The notes below the pieces were generated by a model that was given only the letters and a program-made list of their open reading frames with translations, did no database searches and was not told the DNA's origin. Below, in pieces: positions 1 to 64,000 of a DNA stretch of 64,000 bases (positions are counted from its first letter, which is position 1; each line of letters begins with the position of its first letter). Source of the DNA: Calliopum simillimum (taxonomy: Eukaryota; Arthropoda; Insecta; Diptera; Lauxaniidae). Where the stretch lies: positions 1,674,001 through 1,738,000 of the forward strand of contig OX638372.1 in assembly GCA_951812925.1 (NCBI GenBank). Direction: 5' to 3'. A program made the translations under genes and the position numbers.

Positions 1-900
1 GAGAATATGTTAGAAAACAATGTTTTTGGGGTGACTTTGAACCGGTCGAAAGCCACCCCCAAAAAACTTTGTATTGTTAGGCTGGCTCAAAAGAAATCCA
101 AACTCGAGCCATATTGACGCCCAAAACACTGGGTATGGTGAACTGTAGTGAAAATAAAGTCTAGTCTTTCGCCAAAGTGAAATTATTTTTTCCTTTTGAT
201 CTTTTTAAATCAATTTAATATTTTAATGAGAACCCAAAAAGGATATTTGCTATTATTTATTTAGGAAATTTCGCAAAAAATTAAGCCACCGAAGCCCTTT
301 AACAAAAGAGGAATACTAATACCAAGAATACTAAGAATTTCTTTCGTTTTTAAATTTTTTGAATCAAGTAATTTTTGTTTTCTAATGTTCAATGGATTTT
401 TAACTTGTTTTTGTGGATATTTTAAGTTTTGCTTAGCCTTTGATATCAGTTTTATTATTTGATGTAGCATATGTACAAATAAGTAAAACATACCAAAGGC
501 TGAAACCAAATTTATCAAAAATTTTAGTTTTTTTTTAATCTCGTCCTTGAAAACATCCCATAACCTAGACCGATATCCTATATAAATATACCAAAATGTT
601 TAGAGAATTTTAGTGAACAAAACCTGATACTTTGATTTTGCATCGTTAAAGGTACAGCATATAAAATCAATGAATGAAATTTTTCGGTTAAAGTCACCCC
701 ACCCTTGAGGTGACTTTAACCCACTTACAAAAATATTATTTTAAAATGACTGTAATTACTTCGCACAAATTTTGTTATAAGCTCCTAATCTTGAAATTTC
801 GGTTTTTTGGTATCAAAGTCACCCCTGCTTACGGTATCAAAAGTTCAAGTTCAATGGTAGTACCGTAAGACAAAAGTCACATAAAGTACTTTTTTACATA
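1..900. other. Non-coding AT-rich stretch
   Basis: No convincing coding sequence. A short word of the form GGTGACTTT or its complement AAAGTCACC recurs near 30-40, 684-712 and 815-825, suggesting remnants of an uncharacterised repeat. The open frames present are short and low-complexity. Confidence 0.5.
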
Positions 901-1961
901 CCCGATCAAAAAAAGTATATCAAAAATATATCAAAATGATATCAAAAATTTGTCAGTGACATACAAATTTTTGATAAAAAAAGGATATCACAGTGATATA
1001 CGGAATGTAACGCTTTTTGTATATCACCATGATATCAAAAAAAGATATCAAAATGATATCAAAAAAAGATATCAAAATGATATCAAAAAAAGATATCAAA
1101 ATGATATCAAAAAAAGATATCAAAATGATATCAAAAAAAGATATCAAAATGATATCAAAAAAAGATATCAAAATGATATCAAAAAAATATATCAAAATGA
1201 TATACAATTTTTGTACATTTCTGATACAAAAATGACAACCAATTTTGGGTCCGATAACTAAAGTGACGCAGATTATGGCCAAATTTTACAATATTGTGGT
1301 TAATCGTCGTCAACTAGTTTTTTTTGTACTCAATTATATTTTTCATATGCTTTTTCACTAATTTCATGGCAAAACTCACTTCTTACTAAAATTGGCTGCT
1401 CGTCCGTTTTCCATACTTTTAGTTTTCCCAACCACAGGCCACATGCAGCAACTGAATGGAGTGTCGGTTTTTTTGCACTCAATTATATTTTTGTGCTTTT
1501 CACTAATTTCATTAGAAAATTAACTTATTCACTAAAATTAGCTGCGCGTTCGTCTTCTATAATTATCTTTAAATAAAATTCACAAACGAAAACGTAAAAT
1601 TTGACATATCAGCAGCTGATAAATTTTTGATATACATTTCTGATACAAAATTGTTATCAGCGGCTGATAAATTTTTGATATCATTTTGATATACATTTCT
1701 GATACAAAATTGACATGTCATTCAATGATATCAAAAATATATCAAAATGATATACAAAAAATGGATATCAGCCGCTGATAAGTTTTTGATATCATTTTGA
1801 TATACATTTCTGATACAAAATTGACATGTCATTTAATGATATCAAAAATATATCAAAATGATATACAAAAAATGGATATCAGCGGCTGATACATTTTTGA
1901 TATCATTTTGATATACATTTCTGATACAATGACAAGAACTTGACAAGTTTTTTTGATCGGG
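901..1961. mobile_element. GATATC-rich terminal-inverted-repeat element, copy A
   Basis: The element begins CCCGATCAAAAAAA and ends with the reverse complement, TTTTTTTGATCGGG, so it has 14-bp perfect terminal inverted repeats. A TA dinucleotide lies on both sides (899-900 and 1962-1963), compatible with a TA target duplication. The 5' third holds about seven tandem copies of a ~22-bp unit built from GATATC palindromes separated by A-tracts (about 1030-1205). The 3' third (about 1600-1935) holds larger tandem units with GATATCAGC-type words. The open frames across it are just translations of the tandem repeat. A second copy of nearly the same length lies at 29493-30557. No transposase is encoded, so it is non-autonomous; the superfamily is not assigned. 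Confidence 0.8.
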
Positions 1962-2159
1962 TATTTGCAAAGTTTTACAAATTATTAACTTAGAATATAA
2001 AACTTAACGTATAAAAATAAATAAGAGATGAATTTAATTGATTTAAACTATTAAAAATATAGATTAAAAATATTAATAGCAATGAACAAAAGAATAATAT
2101 AAGAACTAAAACATTGAAAAACTACAATGAACAATCAAATTGACCTATTGTAAAACCTA

Positions 2160-2940
2160 ACAACTGCCTTTTTAAAACACAATTTACGATTTTCGAAAGC
2201 CAGATTCCGGAAGAAAAAAAGGCGTGCGTGACCAAACAAAAAAAAAAAGAAAATCGTAACGATTTTAAAGAAGAACCCCAATATTTCATGCAGAAAACTG
2301 GTACAGAAGGTGCAGTGTTCCGAGTTTTTATGGTCAAATAGGAGGCTGGTTTGAAGAGGTTCAAGGTACAAAAAGTTCCAGACAGAAATGCTGTGAAGAA
2401 ATTGGAGGCAAAAATTCGAAGCTGCATCATGGAATACAAAACGTATGTTTAATCCGATTTTTCGCAGCTTCTAGGCCAAGTGTCTTACACCGCAGACTTG
2501 CGAGGGAATGTGGACGAAAAGTGTAAGTCAAAAAGGCAGTCAAAGTTTTCTCGTAAGTTCTTGGTTTGGCAAGCAACCTGCAGTTGTGAAAAAAGGAGTA
2601 AATTTTTGTAACCACTGGAACAATAAACTCCGCATTCTATATTAGGGAATACTTGGAAAAAAGACTTGAGCAATTTATACGAGAGTATGGGGTTTCCACT
2701 TTCTTTTGGCCAGACCTAGCATCTTGTCATTATAGTAAAATGGCCTTGGAGTGGTACTCAAAAAATAATGTGATTTTGGTGCCTCTTGAAGCAAATTCGC
2801 CAAACTGTCCAGAACTCAGGCTAATTGAAAGATACTGGGCTTTGGTCAAAAGAAAGATTAAAGGCAGCAAAGAAGTAGCCAAGGATGCTAAAGATTTTCG
2901 AGGAAAGTGGTGTCCATCAGCTAGAAAGGTATGAAATGAT
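2160..2940 (+). pseudogene. Degraded Tc1/mariner-superfamily transposase (DD37E-type)
   Basis: The 3' part, about 2653-2934, is still open. It shows the second catalytic block FWPDLASCHYSK and the third block RLIERYWALVKRKI, with 37 residues between Asp and Glu. Upstream frames retain decayed similarity: an IMEYKTYV segment where the family usually has a DDETYV-like block, then LGQVSY and KFSRKFLVWQA, broken by stops and frameshifts. The first catalytic acidic pair is therefore lost. No terminal repeats were recognised. A second, worse-preserved relic of the same kind lies at about 46785-47190. This is a dead transposon; the assignment rests on motif order and spacing. Confidence 0.7.
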
Positions 2941-3640
2941 ACCATAAAATCCTTAATGGAAGGGGTGTTAGAAAAAAAAACAAAAATTTGTAAAACAAAA
3001 ATAATATTAAAACTGTAAGTACGTTATAAAAATGATAATCAAATAGCAATTCAAGATAGGGATTTATTTTTGAAATCGGACTACTAGTTCCTGAGATTTT
3101 TTGAGTTTTGTATCGGACAATTTTATCGATGGTAGTCCTTATGTATATATATGAAAATAAATAATACATATATAAATATGTATGTAGAAGTGGCCGAAAA
3201 ATATGTAATAAATTTTCTTGTTTATACCTGTTGCATCTGCTATTAAAAATTGCAAAATGACAAATTAGTTCACGACAAATTAATCAATTTTCATTGAAAA
3301 AAATAGTGTTTGTTTCCAGAGATGGGCATAACTAGTTACTTTTGTAAGTTGATACATTTTTGTTACAAGTTACATCTTGTATCAAGTATCAACAATTTTT
3401 TAGTTACTTTTGTATTTGTATCAAAAAAATATTTTGTTACTTGATACAAAAGTAACAAGTAACTAAAATAAACAAGTAGCAATATCAAGAGTAACTATTG
3501 TTATTGATACATATATGTAGAATTTAACATTTTTTAATGGTTTTCGCGGTTCCATATATCAATCTTTCAGGGCTGTCACCTGTTTTAATTTTTATTTTGG
3601 GTAAATGGAACTTTTTAAATTTTAATTAAAAAAAAAAAAA
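2941..3640. other. Non-coding stretch with simple word repeats
   Basis: No gene seen. Between about 3330 and 3510 the words GTTAC, GTATCAA and TTGATAC recur densely on both strands, giving a cryptically simple region. The remainder is A/T-rich. Confidence 0.5.
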
Positions 3641-4600
3641 TTTTGGTCTTGAAGCTCTTAAAAAAACTTTTTAAAAATCCAACATATATTTTTAGAGTTG
3701 CCACCTGATTATCTGATGAAATTTTGGTAAAACTATACTTTTTGTGACTTAATTCAAATTTATAGCTTAGGAAATGCTCAGATAAACTTTTTGAAAATTT
3801 TGCTTAAACCATATATTTAAAAAAAAATTAAAAAATTACTTTGGGTTTTTGGGTCGAAAATATGATTTTTCATTAAAGAAAGTTTATCGTTAGATGCTTT
3901 CTTCTTGAGTAAAAAGAGATTTTTGCCTTCCGTGGGCGTTCAGAAGCCAAAAACTCCCATTTAACGTCCGAATCCCATCTTGAGTCATACATCATTTTAA
4001 AGCTTATAAATTATGTTTTTATTTAAAGTACTTTTAAAAAAAATCCAAGGGGGGTTTTTTTAAAAAAAAATTCAAAAGTATTTTTAAGTGTAAAAAATTT
4101 TTTTTCACCAAGAAATATTTTTTTATAAAAAGAACATTTCAACTTAGATTTATCAATTTACAAACTTTAGTGTAAGCTATAAATTTTTGAAAAAACACCC
4201 TTTTCATGAAAATGACAAAAAACGCCAACTTCAACACCCTGTATTTTAACAACAAATGGTACTAGGACCAAATCCTACCGGATTATTGTTCTTGCACACC
4301 GGATCTACCATATTCCCAAATTCGAGCGAAATCGGAGAAAAAAAAATGTTGAGCTGGTACACTTGGCATGGAGTGCTTCATATATGGTTTAAGCTAAATT
4401 TACAAAACAAAACCAGGTGGCAAGCCTGAAGATTTTTGTATAATTTTCAAAAAGTTTATCTGAGCGTTTCCTAAGCTAAAAATTTGAATTAAGTCACAAA
4501 AAGTATAGTTTTACCAAAATTTTATCAGATAATCAGGTGGCAACCCTAAAAATATATGTTGGATTTTTAAAAAGTTTTTCTAAGAACTTCAAGACCAAAA
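3641..4600. repeat. Foldback (inverted repeat) of about 0.95 kb
   Basis: A left arm from about 3641 to 3820 recurs as its reverse complement from about 4380 to 4600. Both contain the words GGTCTTGAAG, TTTTTAAAAATCCAACATAT and GATTATCTGAT. The ~560-bp spacer has no coding potential and contains a decayed A/T-rich sequence. This is a non-autonomous foldback or MITE-like repeat of unknown family. Confidence 0.65.
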
Positions 4601-4606
4601 TTTATT

Positions 4607-5110
4607 TTTTTTTGTATGGAGGATTTAGCTTTTCGTTTATATTTTTCATGGTCTTAATTTTTTTCCCCAAGGCCAAGAAGTTTTAATTAGTTGCTTTGAA
4701 TGCCTGTTCAAAATGGGTAATAATTCTTAAATCGACTTGGTTTTAGAGGTTTGCAAAACTGAAGTTTTACAATTTTTTGCGGTTTTCGAGCTATACATAC
4801 CCGATATCTGAACGATATGAAAAATGTTGTAGTTTTTTTATGGAGACTTATTACTAACATTGAATACCACCAAAAAAGTTGGTCTGAAGAAAAGTCTGGT
4901 AGAAAAAACGACTGAAAGTGAGTGAGTTCTTTCAACACATTTGGCTCTATACGTAGGGCCTAACAAAAGTTCGCTTAGTTGGTGTCATGTTATAAATTTT
5001 TAGCAAATCAAAAAATTGCGTATTATTTGTTACAGTCTTACGATATATCATTTTAATTTTCAGAAAGATCGGTCAAAACGGAGAGAAGAAAACGTAAAAT
5101 TCGTGAAACA
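4607..5110. other. Non-coding stretch before a mariner relic
   Basis: No gene or clear repeat boundary was seen. It should contain the 5' end of the mariner relic that follows, but no terminal inverted repeat could be recognised. Confidence 0.4.
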
Positions 5111-6190
5111 ATGTCAGCAGATATTCCAATGCCAAAGCAGCAAGAGATTCAGTTTGCTATTCTTTTTGGATTTCGACGTAAGCTCAAGCCTATGGAAATA
5201 TTTACTGAATGCCAAATAGCATTTGAAGTTAATGCGCCATTCCTCGTGACTATTTCAAAGTAGTTCCGAAGATTCCAGACAGGTCATTTTTCTGTGGAGG
5301 ACGAACCTCGAGAAGGCCGCCCAAAATCTTCGACTGATTATGAATGTGTAGCGCTGGTTAAGTCTAAAATTGACGAAGATCCAAGATTGACCCAGAAAAT
5401 CATTGCTGAGGAACTGGGCTTGAGTGCCATGGCTGTATTGCAAATATTAAAAAATGATCTTGGATACGCGGAGAAATCTGCACGATGGGTTTATAGAATT
5501 TTAAGTGATGCTCAAAAAGAGGCATGTGTGCGTTTTGCTAAGTATTTTCTTGAAAAATTCAAAAACCGGAGGGTCTAACACCTTCAAGAAAATCGTTACA
5601 GGTGATGAAGCATGGTTTTAGAAGTACGGCCTTGAAACCAAACAACAATCCATGGTATGGAGCCCAGAAAGTGCAAGTCCAACTGTTAAAGTAAAGCAAA
5701 AAAAAGTCAGCAACAAAAGTAATGATGCCAGTTTACTTCACCAGAGAGAAAGTTGTAGCTGCTATTCCTTTGGAAAAAGGTCAGACGGTTACTGCTAAGT
5801 GGTATATTGAAACCTGTTTACCAGAAGTCTTCCAAAATTTATTTGGAAACGCCAAAAAAAAGGAGCTACGCCGCTACTTTCTACATCACGATAATGCGCC
5901 AGCGCACACTGCTGAAAAAACGACAGATTTTGTTGCGCTTTCAGGCATCGAAGAAATTCGTCCCGCACCTTATTCTCCAGATCTAGCGCCTTGTGGCTTC
6001 TGGTTGTTTCCAAAAATAAAAATAAAAAATTGAAAGGGAGAGTCTTCAACAGCAATGAGGAGATAATAAATGCCGTTAATGATGAAATTGCGAAACTGCA
6101 AAAAGCCGATTTTTAAGACTGTTTTTCAAGATGGATTTATGGACTTCAAAAATGTTGCAAAATAAAAGGCGATTACGTTGAAAATAATTT
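5111..6190 (+). pseudogene. Mariner-like transposase pseudogene with catalytic Asp lost
   Basis: Reading from ATG 5111, the N-terminal helix-turn-helix region is open to an in-frame TAG at about 5261. It then continues in the same frame through the EPREGRPKS linker motif and the RWVYRILSDAQK block to a frameshift near 5570. The next frame holds the first catalytic block, VTGDEAWF, followed by another TAG. A third frame (5722-6033) carries MMPVYF, the second block LHHDNAPAHTA and YSPDLAPCGFWLFP. In DD34D mariners the residue 35 positions after the second Asp is Asp (as in PNDFF); here it is Gly, so the third catalytic residue is gone. A further frameshift at about 6030 leads to a decayed C-terminus ending near 6190. 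Flanking inverted repeats were not found. Confidence 0.85.
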
Positions 6191-6479
6191 TCCCTTGTGT
6201 GGTGCAATATATTCCAAGACGTATTAAATGAAATTCCCAACAGGTGAACAAGAAATGTTCGTCATGTCAGGGGTTGTTTTTTCTGAAAATTTCGGGAATA
6301 TTTTTCGATAATATACACACATTTCAAAAGTACTAGAGTTCGCCTTGTGGCCGAAATTCGACCATTTCGATTTGACCATAAAATAAAGAAAAAAGTTTTT
6401 ATGCCCTTCCTTGGTCGATAAAACACAAAAACCTTTTAATATTCTTCCTTAGGCTTCGGGTTATCTGTACCGGTGCAGC

Positions 6480-6880
6480 AGCTTAGTTGCAATATCGTGC
6501 TTTCCATTTAGAGGCGTGTAACTCCTACTAAAGAACAAACAGTTTTTGATATCTTTCTATAACTATACCAAATTTCATAAGAATCGTATGAAGTAGTTTC
6601 GCCGTGAGAGCGTTTTTTCCATTTAGGGGCGTGGCACCGCCCACTGAAAACATAATGGTCATGTTATCGTTCCTTAGTGTCATCCAATCTAAATACCGAA
6701 CTTCGTCATAATCGATGCAGTGGCTTAGCCTTGAGAGCGTTTTTCCCACTGAAAAACATAATGGTCTTTAGTGCTATCCCTAACTCCATACCAAATTTCG
6801 TCAAAATCAATGCAGCGGTTTAGCTGTGAGAGCGTTTTTTCCATTTAGGGGCGTGGCACCACCGAATTTAAAAAAATATA
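6480..6880. repeat. Tandem repeat of about 130 bp units
   Basis: Three to four diverged copies of a unit containing GTGAGAGCGTTTTTTCCATT and AGGGGCGTGGCACC are arranged head to tail. Each ends with an ACCAAATTTCGTCA-like word. This type of tandem module is common inside Helentron-like and LINE 3' regions of flies; the parent element is not identified. Confidence 0.6.
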
Positions 6881-7589
6881 GTCCTATGCACTGCTCCTCC
6901 TCACAGCCTTTCCAACAAAAAAAAAATCAAGTAAATCGGTTGAGATTTAGGCATAGATTTTTAGAAAAGCTATATCCGCAAATTCCGATGTCTATATCTC
7001 CAAAACCAGATCCGAGCGACACTTTTAGATTCCATATTTATTCTTAGATTTTAAAAGCACATAAGAAAATATTTGGGGTTAAAGGGGAATTGGATAAATA
7101 ACATTCACCTGTTGGGAATTTCATTTTACACGACATCGTACACTGAAATATTTAAAAAAACATGTTTTTTGCCTTTTTTGTTTATCTCTTTAGGTTATCT
7201 ATGAAATCGGTGATTGGATTTTCGAGGCCATGGGAAAATCATCGCAAACGTCTCTAAAATGACCCCCTATTCACAATTTTTGTCGTGATATTTTCATTAT
7301 ATTGTCCTTCAAGTTCAGAGTGCAGATTTAAATTTAAATTCTACATTTAAGTTGTATAATCTAACCGGATTTAACAGTTAATTTTAGATTCATAGGAAAA
7401 TATAACGCATTTAAAGGGATGTAGTCTTAAAAAGTAGGATAGGTAGGTATAGTGGAAGTCATAAAATTGCAAAATAATTCAAATCAATTTACCAAAAAAA
7501 TCTTGGTCACTACCAAAAAACCAAAAAACCATATTGTAGTATTGGCCAATATATGTGCTAAATGGACATAATAACAAGATGAATAATTA
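6881..7589. other. Non-coding stretch
   Basis: No supported gene. The sequence is A/T-rich with no clear element boundary until the small inverted-repeat element that starts at 7590. Confidence 0.4.
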
Positions 7590-8013
7590 CACAGGCCCAC
7601 AAAAAAACAAAAAGTACCCTGCGCGAAAGATCAGACCACCTGAACTTTATGTTTTCGGGGTCGCTGAATCCGAATATGGTGCCAGAATACCGAAGTTGGT
7701 TCGCGTTTTTTCAGAAATCAACAATTATGCTGAAAAATTTGAGATTTTTTTCAGCAACTCCGCTATTCAAACCACTGGAACTTTATGTTTTATGGGTCCC
7801 TGAACCCGAATATAGTGTCAGATTAGCGAAGTTGGTTCGCGTTTTTTCAGAAACCAGGAAAAATCTCTAATTTTCAGAACTATTTTTGATTTCTGAAAAA
7901 ACCCGAACCAACTTCGCTATTCTGGCACCATATTCGGATTCAGCGACCCTGAAAACATAAAGTTCAGGTGGTCTGATCTTTCGCGTATGGTACTTTTTTT
8001 TTGTGGGCCTGTG
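7590..8013. mobile_element. 424-bp foldback MITE with TTA target duplication
   Basis: Ends are CACAGGCCCAC and GTGGGCCTGTG, flanked by TTA at 7587-7589 and 8014-8016. The inverted arms run about 145 bp inward and share the words GATCAGACCACCTGAAC and ACCGAAGTTGGTTCG. The central part repeats the inner half of the arm once more. A 3-bp TTA duplication fits a PIF/Harbinger-like mobiliser, but no transposase is present. Confidence 0.75.
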
Positions 8014-8647
8014 TTATTGATAGATTAGCTAGAAATATTCCAATGTATCTTAAACTCGTAATAAAATCAATGCCCTATTTTTTTCCGTCCTCAAATTGAA
8101 AAATTGGTATAACAAATGAACTATCGATATAAAGAAAATTTAACGCGGATTCCAAAAACAAATAGAAAAAGGTATGTTAATAAGACTTTTTATATACTAA
8201 AATGGCCGCAAAAGTCAAAAAATAGGAGAAACATTTTAAATGTCAAATTTAAAAGTCTAGAACTTTGCGAAATCCTTTTAAACCCCATAAACCAAAAACA
8301 CTTTAAGAAAACTCATAAAACTAACTTAAAATTTTCTTTTAAATGTTTTTTCTTAAACGTAAGAGTGACCGATTTTTTTTTTTTTTTGTAGAACAAGCCA
8401 GAAAATCAGTTTTAGAACAGGCGTATATTTTAAACCACCCCAGGTGCAATTTTTGTTAGGCGAGGTCTCCTCTATCACCTGTCAGAAGCTTTGGAACCTT
8501 ATGCAACACACCCTATATATGGTCCAAAAAAGTTTGTAATTTAGAATTTAACGTAGAATCCGACAATCTAGAAAATCAGGTCAAAAAATATAGTTTTGTT
8601 ACTTTCGAGATCTATTAGTTTGTTTTTCAAAAGTTACTATATATATG
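8014..8647. other. Non-coding stretch
   Basis: No gene recognised. The open frame near 8116-8391 is lysine- and asparagine-rich, has no recognisable domain and looks like chance in A/T-rich DNA. Confidence 0.4.
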
Positions 8648-11328
8648 TTAGGGCTGTTAAAAAAAAATTTTTTTTCGAATTTCTTAGATATACTTTGACA
8701 TCACGTTCTTCATCATGACAGAATATCCCATAAATTTTTTCAGATTTTTAAATACATTTTTAAAGGTGGCTCAAAGCAAAAATATATTTTTAATATTTTT
8801 TTTTAGCATCCATTATAAAATGTTGGCAAACAATTTGAAAAATTTGTTTTAGAGTAACATAAAAACATTCGTTTTGTTTGTTTTTAATGAACTTTAAAAC
8901 CTACGTTGTAATTTTGATAAAAAAAATTTTGCACCTCTTAAAAATCGTAAAAATGCCTTAAAAAGACGAAATTAACAGCCATATCATGTAAGACAAAAAT
9001 TTTTTTTTCTTTTTGTCTGAGCAAGGTTTCATATTGTCTAAAATGAAAGTTAGAGCTGTTTATTCACGTTTTTTATAAAACGAAAAATAACGTAACTGCC
9101 TATATGTTACGTAGCAAAGTGTATCCTATAAAACGATTTTTCTGTCAAATTTCGTTGAAAACTGAAATTTTAAAACGGCAAAACATTTTTGTCGTGTAGG
9201 TTAAAAATAAAAATAAAAAATTTCAATTCAGAAAAAATTGCATTTCGATTCATCGCAGATTTAGAAAGATCCCAAAATTGCGTAGTATCAGGCTGGAATA
9301 AATAAATAAAAATATCAATCAGCAGCTGGATTAATAATTATTAATTAATTATTAATTATAATTAATACATCCCAAGCAGTAGGAGTAGTATATCCACGAG
9401 CTAATGTACCTTAGCTCGGACTTTCTTTCTGTGACCAGAAGCTAGATAAAAAGTGATAGTACTCCTTCCTATATTTCTCACAGGCCTAGTCACAACCGTA
9501 CTCCCAAGGATGTGTTACAGTCACACCCGTAAGCAGACAATGCAGAAAGCGACAAACATGCTCAGCTAAGTCGAAACCTCGAAAAGCTTGCATCTGTTCT
9601 AGAGTTAGTAAAGACGTCCTTCTTACCTAGAAAGACATCTATAGTGTTTTACTAAGTTAAATACTTGATCGAATGGGCGTGAATTTCTATTTCTACCGAC
9701 TTTCTCTTCAGATAGGCGTATTGTGCTGAGTATGATGCTTTGGTCAAAGTTTTTCTTAACAAGATGGTATAGTACCAGTTTTAAAGTTATTTCAAGAAAT
9801 GATGAGAGCAAAATGTGCCATAAGCCATTTGCAAATGAATGCGAGGATTTGCCAGCCTTTGGTACAAAACCACTTTGCCTTGCCTACAAATGGGTTGCAT
9901 TAAGGCTTGCTCTCGACAGCTTTTGCATTTTAGGCAAAAAATAATCTTATGAATTGACATAACGACCTTCTCATATTCCAGAGCGAACTTTATATGACCA
10001 AAAGTCTATTTAGCTGCTTTTTGGAGGATTTTCAAGTTTTTAGGCAAACTGTTTCGTTGATTACAAATTGTTAAGCGTTGATGCTGCTAAGATGGCAAAA
10101 CATGATAGTTTTTATTTTTTATTGTGGAAATATCATATTTTGCCACGTTCTTATAGATTTAAAAATTTATGTTCATATAAATTAAAATAAAAAAAGTCAA
10201 TATATTTACTTTTGCTAATCAAAATGACAACAACTGTCAAAGAGCTTTATGAAACAGAGCCACTTACGTAAACAAAGACGAAAACTACGTAACGTTTTAT
10301 ACGCTACCAAAAATAAATTCGTTCGTCTTGCTTTCGTTAGCTGAAAAACGAACGTTAACGTATTAGATGATAGGGCTGTTAACGGTTTTTCAAAGAAAAA
10401 AGTCATCGTGCTTTATACGAAATGAACATATTTTAATTTATAAGACCTTATTCGAAAGAACTCTTAAAAACCTTCAAGACAAGATACGTTAAAACTTTTT
10501 TGGGCCAGCAGGCTCGATGATATAACGTTTGAAACATGGTAATGCAGCCCCGTGAAAGGCAAAACGCTTTTTTACTCAAGAAGGAGGCATCTTACAAAAA
10601 AGTGCACATGGCATAAAATGCTTAGAATCATGCAAGGAACAAGTGTGAATTATTTTAATTTTTTTATTTTGTTTTAGAAAAAAAATTTTTTTTTTAACTT
10701 CATTTTTAATATATTTGAAAAATAAAAAAACATTTCACACTTGTTTCTTGCATGATTCTAAGCATTTTATGCCATGTGCACTTTTTTGTAAGATGCCTCC
10801 TTCTTGAGTAAAAAAGCGTTTTGCCTTTCACGGGGCTGCATTACCATGTTTCAAACGTTATATCATCGAGCCTGCTAGCCCAAAAAAGTTTTAATGCATC
10901 TTGTCCTGAAGGTTTTTAAAAGCTCTTTCAAATGAGATCTTGTAAATTAAAAAATTTTCATTTTGTTTAAAGCACGATGACTTTTTTCTTTGAAAAACCG
11001 TTAAATTTCGCCTTTTTAAGGCAGTTTTTCGATTTTAAGAGGTGCAAAATTTTTTTTGTCAAAATTGTAACGTAGGTTTTAAAGTTCATTAAAAAGAAAC
11101 CAAATGAATGTTTTTATGTTACTCTAAAACAAATTTTTCAAATTGTTCGCCAACATTTTATAATGAATGCTAAAAAAAAATATTAAAAATAAATTTTTGC
11201 TTTGAGCCACCTTTAAAAATGCATTTAAAAATCTGAAAAAATTTATGGGATATTCTGTCATGATGTAGAATGTGATGTCAAAGTATATCTAAGAAATTCA
11301 AAAAAAATTTTTTTTTGAACAGCCCTAA
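8648..11328. mobile_element. Palindromic long-TIR element with 6-bp TATATG duplication, interrupted
   Basis: The element runs from TTAGGGCTGTT to its complement AACAGCCCTAA, with TATATG on both flanks (8642-8647 and 11329-11334). The left arm (8648-8975, resuming at 10379-10680) mirrors the right arm (about 10690-11328) almost throughout. Removing the nested TTAA-flanked element at 8976-10378 leaves a near-perfect palindrome of about 1.27 kb. The arms share words such as AGATGCCTCCTTCTTGAG and TCACGGGGCTGCATTACC. There is no coding capacity. Confidence 0.75.
8976..10378. mobile_element. 1.4-kb non-autonomous element with TTAA duplication (piggyBac-like)
   Basis: Flanked by TTAA on both sides (8972-8975 and 10379-10382), with termini CAGCCATATCATGTAA and the inverse of CAGCCCTATCATCTAA. 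It sits inside one arm of a larger palindromic element whose other arm preserves the uninterrupted site (AAATTTAACGG), so the insertion can be proven by comparing the two arms. TTAA duplication is characteristic of piggyBac-type transposition, but no transposase frame is visible and the terminal sequence is not the canonical CCC start. Confidence 0.7.
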
Positions 11329-11600
11329 TATATGTATATAAATGCATATATAAACATGGAAACAATGTGTAACCTGAAAGACTGCTCAATAGTTAGACTT
11401 AAATAGAGCGAAAACGAGCAAGTTATCAATAAACTATAAATGCATTCATGCTGCAGATAAAGGATGCATCAGAACATGTTGCAGTTTCACTCGCAACAAT
11501 GTAACAAAAGAAAATTATGGAGAAAACTGAATGAATAACCATTCTGCTTAAAACTGTCCAAAAATGTTCGTACGATATCTCGAATTTATCGCCTTTATTC

Positions 11601-12916
11601 AAATTATAACTTTTGACCTGGCCAATAATTAAATACCCTACACTGCAGCATTTTGAAAATTTTGCTTGTAAGGGAGGGTCCGAATTCACTTGGTTTTGCT
11701 CAGAGCTTGCGCTATCTATTTCTAGTATCTGTGCGAAATTTTAATTGTGTTATACAAGCACAGATAAGCTGTCGTCAAAAAAACAGTTATTGTTATATTA
11801 CCTCAAATTTTGCACTGCAGCATTTTGAAAATTTTGAGTTCATGGGGGGTGCCACGCCTTCTTGTTCCAATAAACCAATTTTCGGATCAGAGCTTGCATT
11901 TCCTATCCTTAGTGACTTAGAGAAATTTGGAATTCAGTATAGCGTTTTTAATCTTTTGCTTATATACGTATTGGAGTTGCCACGCCTTCTTGTCCAAATT
12001 CCTTTAGATTTTGTCCAGAGTTTGCACTAACTATCCATAGTATTTATGTCTATTTTGGATGCGTTATCGTGAATAATGGCCATAAAGTTTCTCTTTAAAT
12101 GTTTTATTTGTATAGGCGGTAGGCGTGTCCGTTGACCGATTTCGCTAATTTGCAATCAAACGAACTATGTTTTATGACAGAGGTAGGGTTCAAAATTTCA
12201 TTGAATTATCTTGTTTAGTTTTACAGTGAAAAATATTTCTACAGACAGCCAGCCAGATGAACAGAGGGACAGTCGGAAATGTCTATATCGACTCAGGAGG
12301 TGTCGTTGATCAAGAATATATACAGGGTGGTTGGGAATCGGTAGAACACCGGAAAATGTAACATAAATGAATTTGGCTCTGTTTTCACGAAAAGTTTTTC
12401 TGGTTGTATGAAATTGATGGCATTAAGATAACCGATTATTATAGTATAAAATGTGTATGACATTACTTTTGCCCTTTACGCACTTGAAAATGAAATGAAT
12501 AGTTTTTTTAATTGGAATAAGTCCATAGAGAACCAAAAGTAATGTCATTATTGACCCATTTATTTGACCATATATATTTTCTAACTTTGTCATTAATTTC
12601 ACACCGTCAAAAAAAAATTTTCGTTAAAACAAAGCCCAATTTTATTCATTTCTAACAAAATGTCAGCCAATTCATATTATGACATTATTTTTGTCTCTTT
12701 TTGGACTTACTCCAATAACTCCTTGGTTTTGCGAATTTCGAAAAATAGAACTAAGAAAAGTTGTACTGAATAGTCCCATGGATTTTACATTTTCCAGTGT
12801 TTTACCGATTCTCAACCATCCTATATACTTTAACATACCTTCCACGCCTTCTTTTCTGCATTACAAACGCAAGGACAAAATGAATATATATATTCCTTAC
12901 ACCAAGTATAAAAAAA
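11601..12916 (+). mobile_element. DINE-1/Helentron-like element (HINE), interrupted by a MITE
   Basis: Starts with the family head (GGCCAATAATTAAATACCCTACACTGCAGCATTTTGA, read as successive blocks). It carries tandem copies of the GGTGCCACGCCTTCTTG module, then the tail block with CAGCCAGCCAG-type repeats, CGACTCAGGAGGTG and GATCAAGAATATATA. The tail resumes after an inserted MITE at about 12829 with CCACGCCTTCTTTTCTGC and ends near 12916. The MITE at 12323-12821 split it, so the HINE is older. Non-coding and non-autonomous. Confidence 0.75.
12323..12821. mobile_element. About 0.5-kb MITE nested in a HINE
   Basis: Terminal inverted repeats of about 40 bp: the left end begins CAGGGTGGTTGGGAATCGG and the right end reads the inverse of AGGATGGTTGAGAATCGG. 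It is flanked by TATA on each side, inserted precisely within the conserved GATCAAGAATATATA block of the surrounding HINE. Internal words such as GTAATGTCATTATTGACC resemble the foldback at 13924-15785, suggesting related families. No coding sequence. Confidence 0.7.
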
Positions 12917-13162
12917 TAGAATCTCATTCACACTTTGCATCAACATTATATCTTTTTTTTTTTTAGATCGAATCACCAAAAGTACCCAATTTTCAAAATT
13001 TGTATGTTCTAAGTATTAAATTGTAAACCTACATATTGAAATCACAGAATTAACATTTTTTAAAAACAACTTAACTAGTTAGCTCCTATTTTATGGGTAT
13101 TTTAGACCCCTTTTTTATAAAACCTGGGCTAAAGTATTCTACTACAGCATTTTTATTCTTAC

Positions 13163-16100
13163 CTAGAAGCGCCTGAAAAAGGCGTGATTTGAAAATACGT
13201 ATCACTCTTTCAATAGCAATACGCAAAGCACGATCTTGTGGATCTGATAGCCTTGAATGGTAATCTTCGAGCAGTTCAAGAGCACGATGAGCTTCTGAAA
13301 ATTAAAAAACAAATATGCACTTATAGATTAAAGTTATTAAAAGCCATAAAATTATTTAAAATATTTTTAATACTATCTAGAGCGGAGGTTCCTAAGAGTT
13401 GGGGAAAACATTTAAGGGGGAAGGGGCGCGACACATTTAAGGAAAGCAATAAAAATAAAGAAAATACACATAAATATACAGTAAAAGCCTTTTTTCGTAA
13501 TCATGGCAAAATTGATCTTTATTTTATTACTCTTTTACTTCTAATAACTTAGTTTTTACTTGTACTTATTTTAATGTACCTTTCTGGCGATTTTGAAGGA
13601 TTAAATAGTCTTAATTTAAAATTACAGGGCATTTAAAACGCAAATGACACAATTAATGCTTTTATTGAAAAAAATTTCAGGCACCAATTACATTTTTGGT
13701 CTTATACCTTAAATAACTATACAAGCATACCGTTTTTAACGTTATTTTTTGGACCTGTCCATGAGCTGACACAATCACCTATAATTCCATATAAGCCCCA
13801 GTGAATGAAATTTCACGAATTAACTCATTTCGTTTTCCTGTAATCTTAAGTTTCACAGATAAACAGACGGATATAACCATATAGACACAGAAAATTACGC
13901 TTACTAAGATATACATACACAGTAGGGTGGGCCAAATTGTATGGAGGAAATTTTATCGACCTCGGCTACCCACCTATGTGAAAGTTCATTCAATTCTATG
14001 AATATTTGCCCAAAGAACTATATCTCTGAGTTCAACTTTAGTTCGGCGCATTTTTTATCGAAAATTGTACCTTTCATCAATATTTTTTTTTTGTTTTCAT
14101 ACTAAACTAGCTGGCCTGGTTGCGACTTCGTTCGCCCATTCCCGATGCCTTTACGTACGAAGTCCCATCCATCTCCATCGTCCCTCTCTTCCAATCACCA
14201 AGGTTTTTAAAGATCCATGTATCATGTAGCATTTTATATATTTTTTATATGAAGGGTGCAACTCCCCCTTCTCACCCCCCGCCCAAGATTTTCAAAGTAA
14301 ATGGTAGATAGAATATTCATGTATGTACCAAGTTTTATAACGATATCTGCGATATGTGGAGAAATATAGCATTTTGTGTATTTTTGAAAAGTGGATGCAA
14401 TTCTCCTACACCCAATATCCCCCAAGTTTTACATGGTGAATGGTAGATGTGTATATTATGCGTAAGTTCATCAACTTTCATAATCATAATAGCTTGTATA
14501 ACTGTAGAGATATAGCATTTTTTGTATTTTTTTCGTATGGGGGGTGCAACCCCCGTTCCCCTCAGTGGCATCCCATCCCCTTAAGAACCTTCTACAGACT
14601 ATAACAAACAATTAAAAAAAAAATTATGTAAATCGGCCTTGTAGTTTCCGCGTTCATAAGCTACATACGGACACCACTTCATTTTTATATATATAGATTA
14701 AAAATTTTTATAAAGACAAAAGTAATGTCATTATATGATTTGGCTGGTATTCTGTCAGTAATCAATTAAATTGGGTTCTGTTTACATAAAAAGTTTACTT
14801 GATGGAGTGGAATTGATGCTATATATTTAAAAAAGTGATATGGGTCAAATAGCCGATTATTATGACCGACTTTCAAAATAAACGATTCATATTTTTGGAT
14901 GAATTTTTTCAAACAAAATACCAACCTAGGCTGAAAGTTCATTCAATTCTATGAATATTTGCCCAAGGAACCATACCTCTATGTTCAACTATAGTTTGGC
15001 GCATTTTCGATTGAAAATTTTACCTTGCGTTTAATATTTATTTTTATACTTAATTTTCAAAATTCCTATAGAGACAAAAGTAATATCATAATATGTTTTG
15101 GCTGGTAGTCTGTCAGTAATTAATAAAATTGGGTTCTGTTTTTACGAACAGTTTACTTGATAGCGTGGAATTGATTATATTTATTCCAAAAAATTATATC
15201 GGTCAAATTATATATATTTATTATAAACGATTCATATTTTTACATAGATTTTTGGTACATTGTACTGTAAAATTAAAAAAAGCGGCTAATTTATTTCTTA
15301 AAACTGCCACTAGATGTTGCCCTGGAAAAAAATGAGTGTAAGATTCGGCATCCTAGCATCCAAAAATACTTGGGTTGGTGTTTCGATTGAAAAAATCCAT
15401 ATAAAAATATGACTCTTTTATTTTGAAATGGATTATTTGACCGATATAATTTTTCGGAATAAATACAATCAATTCCACGCTACCAAGTAAACTTTTCGTA
15501 AAAACAAAACCCAATTTTATTGGTTACTGACAGAATACCAGCCAAAACATATAATGACATTACTTTTGTCTTTATAAAAATTTTTAAAATTTAGTATTAA
15601 AATAAAAAAAAAATATTGATGAAAGGTACAATTTTCGATCAAAAATGCACCGAACTAAAGTTGAACGCAGAAGTATAGTTCCTTTGGCAAATATTCATAG
15701 AATTGATTGAACTTTCACATAGGGGGGTAGCCGAGATCAGTTTTCAAATCAGCCATTCCTAGGGAGACAAGAATCGACCCACCTCGTATTTCGCTGAAAT
15801 TTGGTTTCGTTCCATACCAAAGCCGATAAAATTAGCAAAACAAAAATTTAATACTTCTTTTTTGTGGATTTTAGAGCGGTGTAAAAAGTGAAAAATCGGA
15901 AAATTACAGTCTACACATTGTTGTTATTCTATACAAAAATTTCAAAATATCACTTAAAATTATAACGTACGTTGAATGGCTTCCAAGTGTTCGGTCATTG
16001 ATATTTCTTCAGCGTTTTCAAATTGACTAGCTTCTCCGAACACTGTTGACCAATACCCTTTCTTGCTGTAATAATTTTTATCAGCAATTAAATCATTTGA

Positions 16101-19100
16101 TCTCTGAGATACAACACAATTTGCACTGCTACAATCAATTGTGCTTTTGATTTCTTGTTTTGTCATCCCTTCGAAATTATGTGTATTTTCTAGTTCCTTT
16201 TCAATACTTGTTATCATTGCTTTTATTTTATTTACCTCAACGCGTACATTTTCGGACGCAGAAAGCAACGTTTTTTGCACTTTGAAAGTTGTACGTGGTT
16301 TTATCAATCGAACCAGCGTCGATGTACTTGCGTCAGTTTCATCCTTTGAATGATCGCTTTCTGATTTTTCGAAGAAACCCGATTCCACATCTGGCATTTT
16401 CAGGTCACCTGTTAATATTGTGCCATACTCAAGCAAATCTTGAGCTGAGTAAAAACACTCTGTAAAATCTTGCATACCTCTACGAAAATTTGGTTGATCG
16501 ACCAAAGCATAAGAACATTTTAACTCATACACTGAGTCTGAAGTCTTTTCTTCAGCATTTGAGTATTTTTCTTTTATAAATATGGGTGCTTTAAAAGTAC
16601 TTAAATCTTCCATTTCTACGTCACTATCAGATTTACTTGTGTGGCGACATATTCTTTTATTCATAGATAAAATCTCATTCCATTCTGTCAAGAAACAATC
16701 ATCTATTTTGATTTCAAATTTTTGATCCTCAGAAGCGTTTTCTTTTACAACAGAAGCTATATCAGGTTCTTTTGCAAAGGATTCAACTGTTGGCACTATA
16801 TCGATTTGCAATGCATTTAATTTATTGGTTTCGAAATTTCCTATAACAGAACTTTCATATATATTTTCATCGGTGTTCTTTTGGACACTTGATTTGGAGT
16901 ATTCAACTTTTATTTCATCACCAGCGTTCTCTTCTTTGGAATGCTCAACTGGAGGCAGGGTTATATTTGGAGTAGGTTCTATTTGAACAATATTACTTTC
17001 TAGTTCTACATCACTCTCTATTTCACCTGGTGAAAAATCATCATCATCATCGTGAAACGTTCTATTTTCACTGCTAGTGTCTTCGTTTGGTGTACTACTT
17101 TTCTCCCGTTCACTATCAAAGTTCATTATTAATTAGTTATTTGTGTCTTTAATTAAATTTAATTTTTCGCAGATTAGCACGATGGGTCCGTTTCTTTTTT
17201 TTTTATTTCAAAGTTCCGATCGTTAGGCACAATAGTAAAAACTCTTTTAGGTTTTTTTTTCGAATTATTGAACGTTTTGAAACTATTTTCTTTAAGGTTT
17301 ACGTTGAACTTTATTGAATGAAAGTAAAAATTACACTACTTACAATTCAAAATGCATGAGGGTTGGAAAATTATCAATATCGATTTTATTGCAAAGGTGG
17401 TTAAAAATTAAAATAAGGTAATATATTTTTACAACATAAAAAACATATTGTTAGAAGACCCGTTAATTACAGCCGTACTTAATTTCGATAAGTAACATAA
17501 TATGTACACTTTTCAAAACATGTTGATTGCCAATTATAAAATATATTACATACATATGTAAATGTATATATAGGTAGGTATATAATAATAGAGTTTAGCT
17601 ACTGCATCTAATAGCCTTCTTAGCCAATTAGCAAAAAAGGCTATGAATAAGATAAGAAAGAAATTATTTTAAGCTAGTAAGGGTGTAACCTTTGGCCTGG
17701 CCAAACATTTAATACCCTACACTGCAGTATTTTGAAAATCTTGCTTGTGTGAAAAGTGCCACGCCTTCTTGTCCGATTTCACCCAGTTTTTGTTGAGAGC
17801 TTGCATTTATAGTTTTTAGTGTCTGAGTAAAATTTAATTCAATTATCTTGTATGGACTCAGGAGGTGACACTGATCTAGAATATATATACTTTTCTATAT
17901 CTGCCACGCCTCCTTCTCGGCATAACAAACGGAAGGACAAAAGTAAATATACCCTGGGTGTAGGGTATAAAAAACAGCAGCGACTTGTAGAGGCTATCGA
18001 ATTCTTTACGAAAAGTGCAACCTACTTGTGTTTGTAACCTACAAACAGAATATCTAAGGATCCACTGTTGTATGCTTCTTAATAGAAATGAGGTTTCTGG
18101 AAATGTGCATTGGACGCTACCAAATTCATCGCATCCATTTCTTGATCCTCCATTTTAAATGAGAGAACTTTTATTGCCGTTGTAATGTAACAAAGCCTTT
18201 GGTTCTTACAGAATAGTGAGTTTTCAGAGTTTGCGTCTCTCTGTTCTTTAGAACAAATTTTAATTTAAAATTAAATTAAATTTTAATTTAAAATTAAATT
18301 AAATTTTAAATATCATTTTCTTTAAAGGGTGACCCTGATAGCCCTAAAGCCCTATCAATCTCGGCGTTTTTTGAAGTTTGTGTTAGCCGCAGACGGTAGC
18401 TTTGACGACGAATTTAGAAGTTGAACGGCAGGTAATTCAACCAAAAACCGGATGAGAAGAGATGTGGATTCTTTGGTGACAAAAAAGGATGAAGAAGAAT
18501 AGAAAAAAATAAACAAAAAAGTAGCCAATTTATTGATTTGTCAAAAGTCCACAGATATGTTCAAGATTTACTTTGGCCTTTTACCATTTTGGCACAAAGG
18601 TTCAAAATATCGAAACCTGATGCAAAATTTAACTTGATTTTTTAAGTCTACGAATGATAAGTTGATAACGTTAAGGATTTATAAATTATGAAAAAAATGG
18701 ATTTTTGAGATTCAGACACCTAACGATTAGGTAAATTTTTAAACCTTTTTTAAATTTAATGAATAAAAGAACAAAACTTAAACTACGGCCATTTATACTC
18801 AATTTCCCTATTGGATTAAGCCTTATCCGATTCTCCAAATTGCAAAAAATGAACAGGGTATAAAAAAAAAATATTTTCCATAATTTCAATCATGAAAAGC
18901 AGTAACTAACTTTATACAAGAGATAAAAAATTAAATAAATTTCGTAAGAAAAGAAAGTTATTGTACAAAAATAAATGAAAATATAAAAGTAAATAAATAC
19001 AAAATTTCAATGGATTATGTCTTTTTATGGCGTTATGGCGTTATGGCGGCATATAGCATAAACTTGCTTTTCTGTTAAGGGCCATTTTCACAGTATGTAT

Positions 19101-19290
19101 TTAGTTTAAAGAAAATTTTGTATGAATTTTAATGTCAAACAGACAGTTAACATTCCCTTTAAGGTTTAATAGAACATTGTGAAATCGGCCTTAAATCAAT
19201 ATTTTAACTTGTTTGAAACATTATAAATAAATTTGAATTAATTGTTTCACTAATATACTGAACTTGCTTACCTTGCTTTTTAACCGGCAT
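13163..19290 (-). CDS. dlg1: Discs large (MAGUK scaffold), S97-type N-terminus: first coding exon and L27 exon
   Basis: Dlg is a membrane-associated guanylate kinase scaffold that organises septate junctions, epithelial polarity and synapses; its S97 isoforms begin with an L27 heteromerisation domain. Two minus-strand exons are visible. Exon 19290-19272 encodes MPVKKQ plus one base, followed by GTAAGC. Exon 13294-13163 is preceded by TTTTCAG and followed by GTAAGAAT. The junction codon makes Glu, and the L27 exon reads [20 protein letters not shown] then [20 protein letters not shown] and ALL, matching the fly Dlg S97 start. Phases agree (1 and 1). The next exons (PDZ, SH3, GUK) are not in the window, implying a very long downstream intron. 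The 6-kb intron 13295-19271 hosts a same-strand gene, a foldback and a HINE. Confidence 0.9.
13295..13923. other. dlg1 intron, no separate gene seen
   Basis: Intronic sequence upstream (in gene sense) of the L27 exon. The open frame at 13238-13552 on the plus strand is an antisense shadow of that exon running into the intron. No repeat boundary is clear until 13924. Confidence 0.6.
13924..15785. repeat. Complex foldback of about 1.9 kb with internal re-duplications
   Basis: The outer arms share CTCGGCTACCC, TATGTGAAAGTTCA and ATTCTATGAATATTTGCC in opposite orientation (about 13960-14105 versus 15600-15740). Inner modules containing AAAGTAATGTCATTATATG and CAGTAATCAATAAAATTGGG occur three times (about 14700-14830, 15070-15200 and, inverted, 15440-15590). 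A separate element at 14106-14698 interrupts the left arm. No coding sequence. Confidence 0.65.
14106..14698. mobile_element. Nested non-coding repeat with tandem GGGTGCAACTCCC modules
   Basis: Inserted within the left arm of the surrounding foldback; the uninterrupted counterpart is visible in the right arm at about 15590-15610. It starts GCTGGCCTGGTTGCGACTTCG and contains three diverged tandem modules of about 170 bp (atagcattttttgtatttt ... ggtgcaac.ccc). It ends TTTTTATATATATAGATTA, a tail type common to many insect non-coding retroelement-like repeats. A related module lies near 58900-59150. Family not named. Confidence 0.55.
15960..17126 (-). CDS. Unknown acidic protein, intron-nested gene
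   Basis: A single uninterrupted 388-codon frame with a clear ATG (17126) and a TAA stop, by far longer than chance in this A/T-rich DNA. I do not recognise the protein. Seen directly: a strongly acidic, Ser/Glu/Asp-rich N-terminal half with a run of five aspartates near residue 26; no signal peptide or membrane segment; a central block with Cys and Arg residues ([20 protein letters not shown], residues ~155-175); a region rich in hydrophobic and aromatic residues ([20 protein letters not shown], ~220-240); and a C-terminal helix-prone part with [20 protein letters not shown] (~280-300). It lies inside the large dlg1 intron on the same strand. Intronless nested genes in flies are often testis-expressed, but that is only an inference. 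It could also be a domesticated or lineage-specific gene. Confidence 0.75.
   Translation of the reverse strand: MNFDSEREKSSTPNEDTSSENRTFHDDDDDFSPGEIESDVELESNIVQIEPTPNITLPPVEHSKEENAGDEIKVEYSKSSVQKNTDENIYESSVIGNFETNKLNALQIDIVPTVESFAKEPDIASVVKENASEDQKFEIKIDDCFLTEWNEILSMNKRICRHTSKSDSDVEMEDLSTFKAPIFIKEKYSNAEEKTSDSVYELKCSYALVDQPNFRRGMQDFTECFYSAQDLLEYGTILTGDLKMPDVESGFFEKSESDHSKDETDASTSTLVRLIKPRTTFKVQKTLLSASENVRVEVNKIKAMITSIEKELENTHNFEGMTKQEIKSTIDCSSANCVVSQRSNDLIADKNYYSKKGYWSTVFGEASQFENAEEISMTEHLEAIQRTL
17127..17668. other. Upstream region of the nested gene, within dlg1 intron
   Basis: A/T-rich, with poly-T tracts at about 17190-17210 and 17250-17260. It probably contains the promoter of the 388-codon gene, but no core promoter motif can be defended by eye. 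Confidence 0.4.
17669..17973 (+). mobile_element. Short internally deleted HINE
   Basis: Has both family ends: CTAGTAAGGGTGTAACC followed by TTGGCCTGGCCAAAC and CCTACACTGCAGTATTTTG at the start, and TACCCTGGGTGTAGGGTATA at the finish. Only one GCCACGCCTTCTTGTCCGA module remains, and the CAGC microsatellite is missing, so it is an internal deletion derivative. It lies in the dlg1 intron. Confidence 0.75.
18246..18312. repeat. Short AAATTTTAATTTAAAATTAAATT direct repeat
   Basis: Two and a half copies of a ~25-bp unit made only of A and T (AAATTTTAATTT then AAAATTAAATTAA), itself partly palindromic. Simple-sequence repeat. Confidence 0.7.
18313..19271. other. dlg1 intron near the first exon, no gene seen
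   Basis: Contains a short remnant, GTCAAAAGTCCACAGATAT at about 18540-18558, which matches the end of the MITE at 23526-23872. Otherwise A/T-rich without coding potential. Confidence 0.5.
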
Positions 19291-19955
19291 TTTATTATTT
19301 TTATTAAATATTCCTAACTTTAGCACCTTTAGATCGATTTGTATCGCTATTACCACACGATTTTTATGATTTTTTTTCCAACAATTTATGATAAATTATT
19401 AAAAACTAAAATAAAACGAAAAATTAATTATAAAAACATAATTTTTTTTAAATGCAGCGCTAGTTTGTACGAAACTTTGCAATCTCCAAAAAATTTTCGT
19501 ATATTTGTAATTACTGGTTTTTAAACTTACTTTTTAAGCTTTTTGGCATACGCAAAACATACATTAAATAGATAAGTGCGCCTTCGTATAAGTCCCATAG
19601 CTTAGAAAGCTAGTGAGCCAAAATGGACGACGAAAAATATGCAATGAAATTTTTTTTAACACTCATCTTAATATGGATGGGTAAGGAAATCCAAGAATCG
19701 GGAAAGTTGTGGCTAGAGATAAAAGTAATCGCAAGGGATCGTGACAAATGGAGGCGTTGCTCCTCTTAAGTGTTGCAGGAGAATACAGAGATACATAATA
19801 TGGGTTTCCTTTAGCCTTTGACAAATAAGAACCATTAACGAATAGCAATTTCTCTTAACGTCTGCTATCTTATATTTTGTAAATCGGATCTGATTATCTT
19901 CGAATAGTACTTTTAACCCTATTCTGGATGTTAGGTAAAAAAACAAAGGAAAAGG
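19291..19955. other. Presumed 5' region of dlg1 S97 transcript
   Basis: Lies upstream of the dlg1 start codon. No recognisable coding exon. The overlapping minus-strand open frames at 19663-19946 show no known domain. Confidence 0.4.
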
Positions 19956-20414
19956 ATAGGTATAGGTATAGGTATAGGTATAGGTATAGGTATAGGTATA
20001 GGTATAGGTATAGGTATAGGTATAGGTATAGGTATAGGTATAGGTATAGGTATAGGTATAGGTATAGGTATAGGTATAGGTATAGGTATAGGTATAGGTA
20101 TAGGTATAGGTATAGGTATAGGTATAGGTATAGGTATAGGTATAGGTATAGGTATAGGTATAGGTATAGGTATAGGTATAGGTATAGGTATAGGTATAGG
20201 TATAGGTATAGGTATAGGTATAGGTATAGGTATAGGTATAGGTATAGGTATAGGTATAGGTATAGGTATAGGTATAGGTATAGGTATAGGTATAGGTATA
20301 GGTATAGGTATAGGTATAGGTATAGGTATAGGTATAGGTATAGGTATAGGTATAGGTACAGGTATAGGTATAGGTATAGGTATAGGTATAGGTATAGGTA
20401 TAGGTATAGGTATA
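19956..20414. repeat. (GGTATA)n microsatellite, about 76 copies
   Basis: An almost perfect hexanucleotide array of about 459 bp, with a single base change (GGTACA) near 20359 seen by eye. The 169-aa Arg-Tyr alternating open frame across it is a translation of the repeat and not a gene. The homogeneity suggests recent expansion or replication slippage. Confidence 0.97.
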
Positions 20415-20489
20415 TATGTAAAAATACTTTTTGTTAAAGTACCTTAAAGCTCCATTTAAAGATAACTAGATCCAATTTACAAAAGGAAT

Positions 20490-20660
20490 ATGCCCTTCCA
20501 CCCCACGCCTGCTCTGCATTACAAACATAAGGACAAAGTGAATGTACCCTGGATGTAGAGTATAAAAAGAAAAGAAAAAAGTATTTTGATAACCTAAGTA
20601 TATTCACTTTGTACTTCCGTAACGCAGAGAAGGAGGCGTGACAGGTGATGTAAACCATGT
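20490..20660. mobile_element. Two opposed HINE tail fragments
   Basis: 20490-20575 (plus) has CCACGCCTGCTCTGCATTAC, AAGGACAAAGTGAATGTACC and CTGGATGTAGAGTATAAAA. 20588-20645 (minus) has the inverse, TATTCACTTTGTACTTCCGT and CAGAGAAGGAGGCGTG. They are 3' tails only, arranged tail to tail, so the heads are deleted. Confidence 0.65.
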
Positions 20661-21753
20661 AAAAACGATCAAGAAATTTGTTCATGGAATCCGATTTGAC
20701 TATAAATTGGCATAAGCAATAGTTGTACAGTGGAAAAAATTACTACCAAATATTTTTTCAAAATTTAAAAAAATGGCGGAGATATGGGACTTTGACATTT
20801 TTAGGTTAGTTTTTTTTGAGAAGCTATAACATCAGTTGCATTTATCCAATTCTCAATTTTATGGTGTCAAATGATTTGTCTTGAAACAGGCTTTAAAATA
20901 AAAACTAGCAAAAATTATTATTATTTTTTTTTATATTGCTTACACTGAAAAAAAAAAAAAAATTTAATTGAGTTTCCCAAAATACGTCATTTTTGATATT
21001 TTTTATTTTTCTTGCAAAAAAGCTACAGGTGTAACTCACCAGCCCTCCAAAAATTGGAGTGGGCCTGCCAGTGGTTCTCTAGAAAAATAATAAAATGTAG
21101 TATCTTCCGCAATTTTTCAGTACATTTTTTCAATTCAAAATTTTTATTAAATTAAATTTTCAAATGCTGAAGTTAGTTCATTGACTGTTTTTTTGCTTGT
21201 ATAGCACTAATGAAAGTACCAATGCAATTTTTCAAATTCAAATTATCGTTTAATTAAAAATTTCAAATTCAACAAAATTGTATTGAAAAATTGCGGTAGA
21301 AGCCACATTTTATGGTTTTTTTGGAGAACCACTGGCAGGCCCACTCCAATTTTTGGAGGATTGGTAAGTTACACCTGTAGCTTTTTTTGCAAGAAAAAAA
21401 AAAAATATCAAAATTGACGTATTTTGGGAAGCTCAATTTAAATTTTTTTTTTCAGTGTAAGCAATATAAAAAATAATAATAATTTTTGCTAGTTTTTATT
21501 TTAAACCCTGTTTCAAGACAAATCATTTGACATCAAAAAATTGAGAATTGGATAAATGCAACTAAAGTTATAGCTTCTCAAAAGAAACTAACCTAAAAAT
21601 TTCAAAGTCCCATATCTACGCTATTTTTTTAAATTTTGAAAAAATATTTGGTAGTAATTTTTCTCATTATACTACTATTGCTTATACCAATTTATAGCCA
21701 AATCGGGTGCCATCAAAAAAATCTTGATCGTTTTGAAATGGTTTACATCAGGT
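20641..21753. mobile_element. 1.1-kb foldback element, copy 1
   Basis: Two arms of about 500 bp are near-perfect reverse complements around a centre at about 21195. Landmarks: ATTGGAGTGGGCCTGCCAGT at about 21053 and its inverse at 21330; GCTACAGGTGTAACTCACC at 21025 and the inverse at 21365; TTACTACCAAATATTTTTTC at the outer parts. The ends carry TGATGTAAACCAT in both orientations. A second copy is at 36452-37544. No coding sequence; it would form a very long hairpin if transcribed. Confidence 0.8.
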
Positions 21754-22174
21754 ATGGAAAATTGTATATATTCTTATAAGTTGAAATAGTGTAGTGGAAA
21801 TTTATGTGGGGATCGATAGCTTAGAATATGTTTTTTACGAGTCCATCAGTCTGTCGTGCTGAATCGGTTGATTAGGTACGTACCCGGCCTGAAAACCTTT
21901 CGAAAATCAGTTCTTTTGCAAATATCTGTAAAGAATCTTGGGCGACAAATTTGCAGCTCATAAAATTTCCTATAGGCTGCAGTCAGGTGAGGGGCATATG
22001 CCCGTAAGGCACTTAGATTTGTTGTTGTTTACCATAGAAATTTAAAAAAAACTGTTTTGAGCGAGAGAGAATGAATTTTTGTACATCGCACAGTGGTTGG
22101 AAAATCGAAAAAGCTGGCCAAAATTCTGAAAGTTGGAAATAATGATAATAAAAGTTTTTTATTAAAAACTTAGT
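21754..22174. other. Non-coding stretch
   Basis: No gene or element boundary was recognised between the foldback and the small hAT MITE. Confidence 0.4.
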
Positions 22175-22343
22175 CAGTGGCGGATCCAAGGGGGGGGGGC
22201 CGGTGGGGTCGATTGGCCCTTCCTCTCAAACCAAGTGATTACATTTTTTTTTTAAATTATATGTAAAGATTTAAAAAAATTCTGTTATTATCTAGAAATG
22301 TTGTCAATCGGTCCTCCTCTTGAAAATGCTGGATCCGCCACTG
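22175..22343. mobile_element. 169-bp hAT-type MITE
   Basis: Termini are CAGTGGCGGATCCA and the inverse TGGATCCGCCACTG. Flanking 8-mers are AACTTAGT and CACTTAGT, which match in 7 of 8 positions and are consistent with the 8-bp target duplication of hAT transposases. It contains a run of nine or more G residues near the left end. Confidence 0.85.
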
Positions 22344-22409
22344 CACTTAGTTAATAAATAATATGCAATATTCTTGTACATACAAGTTTACTAAAATAAA
22401 TTGTTTTAT

Positions 22410-23190
22410 TCTTCCGTAACTTGCTTATATGGGAAGTGCCACCCCTCGTCACCGAGTTTACCTAGATTTTGCGTAGAGCATGCATTTATTGTTCTGAGTG
22501 TTTGAGTGAAATTCGGTAAGGTTTTCTTAAAAAAATCTTTCAGCATAGCATTTTGAAACTTTTGCTTGTATGGGAGGTGCCACGCTCTGTAGTCCTACTT
22601 CGCCTACTTCCTGCTCAGAGTTTGCAATTAATGTTCTTAGTGTTTGGATGAAATTTGGTTGGATTATCTCAAAAACACTTTCAGTATATCATTTTGAAAC
22701 TTTTGCTTATATGATAGGTGTCACGCCCTATCGTTCGAGTTCGCTTAGTTTTTTCTCAGAGCTTGCGTTTAGTATCTGAGTATTTGAGTGCAATTTGGTT
22801 GGGTTATCTCAAAAATCGCTTTCAGTATAACATTTTGAAACTTTTGCTTATATGGGAGGTGCCACGCCCTCTTGTCCGAGTTCGCCTAGTTTTTTCTCAG
22901 AGTTTGCATTTATTGCTCTGAGTGTTTGAGTGCAATTTGGTTGGGTTACCACAAAAAACGTTTTCAGTATAACATTTTGAAACTTTTGTTTATATGGGAG
23001 GTGCCACGCCCTCTAGTCCGAATTCGCCTAGTTTTTGCTCAGAGCTTGTACTTACTATACCTAGTATTAATGTGTGTTTCGCTTCTGTTATTGCGAATAA
23101 TGCTCTTATTATTGCATTTTGAATATATTTTTTGTATGGGCGGTGAGCGTGTCCGTTAACCGATTTCGCTTATTTTCAATCCCCCGACCC
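22410..23190 (+). mobile_element. HINE fragment with five tandem modules
   Basis: Head-to-tail copies of the ~140-bp module (TTTTGCTTATATGGGAGGTG then CCACGCCCTCTTGTCCGAGT) run from about 22425 to 23030. They are followed by the TATGGGCGGTGAGCGTGTCC and CCGATTTCGCTTATTTTCAA blocks up to about 23190. The tail with the CAGC microsatellite and the GGGTGTAGGGTATA end is missing, so it is 3'-truncated. The open frames here are translations of the modules. Confidence 0.75.
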
Positions 23191-23525
23191 GTTGTGGCTG
23201 GAAGAATAGTTTTTCATCTGAAATGTGTATCACATATCCACCGTGCCAGCCAAGTAACAATTTACGTTTTGTAACACAGAATTGCATTGTGTACAATTAA
23301 AAGTTAAAGAGCACATGGCGCTGTTCTGAGAATTTAAATAACGATAACAACACTCCTCTGAGATTGTTTAATATGATAAAAGCCTATCAAATTTCGCATA
23401 TTTTGGGGAATTTTTAAAAATATGAAGATATGAAAAAATTCCAAAAAACCATTAAATTTGGAAAGTTGACACACAAAATAAAATTTTTATCATTATTTTA
23501 ACAAATAATGATTATAATGTGTACA
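23191..23525. other. Non-coding stretch
   Basis: No gene or repeat boundary recognised. Confidence 0.4.
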
Positions 23526-23872
23526 TATCTGTGGACTTTTGACTAAACAACCTAACTCGAAATTGGCAACTTTTCAGGAGAGCCTAAAAACTGATTAACT
23601 ACTTTTCTAAAATGTGGCTCATTGATGCAGCGTTGAATCTCGTCTTTCCATACATTTTTACTAACCATTTTTTCTTTTGGTTCATAACACTTCACCGCAC
23701 GAATGGCGCTATGTCCAAATCTTGCGTGAACTATGGGACACCCTTATATCTCTGGAACAGGAAATCATAGACATGGCGATTATATCAATAGAAGCGTGAT
23801 TAAATTTTATATATAAATCCTGGAGAATTGTCTTATCTCGACTTAGGTTGCTTTGTCAAAAGTCCACAGATA
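23526..23872. mobile_element. About 350-bp MITE, TIR TCTGTGGACTTTTGAC
   Basis: The left end reads ATCTGTGGACTTTTGAC and the right end GTCAAAAGTCCACAGAT. The inner arms share CAACCTAA and a TCG-containing block. The interior has a 40-codon open stretch on the minus strand with no recognised motif. A lone end of the same family is at about 18540-18558. Confidence 0.65.
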
Positions 23873-26180
23873 TTATAAAAGTATATTAAATTCTAAAGAA
23901 TATAAGGACTAAGTAGAAAAAAATCGATAGACCGGTTTTCGAAAAAATGGCAAAAAACCGTTAAAATTTGAACGAAAAACAAATATTTAAAAAAAAAAAC
24001 TTAAAGCATACAATTCCCTATAACCTTTGTTTTTTTCGTGGGACTCATCGTTCAGGAGTTATGGCTATTTAAAAGTCAACATATGGCTATGCACACTTAT
24101 TTACCGCATGTATGCATTACCACTTTTTTAATTAGAATATCTCCTAAACTATAACTCGTACGAAAACAGGAAATTTCCAGGGCTACAAAATTGCCTACAA
24201 CTATGTACTACATGTAGAATTGTGACGTTTCATTTTGGAGTTCTAGCAAAAATTAGCAAGTTCTTAATAATTCAATAATGTACTACAGTAAAAAATTAAA
24301 AGCACAATTGAATCTGCCATTTTTAAAAGAGATATGTGAAAAAATTTAAACTTGTGCGAATTTTAAGAAAAACCCTCAGTGTGATAAATCTTATTTTAAT
24401 GCGATTTTAATGAGGGGGTTTAACTAACATTGATATTAAGTAAGTGGTAATGGTCCTACTTGGAAAAAAAGATAAACCATCCAGAGCCATCGCAACAACA
24501 GCAAAAAAAAAAAAAAAAACAATTTTCGGCCGAGCGAAACATATCCTTTTTTAAAAATGGCAGATTCAATTAAAAAATGTTTTTTACTTCATTGCATATT
24601 ACTGATGTACAATATGTAAGTACACTTTGTTTCGGTTTAAAACGTGTTGTTTTTTTTTCTCATAACCAAGGCAAGTACACGCAATTTTTGAATTATTCAA
24701 TCATAAAAATAATCGAATTTACACAATAGGTGCAATATATGGACAACTGGAAATTTATTTAATCATTTGATTAAGCACCTCAATGGGTTTTAAGGAAAGC
24801 AATGGGAAATCAATGCAATGCGAACTGTCCTGACCTTGACAACTACCCCCTTTTATGTATAAACAAATTTATGCTCATTCAATGCTGTTTCTTTATTTGA
24901 ATACCCTACTCCTCTAGGGTTAACATTTTCATGACATGAAAAGTTTATTGAAAAAATGTTGGTTATATTTAAATTATTTCTACCTATCGTAGTATCTAAA
25001 ACCTTCAAAATTTTCGTTATATTGTGGTTTTAAATTTTCAAATATTTTCTTTAACATTTTTCTTATAATCGAATGCACGAGTATGTATCCATAAAATGTA
25101 TGTTAATGATATTTATAGATTCATGTTCTACAGATACTTTTAATTTTTTGTGCATTGAAGAATGGATGTTTTGTTATTTTATTTTGTTTGCCCAAAGCTT
25201 TTTGCTTATTATAAAAAATAAAAAAAAAAATGTCCCTTAATACTAACAAATTTATGAAAAATAATTTGGAAATGGTTTTTCGCTGTTTTTCGGATAAACA
25301 TAGGTATATGCTTTTTCATCACGAGGATTGCAATCACATCTCTTTATATTTCTATCATTATGAATTTTTTCACAAGAGATTTTTGCACTTCGTTCATTAT
25401 TTAGGTCAAAATAATGAGGTTTTTGCTTTTTTATTTTCACAAAAAAAATTAAAACTTTATACTTTTTTGACATTGAAATGATTAAAATGTCACTAAAATT
25501 GCATTTTGCTTTTATTTAGTTTTATTTTTCAACGCGATATTTTTTTCTGTAGGTATATTTTTATAGATTTTCTATAACTTGAACTTTATTAAACTGGCAA
25601 GACCGAACACCGCGTACACTAGAACGTGACAACGACACCAACGAACATCTCGATATTTACTCGTTGATTTCTGCTCTACACCTTCGCATCAAGGGTAGAA
25701 ATTCAGATTTTTAGAACTCCAAATCTGCTTGGCTCATCAAAAATAGAAACGAAACTGAATTCTCATTTCGCTCTACACTCGCAATTAATTGTACTCAAAT
25801 TTTACTGCACTCAATAGAAATTGCTCATATAATTCATACACTTTTAAGTTTAAAGTGAGAATTATTTGTCGAATTGGTTTCTTAACACAGGGGGTTTTCG
25901 CTCTATTTTTGTTTTGGACACTGGAGTTTGTTGTGAACCCGACCGATTGTCTCTAAATAAATATATAAAAAAAGTATGCAGGATATTCGACAATCTGTAC
26001 TACTTTCTAAGCTAATGTTCAGGTCGAGTCGGATAAAATTTTGAGAATGGGGAAGTATGGTGGTGGGGCGTTTATCGTTCAAGCTATCACAAAGTCATGG
26101 ATTTCAGGTTACGAAAAAATTTATGAACACAACCTTGGTTTTCATTCGATTCAAAAGTTTTTAATATGTTAAAAGTATAA
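23873..26180. other. Long non-coding stretch with one inverted repeat
   Basis: No gene supported. An inverted repeat (GAATCTGCCATTTTTAAAA at about 24311 and its complement at about 24552) marks a ~300-bp foldback between about 24285 and 24610. The open frames at 25230-25481 are A/T-rich without domains. From about 25590 to 25960 the base composition rises in GC and codons look mixed, resembling part of an LTR or other repeat, but no boundaries are visible. Confidence 0.45.
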
Positions 26181-26400
26181 AAAATGCTGTCGGACAAAAA
26201 TTTTGGGGCGTTTGACGAGTCGCACACGCCGAATATGCCAAAATTACGAAATAAAAAAACTTATTACCACAGGCTAATTTTTTCAGAATTGATCAATAAA
26301 AATATTCAAAATCAAGTGGTAACTTTCTCGGACAAAAATTTTGGAGCGTTTGACGAATCGTACACGCCGAATATGCCAAAGATGAAATAAAAAAAAAAAA
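26030..26400. repeat. Diverged tandem repeat, period about 143 bp
   Basis: Two good copies of a block reading TCGGACAAAAATTTTGG then GCGTTTGACGA and ACACGCCGAATATGCC start at about 26189 and 26330. A weaker third copy is at about 26027. The repeated CG-rich words contrast with the A/T-rich neighbourhood. Confidence 0.65.
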
Positions 26401-26472
26401 TAAATTCGTACTCTTTGATGTTTTGCAAGTAATTGGAGATAAAAATTGCATATGATCAGAGGGCATTTCCAT

Positions 26473-26488
26473 AGTAACGGGTGCGACA
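26473..26488. repeat. AGTAACGGGTGCGACA direct repeat, copy 1
   Basis: A 16-base exact match to 27194-27209, in the same orientation and 721 bp apart. The two copies bracket the Harbinger-like MITE and lie downstream of the Fanzor gene. Confidence 0.8.
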
Positions 26489-26701
26489 GGTTCAGGCCAA
26501 CATTTCAAATTAAAAGTAAAATGTGTGTAAATACGCCAGAAAGGTTTCTTAATTAAAGAAGTGTCAATTATCTTGATCTTGACAACAAATAGAAGTATTC
26601 ATAAAAAATTCAATTTCAATGCTTTAACATACTTAATTGATGTAACAACAAATGTGCTATTTTTGAACCCTCATATCTGTGAAATTTTGCAAGAAACGTT
26701 A

Positions 26702-27145
26702 GGCCTAGTTTACATAGATATTCATAATCAAAAAAATCATATATTTGGTGATTTTTTAATCATGAAATGAATGAGGAAACGATGCCACTTCACGCAATCA
26801 AACAGAGTTGTGTTGTAAAATGTTTCACAATTTGTTCCTTTTGGGAGTAAAATAATACAGTTTTCGTGAAGAAATCTACGAGATGGATGAAATAAGTGAT
26901 TAATAGCAACCTTTGAATCAGTGCCAACAACATTTGAGAAACCAAACAAAATTATCTCACAGTTTGACACAAATTTGTCGCATGAAAAAATAATACAAAA
27001 AAATATTAAAATAAATAGCATTAAAAAAGTAGTAAAATATTACTAGTAATCTAAAATCACTTGAATGTGAACAAAATATAGTTTTAATCATGAAGCAAAA
27101 AAATTCATGATTATTTTGATTATGAATGTCTATGTAAACTAGCCC
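26702..27145. mobile_element. 444-bp PIF/Harbinger-like MITE
   Basis: Terminal inverted repeats of about 38 bp: the left starts GGCCTAGTTTACATAGATAT and the right ends ATGTCTATGTAAACTAGCCC. TTA lies on both flanks (26699-26701 and 27146-27148), the 3-bp duplication typical of PIF/Harbinger. No transposase; the minus-strand 94-aa frame inside has no recognised domain. It is inserted about 230 bp beyond the Fanzor stop codon. Confidence 0.85.
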
Positions 27146-27193
27146 TTAGCATTAAAACTTTAAATTTTCTAATAATTAAATGAACCTAAGGAA

Positions 27194-27378
27194 AGTAACG
27201 GGTGCGACAAAAAGGGTATGTTTCGGTTGAAACACCCTGTTGGAACGCGCATTCTATAGAGAATCGATTGTTTTAATTCTTATTTAATTCGCTGTAACCC
27301 TTTCAGACCCAGACTACACGATTGTGTTATCTGAATTTTCCAGAGTTAAACCATTTTTATTTATTACAATAAAATCGG
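27194..27378 (-). ncRNA. Candidate Fanzor guide-RNA (omega-RNA-like) region
   Basis: Placement is inference: in TnpB and Fanzor systems the guide RNA is made from the region at or just beyond the 3' end of the nuclease gene. Here the 3' flank (minus sense) holds a poly(A) signal, then a near-palindromic ATTCTCTATAGAAT. At 27214-27236 there is a hairpin whose 9-bp stem has a two-base bulge and a four-base loop (TGTTTC, AACC, GAAACA at its heart). The region ends in the AGTAACGGGTGCGACA repeat, copy 2 (27194-27209). Nothing in the sequence alone proves transcription or guide function. Confidence 0.3.
27356..27361 (-). promoter_or_regulatory. AATAAA polyadenylation signal of the Fanzor gene
   Basis: AATAAA on the minus strand, about 18 bases beyond the TGA stop at 27379-27381. 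Confidence 0.55.
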
Positions 27379-29235
27379 TCAAGTACATACATTTTTCGCT
27401 ATACCAGAAATAGTAGTACTTTTACAAAAATTTTCATTTTTTTTGATACCGGCAATAATACATTGGCCCAAGTACAATATATTAGCACCAGCATTAACAT
27501 CACGATTCCAACAAGTATTGCAATTTGGACAAAATTGATACCTGTGTGGTGATCGTGATGTTTTATTTTCAAAATAACAATTTGCACATAGCTTAGTGGT
27601 TCTATATTCATTAACTAACATAACGTCAACATTTTTATGTTCTCGCAATGCCCGTACAAATTTCCGATGTGGTGTCCGTATATAGCCGCGCACTGGTGAC
27701 CCTGATGAGATTTCACTTGAACCGATACAAATTAGAGTCGATCCATTATTACCAGGTCCAACAAGTTCTTTAGCCAGCTTATGACAAGTCTTCTCTACAC
27801 AAATGTATTTTTGTAATTTTAATCTGGTTACTTTACGTTGACTGAAAATCATTTGTTTTTCAAGAAATATCTCCAATTCGTATTGCGTATAGTTCTCCAG
27901 ATCCTCAATTGAATTGGCCGAATATTTTGTATTTTCTGGGCACATTGAAGTGAATCTTTTTAATTTACATTTGCGCGAATAGAATCCGCTCATATGTTGA
28001 TATGTAGAATTTTTCAATTTAATTGGCTTTCCATTACGAACTCCACCATATATCAAACGTAATCCCGGATCAAGACCAATTTTGTTGGCATATTCTGTTG
28101 AGCGTATTTTCTCCAAATTGACATTTGTATAGTATTCAATTTCTTTGTTTTCGCCTCGAATTGCTGAAGTTCTTTTTCGTTTTACAGAATTCTTTGCAGT
28201 ATTTAACTTTACTATTGGTTTTCGCATTAGAAACGATACAGCTACACCGTCGGTCTGTAAAGAATAATCAAATTTTTTCTCTGACAAGGATTGAGCATAC
28301 GGAATTTTGAAATATTTTTGCCAATGTTCTGCACGATCGAAAGTTTTCCATGGACCCTTGTACAACTTTAACGAACACAACAGCGAATGGAAGGCATACG
28401 AATCATAGCGAATATGATGTGCTCCGTGTTTGAATACGGGAATCATTGAGAAATTTCGATAATTGTTTCTTTCGTTGAATCTTTGTAGATTGAAAAATAG
28501 TTTAATGCCTGTTGACCAATATAGTTTTTTATTTTTCAAGTTGGATAATTTTTCACCATTCCATTGTAATTCGTCGATCAAATGAATCAATAGATCAAAA
28601 TCTGGCTCTTTGTTTTTATTGTCATCTTGATCGCAGAATAAATAGTTTAATGTATTGTAGATTTTTGTATTATCTTCAGTGAATTTCTTGAAAAACCTTC
28701 GTAGTCTACTATACGCATGCATCCATATGTTGTTGTGAAATATGACGCTATACTGATTGGCGGAATCGATGAATAAATTTGATCGGTATGCACTGTTGTA
28801 AAACGGCAAATCCTTACGAAATTTAGCATAGTCCTCGTCGATAATGTACTTTGATTTTTTCTTTACCATTAAATGATAATAATAATCGGCAAATTTTATT
28901 TCGTCAAAATCTCCAGCTTTCCATTTTCTCATTAGAACAAAATGTATATATCTGTGTGTTTGTGTAGAAAAATAATGACATTGTAACTCTTGAATTGTAT
29001 ATTAAAAGAAATATTATAATTACCTAGAAACTTCTACAAAGAGTGCCGACATTTCGTCAACGTCTTGTTGAATTTTATGGTAAATTTCTTCATTCTTGCA
29101 TGTTGAAAATAGAGCTTTTTTTATTACAAATGATGTATATTGTTTACTACTATTGTTAAAATCACTTAGTCTTTTCGCCATTGAAATTTCAATTCTTACG
29201 AAATTTCCTGTCTCTATGACGATAATTTCAATCAC
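27379..29235 (-). CDS. Fanzor: eukaryotic TnpB-like, predicted RNA-guided nuclease
   Basis: Exon 2 (28951-27379) contains a 517-codon frame from its internal Met. Numbered from that Met: RuvC-I KIGLDPGLR (Asp288); the RuvC-II region ICIGSSEISSG (Glu407), followed by NEYRTTKLCANC (Glu442); a Cys4 zinc finger (Cys449, 452, 468, 471); and RuvC-III NRDVNAGANI (Asp478). This order is diagnostic of TnpB/Fanzor. Exon 1 (29235-29024) ends AG before GTAATT; after a 72-bp intron ending ACACACAG the frame continues without a stop, giving 594 residues. An alternative start within exon 1 is the MAKRLSDF methionine, which has a better CAATGGC context. A basic patch, VKRKRTS, at 250-256 could be a nuclear signal. 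All metal-binding residues are present and no lesion is seen. Known: Fanzors are DNA nucleases guided by an element-encoded RNA. Activity here is inference. Confidence 0.92.
28952..29023 (-). other. 72-bp intron of the Fanzor gene
   Basis: Begins GTAATT after CTAG and ends with a pyrimidine-rich TTATTTTTCT then ACACACAG. The splice restores a continuous frame (phase 2 to phase 2) between exon 1 and the main frame. The size is typical of fly introns. Confidence 0.75.
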
Positions 29236-29492
29236 TTATAGTTTTCTGAGTTCGATCACTGGATTGTGTAGCAATCAAAAACACACACTTTATTTAATTA
29301 TAAAATGGTTTATTTAAATCACAAACGTTTATTTTAACACGGTACAATTGTTTGTTTTACTGTTTATTTACATTCAAAATCTTATATTTTAATTAACACT
29401 TTATTTACTTTCACTGGCACTGTGTGTACAACCTTTTAGCTTTGTTGCTTAAAATCAACTGTGTTCAGCTGTCATGAACAGCTCCTTTTAAA
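29236..29492. other. 5' flank of Fanzor
   Basis: No gene. Contains a CAGCTGTCATGAACAGCT near-palindrome at about 29467-29484, just outside the GATATC-rich element. A transposon end for the Fanzor-bearing element was sought here and not found. Confidence 0.4.
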
Positions 29493-30557
29493 CCCGATCA
29501 AAAAAAGTATATCAAAAATATATCAAAATGATATCCAAAATTTGTCAGTGACATACAAGATTTTGATAAAAAAAGGATATCACAGTGATATACGGAATGT
29601 AACGCTTTTTGTATATCACCATGATATCAAAAAAAGATATCAAAATGATATCAAAAAAAGATATCAAAATGATATCAAAAAATGATATCAAAATGATATA
29701 CAAAAATTGTATATCAATGATATACAAAATTGGTATATCATTTTGATATCCATTTCTGATACAAAATTGACATAACCAAATTTTGCAATATCGTATATGA
29801 TCGTCGGCAACAAGTTTTTAGAAATTGCCCGCATGCAGCAAATGAATGTAATGCCGGTTTTTTTAACTCAATTATATGTTTGTGCTTTTTCACTAATTTC
29901 ATGAGAAAATTCACTTACTAAAATTAACTGTGCGTCCGCTTTCCATAGCTTTTGTTTTCCCAACCACAGGCTTACAACAACTGAAGGGAGTGTCGGTTTT
30001 TTTGCACTCAATTATATTTGTGTGCTTTTCACTAGTTTTAGTAGAAAATTCACTTCTTTTACACTAAAATTGACTGCGCGTTTGTCTTCTAAAGTTATCT
30101 TTCCATAAAATCCTCAAACGAAAACGTCAATTTTGACATATCAGCAGCTGATAAATTTTTGATATCATTTTGATATACATTTCTGATACAAAATTGACAT
30201 GTCATTCAATGATATCAAAAATATATCAAAATGATATACAAAAAAAGGATATCAGCCGCTGACAAATTTTTGATATCATTTTGATATACATTTCTGACAC
30301 AAAATTGACATGTCATTCAATGATATCAAAAATATATCAAAATGATATACAAAAAAAAGGATATCAGCCGCTGACAAATTTTTGATATCATTTTGATATA
30401 CATTTCTGATACAAAATTGACATGTCATTCAATGATATCAAAAATATATCAAAATGATATACAAAAAATGGATATCAGCGGCTGATACATTTTTGATATC
30501 ATTTTGATATACATTTCTGATACAATGACAAGAACTTGACAAGTTTTTTTGATCGGG
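29493..30557. mobile_element. GATATC-rich terminal-inverted-repeat element, copy B
   Basis: Same ends (CCCGATCAAAAAAA and inverse) and same order of blocks as copy A at 901-1961. It has only three of the ~22-bp GATATC units at the left but four of the larger units at the right (about 30150-30500), so the two copies differ by tandem-array length. It lies between the Fanzor gene and the first recognisable exon of the esterase pseudogene. The flanking dinucleotides are AA and TA, so a target duplication is not obvious here. Confidence 0.8.
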
Positions 30558-30756
30558 TACCCATATGAATATTCTAGAATTGCATTAGCGAAACATCTGG
30601 CAACATCTCGTTGATTCCTTCGGCTAATAGTTTCTTGACAAAACTTGGCATCACTGTCAAGTTCTTTCGTGACGTCACTGTTTTTATTGACATCGAACTG
30701 TCTTTGGTGCCGAGCCACCAGTTGGACATTTGCGCTTCAAGGTAAATCCCATAAAA

Positions 30757-30880
30757 TAGGGTGACCAACCGTCCCGCATTTTGCGGGACAGTCCCGCATT
30801 TTTCCCTCTCGTCCCGCATTCAAAAATGTCCCGGAAATGTCCCGCATTTTCATGTATGTCCCGGAAATGTCCCGCATTTA
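30757..30880. repeat. GTCCCGCATT subterminal repeats of the hAT element
   Basis: Five or six GTCCCGCATT or GTCCCGGAAAT words occur within 120 bases of the left end; one copy with the same spacing is near the right end. Such subterminal words are often transposase-binding sites in hAT elements (known for the family, inferred here). Confidence 0.6.
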
Positions 30881-31401
30881 AGATGGACGTTCATTGTGTA
30901 GATTTTTTCTATGATATGAATCTTTTATTAGCAATATTGCAAACCAAATTTCAATTTCAATAAAATCGTGCAAAATCAAATGAAATTGTTGTTAATGGTA
31001 GTTCGTGTTATCCATTGAAAACTTTTCGCAATAAAAAATAAATGGCAACACCTGCATCATTGTTCTCCTTTTCACTTTAATTTTCATAATAAACTTAGCA
31101 TTTATCCCTCTCTGTCCGCAGTTCATGCATACATACCAGAGATGCGCATGATGTCCATTCAAACGCTTTTATGAGACATTCGCAAAAAAACGAGCCGAGA
31201 ATCATCACTAGACAACAAACGCACGAAACGAATGCAAGCACGAAAGTAGCCAAAAAAATGCAACGAGCATCGCCGACACGAAGTCGAAAAGCAATGAAGG
31301 CAGTGAAAAAGGTAACGAGTATTGTAAAAAGCAACAAATAGTTCACTCATGCACTCGGCGTGAAGTCTTTTCAAATTTCGGTGCAATTTCGGTAAAATAA
31401 A

Positions 31402-31561
31402 TATTGAAACTCACGGTTTGAATTGTAGAATGAATAAAAGATTTTTATTTAGGAAGAAAAAAGTTCTGTATCACAAGAAAAATTGTTTTAGGATGAATGA
31501 AAAAAATCTGACAATAATTTTTTCATTGAATTTGAAATACTAAGATTGCTTAAATTCAACA
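31402..31561 (-). repeat. 3' LTR of the copia element
   Basis: 160 bp. On the plus strand it reads TATTGAAACTCACGG to AAATTCAACA. Identical by eye to the 5' LTR. Confidence 0.93.
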
Positions 31562-31570
31562 CCCCTTCTC
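31562..31570 (-). promoter_or_regulatory. Polypurine tract of the copia element
   Basis: In element sense GAGAAGGGG directly abuts the TG of the 3' LTR. It is the plus-strand primer site for reverse transcription and overlaps the end of the coding region. Confidence 0.8.
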
Positions 31571-31781
31571 AATCTTGCAATCCTAATTTCAAAGATAATA
31601 TATTGAATCTAGTTATATCCAAAGATTTGGTAAATATATCTGCAAGCTGATTTTCAGAACTGATTGGTGTTAACTTGATGAGTTCCTTTTCAATGCAGTC
31701 CCTGATGAAATGGTGTTTTATATCAATGTGTTTTGCTCTCTTTGATTCCGATGCAGCCTCTATTGTCCTCAAATATTTCAA
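31569..31781 (-). pseudogene. Frameshifted C-terminal end of copia RNase H
   Basis: A separate frame continues the RNase H domain: SESKRAKHIDIKHHFIRDCI, then SENQLADIFTKSLD, the usual C-terminal blocks of copia polyproteins. The main frame runs past them in the wrong frame and stops at 31723, so a single-base indel lies in the overlap, 31723-31781. Without this segment the RNase H lacks its conserved final part. Confidence 0.85.
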
Positions 31782-34700
31782 CAGATTGATTATTTATTTG
31801 CTTAAGCTCTTTTAGTATTCCATGAAGCCAAACTGCTTCCGCTGTTGCTGCACTTAAGGCAATGTATTCTGATTCGCTTGATGATAGTGCAACAGTCACT
31901 TGTTTCTTGCTGGACCATGACACTGTACATCCATAAACTTGAAACACAAAACCACTAACAGATTTCCGGTCCGTTATGTCACTTGCCCAATCTGCGTCCA
32001 CGAATCCAATAATTGGTACTTTTGAAGTTTCTTTAAAAAACAGCTTCTTTTCTTTAGTTCCCTTTAAGTATCTTACTATTCTTTTAAGACACTGCCAATG
32101 TTCTTCTGACGGGTTTTGCTGATATCGACCCATATACGACATTGGATAGCATATATCTGGTCTAGCACAGAGCATAATATACATTAAACTTCCCAACATT
32201 TCTCGGTAAGGCTTATCAAGATTACTTTTGTCCTCCTTTTGTAAGAGCTGCAGGCCTTTTTCCATTGGACTTTTAACCGGATTGCAATCCATCATTCCAA
32301 ATTTTGTTAGAAGCTTATCAATGCTAGCTGTTTGCGATAGTTTAATACACCCATCTTGGTTTTCAATTTTGATGCCAAGAAAATGCTTGAGCTCACCACA
32401 ATCGGACATTTCAAAGTTCTTACTTAAGGTGTTTTTTAACCAGTTGATGGAAGCAATCGTCTTACCAGCAATGAGTAAATCATCCACGTACATTATCACA
32501 AACAAAATATCATCATCAGAAAACTTTGTATACAAACAGTAATCATGATTTGATCTAGTAAAGCCAAGATTCAATAGATGCTCATTAAATTTCCGATTCC
32601 AGCATCTAGGAGCCTGTTTCAAGCCATAAAGCGATTTCAGAAGCTTACATGCCTTACCTGGCTCCGACTCAACACCTTCTGGTATTTCCATGTACAATTC
32701 TTCGTTTAAGTCACCATGCAGAAATGCTGTTTTTACATCAAGTTGGTGGAACAATAAATGCTCATGCACACCAACTGCTAGTACAACTCTTATTGTTGTA
32801 AGTTTCGCTACTGGTGCATATGTTTCGTTATAGTCGATTCCTGCTTTCTGAAGAAAACCCTTTGCTACGAGACGTGCTTTGTACCGAGTTGGGACCCCAT
32901 TTTCATCTTCTTTCACGTTAAAAACCCATTTCGATTTCAGCAGTTTCGTATTCTTCGGAGGATGTACTATACTCCACACCTTGTTTTTCTCCATAGATTT
33001 CAGCTCTTCATTGACTGCTTTAATCCACTTGGCCGCATCACTTCTTTCAGCAATTTCTGAGTATACTTCAGGATGATCTGTAGGAACATAATCGGCAGAA
33101 GTTGCTCGATAACCAGAAAAGAAGTCTAACAACTTACGTGGAGGTCGACGCTCACGTTCGCTGCGCCTTAAATTAACCTCAGCTGAAGAATCATTGTTAG
33201 TTTGTGAAGTAACAATATTTTGATTATCAACTGCATCTTCATAGCTATCACCTGCTTCTTCTATTTCTGCATCGAATTCTTCTTGCTCTTCTACAGGCAT
33301 GGAAGACACTTCTTGAACATTGTTTCCTTCAACATTTTGAACATTGTTGCTTTCATAATTTGCCGCGAGAACTTCATTTTCATCATCCCCTTCTTGCTCG
33401 TGATTGCGAATTATTACAAGTTCTTTATTCTCCGCTTTGTTTAATAGCTCGTTTTTGAAAGGAAAGCAATCTTCATCAAATTTGACATCTCTTGCAATGA
33501 TAATCTTCTGCGTGTTCATATCCCAGAGTCGATAGCCATTTGGAGCATAACCAATCATTACCGACTTCCGACTTTTTGAATCCATTTTCTTTCTAAGTTG
33601 GCTGGGTATCCACGCATACGCCTTGCATCCAAATATGCGAAGTTTATCCACATCAGGCTTCACTCCATACCACATCTCAGCCGGCGTAACTGAACCTTCC
33701 AGAGATTTTGTCGGGCTTCGATTTATTAGGTAAACTGCAGTATAAATACCTTCACACCACAGACGCTTTGGAATGTTGGATTCAATTATCATGGATCTTA
33801 CTTTTTCCACCAAAGTTCTGTTAAATCGTTCCGCAACTCCATTTTGTTGTGGAGAGTAAGCTACAGTTGTTTCAAGCTGAATCCCCTTCTGCTTGTACCT
33901 TGCAAGTTGTTCTTTGGAGCTATATTCTCGTCCTTGGTCAACTGTTAACTTCGATATCAAACAACCAAATTTTGCAGTTACAAGTGCTTCGTATTCTTTC
34001 ATTGCTTCAAAAACTTCAGACTTCTTCTTAATGGCGAATACAAATGCAAAGTGAGTGTAGTCGTCAATAAAAGACACAAAATATCTTGATCCATTCCATG
34101 CAACAGGATCAATAGGCCCACAAACATCCGAGTGAATCCGTTCAAGTGGTCTTTCAGCACGATGACGACTTCCATTGAATGGATCACGACTATGTTTGGC
34201 TTCCACACACACGTCACAAAATCCTATTTCCTGAGTTTTCACATCCAAACCATTTGCAAGATTTTTATTGATTAACTCGTTGAATGCTTGCTGTCCAATA
34301 TGGCCGAAACGCTTGTGCCACAACTTCATTTTCTCTTTATTACACATATGTGCAGAAACGCATTTGATGTTTATTTCGATTTCATACAAGCTACCTCGTA
34401 AATATGCGGTAGCTAAAAGTTCTCCATTCTTTAGGATTCTCGCCTTACTTTTACAAAATACAACATCAATCCCAGCATTGGTAAGTTTACGAACCGACAG
34501 CAAATTATCTCGCAACTCCGGAACATATAAAACATCTTTCATTTGTAACTCCACATTTTCACTGCTGAATCCACTTATTTGTCCTGAGTAGTTCGCAATT
34601 AATGATTGATTGTCTTTAGCAACATTAATCAAAACAGCGTTTTGCAATTTTGAAAGTTCTTTGAAGTACCATTTCTCATTCACCAAATGGTCGCTTGCAC

Positions 34701-35511
34701 CAGAATCCAATTTGAATTTTATTTTGGAATTAGTTGTTCCTTTGGAGTTATTCCCCATACCAGCAACAAAACATACATGTGAGATTTTCTTCTTTCCAGT
34801 TGCACTTCGAGCTTCCACTTGTTGACAATCTCTAGCTCTATGACCGATCTTCCCGCATTTAAAGCATTTCCCAACAAATTTCGAGGTCTTCTTTAAATGC
34901 TTCTTTCCCGAAAACGCAGTTTTATCAGTATCATCCTTTTGCTGACGGTCAGACAACTTAATTTCTTCAGCCAGAAGTCTTTCTTTAACGATATCAATTG
35001 TCAACTTAGAATCGCTAAGATTTTGCAATGCAGTGACGAGTGGATCAAATTTTTCTGGTAAGGTCAAGAACAATTGCACCAACAAATCATCTTCGCTCAA
35101 TGTAGCACCTGCTGTCCTTAACTGCCTCACTAAATTTTCAAATCCAATTAAATGTGCAGCTACCGATTCATCTTCTTTCATGCGAAGCGTTGTTAGCTGC
35201 TTGCGCACCAAGACTTGACTCACGATGGATTTCCTCGCAAATCCCATCTGTAGACTCTCCCACATTCCTTTGGTCGAATCCTTATCGCGAATATACGACA
35301 AGCAATCATTATGAACGAATCCCACCAAACGATCCTTTGCTTTCTTGTCCCTTTTTAAAAATTCTTCCTTTGCAGCAGCATCAGTTGGTGGAGAGTCCGT
35401 TAAAACATCCACCAAGTTGAGAGCATCCAAATGCATTCGAACTCTAAACTGCCATTCGTCAAATCCAGTGCCACGGAATTGTGGTATACCATGATCTCTT
35501 GAGTCGCCCAT
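31723..35511 (-). CDS. Copia Gag-Pol polyprotein (frameshifted near the end)
   Basis: 1262 codons. Order along the protein: a Gag region; the CCHC knuckle CFKCGKIGHRARDC (216-229); aspartic protease LDSGASDHLV (Asp269); integrase with the HKRFGH ... CDVC zinc-binding module and DDE residues (SDVCGP, VDQGREYSS, PQQNGVAERFNR); reverse transcriptase with KARLVAKGF, the LDVKTAFLHGDL block and YVDDLLIAG; and RNase H with FVDADWASD and ALSSSESEYIAL. The arrangement PR-INT-RT-RH defines Ty1/copia. The first codons (MGDS) are encoded by the primer-binding site itself, four bases inside the 5' LTR. A one-base lesion near 31750 truncates RNase H; otherwise no stops. Confidence 0.95.
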   Translation of the reverse strand: MGDSRDHGIPQFRGTGFDEWQFRVRMHLDALNLVDVLTDSPPTDAAAKEEFLKRDKKAKDRLVGFVHNDCLSYIRDKDSTKGMWESLQMGFARKSIVSQVLVRKQLTTLRMKEDESVAAHLIGFENLVRQLRTAGATLSEDDLLVQLFLTLPEKFDPLVTALQNLSDSKLTIDIVKERLLAEEIKLSDRQQKDDTDKTAFSGKKHLKKTSKFVGKCFKCGKIGHRARDCQQVEARSATGKKKISHVCFVAGMGNNSKGTTNSKIKFKLDSGASDHLVNEKWYFKELSKLQNAVLINVAKDNQSLIANYSGQISGFSSENVELQMKDVLYVPELRDNLLSVRKLTNAGIDVVFCKSKARILKNGELLATAYLRGSLYEIEINIKCVSAHMCNKEKMKLWHKRFGHIGQQAFNELINKNLANGLDVKTQEIGFCDVCVEAKHSRDPFNGSRHRAERPLERIHSDVCGPIDPVAWNGSRYFVSFIDDYTHFAFVFAIKKKSEVFEAMKEYEALVTAKFGCLISKLTVDQGREYSSKEQLARYKQKGIQLETTVAYSPQQNGVAERFNRTLVEKVRSMIIESNIPKRLWCEGIYTAVYLINRSPTKSLEGSVTPAEMWYGVKPDVDKLRIFGCKAYAWIPSQLRKKMDSKSRKSVMIGYAPNGYRLWDMNTQKIIIARDVKFDEDCFPFKNELLNKAENKELVIIRNHEQEGDDENEVLAANYESNNVQNVEGNNVQEVSSMPVEEQEEFDAEIEEAGDSYEDAVDNQNIVTSQTNNDSSAEVNLRRSERERRPPRKLLDFFSGYRATSADYVPTDHPEVYSEIAERSDAAKWIKAVNEELKSMEKNKVWSIVHPPKNTKLLKSKWVFNVKEDENGVPTRYKARLVAKGFLQKAGIDYNETYAPVAKLTTIRVVLAVGVHEHLLFHQLDVKTAFLHGDLNEELYMEIPEGVESEPGKACKLLKSLYGLKQAPRCWNRKFNEHLLNLGFTRSNHDYCLYTKFSDDDILFVIMYVDDLLIAGKTIASINWLKNTLSKNFEMSDCGELKHFLGIKIENQDGCIKLSQTASIDKLLTKFGMMDCNPVKSPMEKGLQLLQKEDKSNLDKPYREMLGSLMYIMLCARPDICYPMSYMGRYQQNPSEEHWQCLKRIVRYLKGTKEKKLFFKETSKVPIIGFVDADWASDITDRKSVSGFVFQVYGCTVSWSSKKQVTVALSSSESEYIALSAATAEAVWLHGILKELKQINNQSVEIFEDNRGCIGIKESKTH

Positions 35512-35515
35512 AACC
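35506..35515 (-). promoter_or_regulatory. Copia primer-binding site overlapping the start codon
   Basis: In element sense GGTTATGGGC follows the LTR end directly. This matches the start of the known Drosophila copia primer site, which pairs with an internal half-fragment of initiator tRNA-Met. The ATG of the polyprotein lies within it. Confidence 0.75.
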
Positions 35516-35675
35516 TATTGAAACTCACGGTTTGAATTGTAGAATGAATAAAAGATTTTTATTTAGGAAGAAAAAAGTTCTGTATCACAAGAAAAATTGT
35601 TTTAGGATGAATGAAAAAAATCTGACAATAATTTTTTCATTGAATTTGAAATACTAAGATTGCTTAAATTCAACA
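35516..35675 (-). repeat. 5' LTR of the copia element
   Basis: 160 bp, identical by eye to the other LTR. It should contain the promoter and the polyadenylation region. Confidence 0.93.
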
Positions 35676-36169
35676 ATAAATAATATGGGCATATATCGTC
35701 CCTATACAAGTGAAAAAAGCTAAGTCAGTTTTTCGAGTTTTGAGATATTTCATGTTCAAAAATTTAAAACTTGCTCGTTGCTTTTACCAATATTCGTTGC
35801 CTTTTTGATTGTCTTTATTGCTTTCGCCTTCGTGTTTGCCGAAGTTCGTTGCGTTTTATTTTGACCAAGCGTCAACACTGCAGCACACTACTCGCTGCTG
35901 TCGATGTTGAATGAAAGCAAGGCAAAGACAACGAAAATATGAAGAGCAGCTAAACACGAGCTCTTCATTTGAAATCTCTGATACATACTAGTGAAATGAG
36001 CAACAACCCAACAGAAAAGTTCGATGCGCATCCCCAAGATGCAATAGCGATGCGCGTCCTTCTCGCATCTAAAGAGCTGATGTTGATACGCATATTTTCT
36101 GCGCTGTACGTAGGCAATAGGCAGCTTTATTTTTTGTTTGTTTTTCTTATTTTAAATATTTTTTATTGT

Positions 36170-36300
36170 CATCCAAAAAGTATCCAAAGATCATTTCTGG
36201 TAGCGACAACAAAACGCATCCATAGATCATTTCTGGTAGCGAGAGCGAAGCGCATCCAAAGAGCATTTCTGGTAGCCAGAACAAAGCGTTTTCGGTCACG
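36170..36300. repeat. Tandem repeat of about 40 bp in the hAT interior
   Basis: Three to four units of CATCCAAAGAGCATTTCTGG plus TAGCGAGAGCGAAGCG. Related units recur at about 37655-37760, on the other side of the foldback, so the foldback appears to have inserted between halves of one array or the array was duplicated. Confidence 0.7.
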
Positions 36301-36348
36301 TATTTACGCAGAAAACAAAATAAGCCAATAAGTCAGCTACGTAAGAGC

Positions 36349-36430
36349 GCAAGGATGGAGCAGTGGTCTTGCGACTGGCACAGCGATTGAGAGTTGTAGC
36401 AACCGTGAAGTCCTCGGTTCAACTTGCAAT
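36349..36430 (+). other. tRNA-like segment with Pol III A- and B-box resemblance
   Basis: GCAAGGATGGAGCAGTGGTC has an A-box-like TGGAGCAGTGG. About 55 bases on, CGGTTCAACTTGC has a B-box-like GGTTCAA, followed by a short T-run. The 5' GCAAG can pair with CTTGC. The T-stem does not fold well, so this is at best a decayed tRNA or the head of a tRNA-derived SINE. Confidence 0.3.
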
Positions 36431-36451
36431 TTTTAAATTATAAATAATTTA

Positions 36452-37544
36452 GTGAAGATACAAACCATTTCAAAATTTGTTCATGGAATCCGATTTGGCT
36501 GAAAATTGGCATAAGTAATAGTAGCATAGTGAGAAAAATTACTACCAAATATTTTTTCAAAATTTAAAAAAATGGCGGAGATATGGGAATTGGAAATTTT
36601 TAGGATAGTTTTTTTTGAGAAGCTATAACTTTAGTTGCATTTATCCAATTCGCAATTTGATGGTGTCAAATGGTTGGCTTGAAACAGGCTTTAAAATAAT
36701 AATCAGGAAAAGTTTTTTTTATATTGTTTACACTGAAAAAAAAAAAAATTTAAATTGAGTTTCCCAGAATACGTAATTTTTAATATTTTTTAATTTTTCT
36801 TACAAAAAAAGCTACAGGTGTAACTTACCAGTCCTCCAAAAATTGGAGTGGGCCTGCCAGTGGTTCTCCAGAAAAACAATAAAATGTAGTATCTTCCCCA
36901 ATTTTTCAGTACATTTTTTTAATTTAAAATTTTTATTAAATAAAATTTTCAAATGCTGAAGTAAGTTTATTGACTGTTTTTTTGCTTGTACAGTACTAAT
37001 ATAAGTACCAACGCACTTTTTTCAAATTCAAATTAACGTTTAATTAAAAATTTCAAGTTCAAAAAAATTGTACTGAAAAATTGCGGCAAAAGCCACATTT
37101 TATTGTTTTTCTGGAGAACCACTGGGAGGCCCACTCCAATTTTTGGAGGACTGGTAAGTTACACCTGTAGCTTTTTTTATAAGAAAAATAAAAAATATTA
37201 AAAATGACGTATTCTGGGAAACTCAATTTAAATATTTTTTTTCAGTGGAAACAATATAAAAAAAATTAAAAAAAATTTTTCCTAGTTTTTATTTTAAAGC
37301 CTGTTTCAAGCCAAACCATTTGGCACCATCAAATTGCGAATTGGATAAATGCAACTAAAGTCATAGCTTCTCAAAAATAAAAACTAACCTAAAAATTTCA
37401 AAATGTCCCATATCTCCGCCATTTTTTTAAATTTTGAAAAAATATTTGATAGTAATTTTTCTCACTATGCTACTATTAGTTATGCCAATTTTCAGCCAAA
37501 TCGGATTCCATGAACAAATTTCGTGATCGTTTACACGTACCTGA
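36452..37544. mobile_element. 1.1-kb foldback element, copy 2
   Basis: Same palindromic structure as 20641-21753: arms with GTTCATGGAATCCGATTTGG at the left and the inverse at about 37498, and ATTGGAGTGGGCCTGCCAGT versus its inverse around a centre near 37000. It lies within the hAT element. The arms are about 500 bp and highly similar to each other. Confidence 0.8.
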
Positions 37545-39357
37545 AATAAAAATAATTATAATTACATCAAAAATAATAATAGTCTGATGAGTCTTTGTGG
37601 CGATAGACGTAAAATATCAATTAAAAATTAATTTTTTAAATATTTTTATTGTCATCCAAAAATCATCCAAAGAGCATTTCTGGTAGCGAGAGCGATGCGC
37701 TTCCAAAGAGCATTTCTGAATGCGAGAGCGATGCCCATCCGAGAACGAAGCGCTTCCTCCAATGACATGCCAATGTTAATTTCAGCGCTTGTGGATACGA
37801 GAGAGATGCGCTTCACTGCTGCTTTAGAGCGCTTCAGAAGCGCTATTGATGCTTTATTTTTTTATTTTCATTCCCTTCTTAATGAACGATCAAAGAGGTT
37901 TTTGAAGGAACAGAAATAGAAGTGGCATGTATATTCAAATTACTCGTGTTCAAAAGAAAATACGTTTTTTCTTTAGTATAAAAAAATAAATTTTCCCTGT
38001 CCCGCATTGGACGATTAAAAAAATGGTCAGCCTACCATAAAACAATGTTGGATTATACTTAACTAATGTTTATACTATTATTTTTAGTCGCCTGTGCCAC
38101 TTGAATGATTTTTAGAACCTGAGCTAGATTGCACAATAGAACGCGATATACATATCTCACCAGCGTGATCCACTTAAATTCTGAAAATTGTCTATTCCTT
38201 AATGTCTACTCGCCTCAGCATACCAAATTAAATCTCCCGGTTATGGTTTGGATTCACGGTGGTGGATATTGGTTCGGCAACGGAAATAGCGATTAGTTCG
38301 TAAGGCCTGATCCTTAATAAGTATTTATGTGATATTTTCTGAATCTTAACTCATTTTAGCCACTACCCGGAGGAAAACGTTGTGGTTGTCACTATGAATT
38401 ACCGTCTTGGTGCATTGGGCTTTCTGTGTTTACCGGAAGAAAATATTTTTGGCAACGCCGGGCTTAAAGATCAAGTGAGTTTTGATACAAAATAGAATAT
38501 TGAGCTGAATTTAACTTTAAACAAATCTTAGCGTTTAGCATTGCAATGGATTCATGAAAATATATCTAATTTTGGCGGAGACCCCAAAAATGTTACAATT
38601 TTTGGCGAAAGTGCTGGTGCTGCTTCTGTTCATTTACACTTATATGCGAAACATGCAAAAATTCCGTTCCAAAAAGCCATTATGCAGAGCTGTACCGCTA
38701 ATATGGAGTGGGCATTTCAAGCAAGCCCTGGCTACAAAACTCACAAACTTGCTCAACTACTTTGCTGTAAATCTAAAAGCTCCAAAGATGTCTTTAAATT
38801 TTTGCAATCGGACCAAGTAACTCCACTTATGATCTTAGAGAATACGTTGCCAGTATTGACTCCAGATGAACGCAGACGTTGTCTACCATTACCTTTTAAG
38901 CCTGTTATTGAAGATGTATCATCTCCAGATAGCTTTGTTTATAGGCTAATTTTAGATTCATTACGTACAGCAAGTGATTTAGACATTCCTGTTATTATGG
39001 GCTACAATTCGGCAGAGGGTATGGCCATGCTGTTGAATGCAATGCGCAAACTCTTTAAGAGTTTATTATTCAACCTAACCATTCTTACAGAGTAAAAGCT
39101 GCAATGTTAAAAAATATTTCAAATGAACTAAGAACATCTCACTAACATTGAAAAATAAAAATGTTCTAAGGAATAGAGCGTTTTTTAACACTTAAAAAAA
39201 CTCACTGGTTATTTGAAAAGTAGGAGAACACAATAAAATGCAACCCCTGAAATTAATGGACGCATAGTAAGGCAATTTACATTACATCAGGTGTTTTACA
39301 GGGAATACAACGTATGTTAAGAGCAACAGGAAGAAGAGCACGATTAATTTAATTTAA

Positions 39358-39553
39358 TGGGGGGTGCCACGCCTTCTTGTTCCAATAAACCAATTTTCGG
39401 ATCAGAGCTTGCATTTCCTATCCTTAGTGACTTAGAGAAATTTGGAATTCAGTGTAGCGTTTTTAATCTTTTGCTTATATACGTATTGGAGTTGCCACGC
39501 CTTCTTGTCCAAATTCCTTTAGATTTTGTCCAGAGTTTGCACTAACTATCCAT
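39358..39553 (+). repeat. HINE interior fragment, near-identical to 11842-12037
   Basis: About 196 bases (GGGGGGTGCCACGCC ... CACTAACTATCCATA) match the HINE interior at 11842-12037 with one visible difference (CAGTG for CAGTA). Neither HINE end is present. It lies just beyond the esterase pseudogene. Confidence 0.85.
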
Positions 39554-39628
39554 AAATTAATAATTTAGCTTCTGTACGTATCAGGTATCAGTATTTTTTA
39601 TTACATATATCAAAAAAATCCATACATT

Positions 39629-39634
39629 TTTATT
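39629..39634 (-). promoter_or_regulatory. AATAAA polyadenylation signal of the DRAM-like gene
   Basis: AATAAA on the minus strand, only about 6 bases past the stop codon. Confidence 0.5.
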
Positions 39635-39639
39635 TCTTA

Positions 39640-41611
39640 TTATAAAGAATAAGAAATCAGTGAAAGCTGAGGATGATTTAAATGTATATTCCGAAATTCA
39701 TCGGTAAAGCTCAAAATGTAAAAGCAGAAAATAGTTGCAATTACCCATTCCGAAATAGAACTGACTACATGGTAATACCATCCCCCATCAGAAGGATACC
39801 TGAAAAAAATTAAACGTAAACAAATGAATTCGATATTAAACACATGTATTTGATACTAACCATTTTCTTGGATCTTGACCCTTGAACAATATGTGTGACA
39901 TAACGCCAGTTACGGCCAACAAAATAAATAAAATTGTACAGCATACCGCCATTCCCAGACGAATATGCGCCTTTATTTTCGTACCAGCCATAGGATACAG
40001 CATGTAAGAAATCAGAGCCTGTATAAAAAATATTTTATTAATACTGGACTTGGCATTAGAATCTTGCAGTATAAAAAAAAAACCAAGGAAGGATATTATG
40101 ATTTGTTATGTTCGCATAGGACGTATCACTTACGTTTGCTCGAAATACAAAACTAGTAAGGCTACTTTCTTTCTTTTTTTCCGAAAATAATCACTCGCAG
40201 GTAATTAAGTCCTTCTGATAATCCTTTGAATTCAGAAAATCTTGACGAAAACTCATTAATTGATGACTAAAGAGAACTCTTCAGCGAGAATTGCATTTGG
40301 GTTTTCATGCATATTCAAGCCAGACAAATTTTTTTGAAATTTGAGTATAATTTTCAGTGGCAAAATCTGAATAGATTTAGTTTGCATTCAAAAACATTTT
40401 TTTTTTTAATATTGGAGAAGTATGCTTTATTTTAGTGGAAGTGATTGATACTTCCCGAAAGTAAAAACGTTTTCCTGGTTTGAAAAATTCATAAATAAAT
40501 TTATACACCACACTACAAATATAAAAAATAGCCAAGAATATGATGTAAGCGCGTCATCCCTGCTCTAGCGTCTGTAAGAAAATTGACAGCATTAAAGCAT
40601 TTTGTACATTTTTCTTGTATGGGTGGTGCCACTCCCTCTTGTTCGAGTTCATTAAGTTTTTGTGTAGTGCTCGCTTTTACTGTTGCATTAGTAAGCGTTT
40701 TGGTTACATTTTCGCAAATGATGCTCTAAATTTACCGTTTCAAAGGACTGTTTTTATATGGTCTGCGTGTCGTGTCCGTAGAACGATTTCGCAAATTTTT
40801 AATGCCACAAGCTATCTGGTGTTAGGAGAGTCCTGAAAAAGTCAAAATAAATTCACGGCGACAGGCTCTGATTTTATCTACAAGTTCATCAATTGAATCT
40901 TTTTCATTTAATTTCAGGGCAGGTTGAAACATTTCCAATTATTTTGTCTTTAATATTTCCCATTCAGGAGGAAATGTTTTAATTTTGTTACTGACAAAAA
41001 TGGCGGTCCTTAAATATTTAGTCAAAATCTGGTACAATAAAGGATTTGCAAACCTGCATCCAAAAATAAAGTGTTCCGCAACCGAAGCAACAGAACGCCC
41101 CAACAAAATGCACAATCCGCACATTTGTCTCCTGGAAATTTGCGACAAAACTAATACCCAAACAGGAAGCCAACCCGAACGAAACCGCCAATCTATTGTG
41201 CCTCAAAATACTTGATCCCAAGTCTGGATGGTGCTGGAAAAACTCTAAAACTTGACGATAGCGTATGTAAATGGTGATTCCCACTGGAAGTATAAAATAT
41301 TATTGAATGACTCATCTATCATGAAACAAATAGTAAAAAAATTCTTACAGAGCACACTCCCAATATTAATTAGTTGGCCAAAGACACAACTTTCTGGAGA
41401 ATAGGTAGCTGCATCGCTTATGTATGGCACTGTTGGCACGACATGTCCTTGAAGAACTGCAGCAATGTAACTTAAACGAAAATGGTATGCAATTCCTTAT
41501 TTATTTCGCTCATTAAGAAAATTATTTAAAGATATTAAACACCTACGTCCCAATGAACGTTATTTGGAAGATCAGAAACACTGAAACTGGTATCAAATAC
41601 ACTTTCGACAT
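39640..41611 (-). CDS. DRAM/TMEM150-family membrane protein (autophagy modulator-like)
   Basis: Five exons: 41611-41547, 41470-41349, 41283-41054, 40018-39861 and 39799-39640, with GT-AG introns and phases that agree throughout; 735 bases, 244 residues. Motifs of the Frag1/DRAM/Sfk1 family: N-terminal membrane segment MSKVYLIPVSVFLIF; VPYISDAATYSPESCVFGQL; ANFQETNVRIVHFVGAF; CGTLYFWMQALISYMLYPMAG; and FKGQDPRKWYPSDGGWYYHV then SEWVIATIFCFYIL. Six membrane segments are expected, as in the family (usually 230-270 residues). Vertebrate DRAM proteins sit in lysosomal or endosomal membranes and promote autophagy; the same role here is inference. The fourth (3'-most) intron is short, and the third (1035 bp) contains a HINE fragment. 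No lesion is seen. Confidence 0.92.
40598..40815 (+). mobile_element. HINE fragment within the DRAM-like gene intron
   Basis: Contains TGTATGGGTGGTGCCACTCC, CTCTTGTTCGAGTTCATTAA and then the GTCTGCGTGTCGTGTCCGTA block. Diverged and lacking both ends. It lies in the intron 40019-41053, antisense to the gene. Confidence 0.6.
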
Positions 41612-41908
41612 TTTTTAGTTCGTATTTTATTCTGGTGATTAATTAGCCAAATTAAAATTATGTTTACTTTATTCTTAAAGCAACTTTTTTGTTTGTTTGT
41701 TCGTAAAGTGGTAGTAGGGTAAAATCATAAAATCAGCTGTTCATTTGCGTACTTTTCATTTCATTTCATTTCATTTATTTCATAAATCACATATAATGTA
41801 CTTTTATGGTGTGTTTCATGATACTTACCATGGTACGGGAGTTTATACCGTCAGTTTTATAGCCTGTTTCCACCGGAGATTTATAGGGCTATTCTGGCGA
41901 CAGTATTA

Positions 41909-42698
41909 GCCCCTTTTACATTATCAGTGTAGCCATCAAACTGGCCATCAATATGTCATATCGAGTTTGTGTTTACATGTTCAATAAACTGTCAATATTT
42001 AGTGTTGCTTTGTACGCCAAAGAGGAAACAAAGCAACAGCGGACGCAATTTTTATGATAGAAATTGATATGCTGATGGAAATAACAGAAATAAATCAATA
42101 AAAAATAGTGGAAATATCAAAAGTTACACCATAAATTTATTTAAATGGGTCCAGAGCAACAATTTGTCATTTCCGAACCCACTTTATCACCGTTTGGCCG
42201 TTTATTAAAATTTTTTTATTGAAATCCTTTTTTTTTAATTAAAACTAAGAGTCTTTGATAAAAATAATAACAATCAGGTTTCAGTAAATTGATTTTGTCC
42301 AAGTCAAAAAATTCAAAAGTTCTCTTAAAGCTCCCAATAAGCTTCAGCGAAAACCAAAATCATTCAACTATCCGTTTTTGATTGAAAACAAATCATATAT
42401 GCAAGCCATTTTCATTTCCGCACGATGTGTACCTGTTGAAATCTTTTCTTAACTGACTAAAAGTGTACTGAAAAATTTTCATTGCGTTTACACTGTCAAC
42501 CTACCCATCAATAAAGTCATCAATACAGCAGAAAGTCAAAAAATTTTGTTTTTCGGCAATCAGATTGTCAATACAGATTGATGAGTGTTTACATTAACAG
42601 TTTCTCATCAATCTGCATACATTCTCAGATTGATGAAAAAAAGTGAACTTGGCATCATTGGCATATTGATGGCTAGATTGTTAATGTAAAAAGGCCAA
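41909..42698. mobile_element. About 790-bp Harbinger-like MITE
   Basis: The left end is GCCCCTTTTACATTA and the right end the inverse of GGCCTTTTTACATTA. TTA flanks lie at 41906-41908 and 42699-42701. Inner arms share AGCCATCAA and TGGCCATCAATATG-like words, and inner CATCAATCTG repeats occur near 42540-42640. No coding sequence. It lies just upstream of the DRAM-like start codon, so it may alter that promoter. Confidence 0.7.
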
Positions 42699-42701
42699 TT
42701 A

Positions 42702-43824
42702 GAGCTGTCAAACAGCTCACCACAGTCTTCACTGCTACGAAAGTAGTAACGAAGATGTTTTGGTATTCTGGTAGCATTTTGAAAGCTCTTTTCTGTCTTT
42801 ATGAATACGACTTTTAATACCTGCTACGTAGGAGGTCTTAGAGCGATCCTAAAGCTATTAGTTGCTTGCTGTCAGGTTTTTATTATGTGAAAAGTGAAGA
42901 ATTAAGAAAAATTTTATTTAATTGCTTGTTTATAATTTTTTATCATAAAACAGCTGGGCTTAATGTTAGATTATCGACTGTTAATATTTTTTTTTTAAAC
43001 CTGACTTGGCTTATTACGCTTTTAATTTTATGAAAGAATATGTAATCAAAAATGTCCGATCGGATCTACTTTCGGAGATATAGACATCGTAAGATCGGGA
43101 TATGGCTTTAATAAAAACCGATATAAGTTCGGAATCCCTGGCTGGATTTTAATAATATTGGTGTCATATCAAAGGTATTTTAACTAACTACAAAATTGTT
43201 GTACAAAAATTTTAAATCCGAGTCAACATTTTCGAGATATGGCGTATTTTCAAACACTTTGACCAGTTTTTTATTTTTAAAGCACTATTTTTCCAAAAAA
43301 TGTCTGATTAACCTTTTGCTTTTGTAACAAATTATTAAATCCTAATCAATTTCATTCAATTTGATATGCAATTTATACCTCATTTCCTTCATTAGCACAT
43401 TTTTTATAGGAAAACAAAAAAGTAAGCCAAAGAAATTTTCATGAACAACAACGGAAATTTGGAATTTGCTGGCAAACAAGGTGATGGATATATTATAGAC
43501 TGATCCGCGGCCGAAGGCCGCCGTGAAGCCGGTATTGGATTTTTGGGAGTTTTAAATCCTGAGCTGCGGCCGAAGCCGCCCACTTACCCTTACTCTTATG
43601 CCAAATAACTGTGGGAAAAAAAATCGGCCCAAATTTTAGAAAAGTCGTTATATATCGAAAACTACGAGACAGATTTAGAAAATTTTGTGTTCAGTATTGT
43701 AGCTTATTAAATTACCTGTCATTAAAAACAAAAAAACTGGTAAAAATTTTCGAAAATTCGCCATATCTCCAAAACTACGACTCGGATTTAAAACTTTTGC
43801 TTGTCGTTTTTATAGCCAGTTAAA
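42702..43824. other. Non-coding stretch with a GC-rich palindrome
   Basis: No gene supported. Two blocks (about 43170-43260 and 43740-43810) share words such as AAATCCGAGTC and its complement around GATATGGCG, suggesting a degraded inverted-repeat element. At 43507-43522 and 43565-43580 there are GCGGCCGAAGGCCGCC-like GC palindromes, very unlike the local composition. Confidence 0.5.
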
Positions 43825-44470
43825 ATTGGAGCGTATTCCTGATAGGGCATTCTGCATCGATCGGAACAAATGGTAGTCTGATGGTGCAAGGTCTGGGCTA
43901 TAAAGCGGGTGAGGCAAAATTTCCCATCCGTTGTTTTCCGTTGTTTTCCAGGTAATTTTTGACTGGGGCAGCAATATGTGGCCGAGCGTTATCGTGGTGG
44001 AAAATAATTGACTCATGTCTGGTCGCATACGTTGGCCGCACTGCCTGGATTTTCTGCTTCAATTGGATCAATTGTTGACGATAGAATTGAGTATTAATGG
44101 TTTGGCCACCTGGCAACAGCTCATAATGGATCACACCTAGCTGGTCCTGACCAGGACGTTCTTTGTCTTCGACATCAAAATAACCACTTTTAAACCACTC
44201 ACGACAGCTTGATTCAGCTGGAGCATAGTCCCCATAAACTTCTACAAGAATGCGATGACTTTCGGCAGCTGTTTTCTTTGCAAAAAAATTACCCACTAGA
44301 ACCCCCCGCAAATGCTGTCTTTTTCTCCAATTTTCGAAGTTATTCATCGTGAAAAATAATAATGATGCACACAAGATAAAATTTTTTTGTTGACTGATTT
44401 TGACAGCTGTCAAATGTACCTTCAAAATGACATATATATAAAGTTCGAGCTTTCACGATAATTGTTAGTA
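43825..44470 (-). pseudogene. Internally deleted mariner transposase
   Basis: From MNNFENWRKRQHLRGVLVG (ATG near 44346) through the N-terminal DNA-binding region to VEDKERPGQ, then directly to LPGGQTINTQFYRQQL. The stretch with the first catalytic block (TGDE-type) is therefore deleted. The second block, FHHDNARPHIAA, is present. A tandem duplication of AAAACAACGG shifts the frame before YSPDLAPSDYHLF, which continues in another frame and is cut off at about 43825. The deletion junction carries a perfect palindrome, CTGGTCCTGACCAG (44141-44154). This is a different mariner lineage from the one at 47891-49184. Dead. Confidence 0.85.
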
Positions 44471-44507
44471 CGGACATCCACCGTCAAATTCCTGTTTTTA
44501 AGTTGTA

Positions 44508-44720
44508 CACCCAATAATAAATGCTATTGACTCAAATCTCTGCGATTGCTGTAATGTTGCTGAGAATTCCCAACATTTAATTTTTGAGTGCTATAAGTTT
44601 AATAATATTCGTTCTAAATTTAACTTTTTCTCTGATTTCTCAAATCTCTCTGATCTTTTATGCCCAAAAGACTTGAACTTATACAATTTTTTAATTAAAT
44701 TCATTAAAGAATATTCTTAG
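44508..44720 (+). pseudogene. C-terminal tail of a LINE reverse transcriptase
   Basis: An open stretch ending in TAG (44718-44720) reads NLCDCCNVAENSQHLIFECY, then a Phe/Asp-rich tail ending FIKEYS. The C-x(2)-C ... H-x(4)-C arrangement near the end is typical of the C-terminus of Jockey/CR1-like ORF2 proteins. Only the last ~65 codons remain: a 5'-truncated copy. Confidence 0.65.
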
Positions 44721-45149
44721 TTTAGTTCTCGTTTAGAGTAAATGCTTCTCAAATTTTTCGCACTAAACATTACTTTATCAAATTTATTAACACTATTGAC
44801 TCAAAGAACATACCAGAAAAAATTCTGTAAGCCTGGACCTGTTGGGAATGGCACAGTAACGCTTTGAAATATAGTAACAGTTATTCGTTGCCACGATGTA
44901 GAAAGTTAAAACCTAGCTCATTCTTCATTCGATGCTAATATCTATCATTATCCCGAGTTTTATTAAAATCGCTGCAGCCGCTTTCGAGAAAAAATTTTGC
45001 CACAGACGTAAGTTCAAAAAACATACAATTTTAGCACATATAAGAAGAGAAGATATCAATCAATCTGCAAGCTCTGTCTAGTTTTAACTCATTCAGTATT
45101 TAATAATTTTTTATTTTTTTTATATGTGTAGTTTATGAGTTATGAGATG
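44721..45149. other. Non-coding stretch between LINE tail and mARC gene
   Basis: No gene. The AATAAA of the minus-strand mARC gene lies at 45110-45115. Confidence 0.5.
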
Positions 45150-46253
45150 TTACTGCTTGTATTGTATGTAAACGTTATCTCCTTTTTGTATGCTTCCTTC
45201 CTTATGCAGATCAAAATAAACACCCATTTCCGGTTCATTTCTATGAGAACATGGACGAAATCTGTGGGAAATTTCGTTTTTAATAAATTATTTACCAAGA
45301 TGAAATATATTCTCTTACTTCCTTAAAGTCCTCAAAGGCTCAAAATCTGCATTTCTTTCACACGTTACTATATTAATATTGGGTATGATACATCGTAAAC
45401 ACGGTGAATTGAAACGCAAAATTACTGCAGTTTCCAGATCATCACCAATTCGAACCCACTCCCAACGATCTTCGTCAAAAGCATGAATGCATTCATTACT
45501 TTCTACGAGAAAATTACTTCGAAATTGTCGATGATGAACATGATTTTTTTTTTCCAATTGTGCATTCAAGCTCCTAACTGATCGGTCATGCAAAACCATA
45601 AATGGCATAAAATCCTACAAAAGAATAAAATAATTAAAATAAGGGATTGGTAGTTATTTTATAGCAGAATCTACCACTTTTAGTTTACGCCATATACTTT
45701 TTTCAATTATAGGACCCAAGGAAATGTAGAGCCGTAAACCAGATTCTCGGTTGAGTACTGCTTTAGAGACCCATATGTGATGATCAGTATTACATTCGAT
45801 AAGCCGTAAACGATAACCTCTTTTCCTTTTTTCGATAATTCTTTTTTCGTTTGAGTTTACTAGGTGCTTTATATTTAACATGAGAGGTGCTGAGTTAGGT
45901 GCTCTTAGGCACAGGCAATCCTCTGATGTTATTTCTGGCTGTATGCTCAACAATTTAGGGTAAACTCCAGCGAAACGCACCTTATCATCACTATCTAAAA
46001 GCAGCAAACATCTATCCCTGAAATTTTCATAATATATACCAAGTGAATCACATTTTGCAGTGTCTAGTTCCACTCCACCGCAAGACTTTATAGGATACAA
46101 TGTGATTTCTTTCAAGCAGCCAACATGATGCCATTTCTGTTCATCTGGTATTTTAAAACGTTTTTTCCGACTTTTGCGGTATGTACACCATGTAAAAACA
46201 ATGATGGCTCCAACACTAGCACCAACAATTGAAACAGTTAAAATAGACCTCAT
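45150..46253 (-). CDS. mARC: mARC-type molybdenum enzyme (MOSC domain), paralogue 1
   Basis: Mitochondrial amidoxime-reducing component: a molybdenum-cofactor enzyme on the outer mitochondrial membrane that reduces N-hydroxylated compounds with cytochrome b5 and its reductase. Exons 46253-45675, 45614-45319 and 45261-45150; introns of 60 and 57 bp with GT-AG ends; phases agree; 987 bases, 328 residues. Visible: an N-terminal membrane anchor (LTVSIVGASVGAIIVF); MOSC N-terminal beta-barrel motif ITLYPIKSCGGVELD; FRDRCLLLLDSDD; FAGVYPKLL; and the C-terminal MOSC part WVRIGDDLETAVILRFNSPC then LRC, which contains the conserved cysteine that binds molybdenum, followed by PLRTLRKFRPC. Length fits the family (about 330-340). 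Diverges from paralogue 2 more than expected for a fresh copy. No lesion. Confidence 0.92.
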
Positions 46254-46784
46254 ACTTGGCTTTGGTTAAATGTACTTCAAACAGCTGTTGTCTTATCAAC
46301 ACTTGGACAAAGATAAAGAAAATTATTTAAATTGTTTTCGCCATCCAACTATATCTATATCTCTCTGTACAAGTTCGTATTAATGGGATATCTATTTTTG
46401 TTTGTTTTGTATCTTGATAATCTAGCTGAATTACTATGAACAACCTGCGAAGCCGGTATGTTGTTGACTATTTTATTCAGATATTGTTTTTTTGTACAAA
46501 ATTCTCAATTTCTGGCAGCTTAAAGCGAAGAGAATTGCATTCACTTGCTTATCAACTCGTATTTTGAACTTAACAACATGTTTGTTTATTGATAATTAAC
46601 CCGTTTAAGCCCCTTGTGTCCATATGGCAACGCTGCAATGAGTGCGACAAAATCAAAATTTGAAGCACCAGCGAATTAAGATTAACCAGTTAAGACCAGG
46701 CCGCATCCAATCGCTGGGTGTTCACAGCAGCTCACAGTGCTGCTGATGTTAATGGAGTAGACATTTACGTATGTGCTAGGACCC
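46254..46784. other. 5' flank of mARC paralogue 1
   Basis: No coding sequence. It should contain the promoter of the minus-strand mARC gene; no motif can be defended by eye. Confidence 0.4.
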
Positions 46785-47190
46785 TAGCATTGGCAACATA
46801 AAATTCCTGATCAAGAAGCTGTCCAAAATCAGAAAGGGCGCAAGATTCATCACCCATAACGAAGCATTCAAATTTGCCCACAAAATTTTTATTAAGTTTT
46901 TTAGCGCGTGTTTTTGCTTAAAAATTCTTTTGAGAATTCCAATCCGGCACTTTCCGAACTTTTTAGACCTTTAAATTAGCCTCCCCTTTCGTTCTTCATC
47001 AGAGCAATCCGCTAGCTGAGCGGTTTTCTTACTGCAAGGTTTGGATTTTTCTGGTAACCAATTTTTTTGCCTTAATAGGTCACCACAACCATTTTTCTGC
47101 CCGTTCCTTGCTTACGATTGCTGTAAAGATTTGCCTGAAATTTTTATTACCCAGGATACCGTACGTCGCTTTACTTTGATATTCTTTTAA
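46785..47190 (-). pseudogene. Decayed DD37E-type transposase fragment
   Basis: On the minus strand, MGDESCALSDFGQLLDQEFY aligns with the first catalytic region of the transposase type seen at 2160-2940 (DDETYVK-like, then DF.Q.PGQ.FY). The upstream sequence is riddled with stops. No ends found. Confidence 0.5.
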
Positions 47191-47434
47191 AGGTATATAT
47201 GTAACGGGTTATTTAAAATAAAATTTATAATTTGTTCACGCATTTCCTTTCCACTAGCCATTTCTTCGCAAATAAATTGATAACTAACTCAAATTGATGC
47301 AAAATAGTATTTGACATGTTTTTTGTACATACATACAATACATACGGTGACCATCCGTCCGGAGACAGCTCTGTATTTCGAAAACCTGTCGACAAAATTT
47401 TAGAAACATGAAACGTACTCACTAAAATAATAAT

Positions 47435-47829
47435 ATATGGGCAATTCTCAGGAACCTTGAACCTATATATGTCAAAAGTGTAAGTTGTAATTACTCAAAA
47501 TAGTAATGATTTTTTGTGAATATTGGCCCGACTTCATATTGTTCAAGCATTAACAAGTATGTGGATAAAATGTTTTTGTAGAAATATATGGAATTCGCGC
47601 CAATTTTGAGATCGACGTGCTACCATGTTCAGAGGTTACATTTGAATGTCAAATGTAATTAGCGCGAATTCCATATATTTCTAGAAAAAAAATTTATCCA
47701 CATACTTGTTAATGTTTGAACAATATGAGCGCGGGCCAATATTCACAAAAAATCATTACTATTTTGAGTAATTACAACTTACACTTTTGACATATATAGG
47801 TTAAAAGTTCCTGAGAAATGCCCATATAT
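47435..47829. mobile_element. About 395-bp foldback MITE
   Basis: Nearly perfect arms of about 170 bp: ATATGGGCAATTCTCAGGAAC at the left and the inverse at the right, with TTACACTTTTGACATATATA and GCGCGAATTCCATATATTTC mirrored within. The loop holds CGACGTGCTACCATGTTC. No coding sequence. Confidence 0.8.
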
Positions 47830-47890
47830 AATCATATTATGATACTTTACTTTTGATTCCTCCTAGGAGTTAAAGGAGAATTCATACATA

Positions 47891-49184
47891 CGTGGGCTGC
47901 TCGGTATATTTCTGGCCTAATAATGAAAATGCGAATATTTATCATCAAAAATGGTCTTATTGATTTTCAAAGTATTCTCCAGCATGATTTATACAATTTT
48001 GCATGCGCTCAAACCAATTGTCGAAGCACTTTTTCCACTCCGATTGAGACACCTCCAAAACATGGTTTTTGAACGCTTCAACAGCATCTTCTGGCGACGA
48101 AAATCATTGACCACGCATTTTTTTCTTCATGTGTGGGAATAAAAAGAAGTCATTGGGTGCCAAGTCAGGGCTGTACGGCGGATGACCCATCAATTCGACG
48201 TTTTTGCCAGTCAAAAAGGCGCTTGTTTGAGCCGATGTGTGACAGCTTGCATTGTCATGGTGAACAATGATTCGTCTTCTCTTGTTCGTTTTTCGAATTT
48301 CTTCGAAGACTTCAGGCAAATAAATTGTGGTATACCATTTAAAATTGACCGTCCTACGTTGCTCAAGCGGAACAGTCGCCACATGACCAGTTTTGCCGAA
48401 GAAACAGGCGACCATTTGCTTTGAAGTGCTTCCTCCACGAACAACTTTCGTTGGATTTGGCTCGTCTTCGAAGACCCAAACGGTCGATTGCTGTTTTGTT
48501 TCGGGCTCATACGCATAGATCCATGATTCGTCACTTGTGACAATCTTATAAATGTCTTTTGAAGCACCACGATCGTATTTTTTCAACATTTCTTTGAACC
48601 AATCGACAAGAGCCTTTTTTTGACCGATTGTCAAATTGTGCGGGATCCAACGAGAACAAACCTTTTTAACGGCCAGGTGTTTGTGCAATATCAAATGTAT
48701 GCTAGTGGGAGAAATGCCCAAGGATACCTCTATCTCACGGTATGTCACATGACGATCTTGCATTATCAGTTCACGCATGGCATCAATGTTCTCTGGCACA
48801 ACGGCCGTCTTTGGACGACCTTCACGGAATTCGTCTTTGAGCGAGCGTCGGCCACGATTGAATTCATTAAACCAGTTTTTCACAGTGCTATAGGATGGTG
48901 CTTCATCGCCACACAAAGATTTAAGTTCATCGATGCACTCTTGTCGTGATAATCCACGTCGAAAGTTGTGAAAAATGATCGCACGAAAATGTTCACGAGA
49001 TAATTCCATTTTTTTGCCAAATTGATTTTTTCAAGTCACTGTAAACAACGCAAATGATGGTCGTACGTCAAAACGTTCTGAGTACGTTTATGCTTAAAAA
49101 TATCAAACTTTCTAATAGAAATGTCAGATTGCAACTGGCAACACTTAGTGTTGCCTAGGCCAGAAATATATCGAGCAGCCTACG
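47891..49184 (-). mobile_element. Full-length mariner element
   Basis: 1294 bp, flanked by TA (47889-47890 and 49185-49186). Imperfect terminal inverted repeats of about 30 bp: CGTGGGCTGCTCGGTATATT at one end and CGTAGGCTGCTCGATATATT at the other. It encodes one transposase frame with a single nonsense codon. It lies between the two mARC genes. Confidence 0.92.
47957..49009 (-). pseudogene. Mariner transposase with one premature stop
   Basis: Cut-and-paste DD34D transposase. An open frame of 301 residues runs from MELSREHFRAIIFHNFRRGL to KKKMRGQ. It contains the paired helix-turn-helix region, the EFREGRPKT linker, SRWIPHNLTIGQKK, the first catalytic block IVTSDESWIY, the second VHHDNASCHTS and the third PYSPDLAPNDFFLFP, with 34 residues between the last two Asp. 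The TGA at 48104-48106 stands where CGA would be expected (a CpG transition). The frame then continues without interruption for about 48 more codons through EDAVEAFKNHVLEVS to EYFENQ and TAA at 47957. A full 350-residue length fits mariner. Probably inactive unless the stop is read through or is an assembly error. Confidence 0.9.
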
Positions 49185-50659
49185 TACATACTTTTTGGTA
49201 TTAAAATTAAACTAAAATTTTTACTGTGTACAATACATACATACGTTCCGTTTTATGTCCCATATTTGCTCAGAGAAATTTCTGTGCTGATAAGGAAAAA
49301 CTGCTTAAGTCTGATTTTTTCGTTTTGCAGGAGATCAATTTTAAACTTTAAAGTTAGTTCTGAAATTATTATGTAACCTCTAGTAAAATTTATCATTTTC
49401 CACAGAGCATCTGTTGTTTAAGGGATAAATTGTTACATCTTTCAATATGTAAATCGCTCAAATTAATGAGTTATTTCTGAAAATAAAACTTAAGCAGTTT
49501 TTCCAAACGAAAGAAAAAGACTTCGCACAACCTATGTCCAAATAAGCTGTTTTTCCAATTTCAATATAATTTAAATTTCATGATATGTGGATATAAGATG
49601 TTTTTCCAAATGCAATTTCCAATGAATTATGAAAAATGTAAGCAATTCATTTAAGTAATAATAGTTTTATTTTCAAAGCTGTTAACTAAACACATTCAAT
49701 AAACATAAGTAACAATATTAATCAATAATATGGAAATCTTAGTTTTCGTTCACTGTATCCTCAACTAAATCAGGATGTATGTCTGGTATTCTTCTGTGAC
49801 GAGATTGTTGTAAAATGAATAAACCCATGGTTCAATGAACCGGAAGAGATCAATAAGATCTTTTTCTTTTTTGACGAAATTTTTATTACTGCAGGTAGTT
49901 TAGGCATTTCGGTTAGGTTTCCACTTTGAAATGCTCCTCTAGAGAGGTTTTAAACTGTATGTTACCAAAAGCTCTTTTTGGATACCGCAACCATTTCACG
50001 TCTTTCCACGTAAAGATTTTCAAATTTTGTTCAGGGATACTTTTAAATATTGCGAACGTCGTGATGTTTTTAACTCAATTTTTGCTTAAGTCGACTTAAG
50101 CAGTTTTTCCTTCCTGCCACAGATTTATTTGGACGCGTTGAGGTTAAACTTTCTAGGTCGTTACATATTTTTTAGCGAACTATTTTACTGTGACATCAGG
50201 TTTTGTTAAATCTCGCAAAGTATACAAGCCATTTCGAAGAAATAAATAAGAATTTACTGTTTACTGTTTTGGAGGAATTAACCAATTTTTTTTTCTCCCC
50301 GATTTCTCGTGCCAATATGGTCGCCTTAGATAAAGTGATATTTTCCTCATTGAAAAATTTTATTCTCCTGCTTTTGTTGTGATTGTTGTCTCATGTAGAG
50401 ATTTACTTTCTTGTCTGAATAAGAACGGGTCTCATAAATTGTTTCTATGTAAGGCACAAAATAAATTGAAATCAAAAACAAAAACAAAAAACGCTGTGCA
50501 AAGCTACATATTTCCATATTCCATTTCTGTTGGTGACTGCTGATTTGCTTATTGTTGTTTCAGTTTTTCGATGAGAGCGGCGCAATTTGGATCGTGTTCT
50601 CCGCAGGTTTACGGGTTAATGATAAGATAATCAACATATAGAAAAAAGTACATCTTAAA
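49185..50659. other. Non-coding stretch upstream of mARC paralogue 2
   Basis: No gene seen. The word TAAGCAGTTTTTCC or its complement recurs at about 49295, 49490 and 50095, with long A/T-rich parts between; this may be a degraded element of about 0.85 kb (49250-50110). The mARC promoter should lie in the last few hundred bases. Confidence 0.45.
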
Positions 50660-51873
50660 ATGTCTAGTAAGTTTAAACAATATCAAAATACTAACCACCT
50701 GAAATATTTCATCTATTCTTTTACTTACATATAACAGCCACTGGGGCAGTTCCCAGTAAACTGCTGTACAGCATCGGAATCGGGGTCGGTATAACAACTT
50801 TGGCGGGTCTGTCTTACTGGTTGTACAAGCATTTGAAGAAAGATGTAATGCCAACAAAATGGCGCCGTGTGGGTATTTTGGCGCAGCTCAATATATTTCC
50901 AATAAAATCTTGCGGTCCTCTCAAACTTGATGCAGGATCTGAAGTAGAATGTGATGCACTTGGTTTGCGTATACAAGGCTTCAGAGATCGCTGTCTGATG
51001 TTGATCGATTTAAACGATAAAATAATAACGGCTCGCGTCTACCCTAAAATGATTTTGATTGAAAGTGCTATAGTCAATCCAACGACATTATTGTTTAGTG
51101 CTCCGGGTATTGACTCAACCGTGAAATTAGATTTCGCAACACTTGGGAAACAATCTTCTCTCAAAGATGTTAACACATCCATTTTTGGAGTTAATGTTAC
51201 CGGCATGCGGTGTGGTGAATTGTTTGACAATTGGTTTTCAAAAGTTCTTCTTCAAAAAGAAGTCGGCCTACGTTTGCTTTATTTCCCCCATTTAAAGCCT
51301 GTAAGAGCTATAGATCCAAACATGAGAAAGGAACCATTTATAACAAAGCAAGATACGGTATACATAAATTTGGACATTTTCATTTCAACGAATCTAAAAA
51401 CATTTAATTTTTAAGGGTACATTCGGTGACGCCACCAGCTACATGCTTATAAACTTGGCGTCTGTGGAAGATTTAAATACGCGTATGCCAAAGCCTATTG
51501 ATGCGTTGCAATTTCGTGGTAATTTTAACGTTAAAATGGACGAAAGCACTCCATATGCTGAAGATAACTGGGGATGGATCAAAATAGGCGATGAAGCCGT
51601 ATTCAGAAATGTAGCACCATGCGCACGATGTATTGTTCCAAATGTTAACATAGTCAATGGAGAGCGTGATCCCGATTCTGAACCGTTGAGAACTTTGAAA
51701 AAGTAAAATCTAAGTGCATTTGTAAGCAATAATTTTTATTTTTAATTGTTAACTTTTCTAGGTACCGAAAATGGGAGAAATACTCAAGCCCAATAATGGG
51801 TATTCATTTAGGAATTCGCCGGCCAGGATCAGTCAAAATAAACGATGTTGTATATGTGGAAGATAAAAATTAA
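50660..51873 (+). CDS. mARC: mARC-type molybdenum enzyme (MOSC domain), paralogue 2
   Basis: Exons 50660-50666, 50738-51357, 51416-51702 and 51762-51873; introns of 71, 58 and 59 bp; phases agree; 1026 bases, 341 residues. The first exon encodes only MS plus one base. The splice then gives TTGAVPSKLLYSIGIGVGIT, a membrane anchor, which is why this start is preferred over an internal one. Motifs: LNIFPIKSCGPLKLDAG, GFRDRCLMLIDLND, TARVYPKMILIE, YMLINLASVEDLN, the conserved cysteine in NVAPCARCIVPNVN, PLRTLKKYRKWEKY and the terminal beta-strands SVKINDVVYVEDKN. Function as for paralogue 1: N-reductive metabolism on the outer mitochondrial membrane. AATAAA at 51880-51885. Divergently oriented to paralogue 1. 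No lesion. Confidence 0.94.
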
Positions 51874-52969
51874 ATATTAAATAAAATGTTTGATATACAT
51901 ATATCGTATATCTATATATATCACGGGTGTTCAAAATATTTTTTAACCCTCAAGTTGCATCACTCGGAAAGTGTTTATATTTTCTTGTTCAGGGTACTTT
52001 CCTTATCATATAAAAAAAAATTAAGCAAATCCGTCGGGCGCTTTTTTTTAAATCGAATTTTCCGTTTTTGGCAAAGTTGAGTTAAGTCAAAAATAACATG
52101 CGAAAACTAAAATCAATAAAAAGGAACACGAATAGTCATTTTTAACTAACTTTCGGATGCTGAATTCAGATCCGTTAACAAAATTGTTCTATCGCTACAG
52201 AATTTTGAGATATCCCAACCCAAAAACTACCAAAATATAAGATTTTTCGTGATTTTTTCCCACTTTTGAGGTTATGTAACAAGACAGTGTAATACTTTGT
52301 AATAAAACCTGTTATGTTAGTTAAAAGTATTGTACATATCTTTGTCTACAAAATTTTTCTAAAATTATATCAATATCCTTTTTTTTTCTAGGGGTTATCC
52401 TAACCTAAAATTAAAAAAAAAAAACAAAAACAAGATTTTTGACTATGTTGAAGGCTACATAGAGAACCCACAAAATTTTTCTGCTCTTTTAAAGGGTAAG
52501 GGAGGGAAATATGGACTACGTGGGTAATATGGACCACACGGTTATTTCCCACTGCATACATAGGATTTACCGTTATTCATGTTTAAACTCAACGCTAATA
52601 CCTAAAGCTTAGAATAGTGCGATTTTAGCGTGAGGTGAAGTCGCATGTTTCTGTAAAGTTGATTTTTCTAAAAAAAAGATCAGTGATAATTTTTTTCTAG
52701 GGAGTATATTTCATTATTTCACTTTAAAGACATCGCGTTTTTAAATAAATGGTTAATTATATAAAGTCAGTGAATACCATTTATAAATTATCAGCACAAA
52801 TTAGTTCATTTACCACAAGTGTTTTTGATAAAAAACCATTTATTTCACCAACATGTGCTGTGGGTAGTATGTATTTACTTATCATGTTTTTCAGATGGGG
52901 AATCTAGCTGCAGTTTTTATGACGAGTCTGATGGTCATTATTTGTAATTCGTTAACTACAAAGGAAAAC

Positions 52970-53887
52970 TAGTAAGGGTGTAAATTTTGGCCTGGCCAAA
53001 AAATAAATACCCTACACTGCAGTATTTTGAAAATTTTGCTTATATGGGAGGTGCCACGCCCTCTTGTCCGAGTATAACCAGTTCTTGTTCAGAGCTTGCA
53101 TTTATATTTTTTAGTGTCGGAGTGAAATTTAGTTGGATTATCTCAAAAAACTCTTTCAGTATAGCATTTTGAATCTTTTGCTTATATGGGAGGTGACACG
53201 CCCCCTTGACTGATTTCACCCAATTTTTTCTGAGAGCTTTCATTTATAATTCTTAGTGTCTGAGACAAATTTGGTTCGAAATTCTCAAAAAACGCTTTCA
53301 GTATAGCGTTTTGAAGCTTTTGCTTATATGGGAGGTGCCACGCCCTCTTGTCTGAGTACACCCAGTTTTTGTTCAGAGCTTGCATTTATATTTTTTAGCG
53401 TCAGAGTGAAATTTAGTTGGATTATCTCAAAAAACTCTTTCAGTATAGCAATTTGAATCTTTTGCTTATATGGGAGGTGCCACGCCCCCTTGTCTGATTT
53501 CAACCAATTTTTGCTGAGAGCTTTCATTTATAATTCTTAGAGTCTGAGTCAAATTTGGTTTGAATATCTCAAAAAACGCTTTCAGTATAGCGTTTTGAAG
53601 CTTTTGCTTGTATGGGAGGTGCCACGCCCTCTTGTCCGAATTCGCTCAGTTTTTTGTCAGAGCTTGCGCTTACAATTCGTAGTACTTATGTGTATTATGG
53701 TTGCATTGTCGTGAAAAATACTCCTAAAATTGCATTTTGAATAAATTTTTTGTATGGGCGGTAGGCGTGTCCGTTGACCGATTTCGCTCATTTTCAATCC
53801 CCCGAGCTAACTTTGACGACGGAGGCAGTGTACCAAATTTCATTGAATTATCTTGCTCAGTTTTTCCAAAAAGTGTATTTCAACACA

Positions 53888-53925
<38 letters not shown>

Positions 53926-54085
53926 CCCAGCCAGCCAGCCAGCCAGCCAGACAGACGGACATGGCTATATCGACTCAGGAGGTGACGCTGATCAAGAATA
54001 TATATACTTTTCTATACCTGCCACGCCTCCTTCTCTGCGTTACAAACGGAAGGACAAAGTGAATATACCCTGGGTGTAGGGTATA
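52970..54085 (+). mobile_element. HINE 1 of the cluster, complete
   Basis: Head CTAGTAAGGGTGTAAATTTTGGCC, then ACTGCAGTATTTTGAAAATT. Four tandem ~140-bp GGTGCCACGCC modules follow, then TATGGGCGGTAGGCGTGTCC and a CAGC microsatellite (about 53888-53950). The core CGACTCAGGAGGTGACGCTG and the 3' end TACCCTGGGTGTAGGGTATA complete it. Open frames (Gln-Pro-Ala-Ser repeats) are translations of the microsatellite. DINE-1/Helentron-type, non-autonomous. Confidence 0.85.
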
Positions 54086-54260
54086 AAAAAGATGAAAAGT
54101 GCATATAATGTAATACCCTTAACTCAGAAGATCCCCGTGGCGAATTTTGGGTTGAATGTGTAATCTGACGTTCTTGGAGTGCCGAATATGGAAGTGACAT
54201 TTTTATATGCAACTTCTGTACCAAATAAACATGTGGTCCATATAACACTACACTTTTTTT

Positions 54261-55081
54261 ATACCCTACACCCAGGGTATATTCACTTTGTCCTTCCGTT
54301 TGTAACGCAGAGAAGGAGGCGTGGCAGGTATAGAAAAGTATATATATTCTTGATCAGCGTCACCTCCTGAGTCGATATTGCCATGTCCGTCTGTCTGGCT
54401 GGCTGGCTGGCTGGCTGGCTGGGTGGCTGGCTGGCTGGCTGGCTGTGTGTTGAAATACACTTTTTGGGAAAACTGAGCAAGATAATTCAATGAAATTTGG
54501 TACACTGCCTCCGTCGTCAAAGTTAGCTCGGGGGATTGAAAATGAGCAAAATCGGTCAACGGACACGCCTACCGCCCATACAAAAATTATATTCAAAATG
54601 CAATTTTAGGAGTATTTTTCACGACAATGCAACCACAATACATATAAGTACTACGAATTGTAAGCGCAAGCTCTGATAAAAATTTGAGCGAATTCGGACA
54701 AGATGGCGTGGCACCTCCCATATAAGCAAAAGCTTCAAAACGCTATACTGAAAGCGTTTTTTGAGATATTCGAACCAAATTTGACTCAGACACTAAGAAT
54801 TATAAATGAAAGCTCTCAGCAAAAATTGGGTGAAATCAGACAAGGGGGCGTGGCACCTCCCATATAAGCAAAAGATTCAAAATGCTATACTGAAAGAGTT
54901 TTTTGAGATAATCCAACTAAATTTCACTCTGACACTAAAAACTAAAAATGCAAGCTCTGAACAAAAACTGGGTGTACTCGGACAAGAGGGCGTGGCACCT
55001 CCCATATAAGCAAACTTTTCAAAATACTGTAGTGTAGGGTATTTATTTTTTGGACAGGCCAAAATTTACACCCTTACTAGT
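54261..55081 (-). mobile_element. HINE 2 of the cluster, complete
   Basis: Same blocks in reverse, with about three modules and a CAGC array of about ten units (54395-54445). It faces HINE 1 tail to tail, with about 175 bp between. Confidence 0.85.
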
Positions 55082-55082
55082 T

Positions 55083-56154
55083 ATACCCTACACCCAGGGT
55101 ATATTCACTTTGTCCTTCCGTTTGTAACGCAGAGAAGGAGGCGTGGCAGGTATAGAAAAGTATATATATTCTTGATCAGCGTCACCTCCTGAGTCGATAT
55201 AGCCATGTCCGTCTGTCTGGCTGGCTGGCTGGCTGTGTGTTGAAATACACTTTTTGGGAAAACTGAGCAAGATAATTCAATGAAAGTTGGTACACTGCCT
55301 TCGTCGTCAAAGTTAGCTCGGGGGATTGAAAATGAGCAAAATCGGTCAACGGACACGCCTACCGCCCATATAAAAATTATATTCAAAATGCAATTTTAGA
55401 AGTATTTTTCACGACAATGCAACCACAATACATATAAACACTACGAATTGTAAGCGCAAGCTCTGATAAAAAACTGAGCGAATTCGGACAAGAGGGCGTG
55501 GCACCTCCCATATAAGCAAAAGCTTCAAAACGCTATACTGAAAGCGTTTTTTGAGATATTCGAACCAACTTTGACTCAGACACTAAGAGTCATAAATGAA
55601 AGCTCCCAGCAAAAATTGGTTGAAATCGTACAAGGGGGCGTGGCACCTCCCATATAAGCAAAAATTTCAAAATGATATACTGAAAAAGTTTTTTGAGATA
55701 ATCCAACTAAATCTCACTCTGACACTAAAAACTATGAATGCAAGCTCTGAAAAAAAACTGGGTGTACTCGCACAAGAGGGCGTGGCACCTCCCATATAAG
55801 CAAAAGCTTCAAAACGCTTTACTGAAAGCGTTTTTTGAGATATTCGAACCAAATTTGATTCAGACACTAAAAATTATAAATGAAAGCTCTCAGCAAAAAT
55901 TAGGTGAAATCAGACAAGGGGGCGTGGCACCTCCCATATAAGCAAAAGATTCAAAATGCTTACTGAAAGAGTTTTTTGAGATAATCCAACAAAATTTCAC
56001 TCTGACACTAAAAACTATAAATGCAAGCTCTGAACAAAAACTGGGTGTACTCGGACAAGAGGGAGTGGCACCTCCCATATAAGCAAAATTTTCAAAATAC
56101 TGCAGTGTAGGGTATTTATTTTTTGGCCAGGCCAAAACTTACACCCTTACTAGT
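55083..56154 (-). mobile_element. HINE 3 of the cluster, complete
   Basis: Abuts the head of HINE 2 with almost no spacer, so one inserted at the other's end. It has about five modules and a short CAGC array. Confidence 0.85.
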
Positions 56155-56168
56155 TGAAATTTTTTTTT

Positions 56169-57022
56169 ATACCCTACACCCAGGGTATATTCACTTTGTC
56201 CTTCCGTTTGTAACGCAGAGAAGAAGGCGTGGCAGGTATAGAAAAGTATATATATTCTTGATCAGCGTCACCTCCTGAGTCGATATAGCCATGTCCGTCT
56301 GTCTGGCTGGCTGGCTGGCTGGGTGATGTGTGTGGAAATACACTTTTTGGGAAAACTAAGCAAGATAATTCAATGAAATTTGGTACCCTGCCTCCGTCAT
56401 CAAAGATAGCTCGGGGGATTGAAAATGAGCAAAATCGGTCAACGGACACGCCTACCGCCCATACAAAAAATATATTCAAAATGCAATTTTAGGAGTATTT
56501 TTCACGACAATGCAACCAAAATACACATAAATACTAGAAATTGTAAGCGCAAACTCTGAGAAAAAACTGAGCGAACTCGGACAAAAGGGCGTGTCACCTC
56601 CCATATAAGCAAAAGCTTCAAAACGCTATACTGAAAGCGATTTTTGAGACATTCGAACCAAATTTAACTCAGACACTAAGAACTATAAATGAAAGCTCTC
56701 AAAAAAAATTGGGTGAAATCGGACAAGGGGGCGTGGCACCTCCCATATAAGCAAAAGATTGAAAATGCTATACTGAAAGAGTTTTTTGAGATAATCCTAC
56801 CAAATTTCACTCACCCACTAAATATTATAAATGCGAGCACTGAACAAAAACTGGGTGAACTCGGACAAGAGGGCGTGGCACCTCCCACATAAGCAAAAGC
56901 TTCAATACGCTATACTGAAAGCAATTTTCGAGATATTCGAACTAAGTTTTTAATAATATACTTGAAATGCAGTGTAGGGTATTTAATTTTTGGCCAGGCC
57001 AAAGATACCACCCTTACTAGTT
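56169..57022 (-). mobile_element. HINE 4 of the cluster, complete
   Basis: Same orientation as HINEs 2 and 3. About three modules; the end nearest the head is partly degraded (56930-56970) before the usual AGTGTAGGGTATTTAATTTT and CTTACTAG. Confidence 0.82.
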
Positions 57023-57541
57023 TTATCTTCATTTTGAGTATTTTCAGTTTTTTAATTTTTTTTTTCTTTATCCTGATGAGATATTTATCTTAAAGTGAAT
57101 CAAAAGAAAGTTAAATTGTTTCCTTTAACGAATGACATAAATTTAATTGTTTTATTTTATGTTTTTTGAGTTTAATTTAAAAAAGAAAGATTGGTGGTCC
57201 ATATTTCCCTCCCTTACCCTACTAACTGAATTACTTACTTCAATCCCTCGTCTTCAAAATCAGCCATCGAGTGGTCACCTACGAATTTTCCCTTCTTCGT
57301 CACAACAGTTTTGAGCAAACTAACTTTTTAGCTTCAGTGTATTACTTGTTTCGGCATAACGTTTTTGTGTTCCTTGATGTCATATTAAAGAGCTCTTAAC
57401 TTTGTATAAAAAAATTGTAGATGACTATTTGATGGCTCATTTTGAAGACAATGAATGACTATAAGTGATGCAGTTTGTATAAAAGACCAAAAAATTTCGT
57501 GCGTTCTCTGTGTAGCCTCTAACGTAGTTGAAAATCTTGTT

Positions 57542-58322
57542 ATACCCTACTCCCAGGGTATATTCACTTTGTCCTTCCGTTTGTAACGCAGAGAAGGCGG
57601 CGTGGCAGATATAGAAAAGTATATATATTCTTGATCAGCGTCACCTCCTGAGTCGATATAGCCATGTCCGTCTGTCTGGCTGGCAGGTTGGCTGGCTGGG
57701 TGGCTGGCTGGCTGGCTGTGTGTGGAAATACATTTTTTGGGAAAACTAAGCAAGATAATTCAATGAAATTTGGTACACAGCCTTTGCCGTCAAAGTTAAC
57801 GGACACGCCTACCGCCCATACAAAAAATATATTCAAAATGCAACTTTTGGAGTATTTTTCACGATAATGCAACCAAAATTCACATAAGTGCTATGAATTG
57901 TAAGCGCAAGCTCTGAGCAAAAACTGAGCGAATTCGGACAAGAGGGCGTGGCACTTCTTATATAAGCAAAAGCTTTAAAACGCTGTATTGAATGCGTTTT
58001 TCGAGATAATCAAACTTAATTTTACTAAAACACTAAGAACTATAAATGCAAACTTTAAGCAAAAACTGGATGAAATCGGACAAGAGGGCGTGGCACCTCC
58101 CATATAAGCAAAAGCTTCAAAAACGCTATGCTGAAAACATTTTTTGAAATTATCCAACCAAATTTCACTCAAATACTAAGATCTATAAATTCAAACTCTG
58201 AGAAAAAACAGGGTGAATTCGGACAAGAGGTCGTGGCACCTTTCATATAAGCAAAATTTTCAAAATACTGCTGTGTAGGGTATTTAATGTTTGGCCAGGC
58301 CAAAGGTAACGCCCTTACTAGT
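57542..58322 (-). mobile_element. HINE 5, inserted in the right arm of the foldback
   Basis: Complete, with CAGC array at about 57675-57720 and two to three modules. The left arm of the foldback shows the uninterrupted site (AAAAACAAGATTTTT), so the insertion point can be read exactly. Confidence 0.85.
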
Positions 58323-58828
58323 TTTTGTTTCTTTTTTAAATTTTTAGGTTAGGATAACTCCAAGAAAAAAAAAAGATATTGATATAATTTAAAAAGAGTT
58401 TTGTACGCAAAGATATGTGCTTTTGACTAACATAACAGGTTTTATGACAAAGTATTACACTGTCATGTTACATAACCTCAAAAGTAGGAAAAAATCACGA
58501 AAAATCTTATATATTGGTAATTTTTGGGTTAGGATATCTCAAAATTCTGTAGCGATAGATCAATTTTGTTAACGGATTTGAATTCAGCATCTAAAAATTA
58601 GTTAGAAATGACTATTCGTGTTCCTTTTTATTGATTTTAGTTTTCGCTTGTTATTTTTGACTTAACTCAACTTTGCCAAAAACGGAAAATTCGATTTAAA
58701 AAAAAGCGCCCGACGGATTTGCTTAATTTTTTTTTATATGATAAGGAAAGTACCCTGAACAAGAAATTATAAAAACTTTCCAAGTGATGCAACTTGAGGG
58801 TTAAAAAATGTTTTGAACACCCGTGATA

Positions 58829-60668
58829 TAAAAATGTCGTGTATTTGCTTTATAACTTTGAAACCGCTTAACCGATCATAACCATTTTCGCACTATGTAT
58901 TTGTTTTGTACTGCAGGTGGCTTATAGCTATGCTAAGCGGGGATTGGATGAGAGGGAGTTGTAGCCCCCATACATAAAAAATACTTAAAATGCTATATCT
59001 CTGCAGGTAAAGTAGATTTTGTTATTAAACTTGGTATGTGGGTAGATGTTTTTGATACCAATCAACGTGTTAAAAGTGGAGTGGATCGCGCAAGAGGATA
59101 TTGCATCCATCATACAAAAAAAATTATTTTTAATGCTATATCTCTGTTGGATTAGCACCCTTGCTATAAAACTAAGGACATAAATATAAATAGTGTCAAC
59201 CACTATAATTGCAAAAAATTGCAGAGATCGCTCATGAGGTTGTTGCGCACGCTATACAAAAAAATTAGTTCAAATGATAAATCCCAGCACCTATAGCAGC
59301 TTTCGTTCAAATCGAACTCATCGCGCCATCTATTGAAAAATGGCAGAACAACGTTTTCCGGGACCGCTAGTATCCTATACAAATAAATGTTCGGTTTTAA
59401 ATCAAGGCAGTGTAAAAGTAAAGTAAAGTTGCTATTGATGAGCAAAACTTGTATTGGTCTTGGTTTGGGAAAATTACCAAGACTACGATGATCATCAAAA
59501 CCAAGGCTGCTTTTTAGTCTTAAAAATTTATAGTGAATAGTTGTGTTACGCCCATTTCACGCATAAAATCATCTCTCAATTCGAAATTTGGCATGTTAAA
59601 TCTTTCGAAATTTTATCAACACCAAGGCCGAGACCAAAATTTAATGCCCAAGACCGAAACTCAATGTCCAAGGGATTAGACAATAGTCTTGCTCGTTGCT
59701 CGAAATTTGTTTGACCCGAAATTATTTAAAAAACTGGAAACCGCTCCTAAGTATGGAAAAATTTTTGCGCTTGAAATTTTAATTGTTCAATTTCTAACGT
59801 TTCATCCAAATCTGCAATTTATTTCTCCTTAAGTTCTGTAGTTTTGGAGACATTGTCCATTCAAGGTGGATAATTGATAAAAATAGAAGTTAAATAATAA
59901 AATTTTAATTTTTCACAATCTGAACCACTCTAGTGCACTCATTGATAACGTATCTATTTATTTAAAAAATCAACCATGTTTATCATCAGAAAGATCATTT
60001 AAGTGAAGACGTGTTAGTTTATCTAAAGGGCAATTAACCTGCAGTAGCAGAGTTATAATAAGGCATCCTCATTAGATTTTATTCCCTGCGAGCAAGTTAA
60101 ACATTACCAGTCTCCGTCGACCGCAGAAATCTTTCATCATAAGGAACATGTGAAATTCACTACACAGAGAAAACTGCATTGTAAAATGTGGCGGAAATGT
60201 GTTCCGTTTAGCAACGTCGCGACCATGATTTTTTGCATTGGTCGTTCGTGGTTGTTTTAACAGTGAGTTTCTAGTACGTTCATGAGTGTTTAAACCACGA
60301 AACCTGAAATCCAAAAAGACGTAACAACATTATGGCCTAAAAACATATGGGCATATGCTATTTTTAGGCAATTAAAATTTCCAAAAAAATTAAATCTATA
60401 CACGGAAAGAAAAGTTTTATAATATTTATAGCGAAAATCTTTTAAAAATTAATGAAATTTTTTTTTATTTTACAAATCTATTAAAAACTGCTTGGTTTTA
60501 TAAAAATGTGCTTACAAGAAAATATTTTAATTCTACCATAGCAAAATTACTAACCTGAAAGGAAAGTAAAAACTTTTAAAAACGCGCGTTGATAAATTTT
60601 TTTGCTAAAAGAACAAAGCCAAAATAGAAAACTATTAAAATAAAATAAAAACAATAGAAAAAAAAAAC
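58829..60668. other. Non-coding stretch
   Basis: No supported gene. About 58850-59170 has two to three diverged tandem modules (AATGCTATATCTCTGCAGG then GGATTGGATG-like words) related to the repeat at 14106-14698. The rest is A/T-rich unique-looking sequence. Confidence 0.5.
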
Positions 60669-61348
60669 TAGTAAGGGTGTAACCTTTGGCCTGGTCAAAC
60701 ATTAAATACCCTACACTGAAGTATTTTAAAAATTTTGCTTGTATGGGAGGTGCCACGCAATTTTGTCCGAGTTCACCCAGTTTTTGCTCAGAGCATGCAT
60801 TTATTGTTCTTAGTGTCTGACTGAAATTTGGTTCGATTATCTCAAAAAACATTTCAGTATAGCGTTTTGAAGCTTTTGCTTGTATGTTTTAGCTCAGAGC
60901 GTTCTTTATAGTTTTTAGTATTTGAGTGAAATTTAGTTGAATTATTTCAAAAAAATCTTTCAGTATAGCATTTCGGAACTTTTACTTATATGGGAGGTGC
61001 CACACCCTCTTGTCCGATTCAACACAGTTTTTGCTCAGAGCTTACACTTATAGTAATTAGTGTCTGAGTTAAATTTAGTTGTGTATTCGTAGTATTTATG
61101 AGTTTTTTGGTTGCATTGTTGTGAAAAATACTTCTAAAGTTGCATTTTGAATATATTTTTTTGTATGGGCGGTAGGCGTGGCCGTTGACCGATTTAATTT
61201 TCAATCCCACGAGCTAACTTTGACGACGAAGACAGTGTACCAAACTTCATTGAATTATCTTGCTCTGCTTTCCCAAAAAATGTATTTCCATGCAGCTAGA
61301 CAGACGGACATGGCTATATGGACTCAGGAGGTGACGCTGATCAAGAGT
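60669..61348 (+). mobile_element. HINE, 3'-truncated
   Basis: Head CTAGTAAGGGTGTAACCTTT, then about three modules, the TATGGGCGGTAGGCGTGGCC block and the core GACTCAGGAGGTGACGCTGA to GATCAAGAGTAAT. The CAGC array is reduced to one or two units, and the end block is missing. Confidence 0.8.
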
Positions 61349-62051
61349 AATAATAATATAATATAATATATTTTACAGCCATTATCTGTTCATTTTTATA
61401 TTTTTTCTTGTACGAAGCAATAATTTAAAGCTTTGCTTTATACGTTTTTTGTGCGAATAAAACGAATAGCTTTGTAAACAAAATTTTTATCAATTTGAGT
61501 CATTAGCCAATTCAAACCTTACTTTTAAGGTAAAAGAAGTTGAAAATCAGTCACTTTTTAGAAATGATATATACAGTCCTTCACTTAAAAACAGTAATAT
61601 TTTTCTGCGATACAGTAATTTTGCTTTTCTGATGTAGCAACTCTGATTGGGTCGTCTTCGCTGTTGGTGATTTTTTCTATATATATATATTTTTATATAC
61701 ACCAACACTAACAAAAGTTCAATTGGCATGTTGTGTACCTTTTGACGTTTGGTCCAATTGTCAAAAGGTACACAACATGCCAATTGAAATTTTGTTAGGT
61801 TAGTGAAAAAAAATGGTCAAATTTGTTTTTGTAAAAAAAAAAAATATAATTTCAACGCGAAAATTAACGCCGAAAAGCTGTTGGGTACAAAACAACACCA
61901 AGAAACAGAAGACCACTCCAAGGATGATGCAGTTTTAGAAATTTTTTTCTTTAAATTATTAAATATCAATTTTGTTCAATTGTTTCTTGTAGTGCTTCTG
62001 TCCATTTTACATCTATTTTTAACGTAACTTTATCCTTAAATAAAAGATTTT
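61349..62051. other. Non-coding stretch with a strong hairpin
   Basis: At about 61710-61795 two arms (CAATTGGCATGTTGTGTACC and its complement, plus flanks) form a near-perfect hairpin with a loop of about 14 bases. The 5' untranslated part of the downstream LINE probably starts shortly after this. Confidence 0.6.
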
Positions 62052-62864
62052 ATGTTGGAAGTGTTGGAAACTGTAAAAAGCTCCATTGAGCAATTGGTTT
62101 CAAAAAAAATTCATGAAATCATGGAGAAGAATTGTTTAAAATGTAGCCAAAATAATGAAAATTTGACCCCAGGCATGAGTCAATCCGGCAGAAATAGTTT
62201 GGTTGTTGGTAATACTGTGTCTTCGCCTGCATGTACTGTTGGTGGGATTACCGCAGCCTCTGGTAGTGTTGGGTGTGTTGTTGGTGCTGCCGTTGGTATG
62301 TCAACTGTTAATAATTCTACCGCTGCAATTGCTGTTGGTAATAGTATTAATATTGATGAGTCTTGTTCTGCTGCTGGTGATTTGGGTGATGTTTTTGTTT
62401 CTGCTGCTGGTGGTGCAAATGGGACTATTTCAACAACTAATAGTGTTAATCGGCCTGAGGCCCCAGGTAACCATGCTGATGGTTGGTCTACTGTGGTGAA
62501 TAGGAAGCAGAGTCATAGGAATAATAAACCTAATGCAATCATTGGTTGCAATAATAATGTGGAGCTCGATGTTGTGAAAAGTAAAAAGTTTCTACATCTT
62601 TCATCATTCAAACCCAGTGTCACAGTGGATAATGTTATGGACTATGCCTGTAAATACACTAATGTTAAAAAAACAGATTTGGATTGCTACAAACTGGTGA
62701 AGAGGGATGCTGATCCGGAAACCGTGAATAGTGTCAACTTTAAGCTGGGAGTGGTTGATGATTTCTACAATGTCTTGCTTGATGAATCTGTTTGGCCTAA
62801 GAATGTTCAATGCCGACCATTTGTAAATTTTCAACAATTGGGAAAAAGAAATCCTCATTTGTAA
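62052..62864 (+). CDS. LINE ORF1 (nucleic-acid-binding Gag-like protein)
   Basis: 270 codons. An N-terminal helical segment (LETVKSSIEQLVSKKIHEIM) carries a CLKC pair; then comes a long low-complexity Gly/Ser/Val/Ala linker (residues ~40-140). After a WSTVVNRKQSHRNNK basic block there is a compact C-terminal domain (LHLSSFKPSVTVDNVMDYAC ... FKLGVVDDFYNVLLDESVWP, ~190-260) of the kind found in CR1/Jockey-like ORF1 proteins of insects. The first endonuclease Met overlaps its last 55 bases in another frame, the usual LINE arrangement. It presumably packages the element RNA. No stop or frameshift was seen. Confidence 0.75.
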   Translation: MLEVLETVKSSIEQLVSKKIHEIMEKNCLKCSQNNENLTPGMSQSGRNSLVVGNTVSSPACTVGGITAASGSVGCVVGAAVGMSTVNNSTAAIAVGNSINIDESCSAAGDLGDVFVSAAGGANGTISTTNSVNRPEAPGNHADGWSTVVNRKQSHRNNKPNAIIGCNNNVELDVVKSKKFLHLSSFKPSVTVDNVMDYACKYTNVKKTDLDCYKLVKRDADPETVNSVNFKLGVVDDFYNVLLDESVWPKNVQCRPFVNFQQLGKRNPHL

Positions 62865-63847
62865 AACTTTCATCAGCGAACAGTCTTCAAAAATCGGATC
62901 TTGATGAGCTAAAATTTTTTTATCAAAACGTATCTGGACTTAGGACCAAATCTCAAGCTATTTATGCTATAACGTCACAGTGTGATTTTAATATCTTCAT
63001 TCTTACGGAGACCTGGTTGAACAAAGATCTTTTTAATGAAGAGTTTTTCGATCCGCATCTTTTTAATGTTTTCCGTAAAGATCGTGATGTTGATTCAACT
63101 GGTGGTGTGCTGATTGCGGTTAATCATCGTCTGTGCTCATCTAATGTGTTGCTGTCTAATAATAATGTATTGGCTGATCAGTTATGTGTTCTTATAAAGG
63201 GTTTAAATGAGTCTTTATATGTAACTGTCTCCTACATTCCGCCCGGCAGTTCGCTGGATGTTTATAAGCTGCACGTTGATAACATTTCGTATGTTGCTGC
63301 TGTGGCTTCAGCAACGAATGGTCACTTGATGGTAACTGGAGATTTTAACATGCCTGGAGTAAACTGGATTGAATCTCATGATCATCATTATCTTTCTCCA
63401 ACTAATGTTTCTAATGCGGTTGATATGTTTGTTATTGATAATATTTTTTCTCTTGGTCTCAATCAAATTAATAATTGCTTTAACTTATTACATAGGCTAT
63501 TAGATTTAGTTTTTATATCATCTTATTTAAATTTTGAAGTTTTTAAATCTCATGCTCCTTTATCCAATATTAATGTGCATCATTCTCCAATTGAAATTAG
63601 TTTATCCATGTATAAGTTTCTTCCAATTTCTTCTGTCTCAAGTGACTTCCATTTTAATTTCAAGCGTTGTAATTTTCGCCTGGTAAATGATGTCCTTTCA
63701 AATTTTGATTGGAGTTCCCTTGTTCAGTTAGACAGTGATGAATGCTTTGTTTTTTTTTCAAGGGTTCAATCTCTAGAGTCTGCAATGATTTTGTTCCTAA
63801 GGTCAGAAATCGGTTATATAAATTTCCTTGGTATACCAAGAGCTTAA
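62810..63847 (+). CDS. LINE ORF2, endonuclease part, frameshifted and cut by window end
   Basis: An apurinic-type endonuclease domain (nicks the target to prime reverse transcription) occupies residues 35-260. Visible: FFYQNVSGLRTK (Asn40), LTETWL (Glu67), STGGVLIAV, VTVSYIPPGS, TGDFNMPGVNW (Asp178, Asn180), LLDLVFIS (Asp232) and VHHSPIEIS (His257). The frame derails near 63770. A second frame from about 63780 to the window end continues with FVPKVRN and PWYTKSLKRLKNLRTKFYKK, the usual linker before the reverse transcriptase, so one small indel separates them. The reverse transcriptase lies beyond 64000. The LINE tail at 44508-44720 could be from a related family. Confidence 0.85.
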   Translation: MPTICKFSTIGKKKSSFVKLSSANSLQKSDLDELKFFYQNVSGLRTKSQAIYAITSQCDFNIFILTETWLNKDLFNEEFFDPHLFNVFRKDRDVDSTGGVLIAVNHRLCSSNVLLSNNNVLADQLCVLIKGLNESLYVTVSYIPPGSSLDVYKLHVDNISYVAAVASATNGHLMVTGDFNMPGVNWIESHDHHYLSPTNVSNAVDMFVIDNIFSLGLNQINNCFNLLHRLLDLVFISSYLNFEVFKSHAPLSNINVHHSPIEISLSMYKFLPISSVSSDFHFNFKRCNFRLVNDVLSNFDWSSLVQLDSDECFVFFSRVQSLESAMILFLRSEIGYINFLGIPRA

Positions 63848-64000
63848 AAAGACTGAAAAATTTAAGAACAAAATTTTACAAAAAATATTTAGCTTCTAAT
63901 TCTAGTGCGTATTTTGATAAATATAGGCATTACATGAGAGAATTTAATTTCCTCAATACTTATCTTTATAAGTTTTATATCCTTGGATTTGAAACAGGTA
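63780..64000 (+). pseudogene. LINE ORF2 continuation in a shifted frame
   Basis: An open frame to the end of the window encodes the basic linker between endonuclease and reverse transcriptase (PWYTKSLKRLKNLRTKFYKK, then YLASNSSAYFDKYRHYMREF). The shift relative to the endonuclease frame lies between about 63740 and 63790, next to a run of nine T residues, a likely slippage or error site. Confidence 0.75.

Follow-up and report, generated by a model that had tools for sequence, protein, structure and literature searches.

Gene structure of the Fanzor locus

The window, by which we mean the whole 64-kb stretch of DNA analysed, carries on its minus strand a complete-looking Fanzor1 gene, probably with a guide scaffold built in. 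Fanzors are TnpB-like RNA-guided nucleases of eukaryotes, related to the CRISPR enzymes. A sequence-only reading had placed an intact Fanzor frame, with no stop in about 590 codons, at 27379..29235. These coordinates are correct and the gene sits on the minus strand (the plus strand of the interval contains 45 stops), but the frame is not stop-free as it stands, with in-frame stops between 29023 and 28952 in the unspliced read. The stop-to-stop frame covers 540 codons (27382-29001), and its first ATG opens a 517-aa ORF (28932-27379). With a predicted 72-nt intron (29023-28952) spliced out, the frame is open over 576 residues and the N-terminus of the family is restored. The predicted splice junction joins VEVSR to YIHF, which are uninterrupted in the relatives P0003 (VEVSRYIHF) and P0017 from Rhagoletis (IELSRYIHF). 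The parts of the gene are:

29024..29181, minus strand: exon 1, with the ATG at 29181, comprising codons 1-52 and two bases of codon 53; aligned to the N-terminus of P0001-P0007 and P0017
28952..29023, minus strand: predicted intron, 72 nt, GT...AG, with in-frame stops inside
27379..28951, minus strand: exon 2, running to the stop codon; complete protein of 576 aa
27356..27365, minus strand: overlapping AATAAA poly(A) signals, just 3' of the stop codon

Classification and catalytic residues

The encoded protein matched Pfam PF07282 above the cut-off (E 1.1e-8), and in profile searches Fanzor1 (1.8e-26 and 2e-17) was placed ahead of Fanzor2 (4.7e-11) and of the best TnpB-named chain (8.9e-5). 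An AlphaFold2 model of 526 residues (pLDDT 78.5) had SpuFz1 as its best structure match, with fold alignments of 433-455 residues to SpuFz1 versus 182 to Fz2 and 177 to TnpB. On these profile and model comparisons the protein belongs to Fanzor1 rather than to Fanzor2 or TnpB, and it is predicted to function as an RNA-guided double-strand DNA nuclease. Assignment to prokaryotic TnpB was considered and rejected: the guided_TnpB model NF040570 scored 31.4 bits against a curated cut-off of 100, and TnpB of that kind has its RuvC-II Glu about 50 residues before the zinc finger, while the Glu of the Fanzor pattern here occupies the alternative position. PADLOC returned weak matches only, to Cas12f, Cas12u and Csx1.

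The published Fanzor pattern (PMC10711439), whose RuvC-II Glu (Ealt) precedes the first Cys of the zinc finger by six residues, matches the 576-residue protein once. The protein has the DPG motif in RuvC-I (Asp347-Pro-Gly), Ealt (E501/C508) and a Cys4 finger (C508/511/527/530) followed within 4-8 residues by the RuvC-III Asp (D537):

28069..28071, minus strand: RuvC-I Asp347 of GLDPG; D in 23/23 aligned proteins
27607..27609, minus strand: alternative RuvC-II Glu501, six residues ahead of the first zinc-finger Cys; E in 23/23
27520..27588, minus strand: Cys4 zinc finger, C508, C511, C527 and C530; all four Cys in 23/23
27499..27501, minus strand: RuvC-III Asp537 of WNRDVNAG; D in 23/23 aligned proteins

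The alignment behind these counts, also used for the leave-one-out test below, comprised the window protein and 22 of its 41 relatives, one of them trimmed, with fragments and the most distant sequences omitted; P0016 was among the omissions, its record being without the final WNRDVNAG. All seven residues (D347, E501, C508, C511, C527, C530 and D537) are identical in all 23 proteins. The RuvC and zinc motifs are thus as the sequence-only reading described them, and its claim of a Fanzor with an intact active site is supported by profile, predicted structure, pattern and residues alike. It had named as checks a profile search against TnpB, Fanzor1 and Fanzor2, structure prediction and aligned RuvC residues among Fanzor-like relatives; Fanzor1 came out best in both of the former, and the aligned residues agree throughout.

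Relatives and sequence constraint

Two protein searches yielded the 41 relatives, among them seven near-full-length proteins 55-60% identical to the window protein. Two of the named organisms are Diptera, Diamesa hyperborea and Rhagoletis zephyria, and a third is a wasp, Leptopilina boulardi; these named relatives make an insect, and more precisely a fly, the likely source of the window DNA. A tree was built from 29 sequences, namely the window protein plus 28 relatives out of the 41, three of them trimmed. It pairs the window protein with Rhagoletis P0017 at support 0.695, and P0003 joins them at 0.879. All three fall in a ten-member clade (0.999), to which Diamesa P0028 is next (0.967). Pattern searches found no related DNA in viral contigs (6, 1 and 60 stretches matched) or in genome contigs (23 stretches matched), and phage records gave no match. 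One viral contig, L001, was rejected as a relative, as its motif falls in an unrelated protein.

An insect Fanzor1 is not new as such, because carriers of this kind have already been reported: Saito et al. include arthropods among the Fz1 carriers, and for Bao and Jurka in 2013 (PMC3627910) the Hessian fly was the sole insect carrier then known. Among the matches listed for Fanzors in insects and arthropods in the open-licence literature, judged mostly from their listed entries, none described a Fanzor of higher flies.

Deeply conserved columns, meaning those conserved in the close relatives and also kept by 85% or more of the outer group, number 76; the window protein has changed at 2 of these, both times conservatively, whereas in 85 of the 306 variable columns (28%) its state is absent from the seven close relatives. 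Since so few of the deeply conserved columns have changed in comparison with the variable ones, the lineage is, as judged from the alignment, one that has been under selection for most of its history. Columns invariant in the seven close relatives are altered in the window protein at 34/230, the most of its group; each close relative, in comparable tests, differs at 2-17 of 198-213 invariant columns and at 0-1 of 74-75 deeply conserved ones. This excess may reflect branch length or mild relaxation.

A structured 3' end as candidate guide RNA

Guide RNAs of Fanzor and TnpB have been reported at the 3' end of the gene. At the corresponding end of the fly gene lies an array of predicted hairpins:

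27195..27564, minus strand: candidate omegaRNA (reRNA) scaffold, comprising the last 62 codons and 184 nt of 3' flank; hairpin array
27496..27562, minus strand: hairpin 1, 28 pairs, within the zinc finger/RuvC-III coding sequence
27446..27494, minus strand: hairpin 2, 20 pairs over 49 nt, coding sequence
27381..27421, minus strand: hairpin 3, 16 pairs, just ahead of and into the stop codon
27349..27380, minus strand: hairpin 4, 12 pairs, at the poly(A) signals
27295..27348, minus strand: hairpin 5, 19 pairs, 3' flank
27247..27292, minus strand: hairpin 6, 15 pairs, 3' flank
27213..27238, minus strand: hairpin 7, 10 pairs; next come a T run and, after it, a 15-mer that recurs at 26474

The region from 27564 to 27195 has a minimum free energy of -102.1 kcal/mol versus -71.8 in dinucleotide shuffles (z -6.56, 0/100). 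The 3' flank by itself folds less exceptionally (z -2.92, 2/500), with 27270-27350 alone at z -4.07 (0/500), and 3 of 190 background windows, drawn with 19-21 kb and 29.2-30.6 kb excluded, were more extreme than the coding part in the dinucleotide test. The argument is therefore carried by the synonymous-codon test. Most of the zinc finger and RuvC-III is encoded by the last 62 codons. These are calculated to fold at -54.9 kcal/mol against a mean of -33.6 for synonymous recodings at gene-wide usage (z -5.08, 0/5000), and their antisense gave z -1.92 (174/5000) in the same test. When codons were permuted within this stretch, both the signal and the strand bias were weaker (11/5000 sense, 22/5000 antisense). 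Along the gene, 40 of 43 scan windows had z-scores of -1.71 to +1.89; the exceptions, at z -3.43 to -4.96, are the three that extend into the final codons, so that within the gene the excess of calculated RNA structure is limited to the last ~97 codons.

Because the calculated fold of the 3' end is far more stable than the protein code requires, this end likely doubles as guide RNA, which would direct the enzyme to its cutting site in DNA; the fold calculations are most economically read as an omegaRNA scaffold that shares its sequence with the codons of the zinc finger and RuvC-III. The array ends at ~27210, beside the T run and the recurring 15-mer. The fuller proposal, of a guide scaffold formed by a ~370-nt hairpin string, half of it inside the codons of the zinc finger and the RuvC-III Asp, with an overlap far exceeding the 17 residues reported for GtFz1, in a spliced and still functional animal locus, is put forward tentatively, as a possibility of almost even standing. 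Rfam returned no guide-RNA family across 26-31 kb; seven of its eight matches were sub-threshold microRNA models in an AT-rich MITE and the eighth was a sub-threshold RsmY. Further away, at 19716-20465, a long microsatellite with a six-base, GGTATA-like unit gives rise, in several reading frames, to ORFs 170-250 codons long.

Probable promoter region and surrounding elements

The AT-rich MITE, ~1.06 kb long, is present in two copies that are 79% identical (29493-30557 and 901-1961), with the TIR CCCGATCAAAAAAA, internal GATATC-rich palindromic repeats and extreme RNA-fold z-scores, down to -10.8; the 901-1961 copy has TA on both sides. The edge of the other copy coincides with one of two putative promoter motifs, both assigned by match to consensus sequences:

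29485..29492, minus strand: sequence that we take to be the probable TATA box of the Fanzor gene, TTTAAAAG at the MITE edge and TATAAAAG with the MITE removed
30567..30579, minus strand: perfect heat-shock-element-like motif of three units, which MITE removal would place immediately upstream of the TATA box; a possible heat-shock element, by motif match

When the MITE is excised in silico with TA as the target duplication, the sequence reads GGGTATAAAAGGAGC, and its removal gives GGGTATAAAAGG with the heat-shock-like motif just upstream. The restored TATA sequence and the motif together suggest a promoter that was probably TATA-driven and perhaps stress-responsive, so that the gene may at one time have been heat-inducible; two perfect sites of this type occur in the window versus 0.89 expected in single-base shuffles. 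The MITE appears, from this reconstruction, to have landed in the Fanzor TATA box and thereby to have altered the promoter.

A scan for terminal inverted repeats with target duplications returned 19 candidates compared with 5-21 in 20 shuffles, none above background, and a wider blastn search for element ends yielded no persuasive pair, the best being 18 nt long (E 0.093). No second Fanzor copy occurs within the window and no transposase was found adjoining the gene. The 15-mer GTAACGGGTGCGACA is present exactly and in direct orientation at 26474-26488 and 27195-27209; with up to three mismatches it has four matches, two of them exact, a number reached in 0/100 shuffles. It could belong to a (shared) transposon end, or could have been duplicated as the target of a 706-bp insertion that came later and contains another MITE. 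As a pair of terminal inverted repeats it was rejected, the copies being direct and not inverted. The copy at 27195-27209 lies immediately next to where the structured RNA region ends. Downstream lies a MITE at ~26703-27145 with imperfect inverted ends of 46 nt (89% complementary) and TTAG on both sides; TTAN duplications are reported for insect-virus Fanzor1s, but no link could be shown.

The sequence-only reading had held every recognisable DDE transposase nearby to be broken. This holds for the two mariner-like frames checked, one broken at 43.9-44.5 kb and the other, a mariner-type transposase at 48104-49009, nearly complete with a stop close to its C-terminus. A Copia element at 31402-35675 (minus strand) has an open frame of 1262 codons with an integrase core. 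Its 160-nt LTRs are 100% identical and flanked by a 5-bp target duplication (ATAAA), by which sequence features it is a very recent insertion. With this frame open and these LTRs identical, not all nearby mobile elements have decayed. Two coding exons for a MOSC N-terminal domain (45657-46265 and 50695-51411) lie on opposite strands ~5 kb apart and are probably a duplicated host gene pair.

Proposed function and alternative explanations

With a complete-looking Fanzor1 and a 3' end that is over-stable by calculation, the locus is predicted to yield an RNA-guided nuclease and, likely, its guide scaffold. We consider it reasonably probable that the minus strand encodes a 576-residue Fanzor1 with complete catalytic acids and zinc cysteines, and that the locus would make nuclease and likely scaffold on behalf of a transposon by which the gene was probably introduced. 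In such a scheme the spliced mRNA would give the Fanzor1 protein, and a separate or processed 3' RNA, from ~27564 to 27200, would terminate in a guide whose sequence is taken from the neighbouring DNA and would be bound by that protein. The complex would then cut matching DNA beside a short motif, for example at an emptied donor site, and such cutting would help the element to be retained or copied. Nuclease and guide would in this way serve the transposon that probably brought the gene in, with the transposase supplied in trans, because none was found beside the Fanzor gene.

Several features could be read otherwise. The 3' structure, instead of being a guide RNA, might be an inverted repeat that arose by chance or otherwise, or might give rise to small silencing RNAs; other strong inverted repeats do occur in the window (such as the MITE at 29.5-30.5 kb), a few background windows fold more extremely, and the signal shrinks under codon permutation within the stretch. 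Against this, the structure is located where Fanzor guide RNAs lie, and its stability exceeds every synonymous recoding at gene-wide usage, with a sense-strand bias under that null, so that we regard this explanation as possible yet rather doubtful. A somewhat more open possibility, still short of even, is that the copy was recently inserted or recently stranded, intact merely through too little time and no longer expressed or mobile. The lack of element ends found at the locus, the MITE in the presumed TATA box and the highest share of altered invariant columns in its group all agree with this, while the near-intact deeply conserved columns and the codon-level RNA structure speak against it.

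The intact frame might also mark a domesticated host gene, the transposon having been lost and the Fanzor kept for a host function. The predicted intron and the lack of ends found are in keeping with this; absent ends could equally be unknown or decayed ends and the relatives found are diverse, and we think domestication quite improbable. The sequence-only reading had offered recent arrival, ongoing transposition and retention for a host function as explanations of the clean frame, any of which may apply here. Delivery by an insect DNA virus of nudivirus, baculovirus or ascovirus type, integrated or passed on, is suggested by the structure searches, in which the best viral match was a protein of Tipula oleracea nudivirus annotated 'transposase' (A0A0B4VG12 in BFVD; E 4.7e-34, 32% identity) and the third an insect granulovirus protein (E 3.9e-18, 20% identity in the structure alignment). 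Bao and Jurka proposed in 2013 that insect viruses spread Fanzors (PMC3627910). The ten other window frames run through Pfam, however, include no DNA-virus gene, and the relatives with 55-60% identity are nearer than the virus protein, making viral delivery unlikely. The crane-fly virus protein itself resembles a Fanzor1 related to the insect clade, and the open-licence literature contained no paper combining 'nudivirus' and 'Fanzor'.

An intact gene with a codon-level guide-RNA footprint would make the role of Fanzors in animals testable in a fly, where it can be asked whether spliced nuclease and guide are expressed and whether emptied donor sites are cut. The footprint in synonymous codons also offers a cheap search for the guide RNAs of other Fanzors, for which a single genome sequence is sufficient. 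If the proposed overlap is true, one stretch of DNA would be selected simultaneously as enzyme and as guide.

Comparison with known Fanzor systems

The nearest named relative, LOC108365044 of Rhagoletis zephyria (P0017), falls in the same clade as the window protein and is represented by a 329-aa model that ends before the catalytic half. The unnamed product of Diamesa hyperborea (P0028) belongs to the same clade and, unlike the window protein, has a long low-complexity N-terminus. The nudivirus protein A0A0B4VG12 is alike by predicted structure and differs in being carried by a crane-fly virus. The Fanzor1s of Mayetiola destructor and of viral elements that include HVav-1, SFav-1 and HAgv-1 among others (Bao and Jurka 2013) are insect-associated likewise; the viral Fanzor1s are not known to have a transposase, and their targets are duplicated as TTAN and their terminal repeats are 13 bp long, features of which none was found at the fly locus. 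For the Fanzor1s SpuFz1 (Spizellomyces punctatus), GtFz1 (Guillardia theta) and PpFz (Parasitella parasitica), the fold matches most of the fly protein at 13-17% identity in structure alignments, and profile alignments show for SpuFz1 and GtFz1 the same order of alternative RuvC-II Glu, zinc finger and RuvC-III. The overlap between guide RNA and coding sequence is reported as 17 aa in GtFz1, whereas that of the candidate scaffold here would amount to ~62 codons, and this long apparent overlap with the catalytic codons is what distinguishes the fly Fanzor1.
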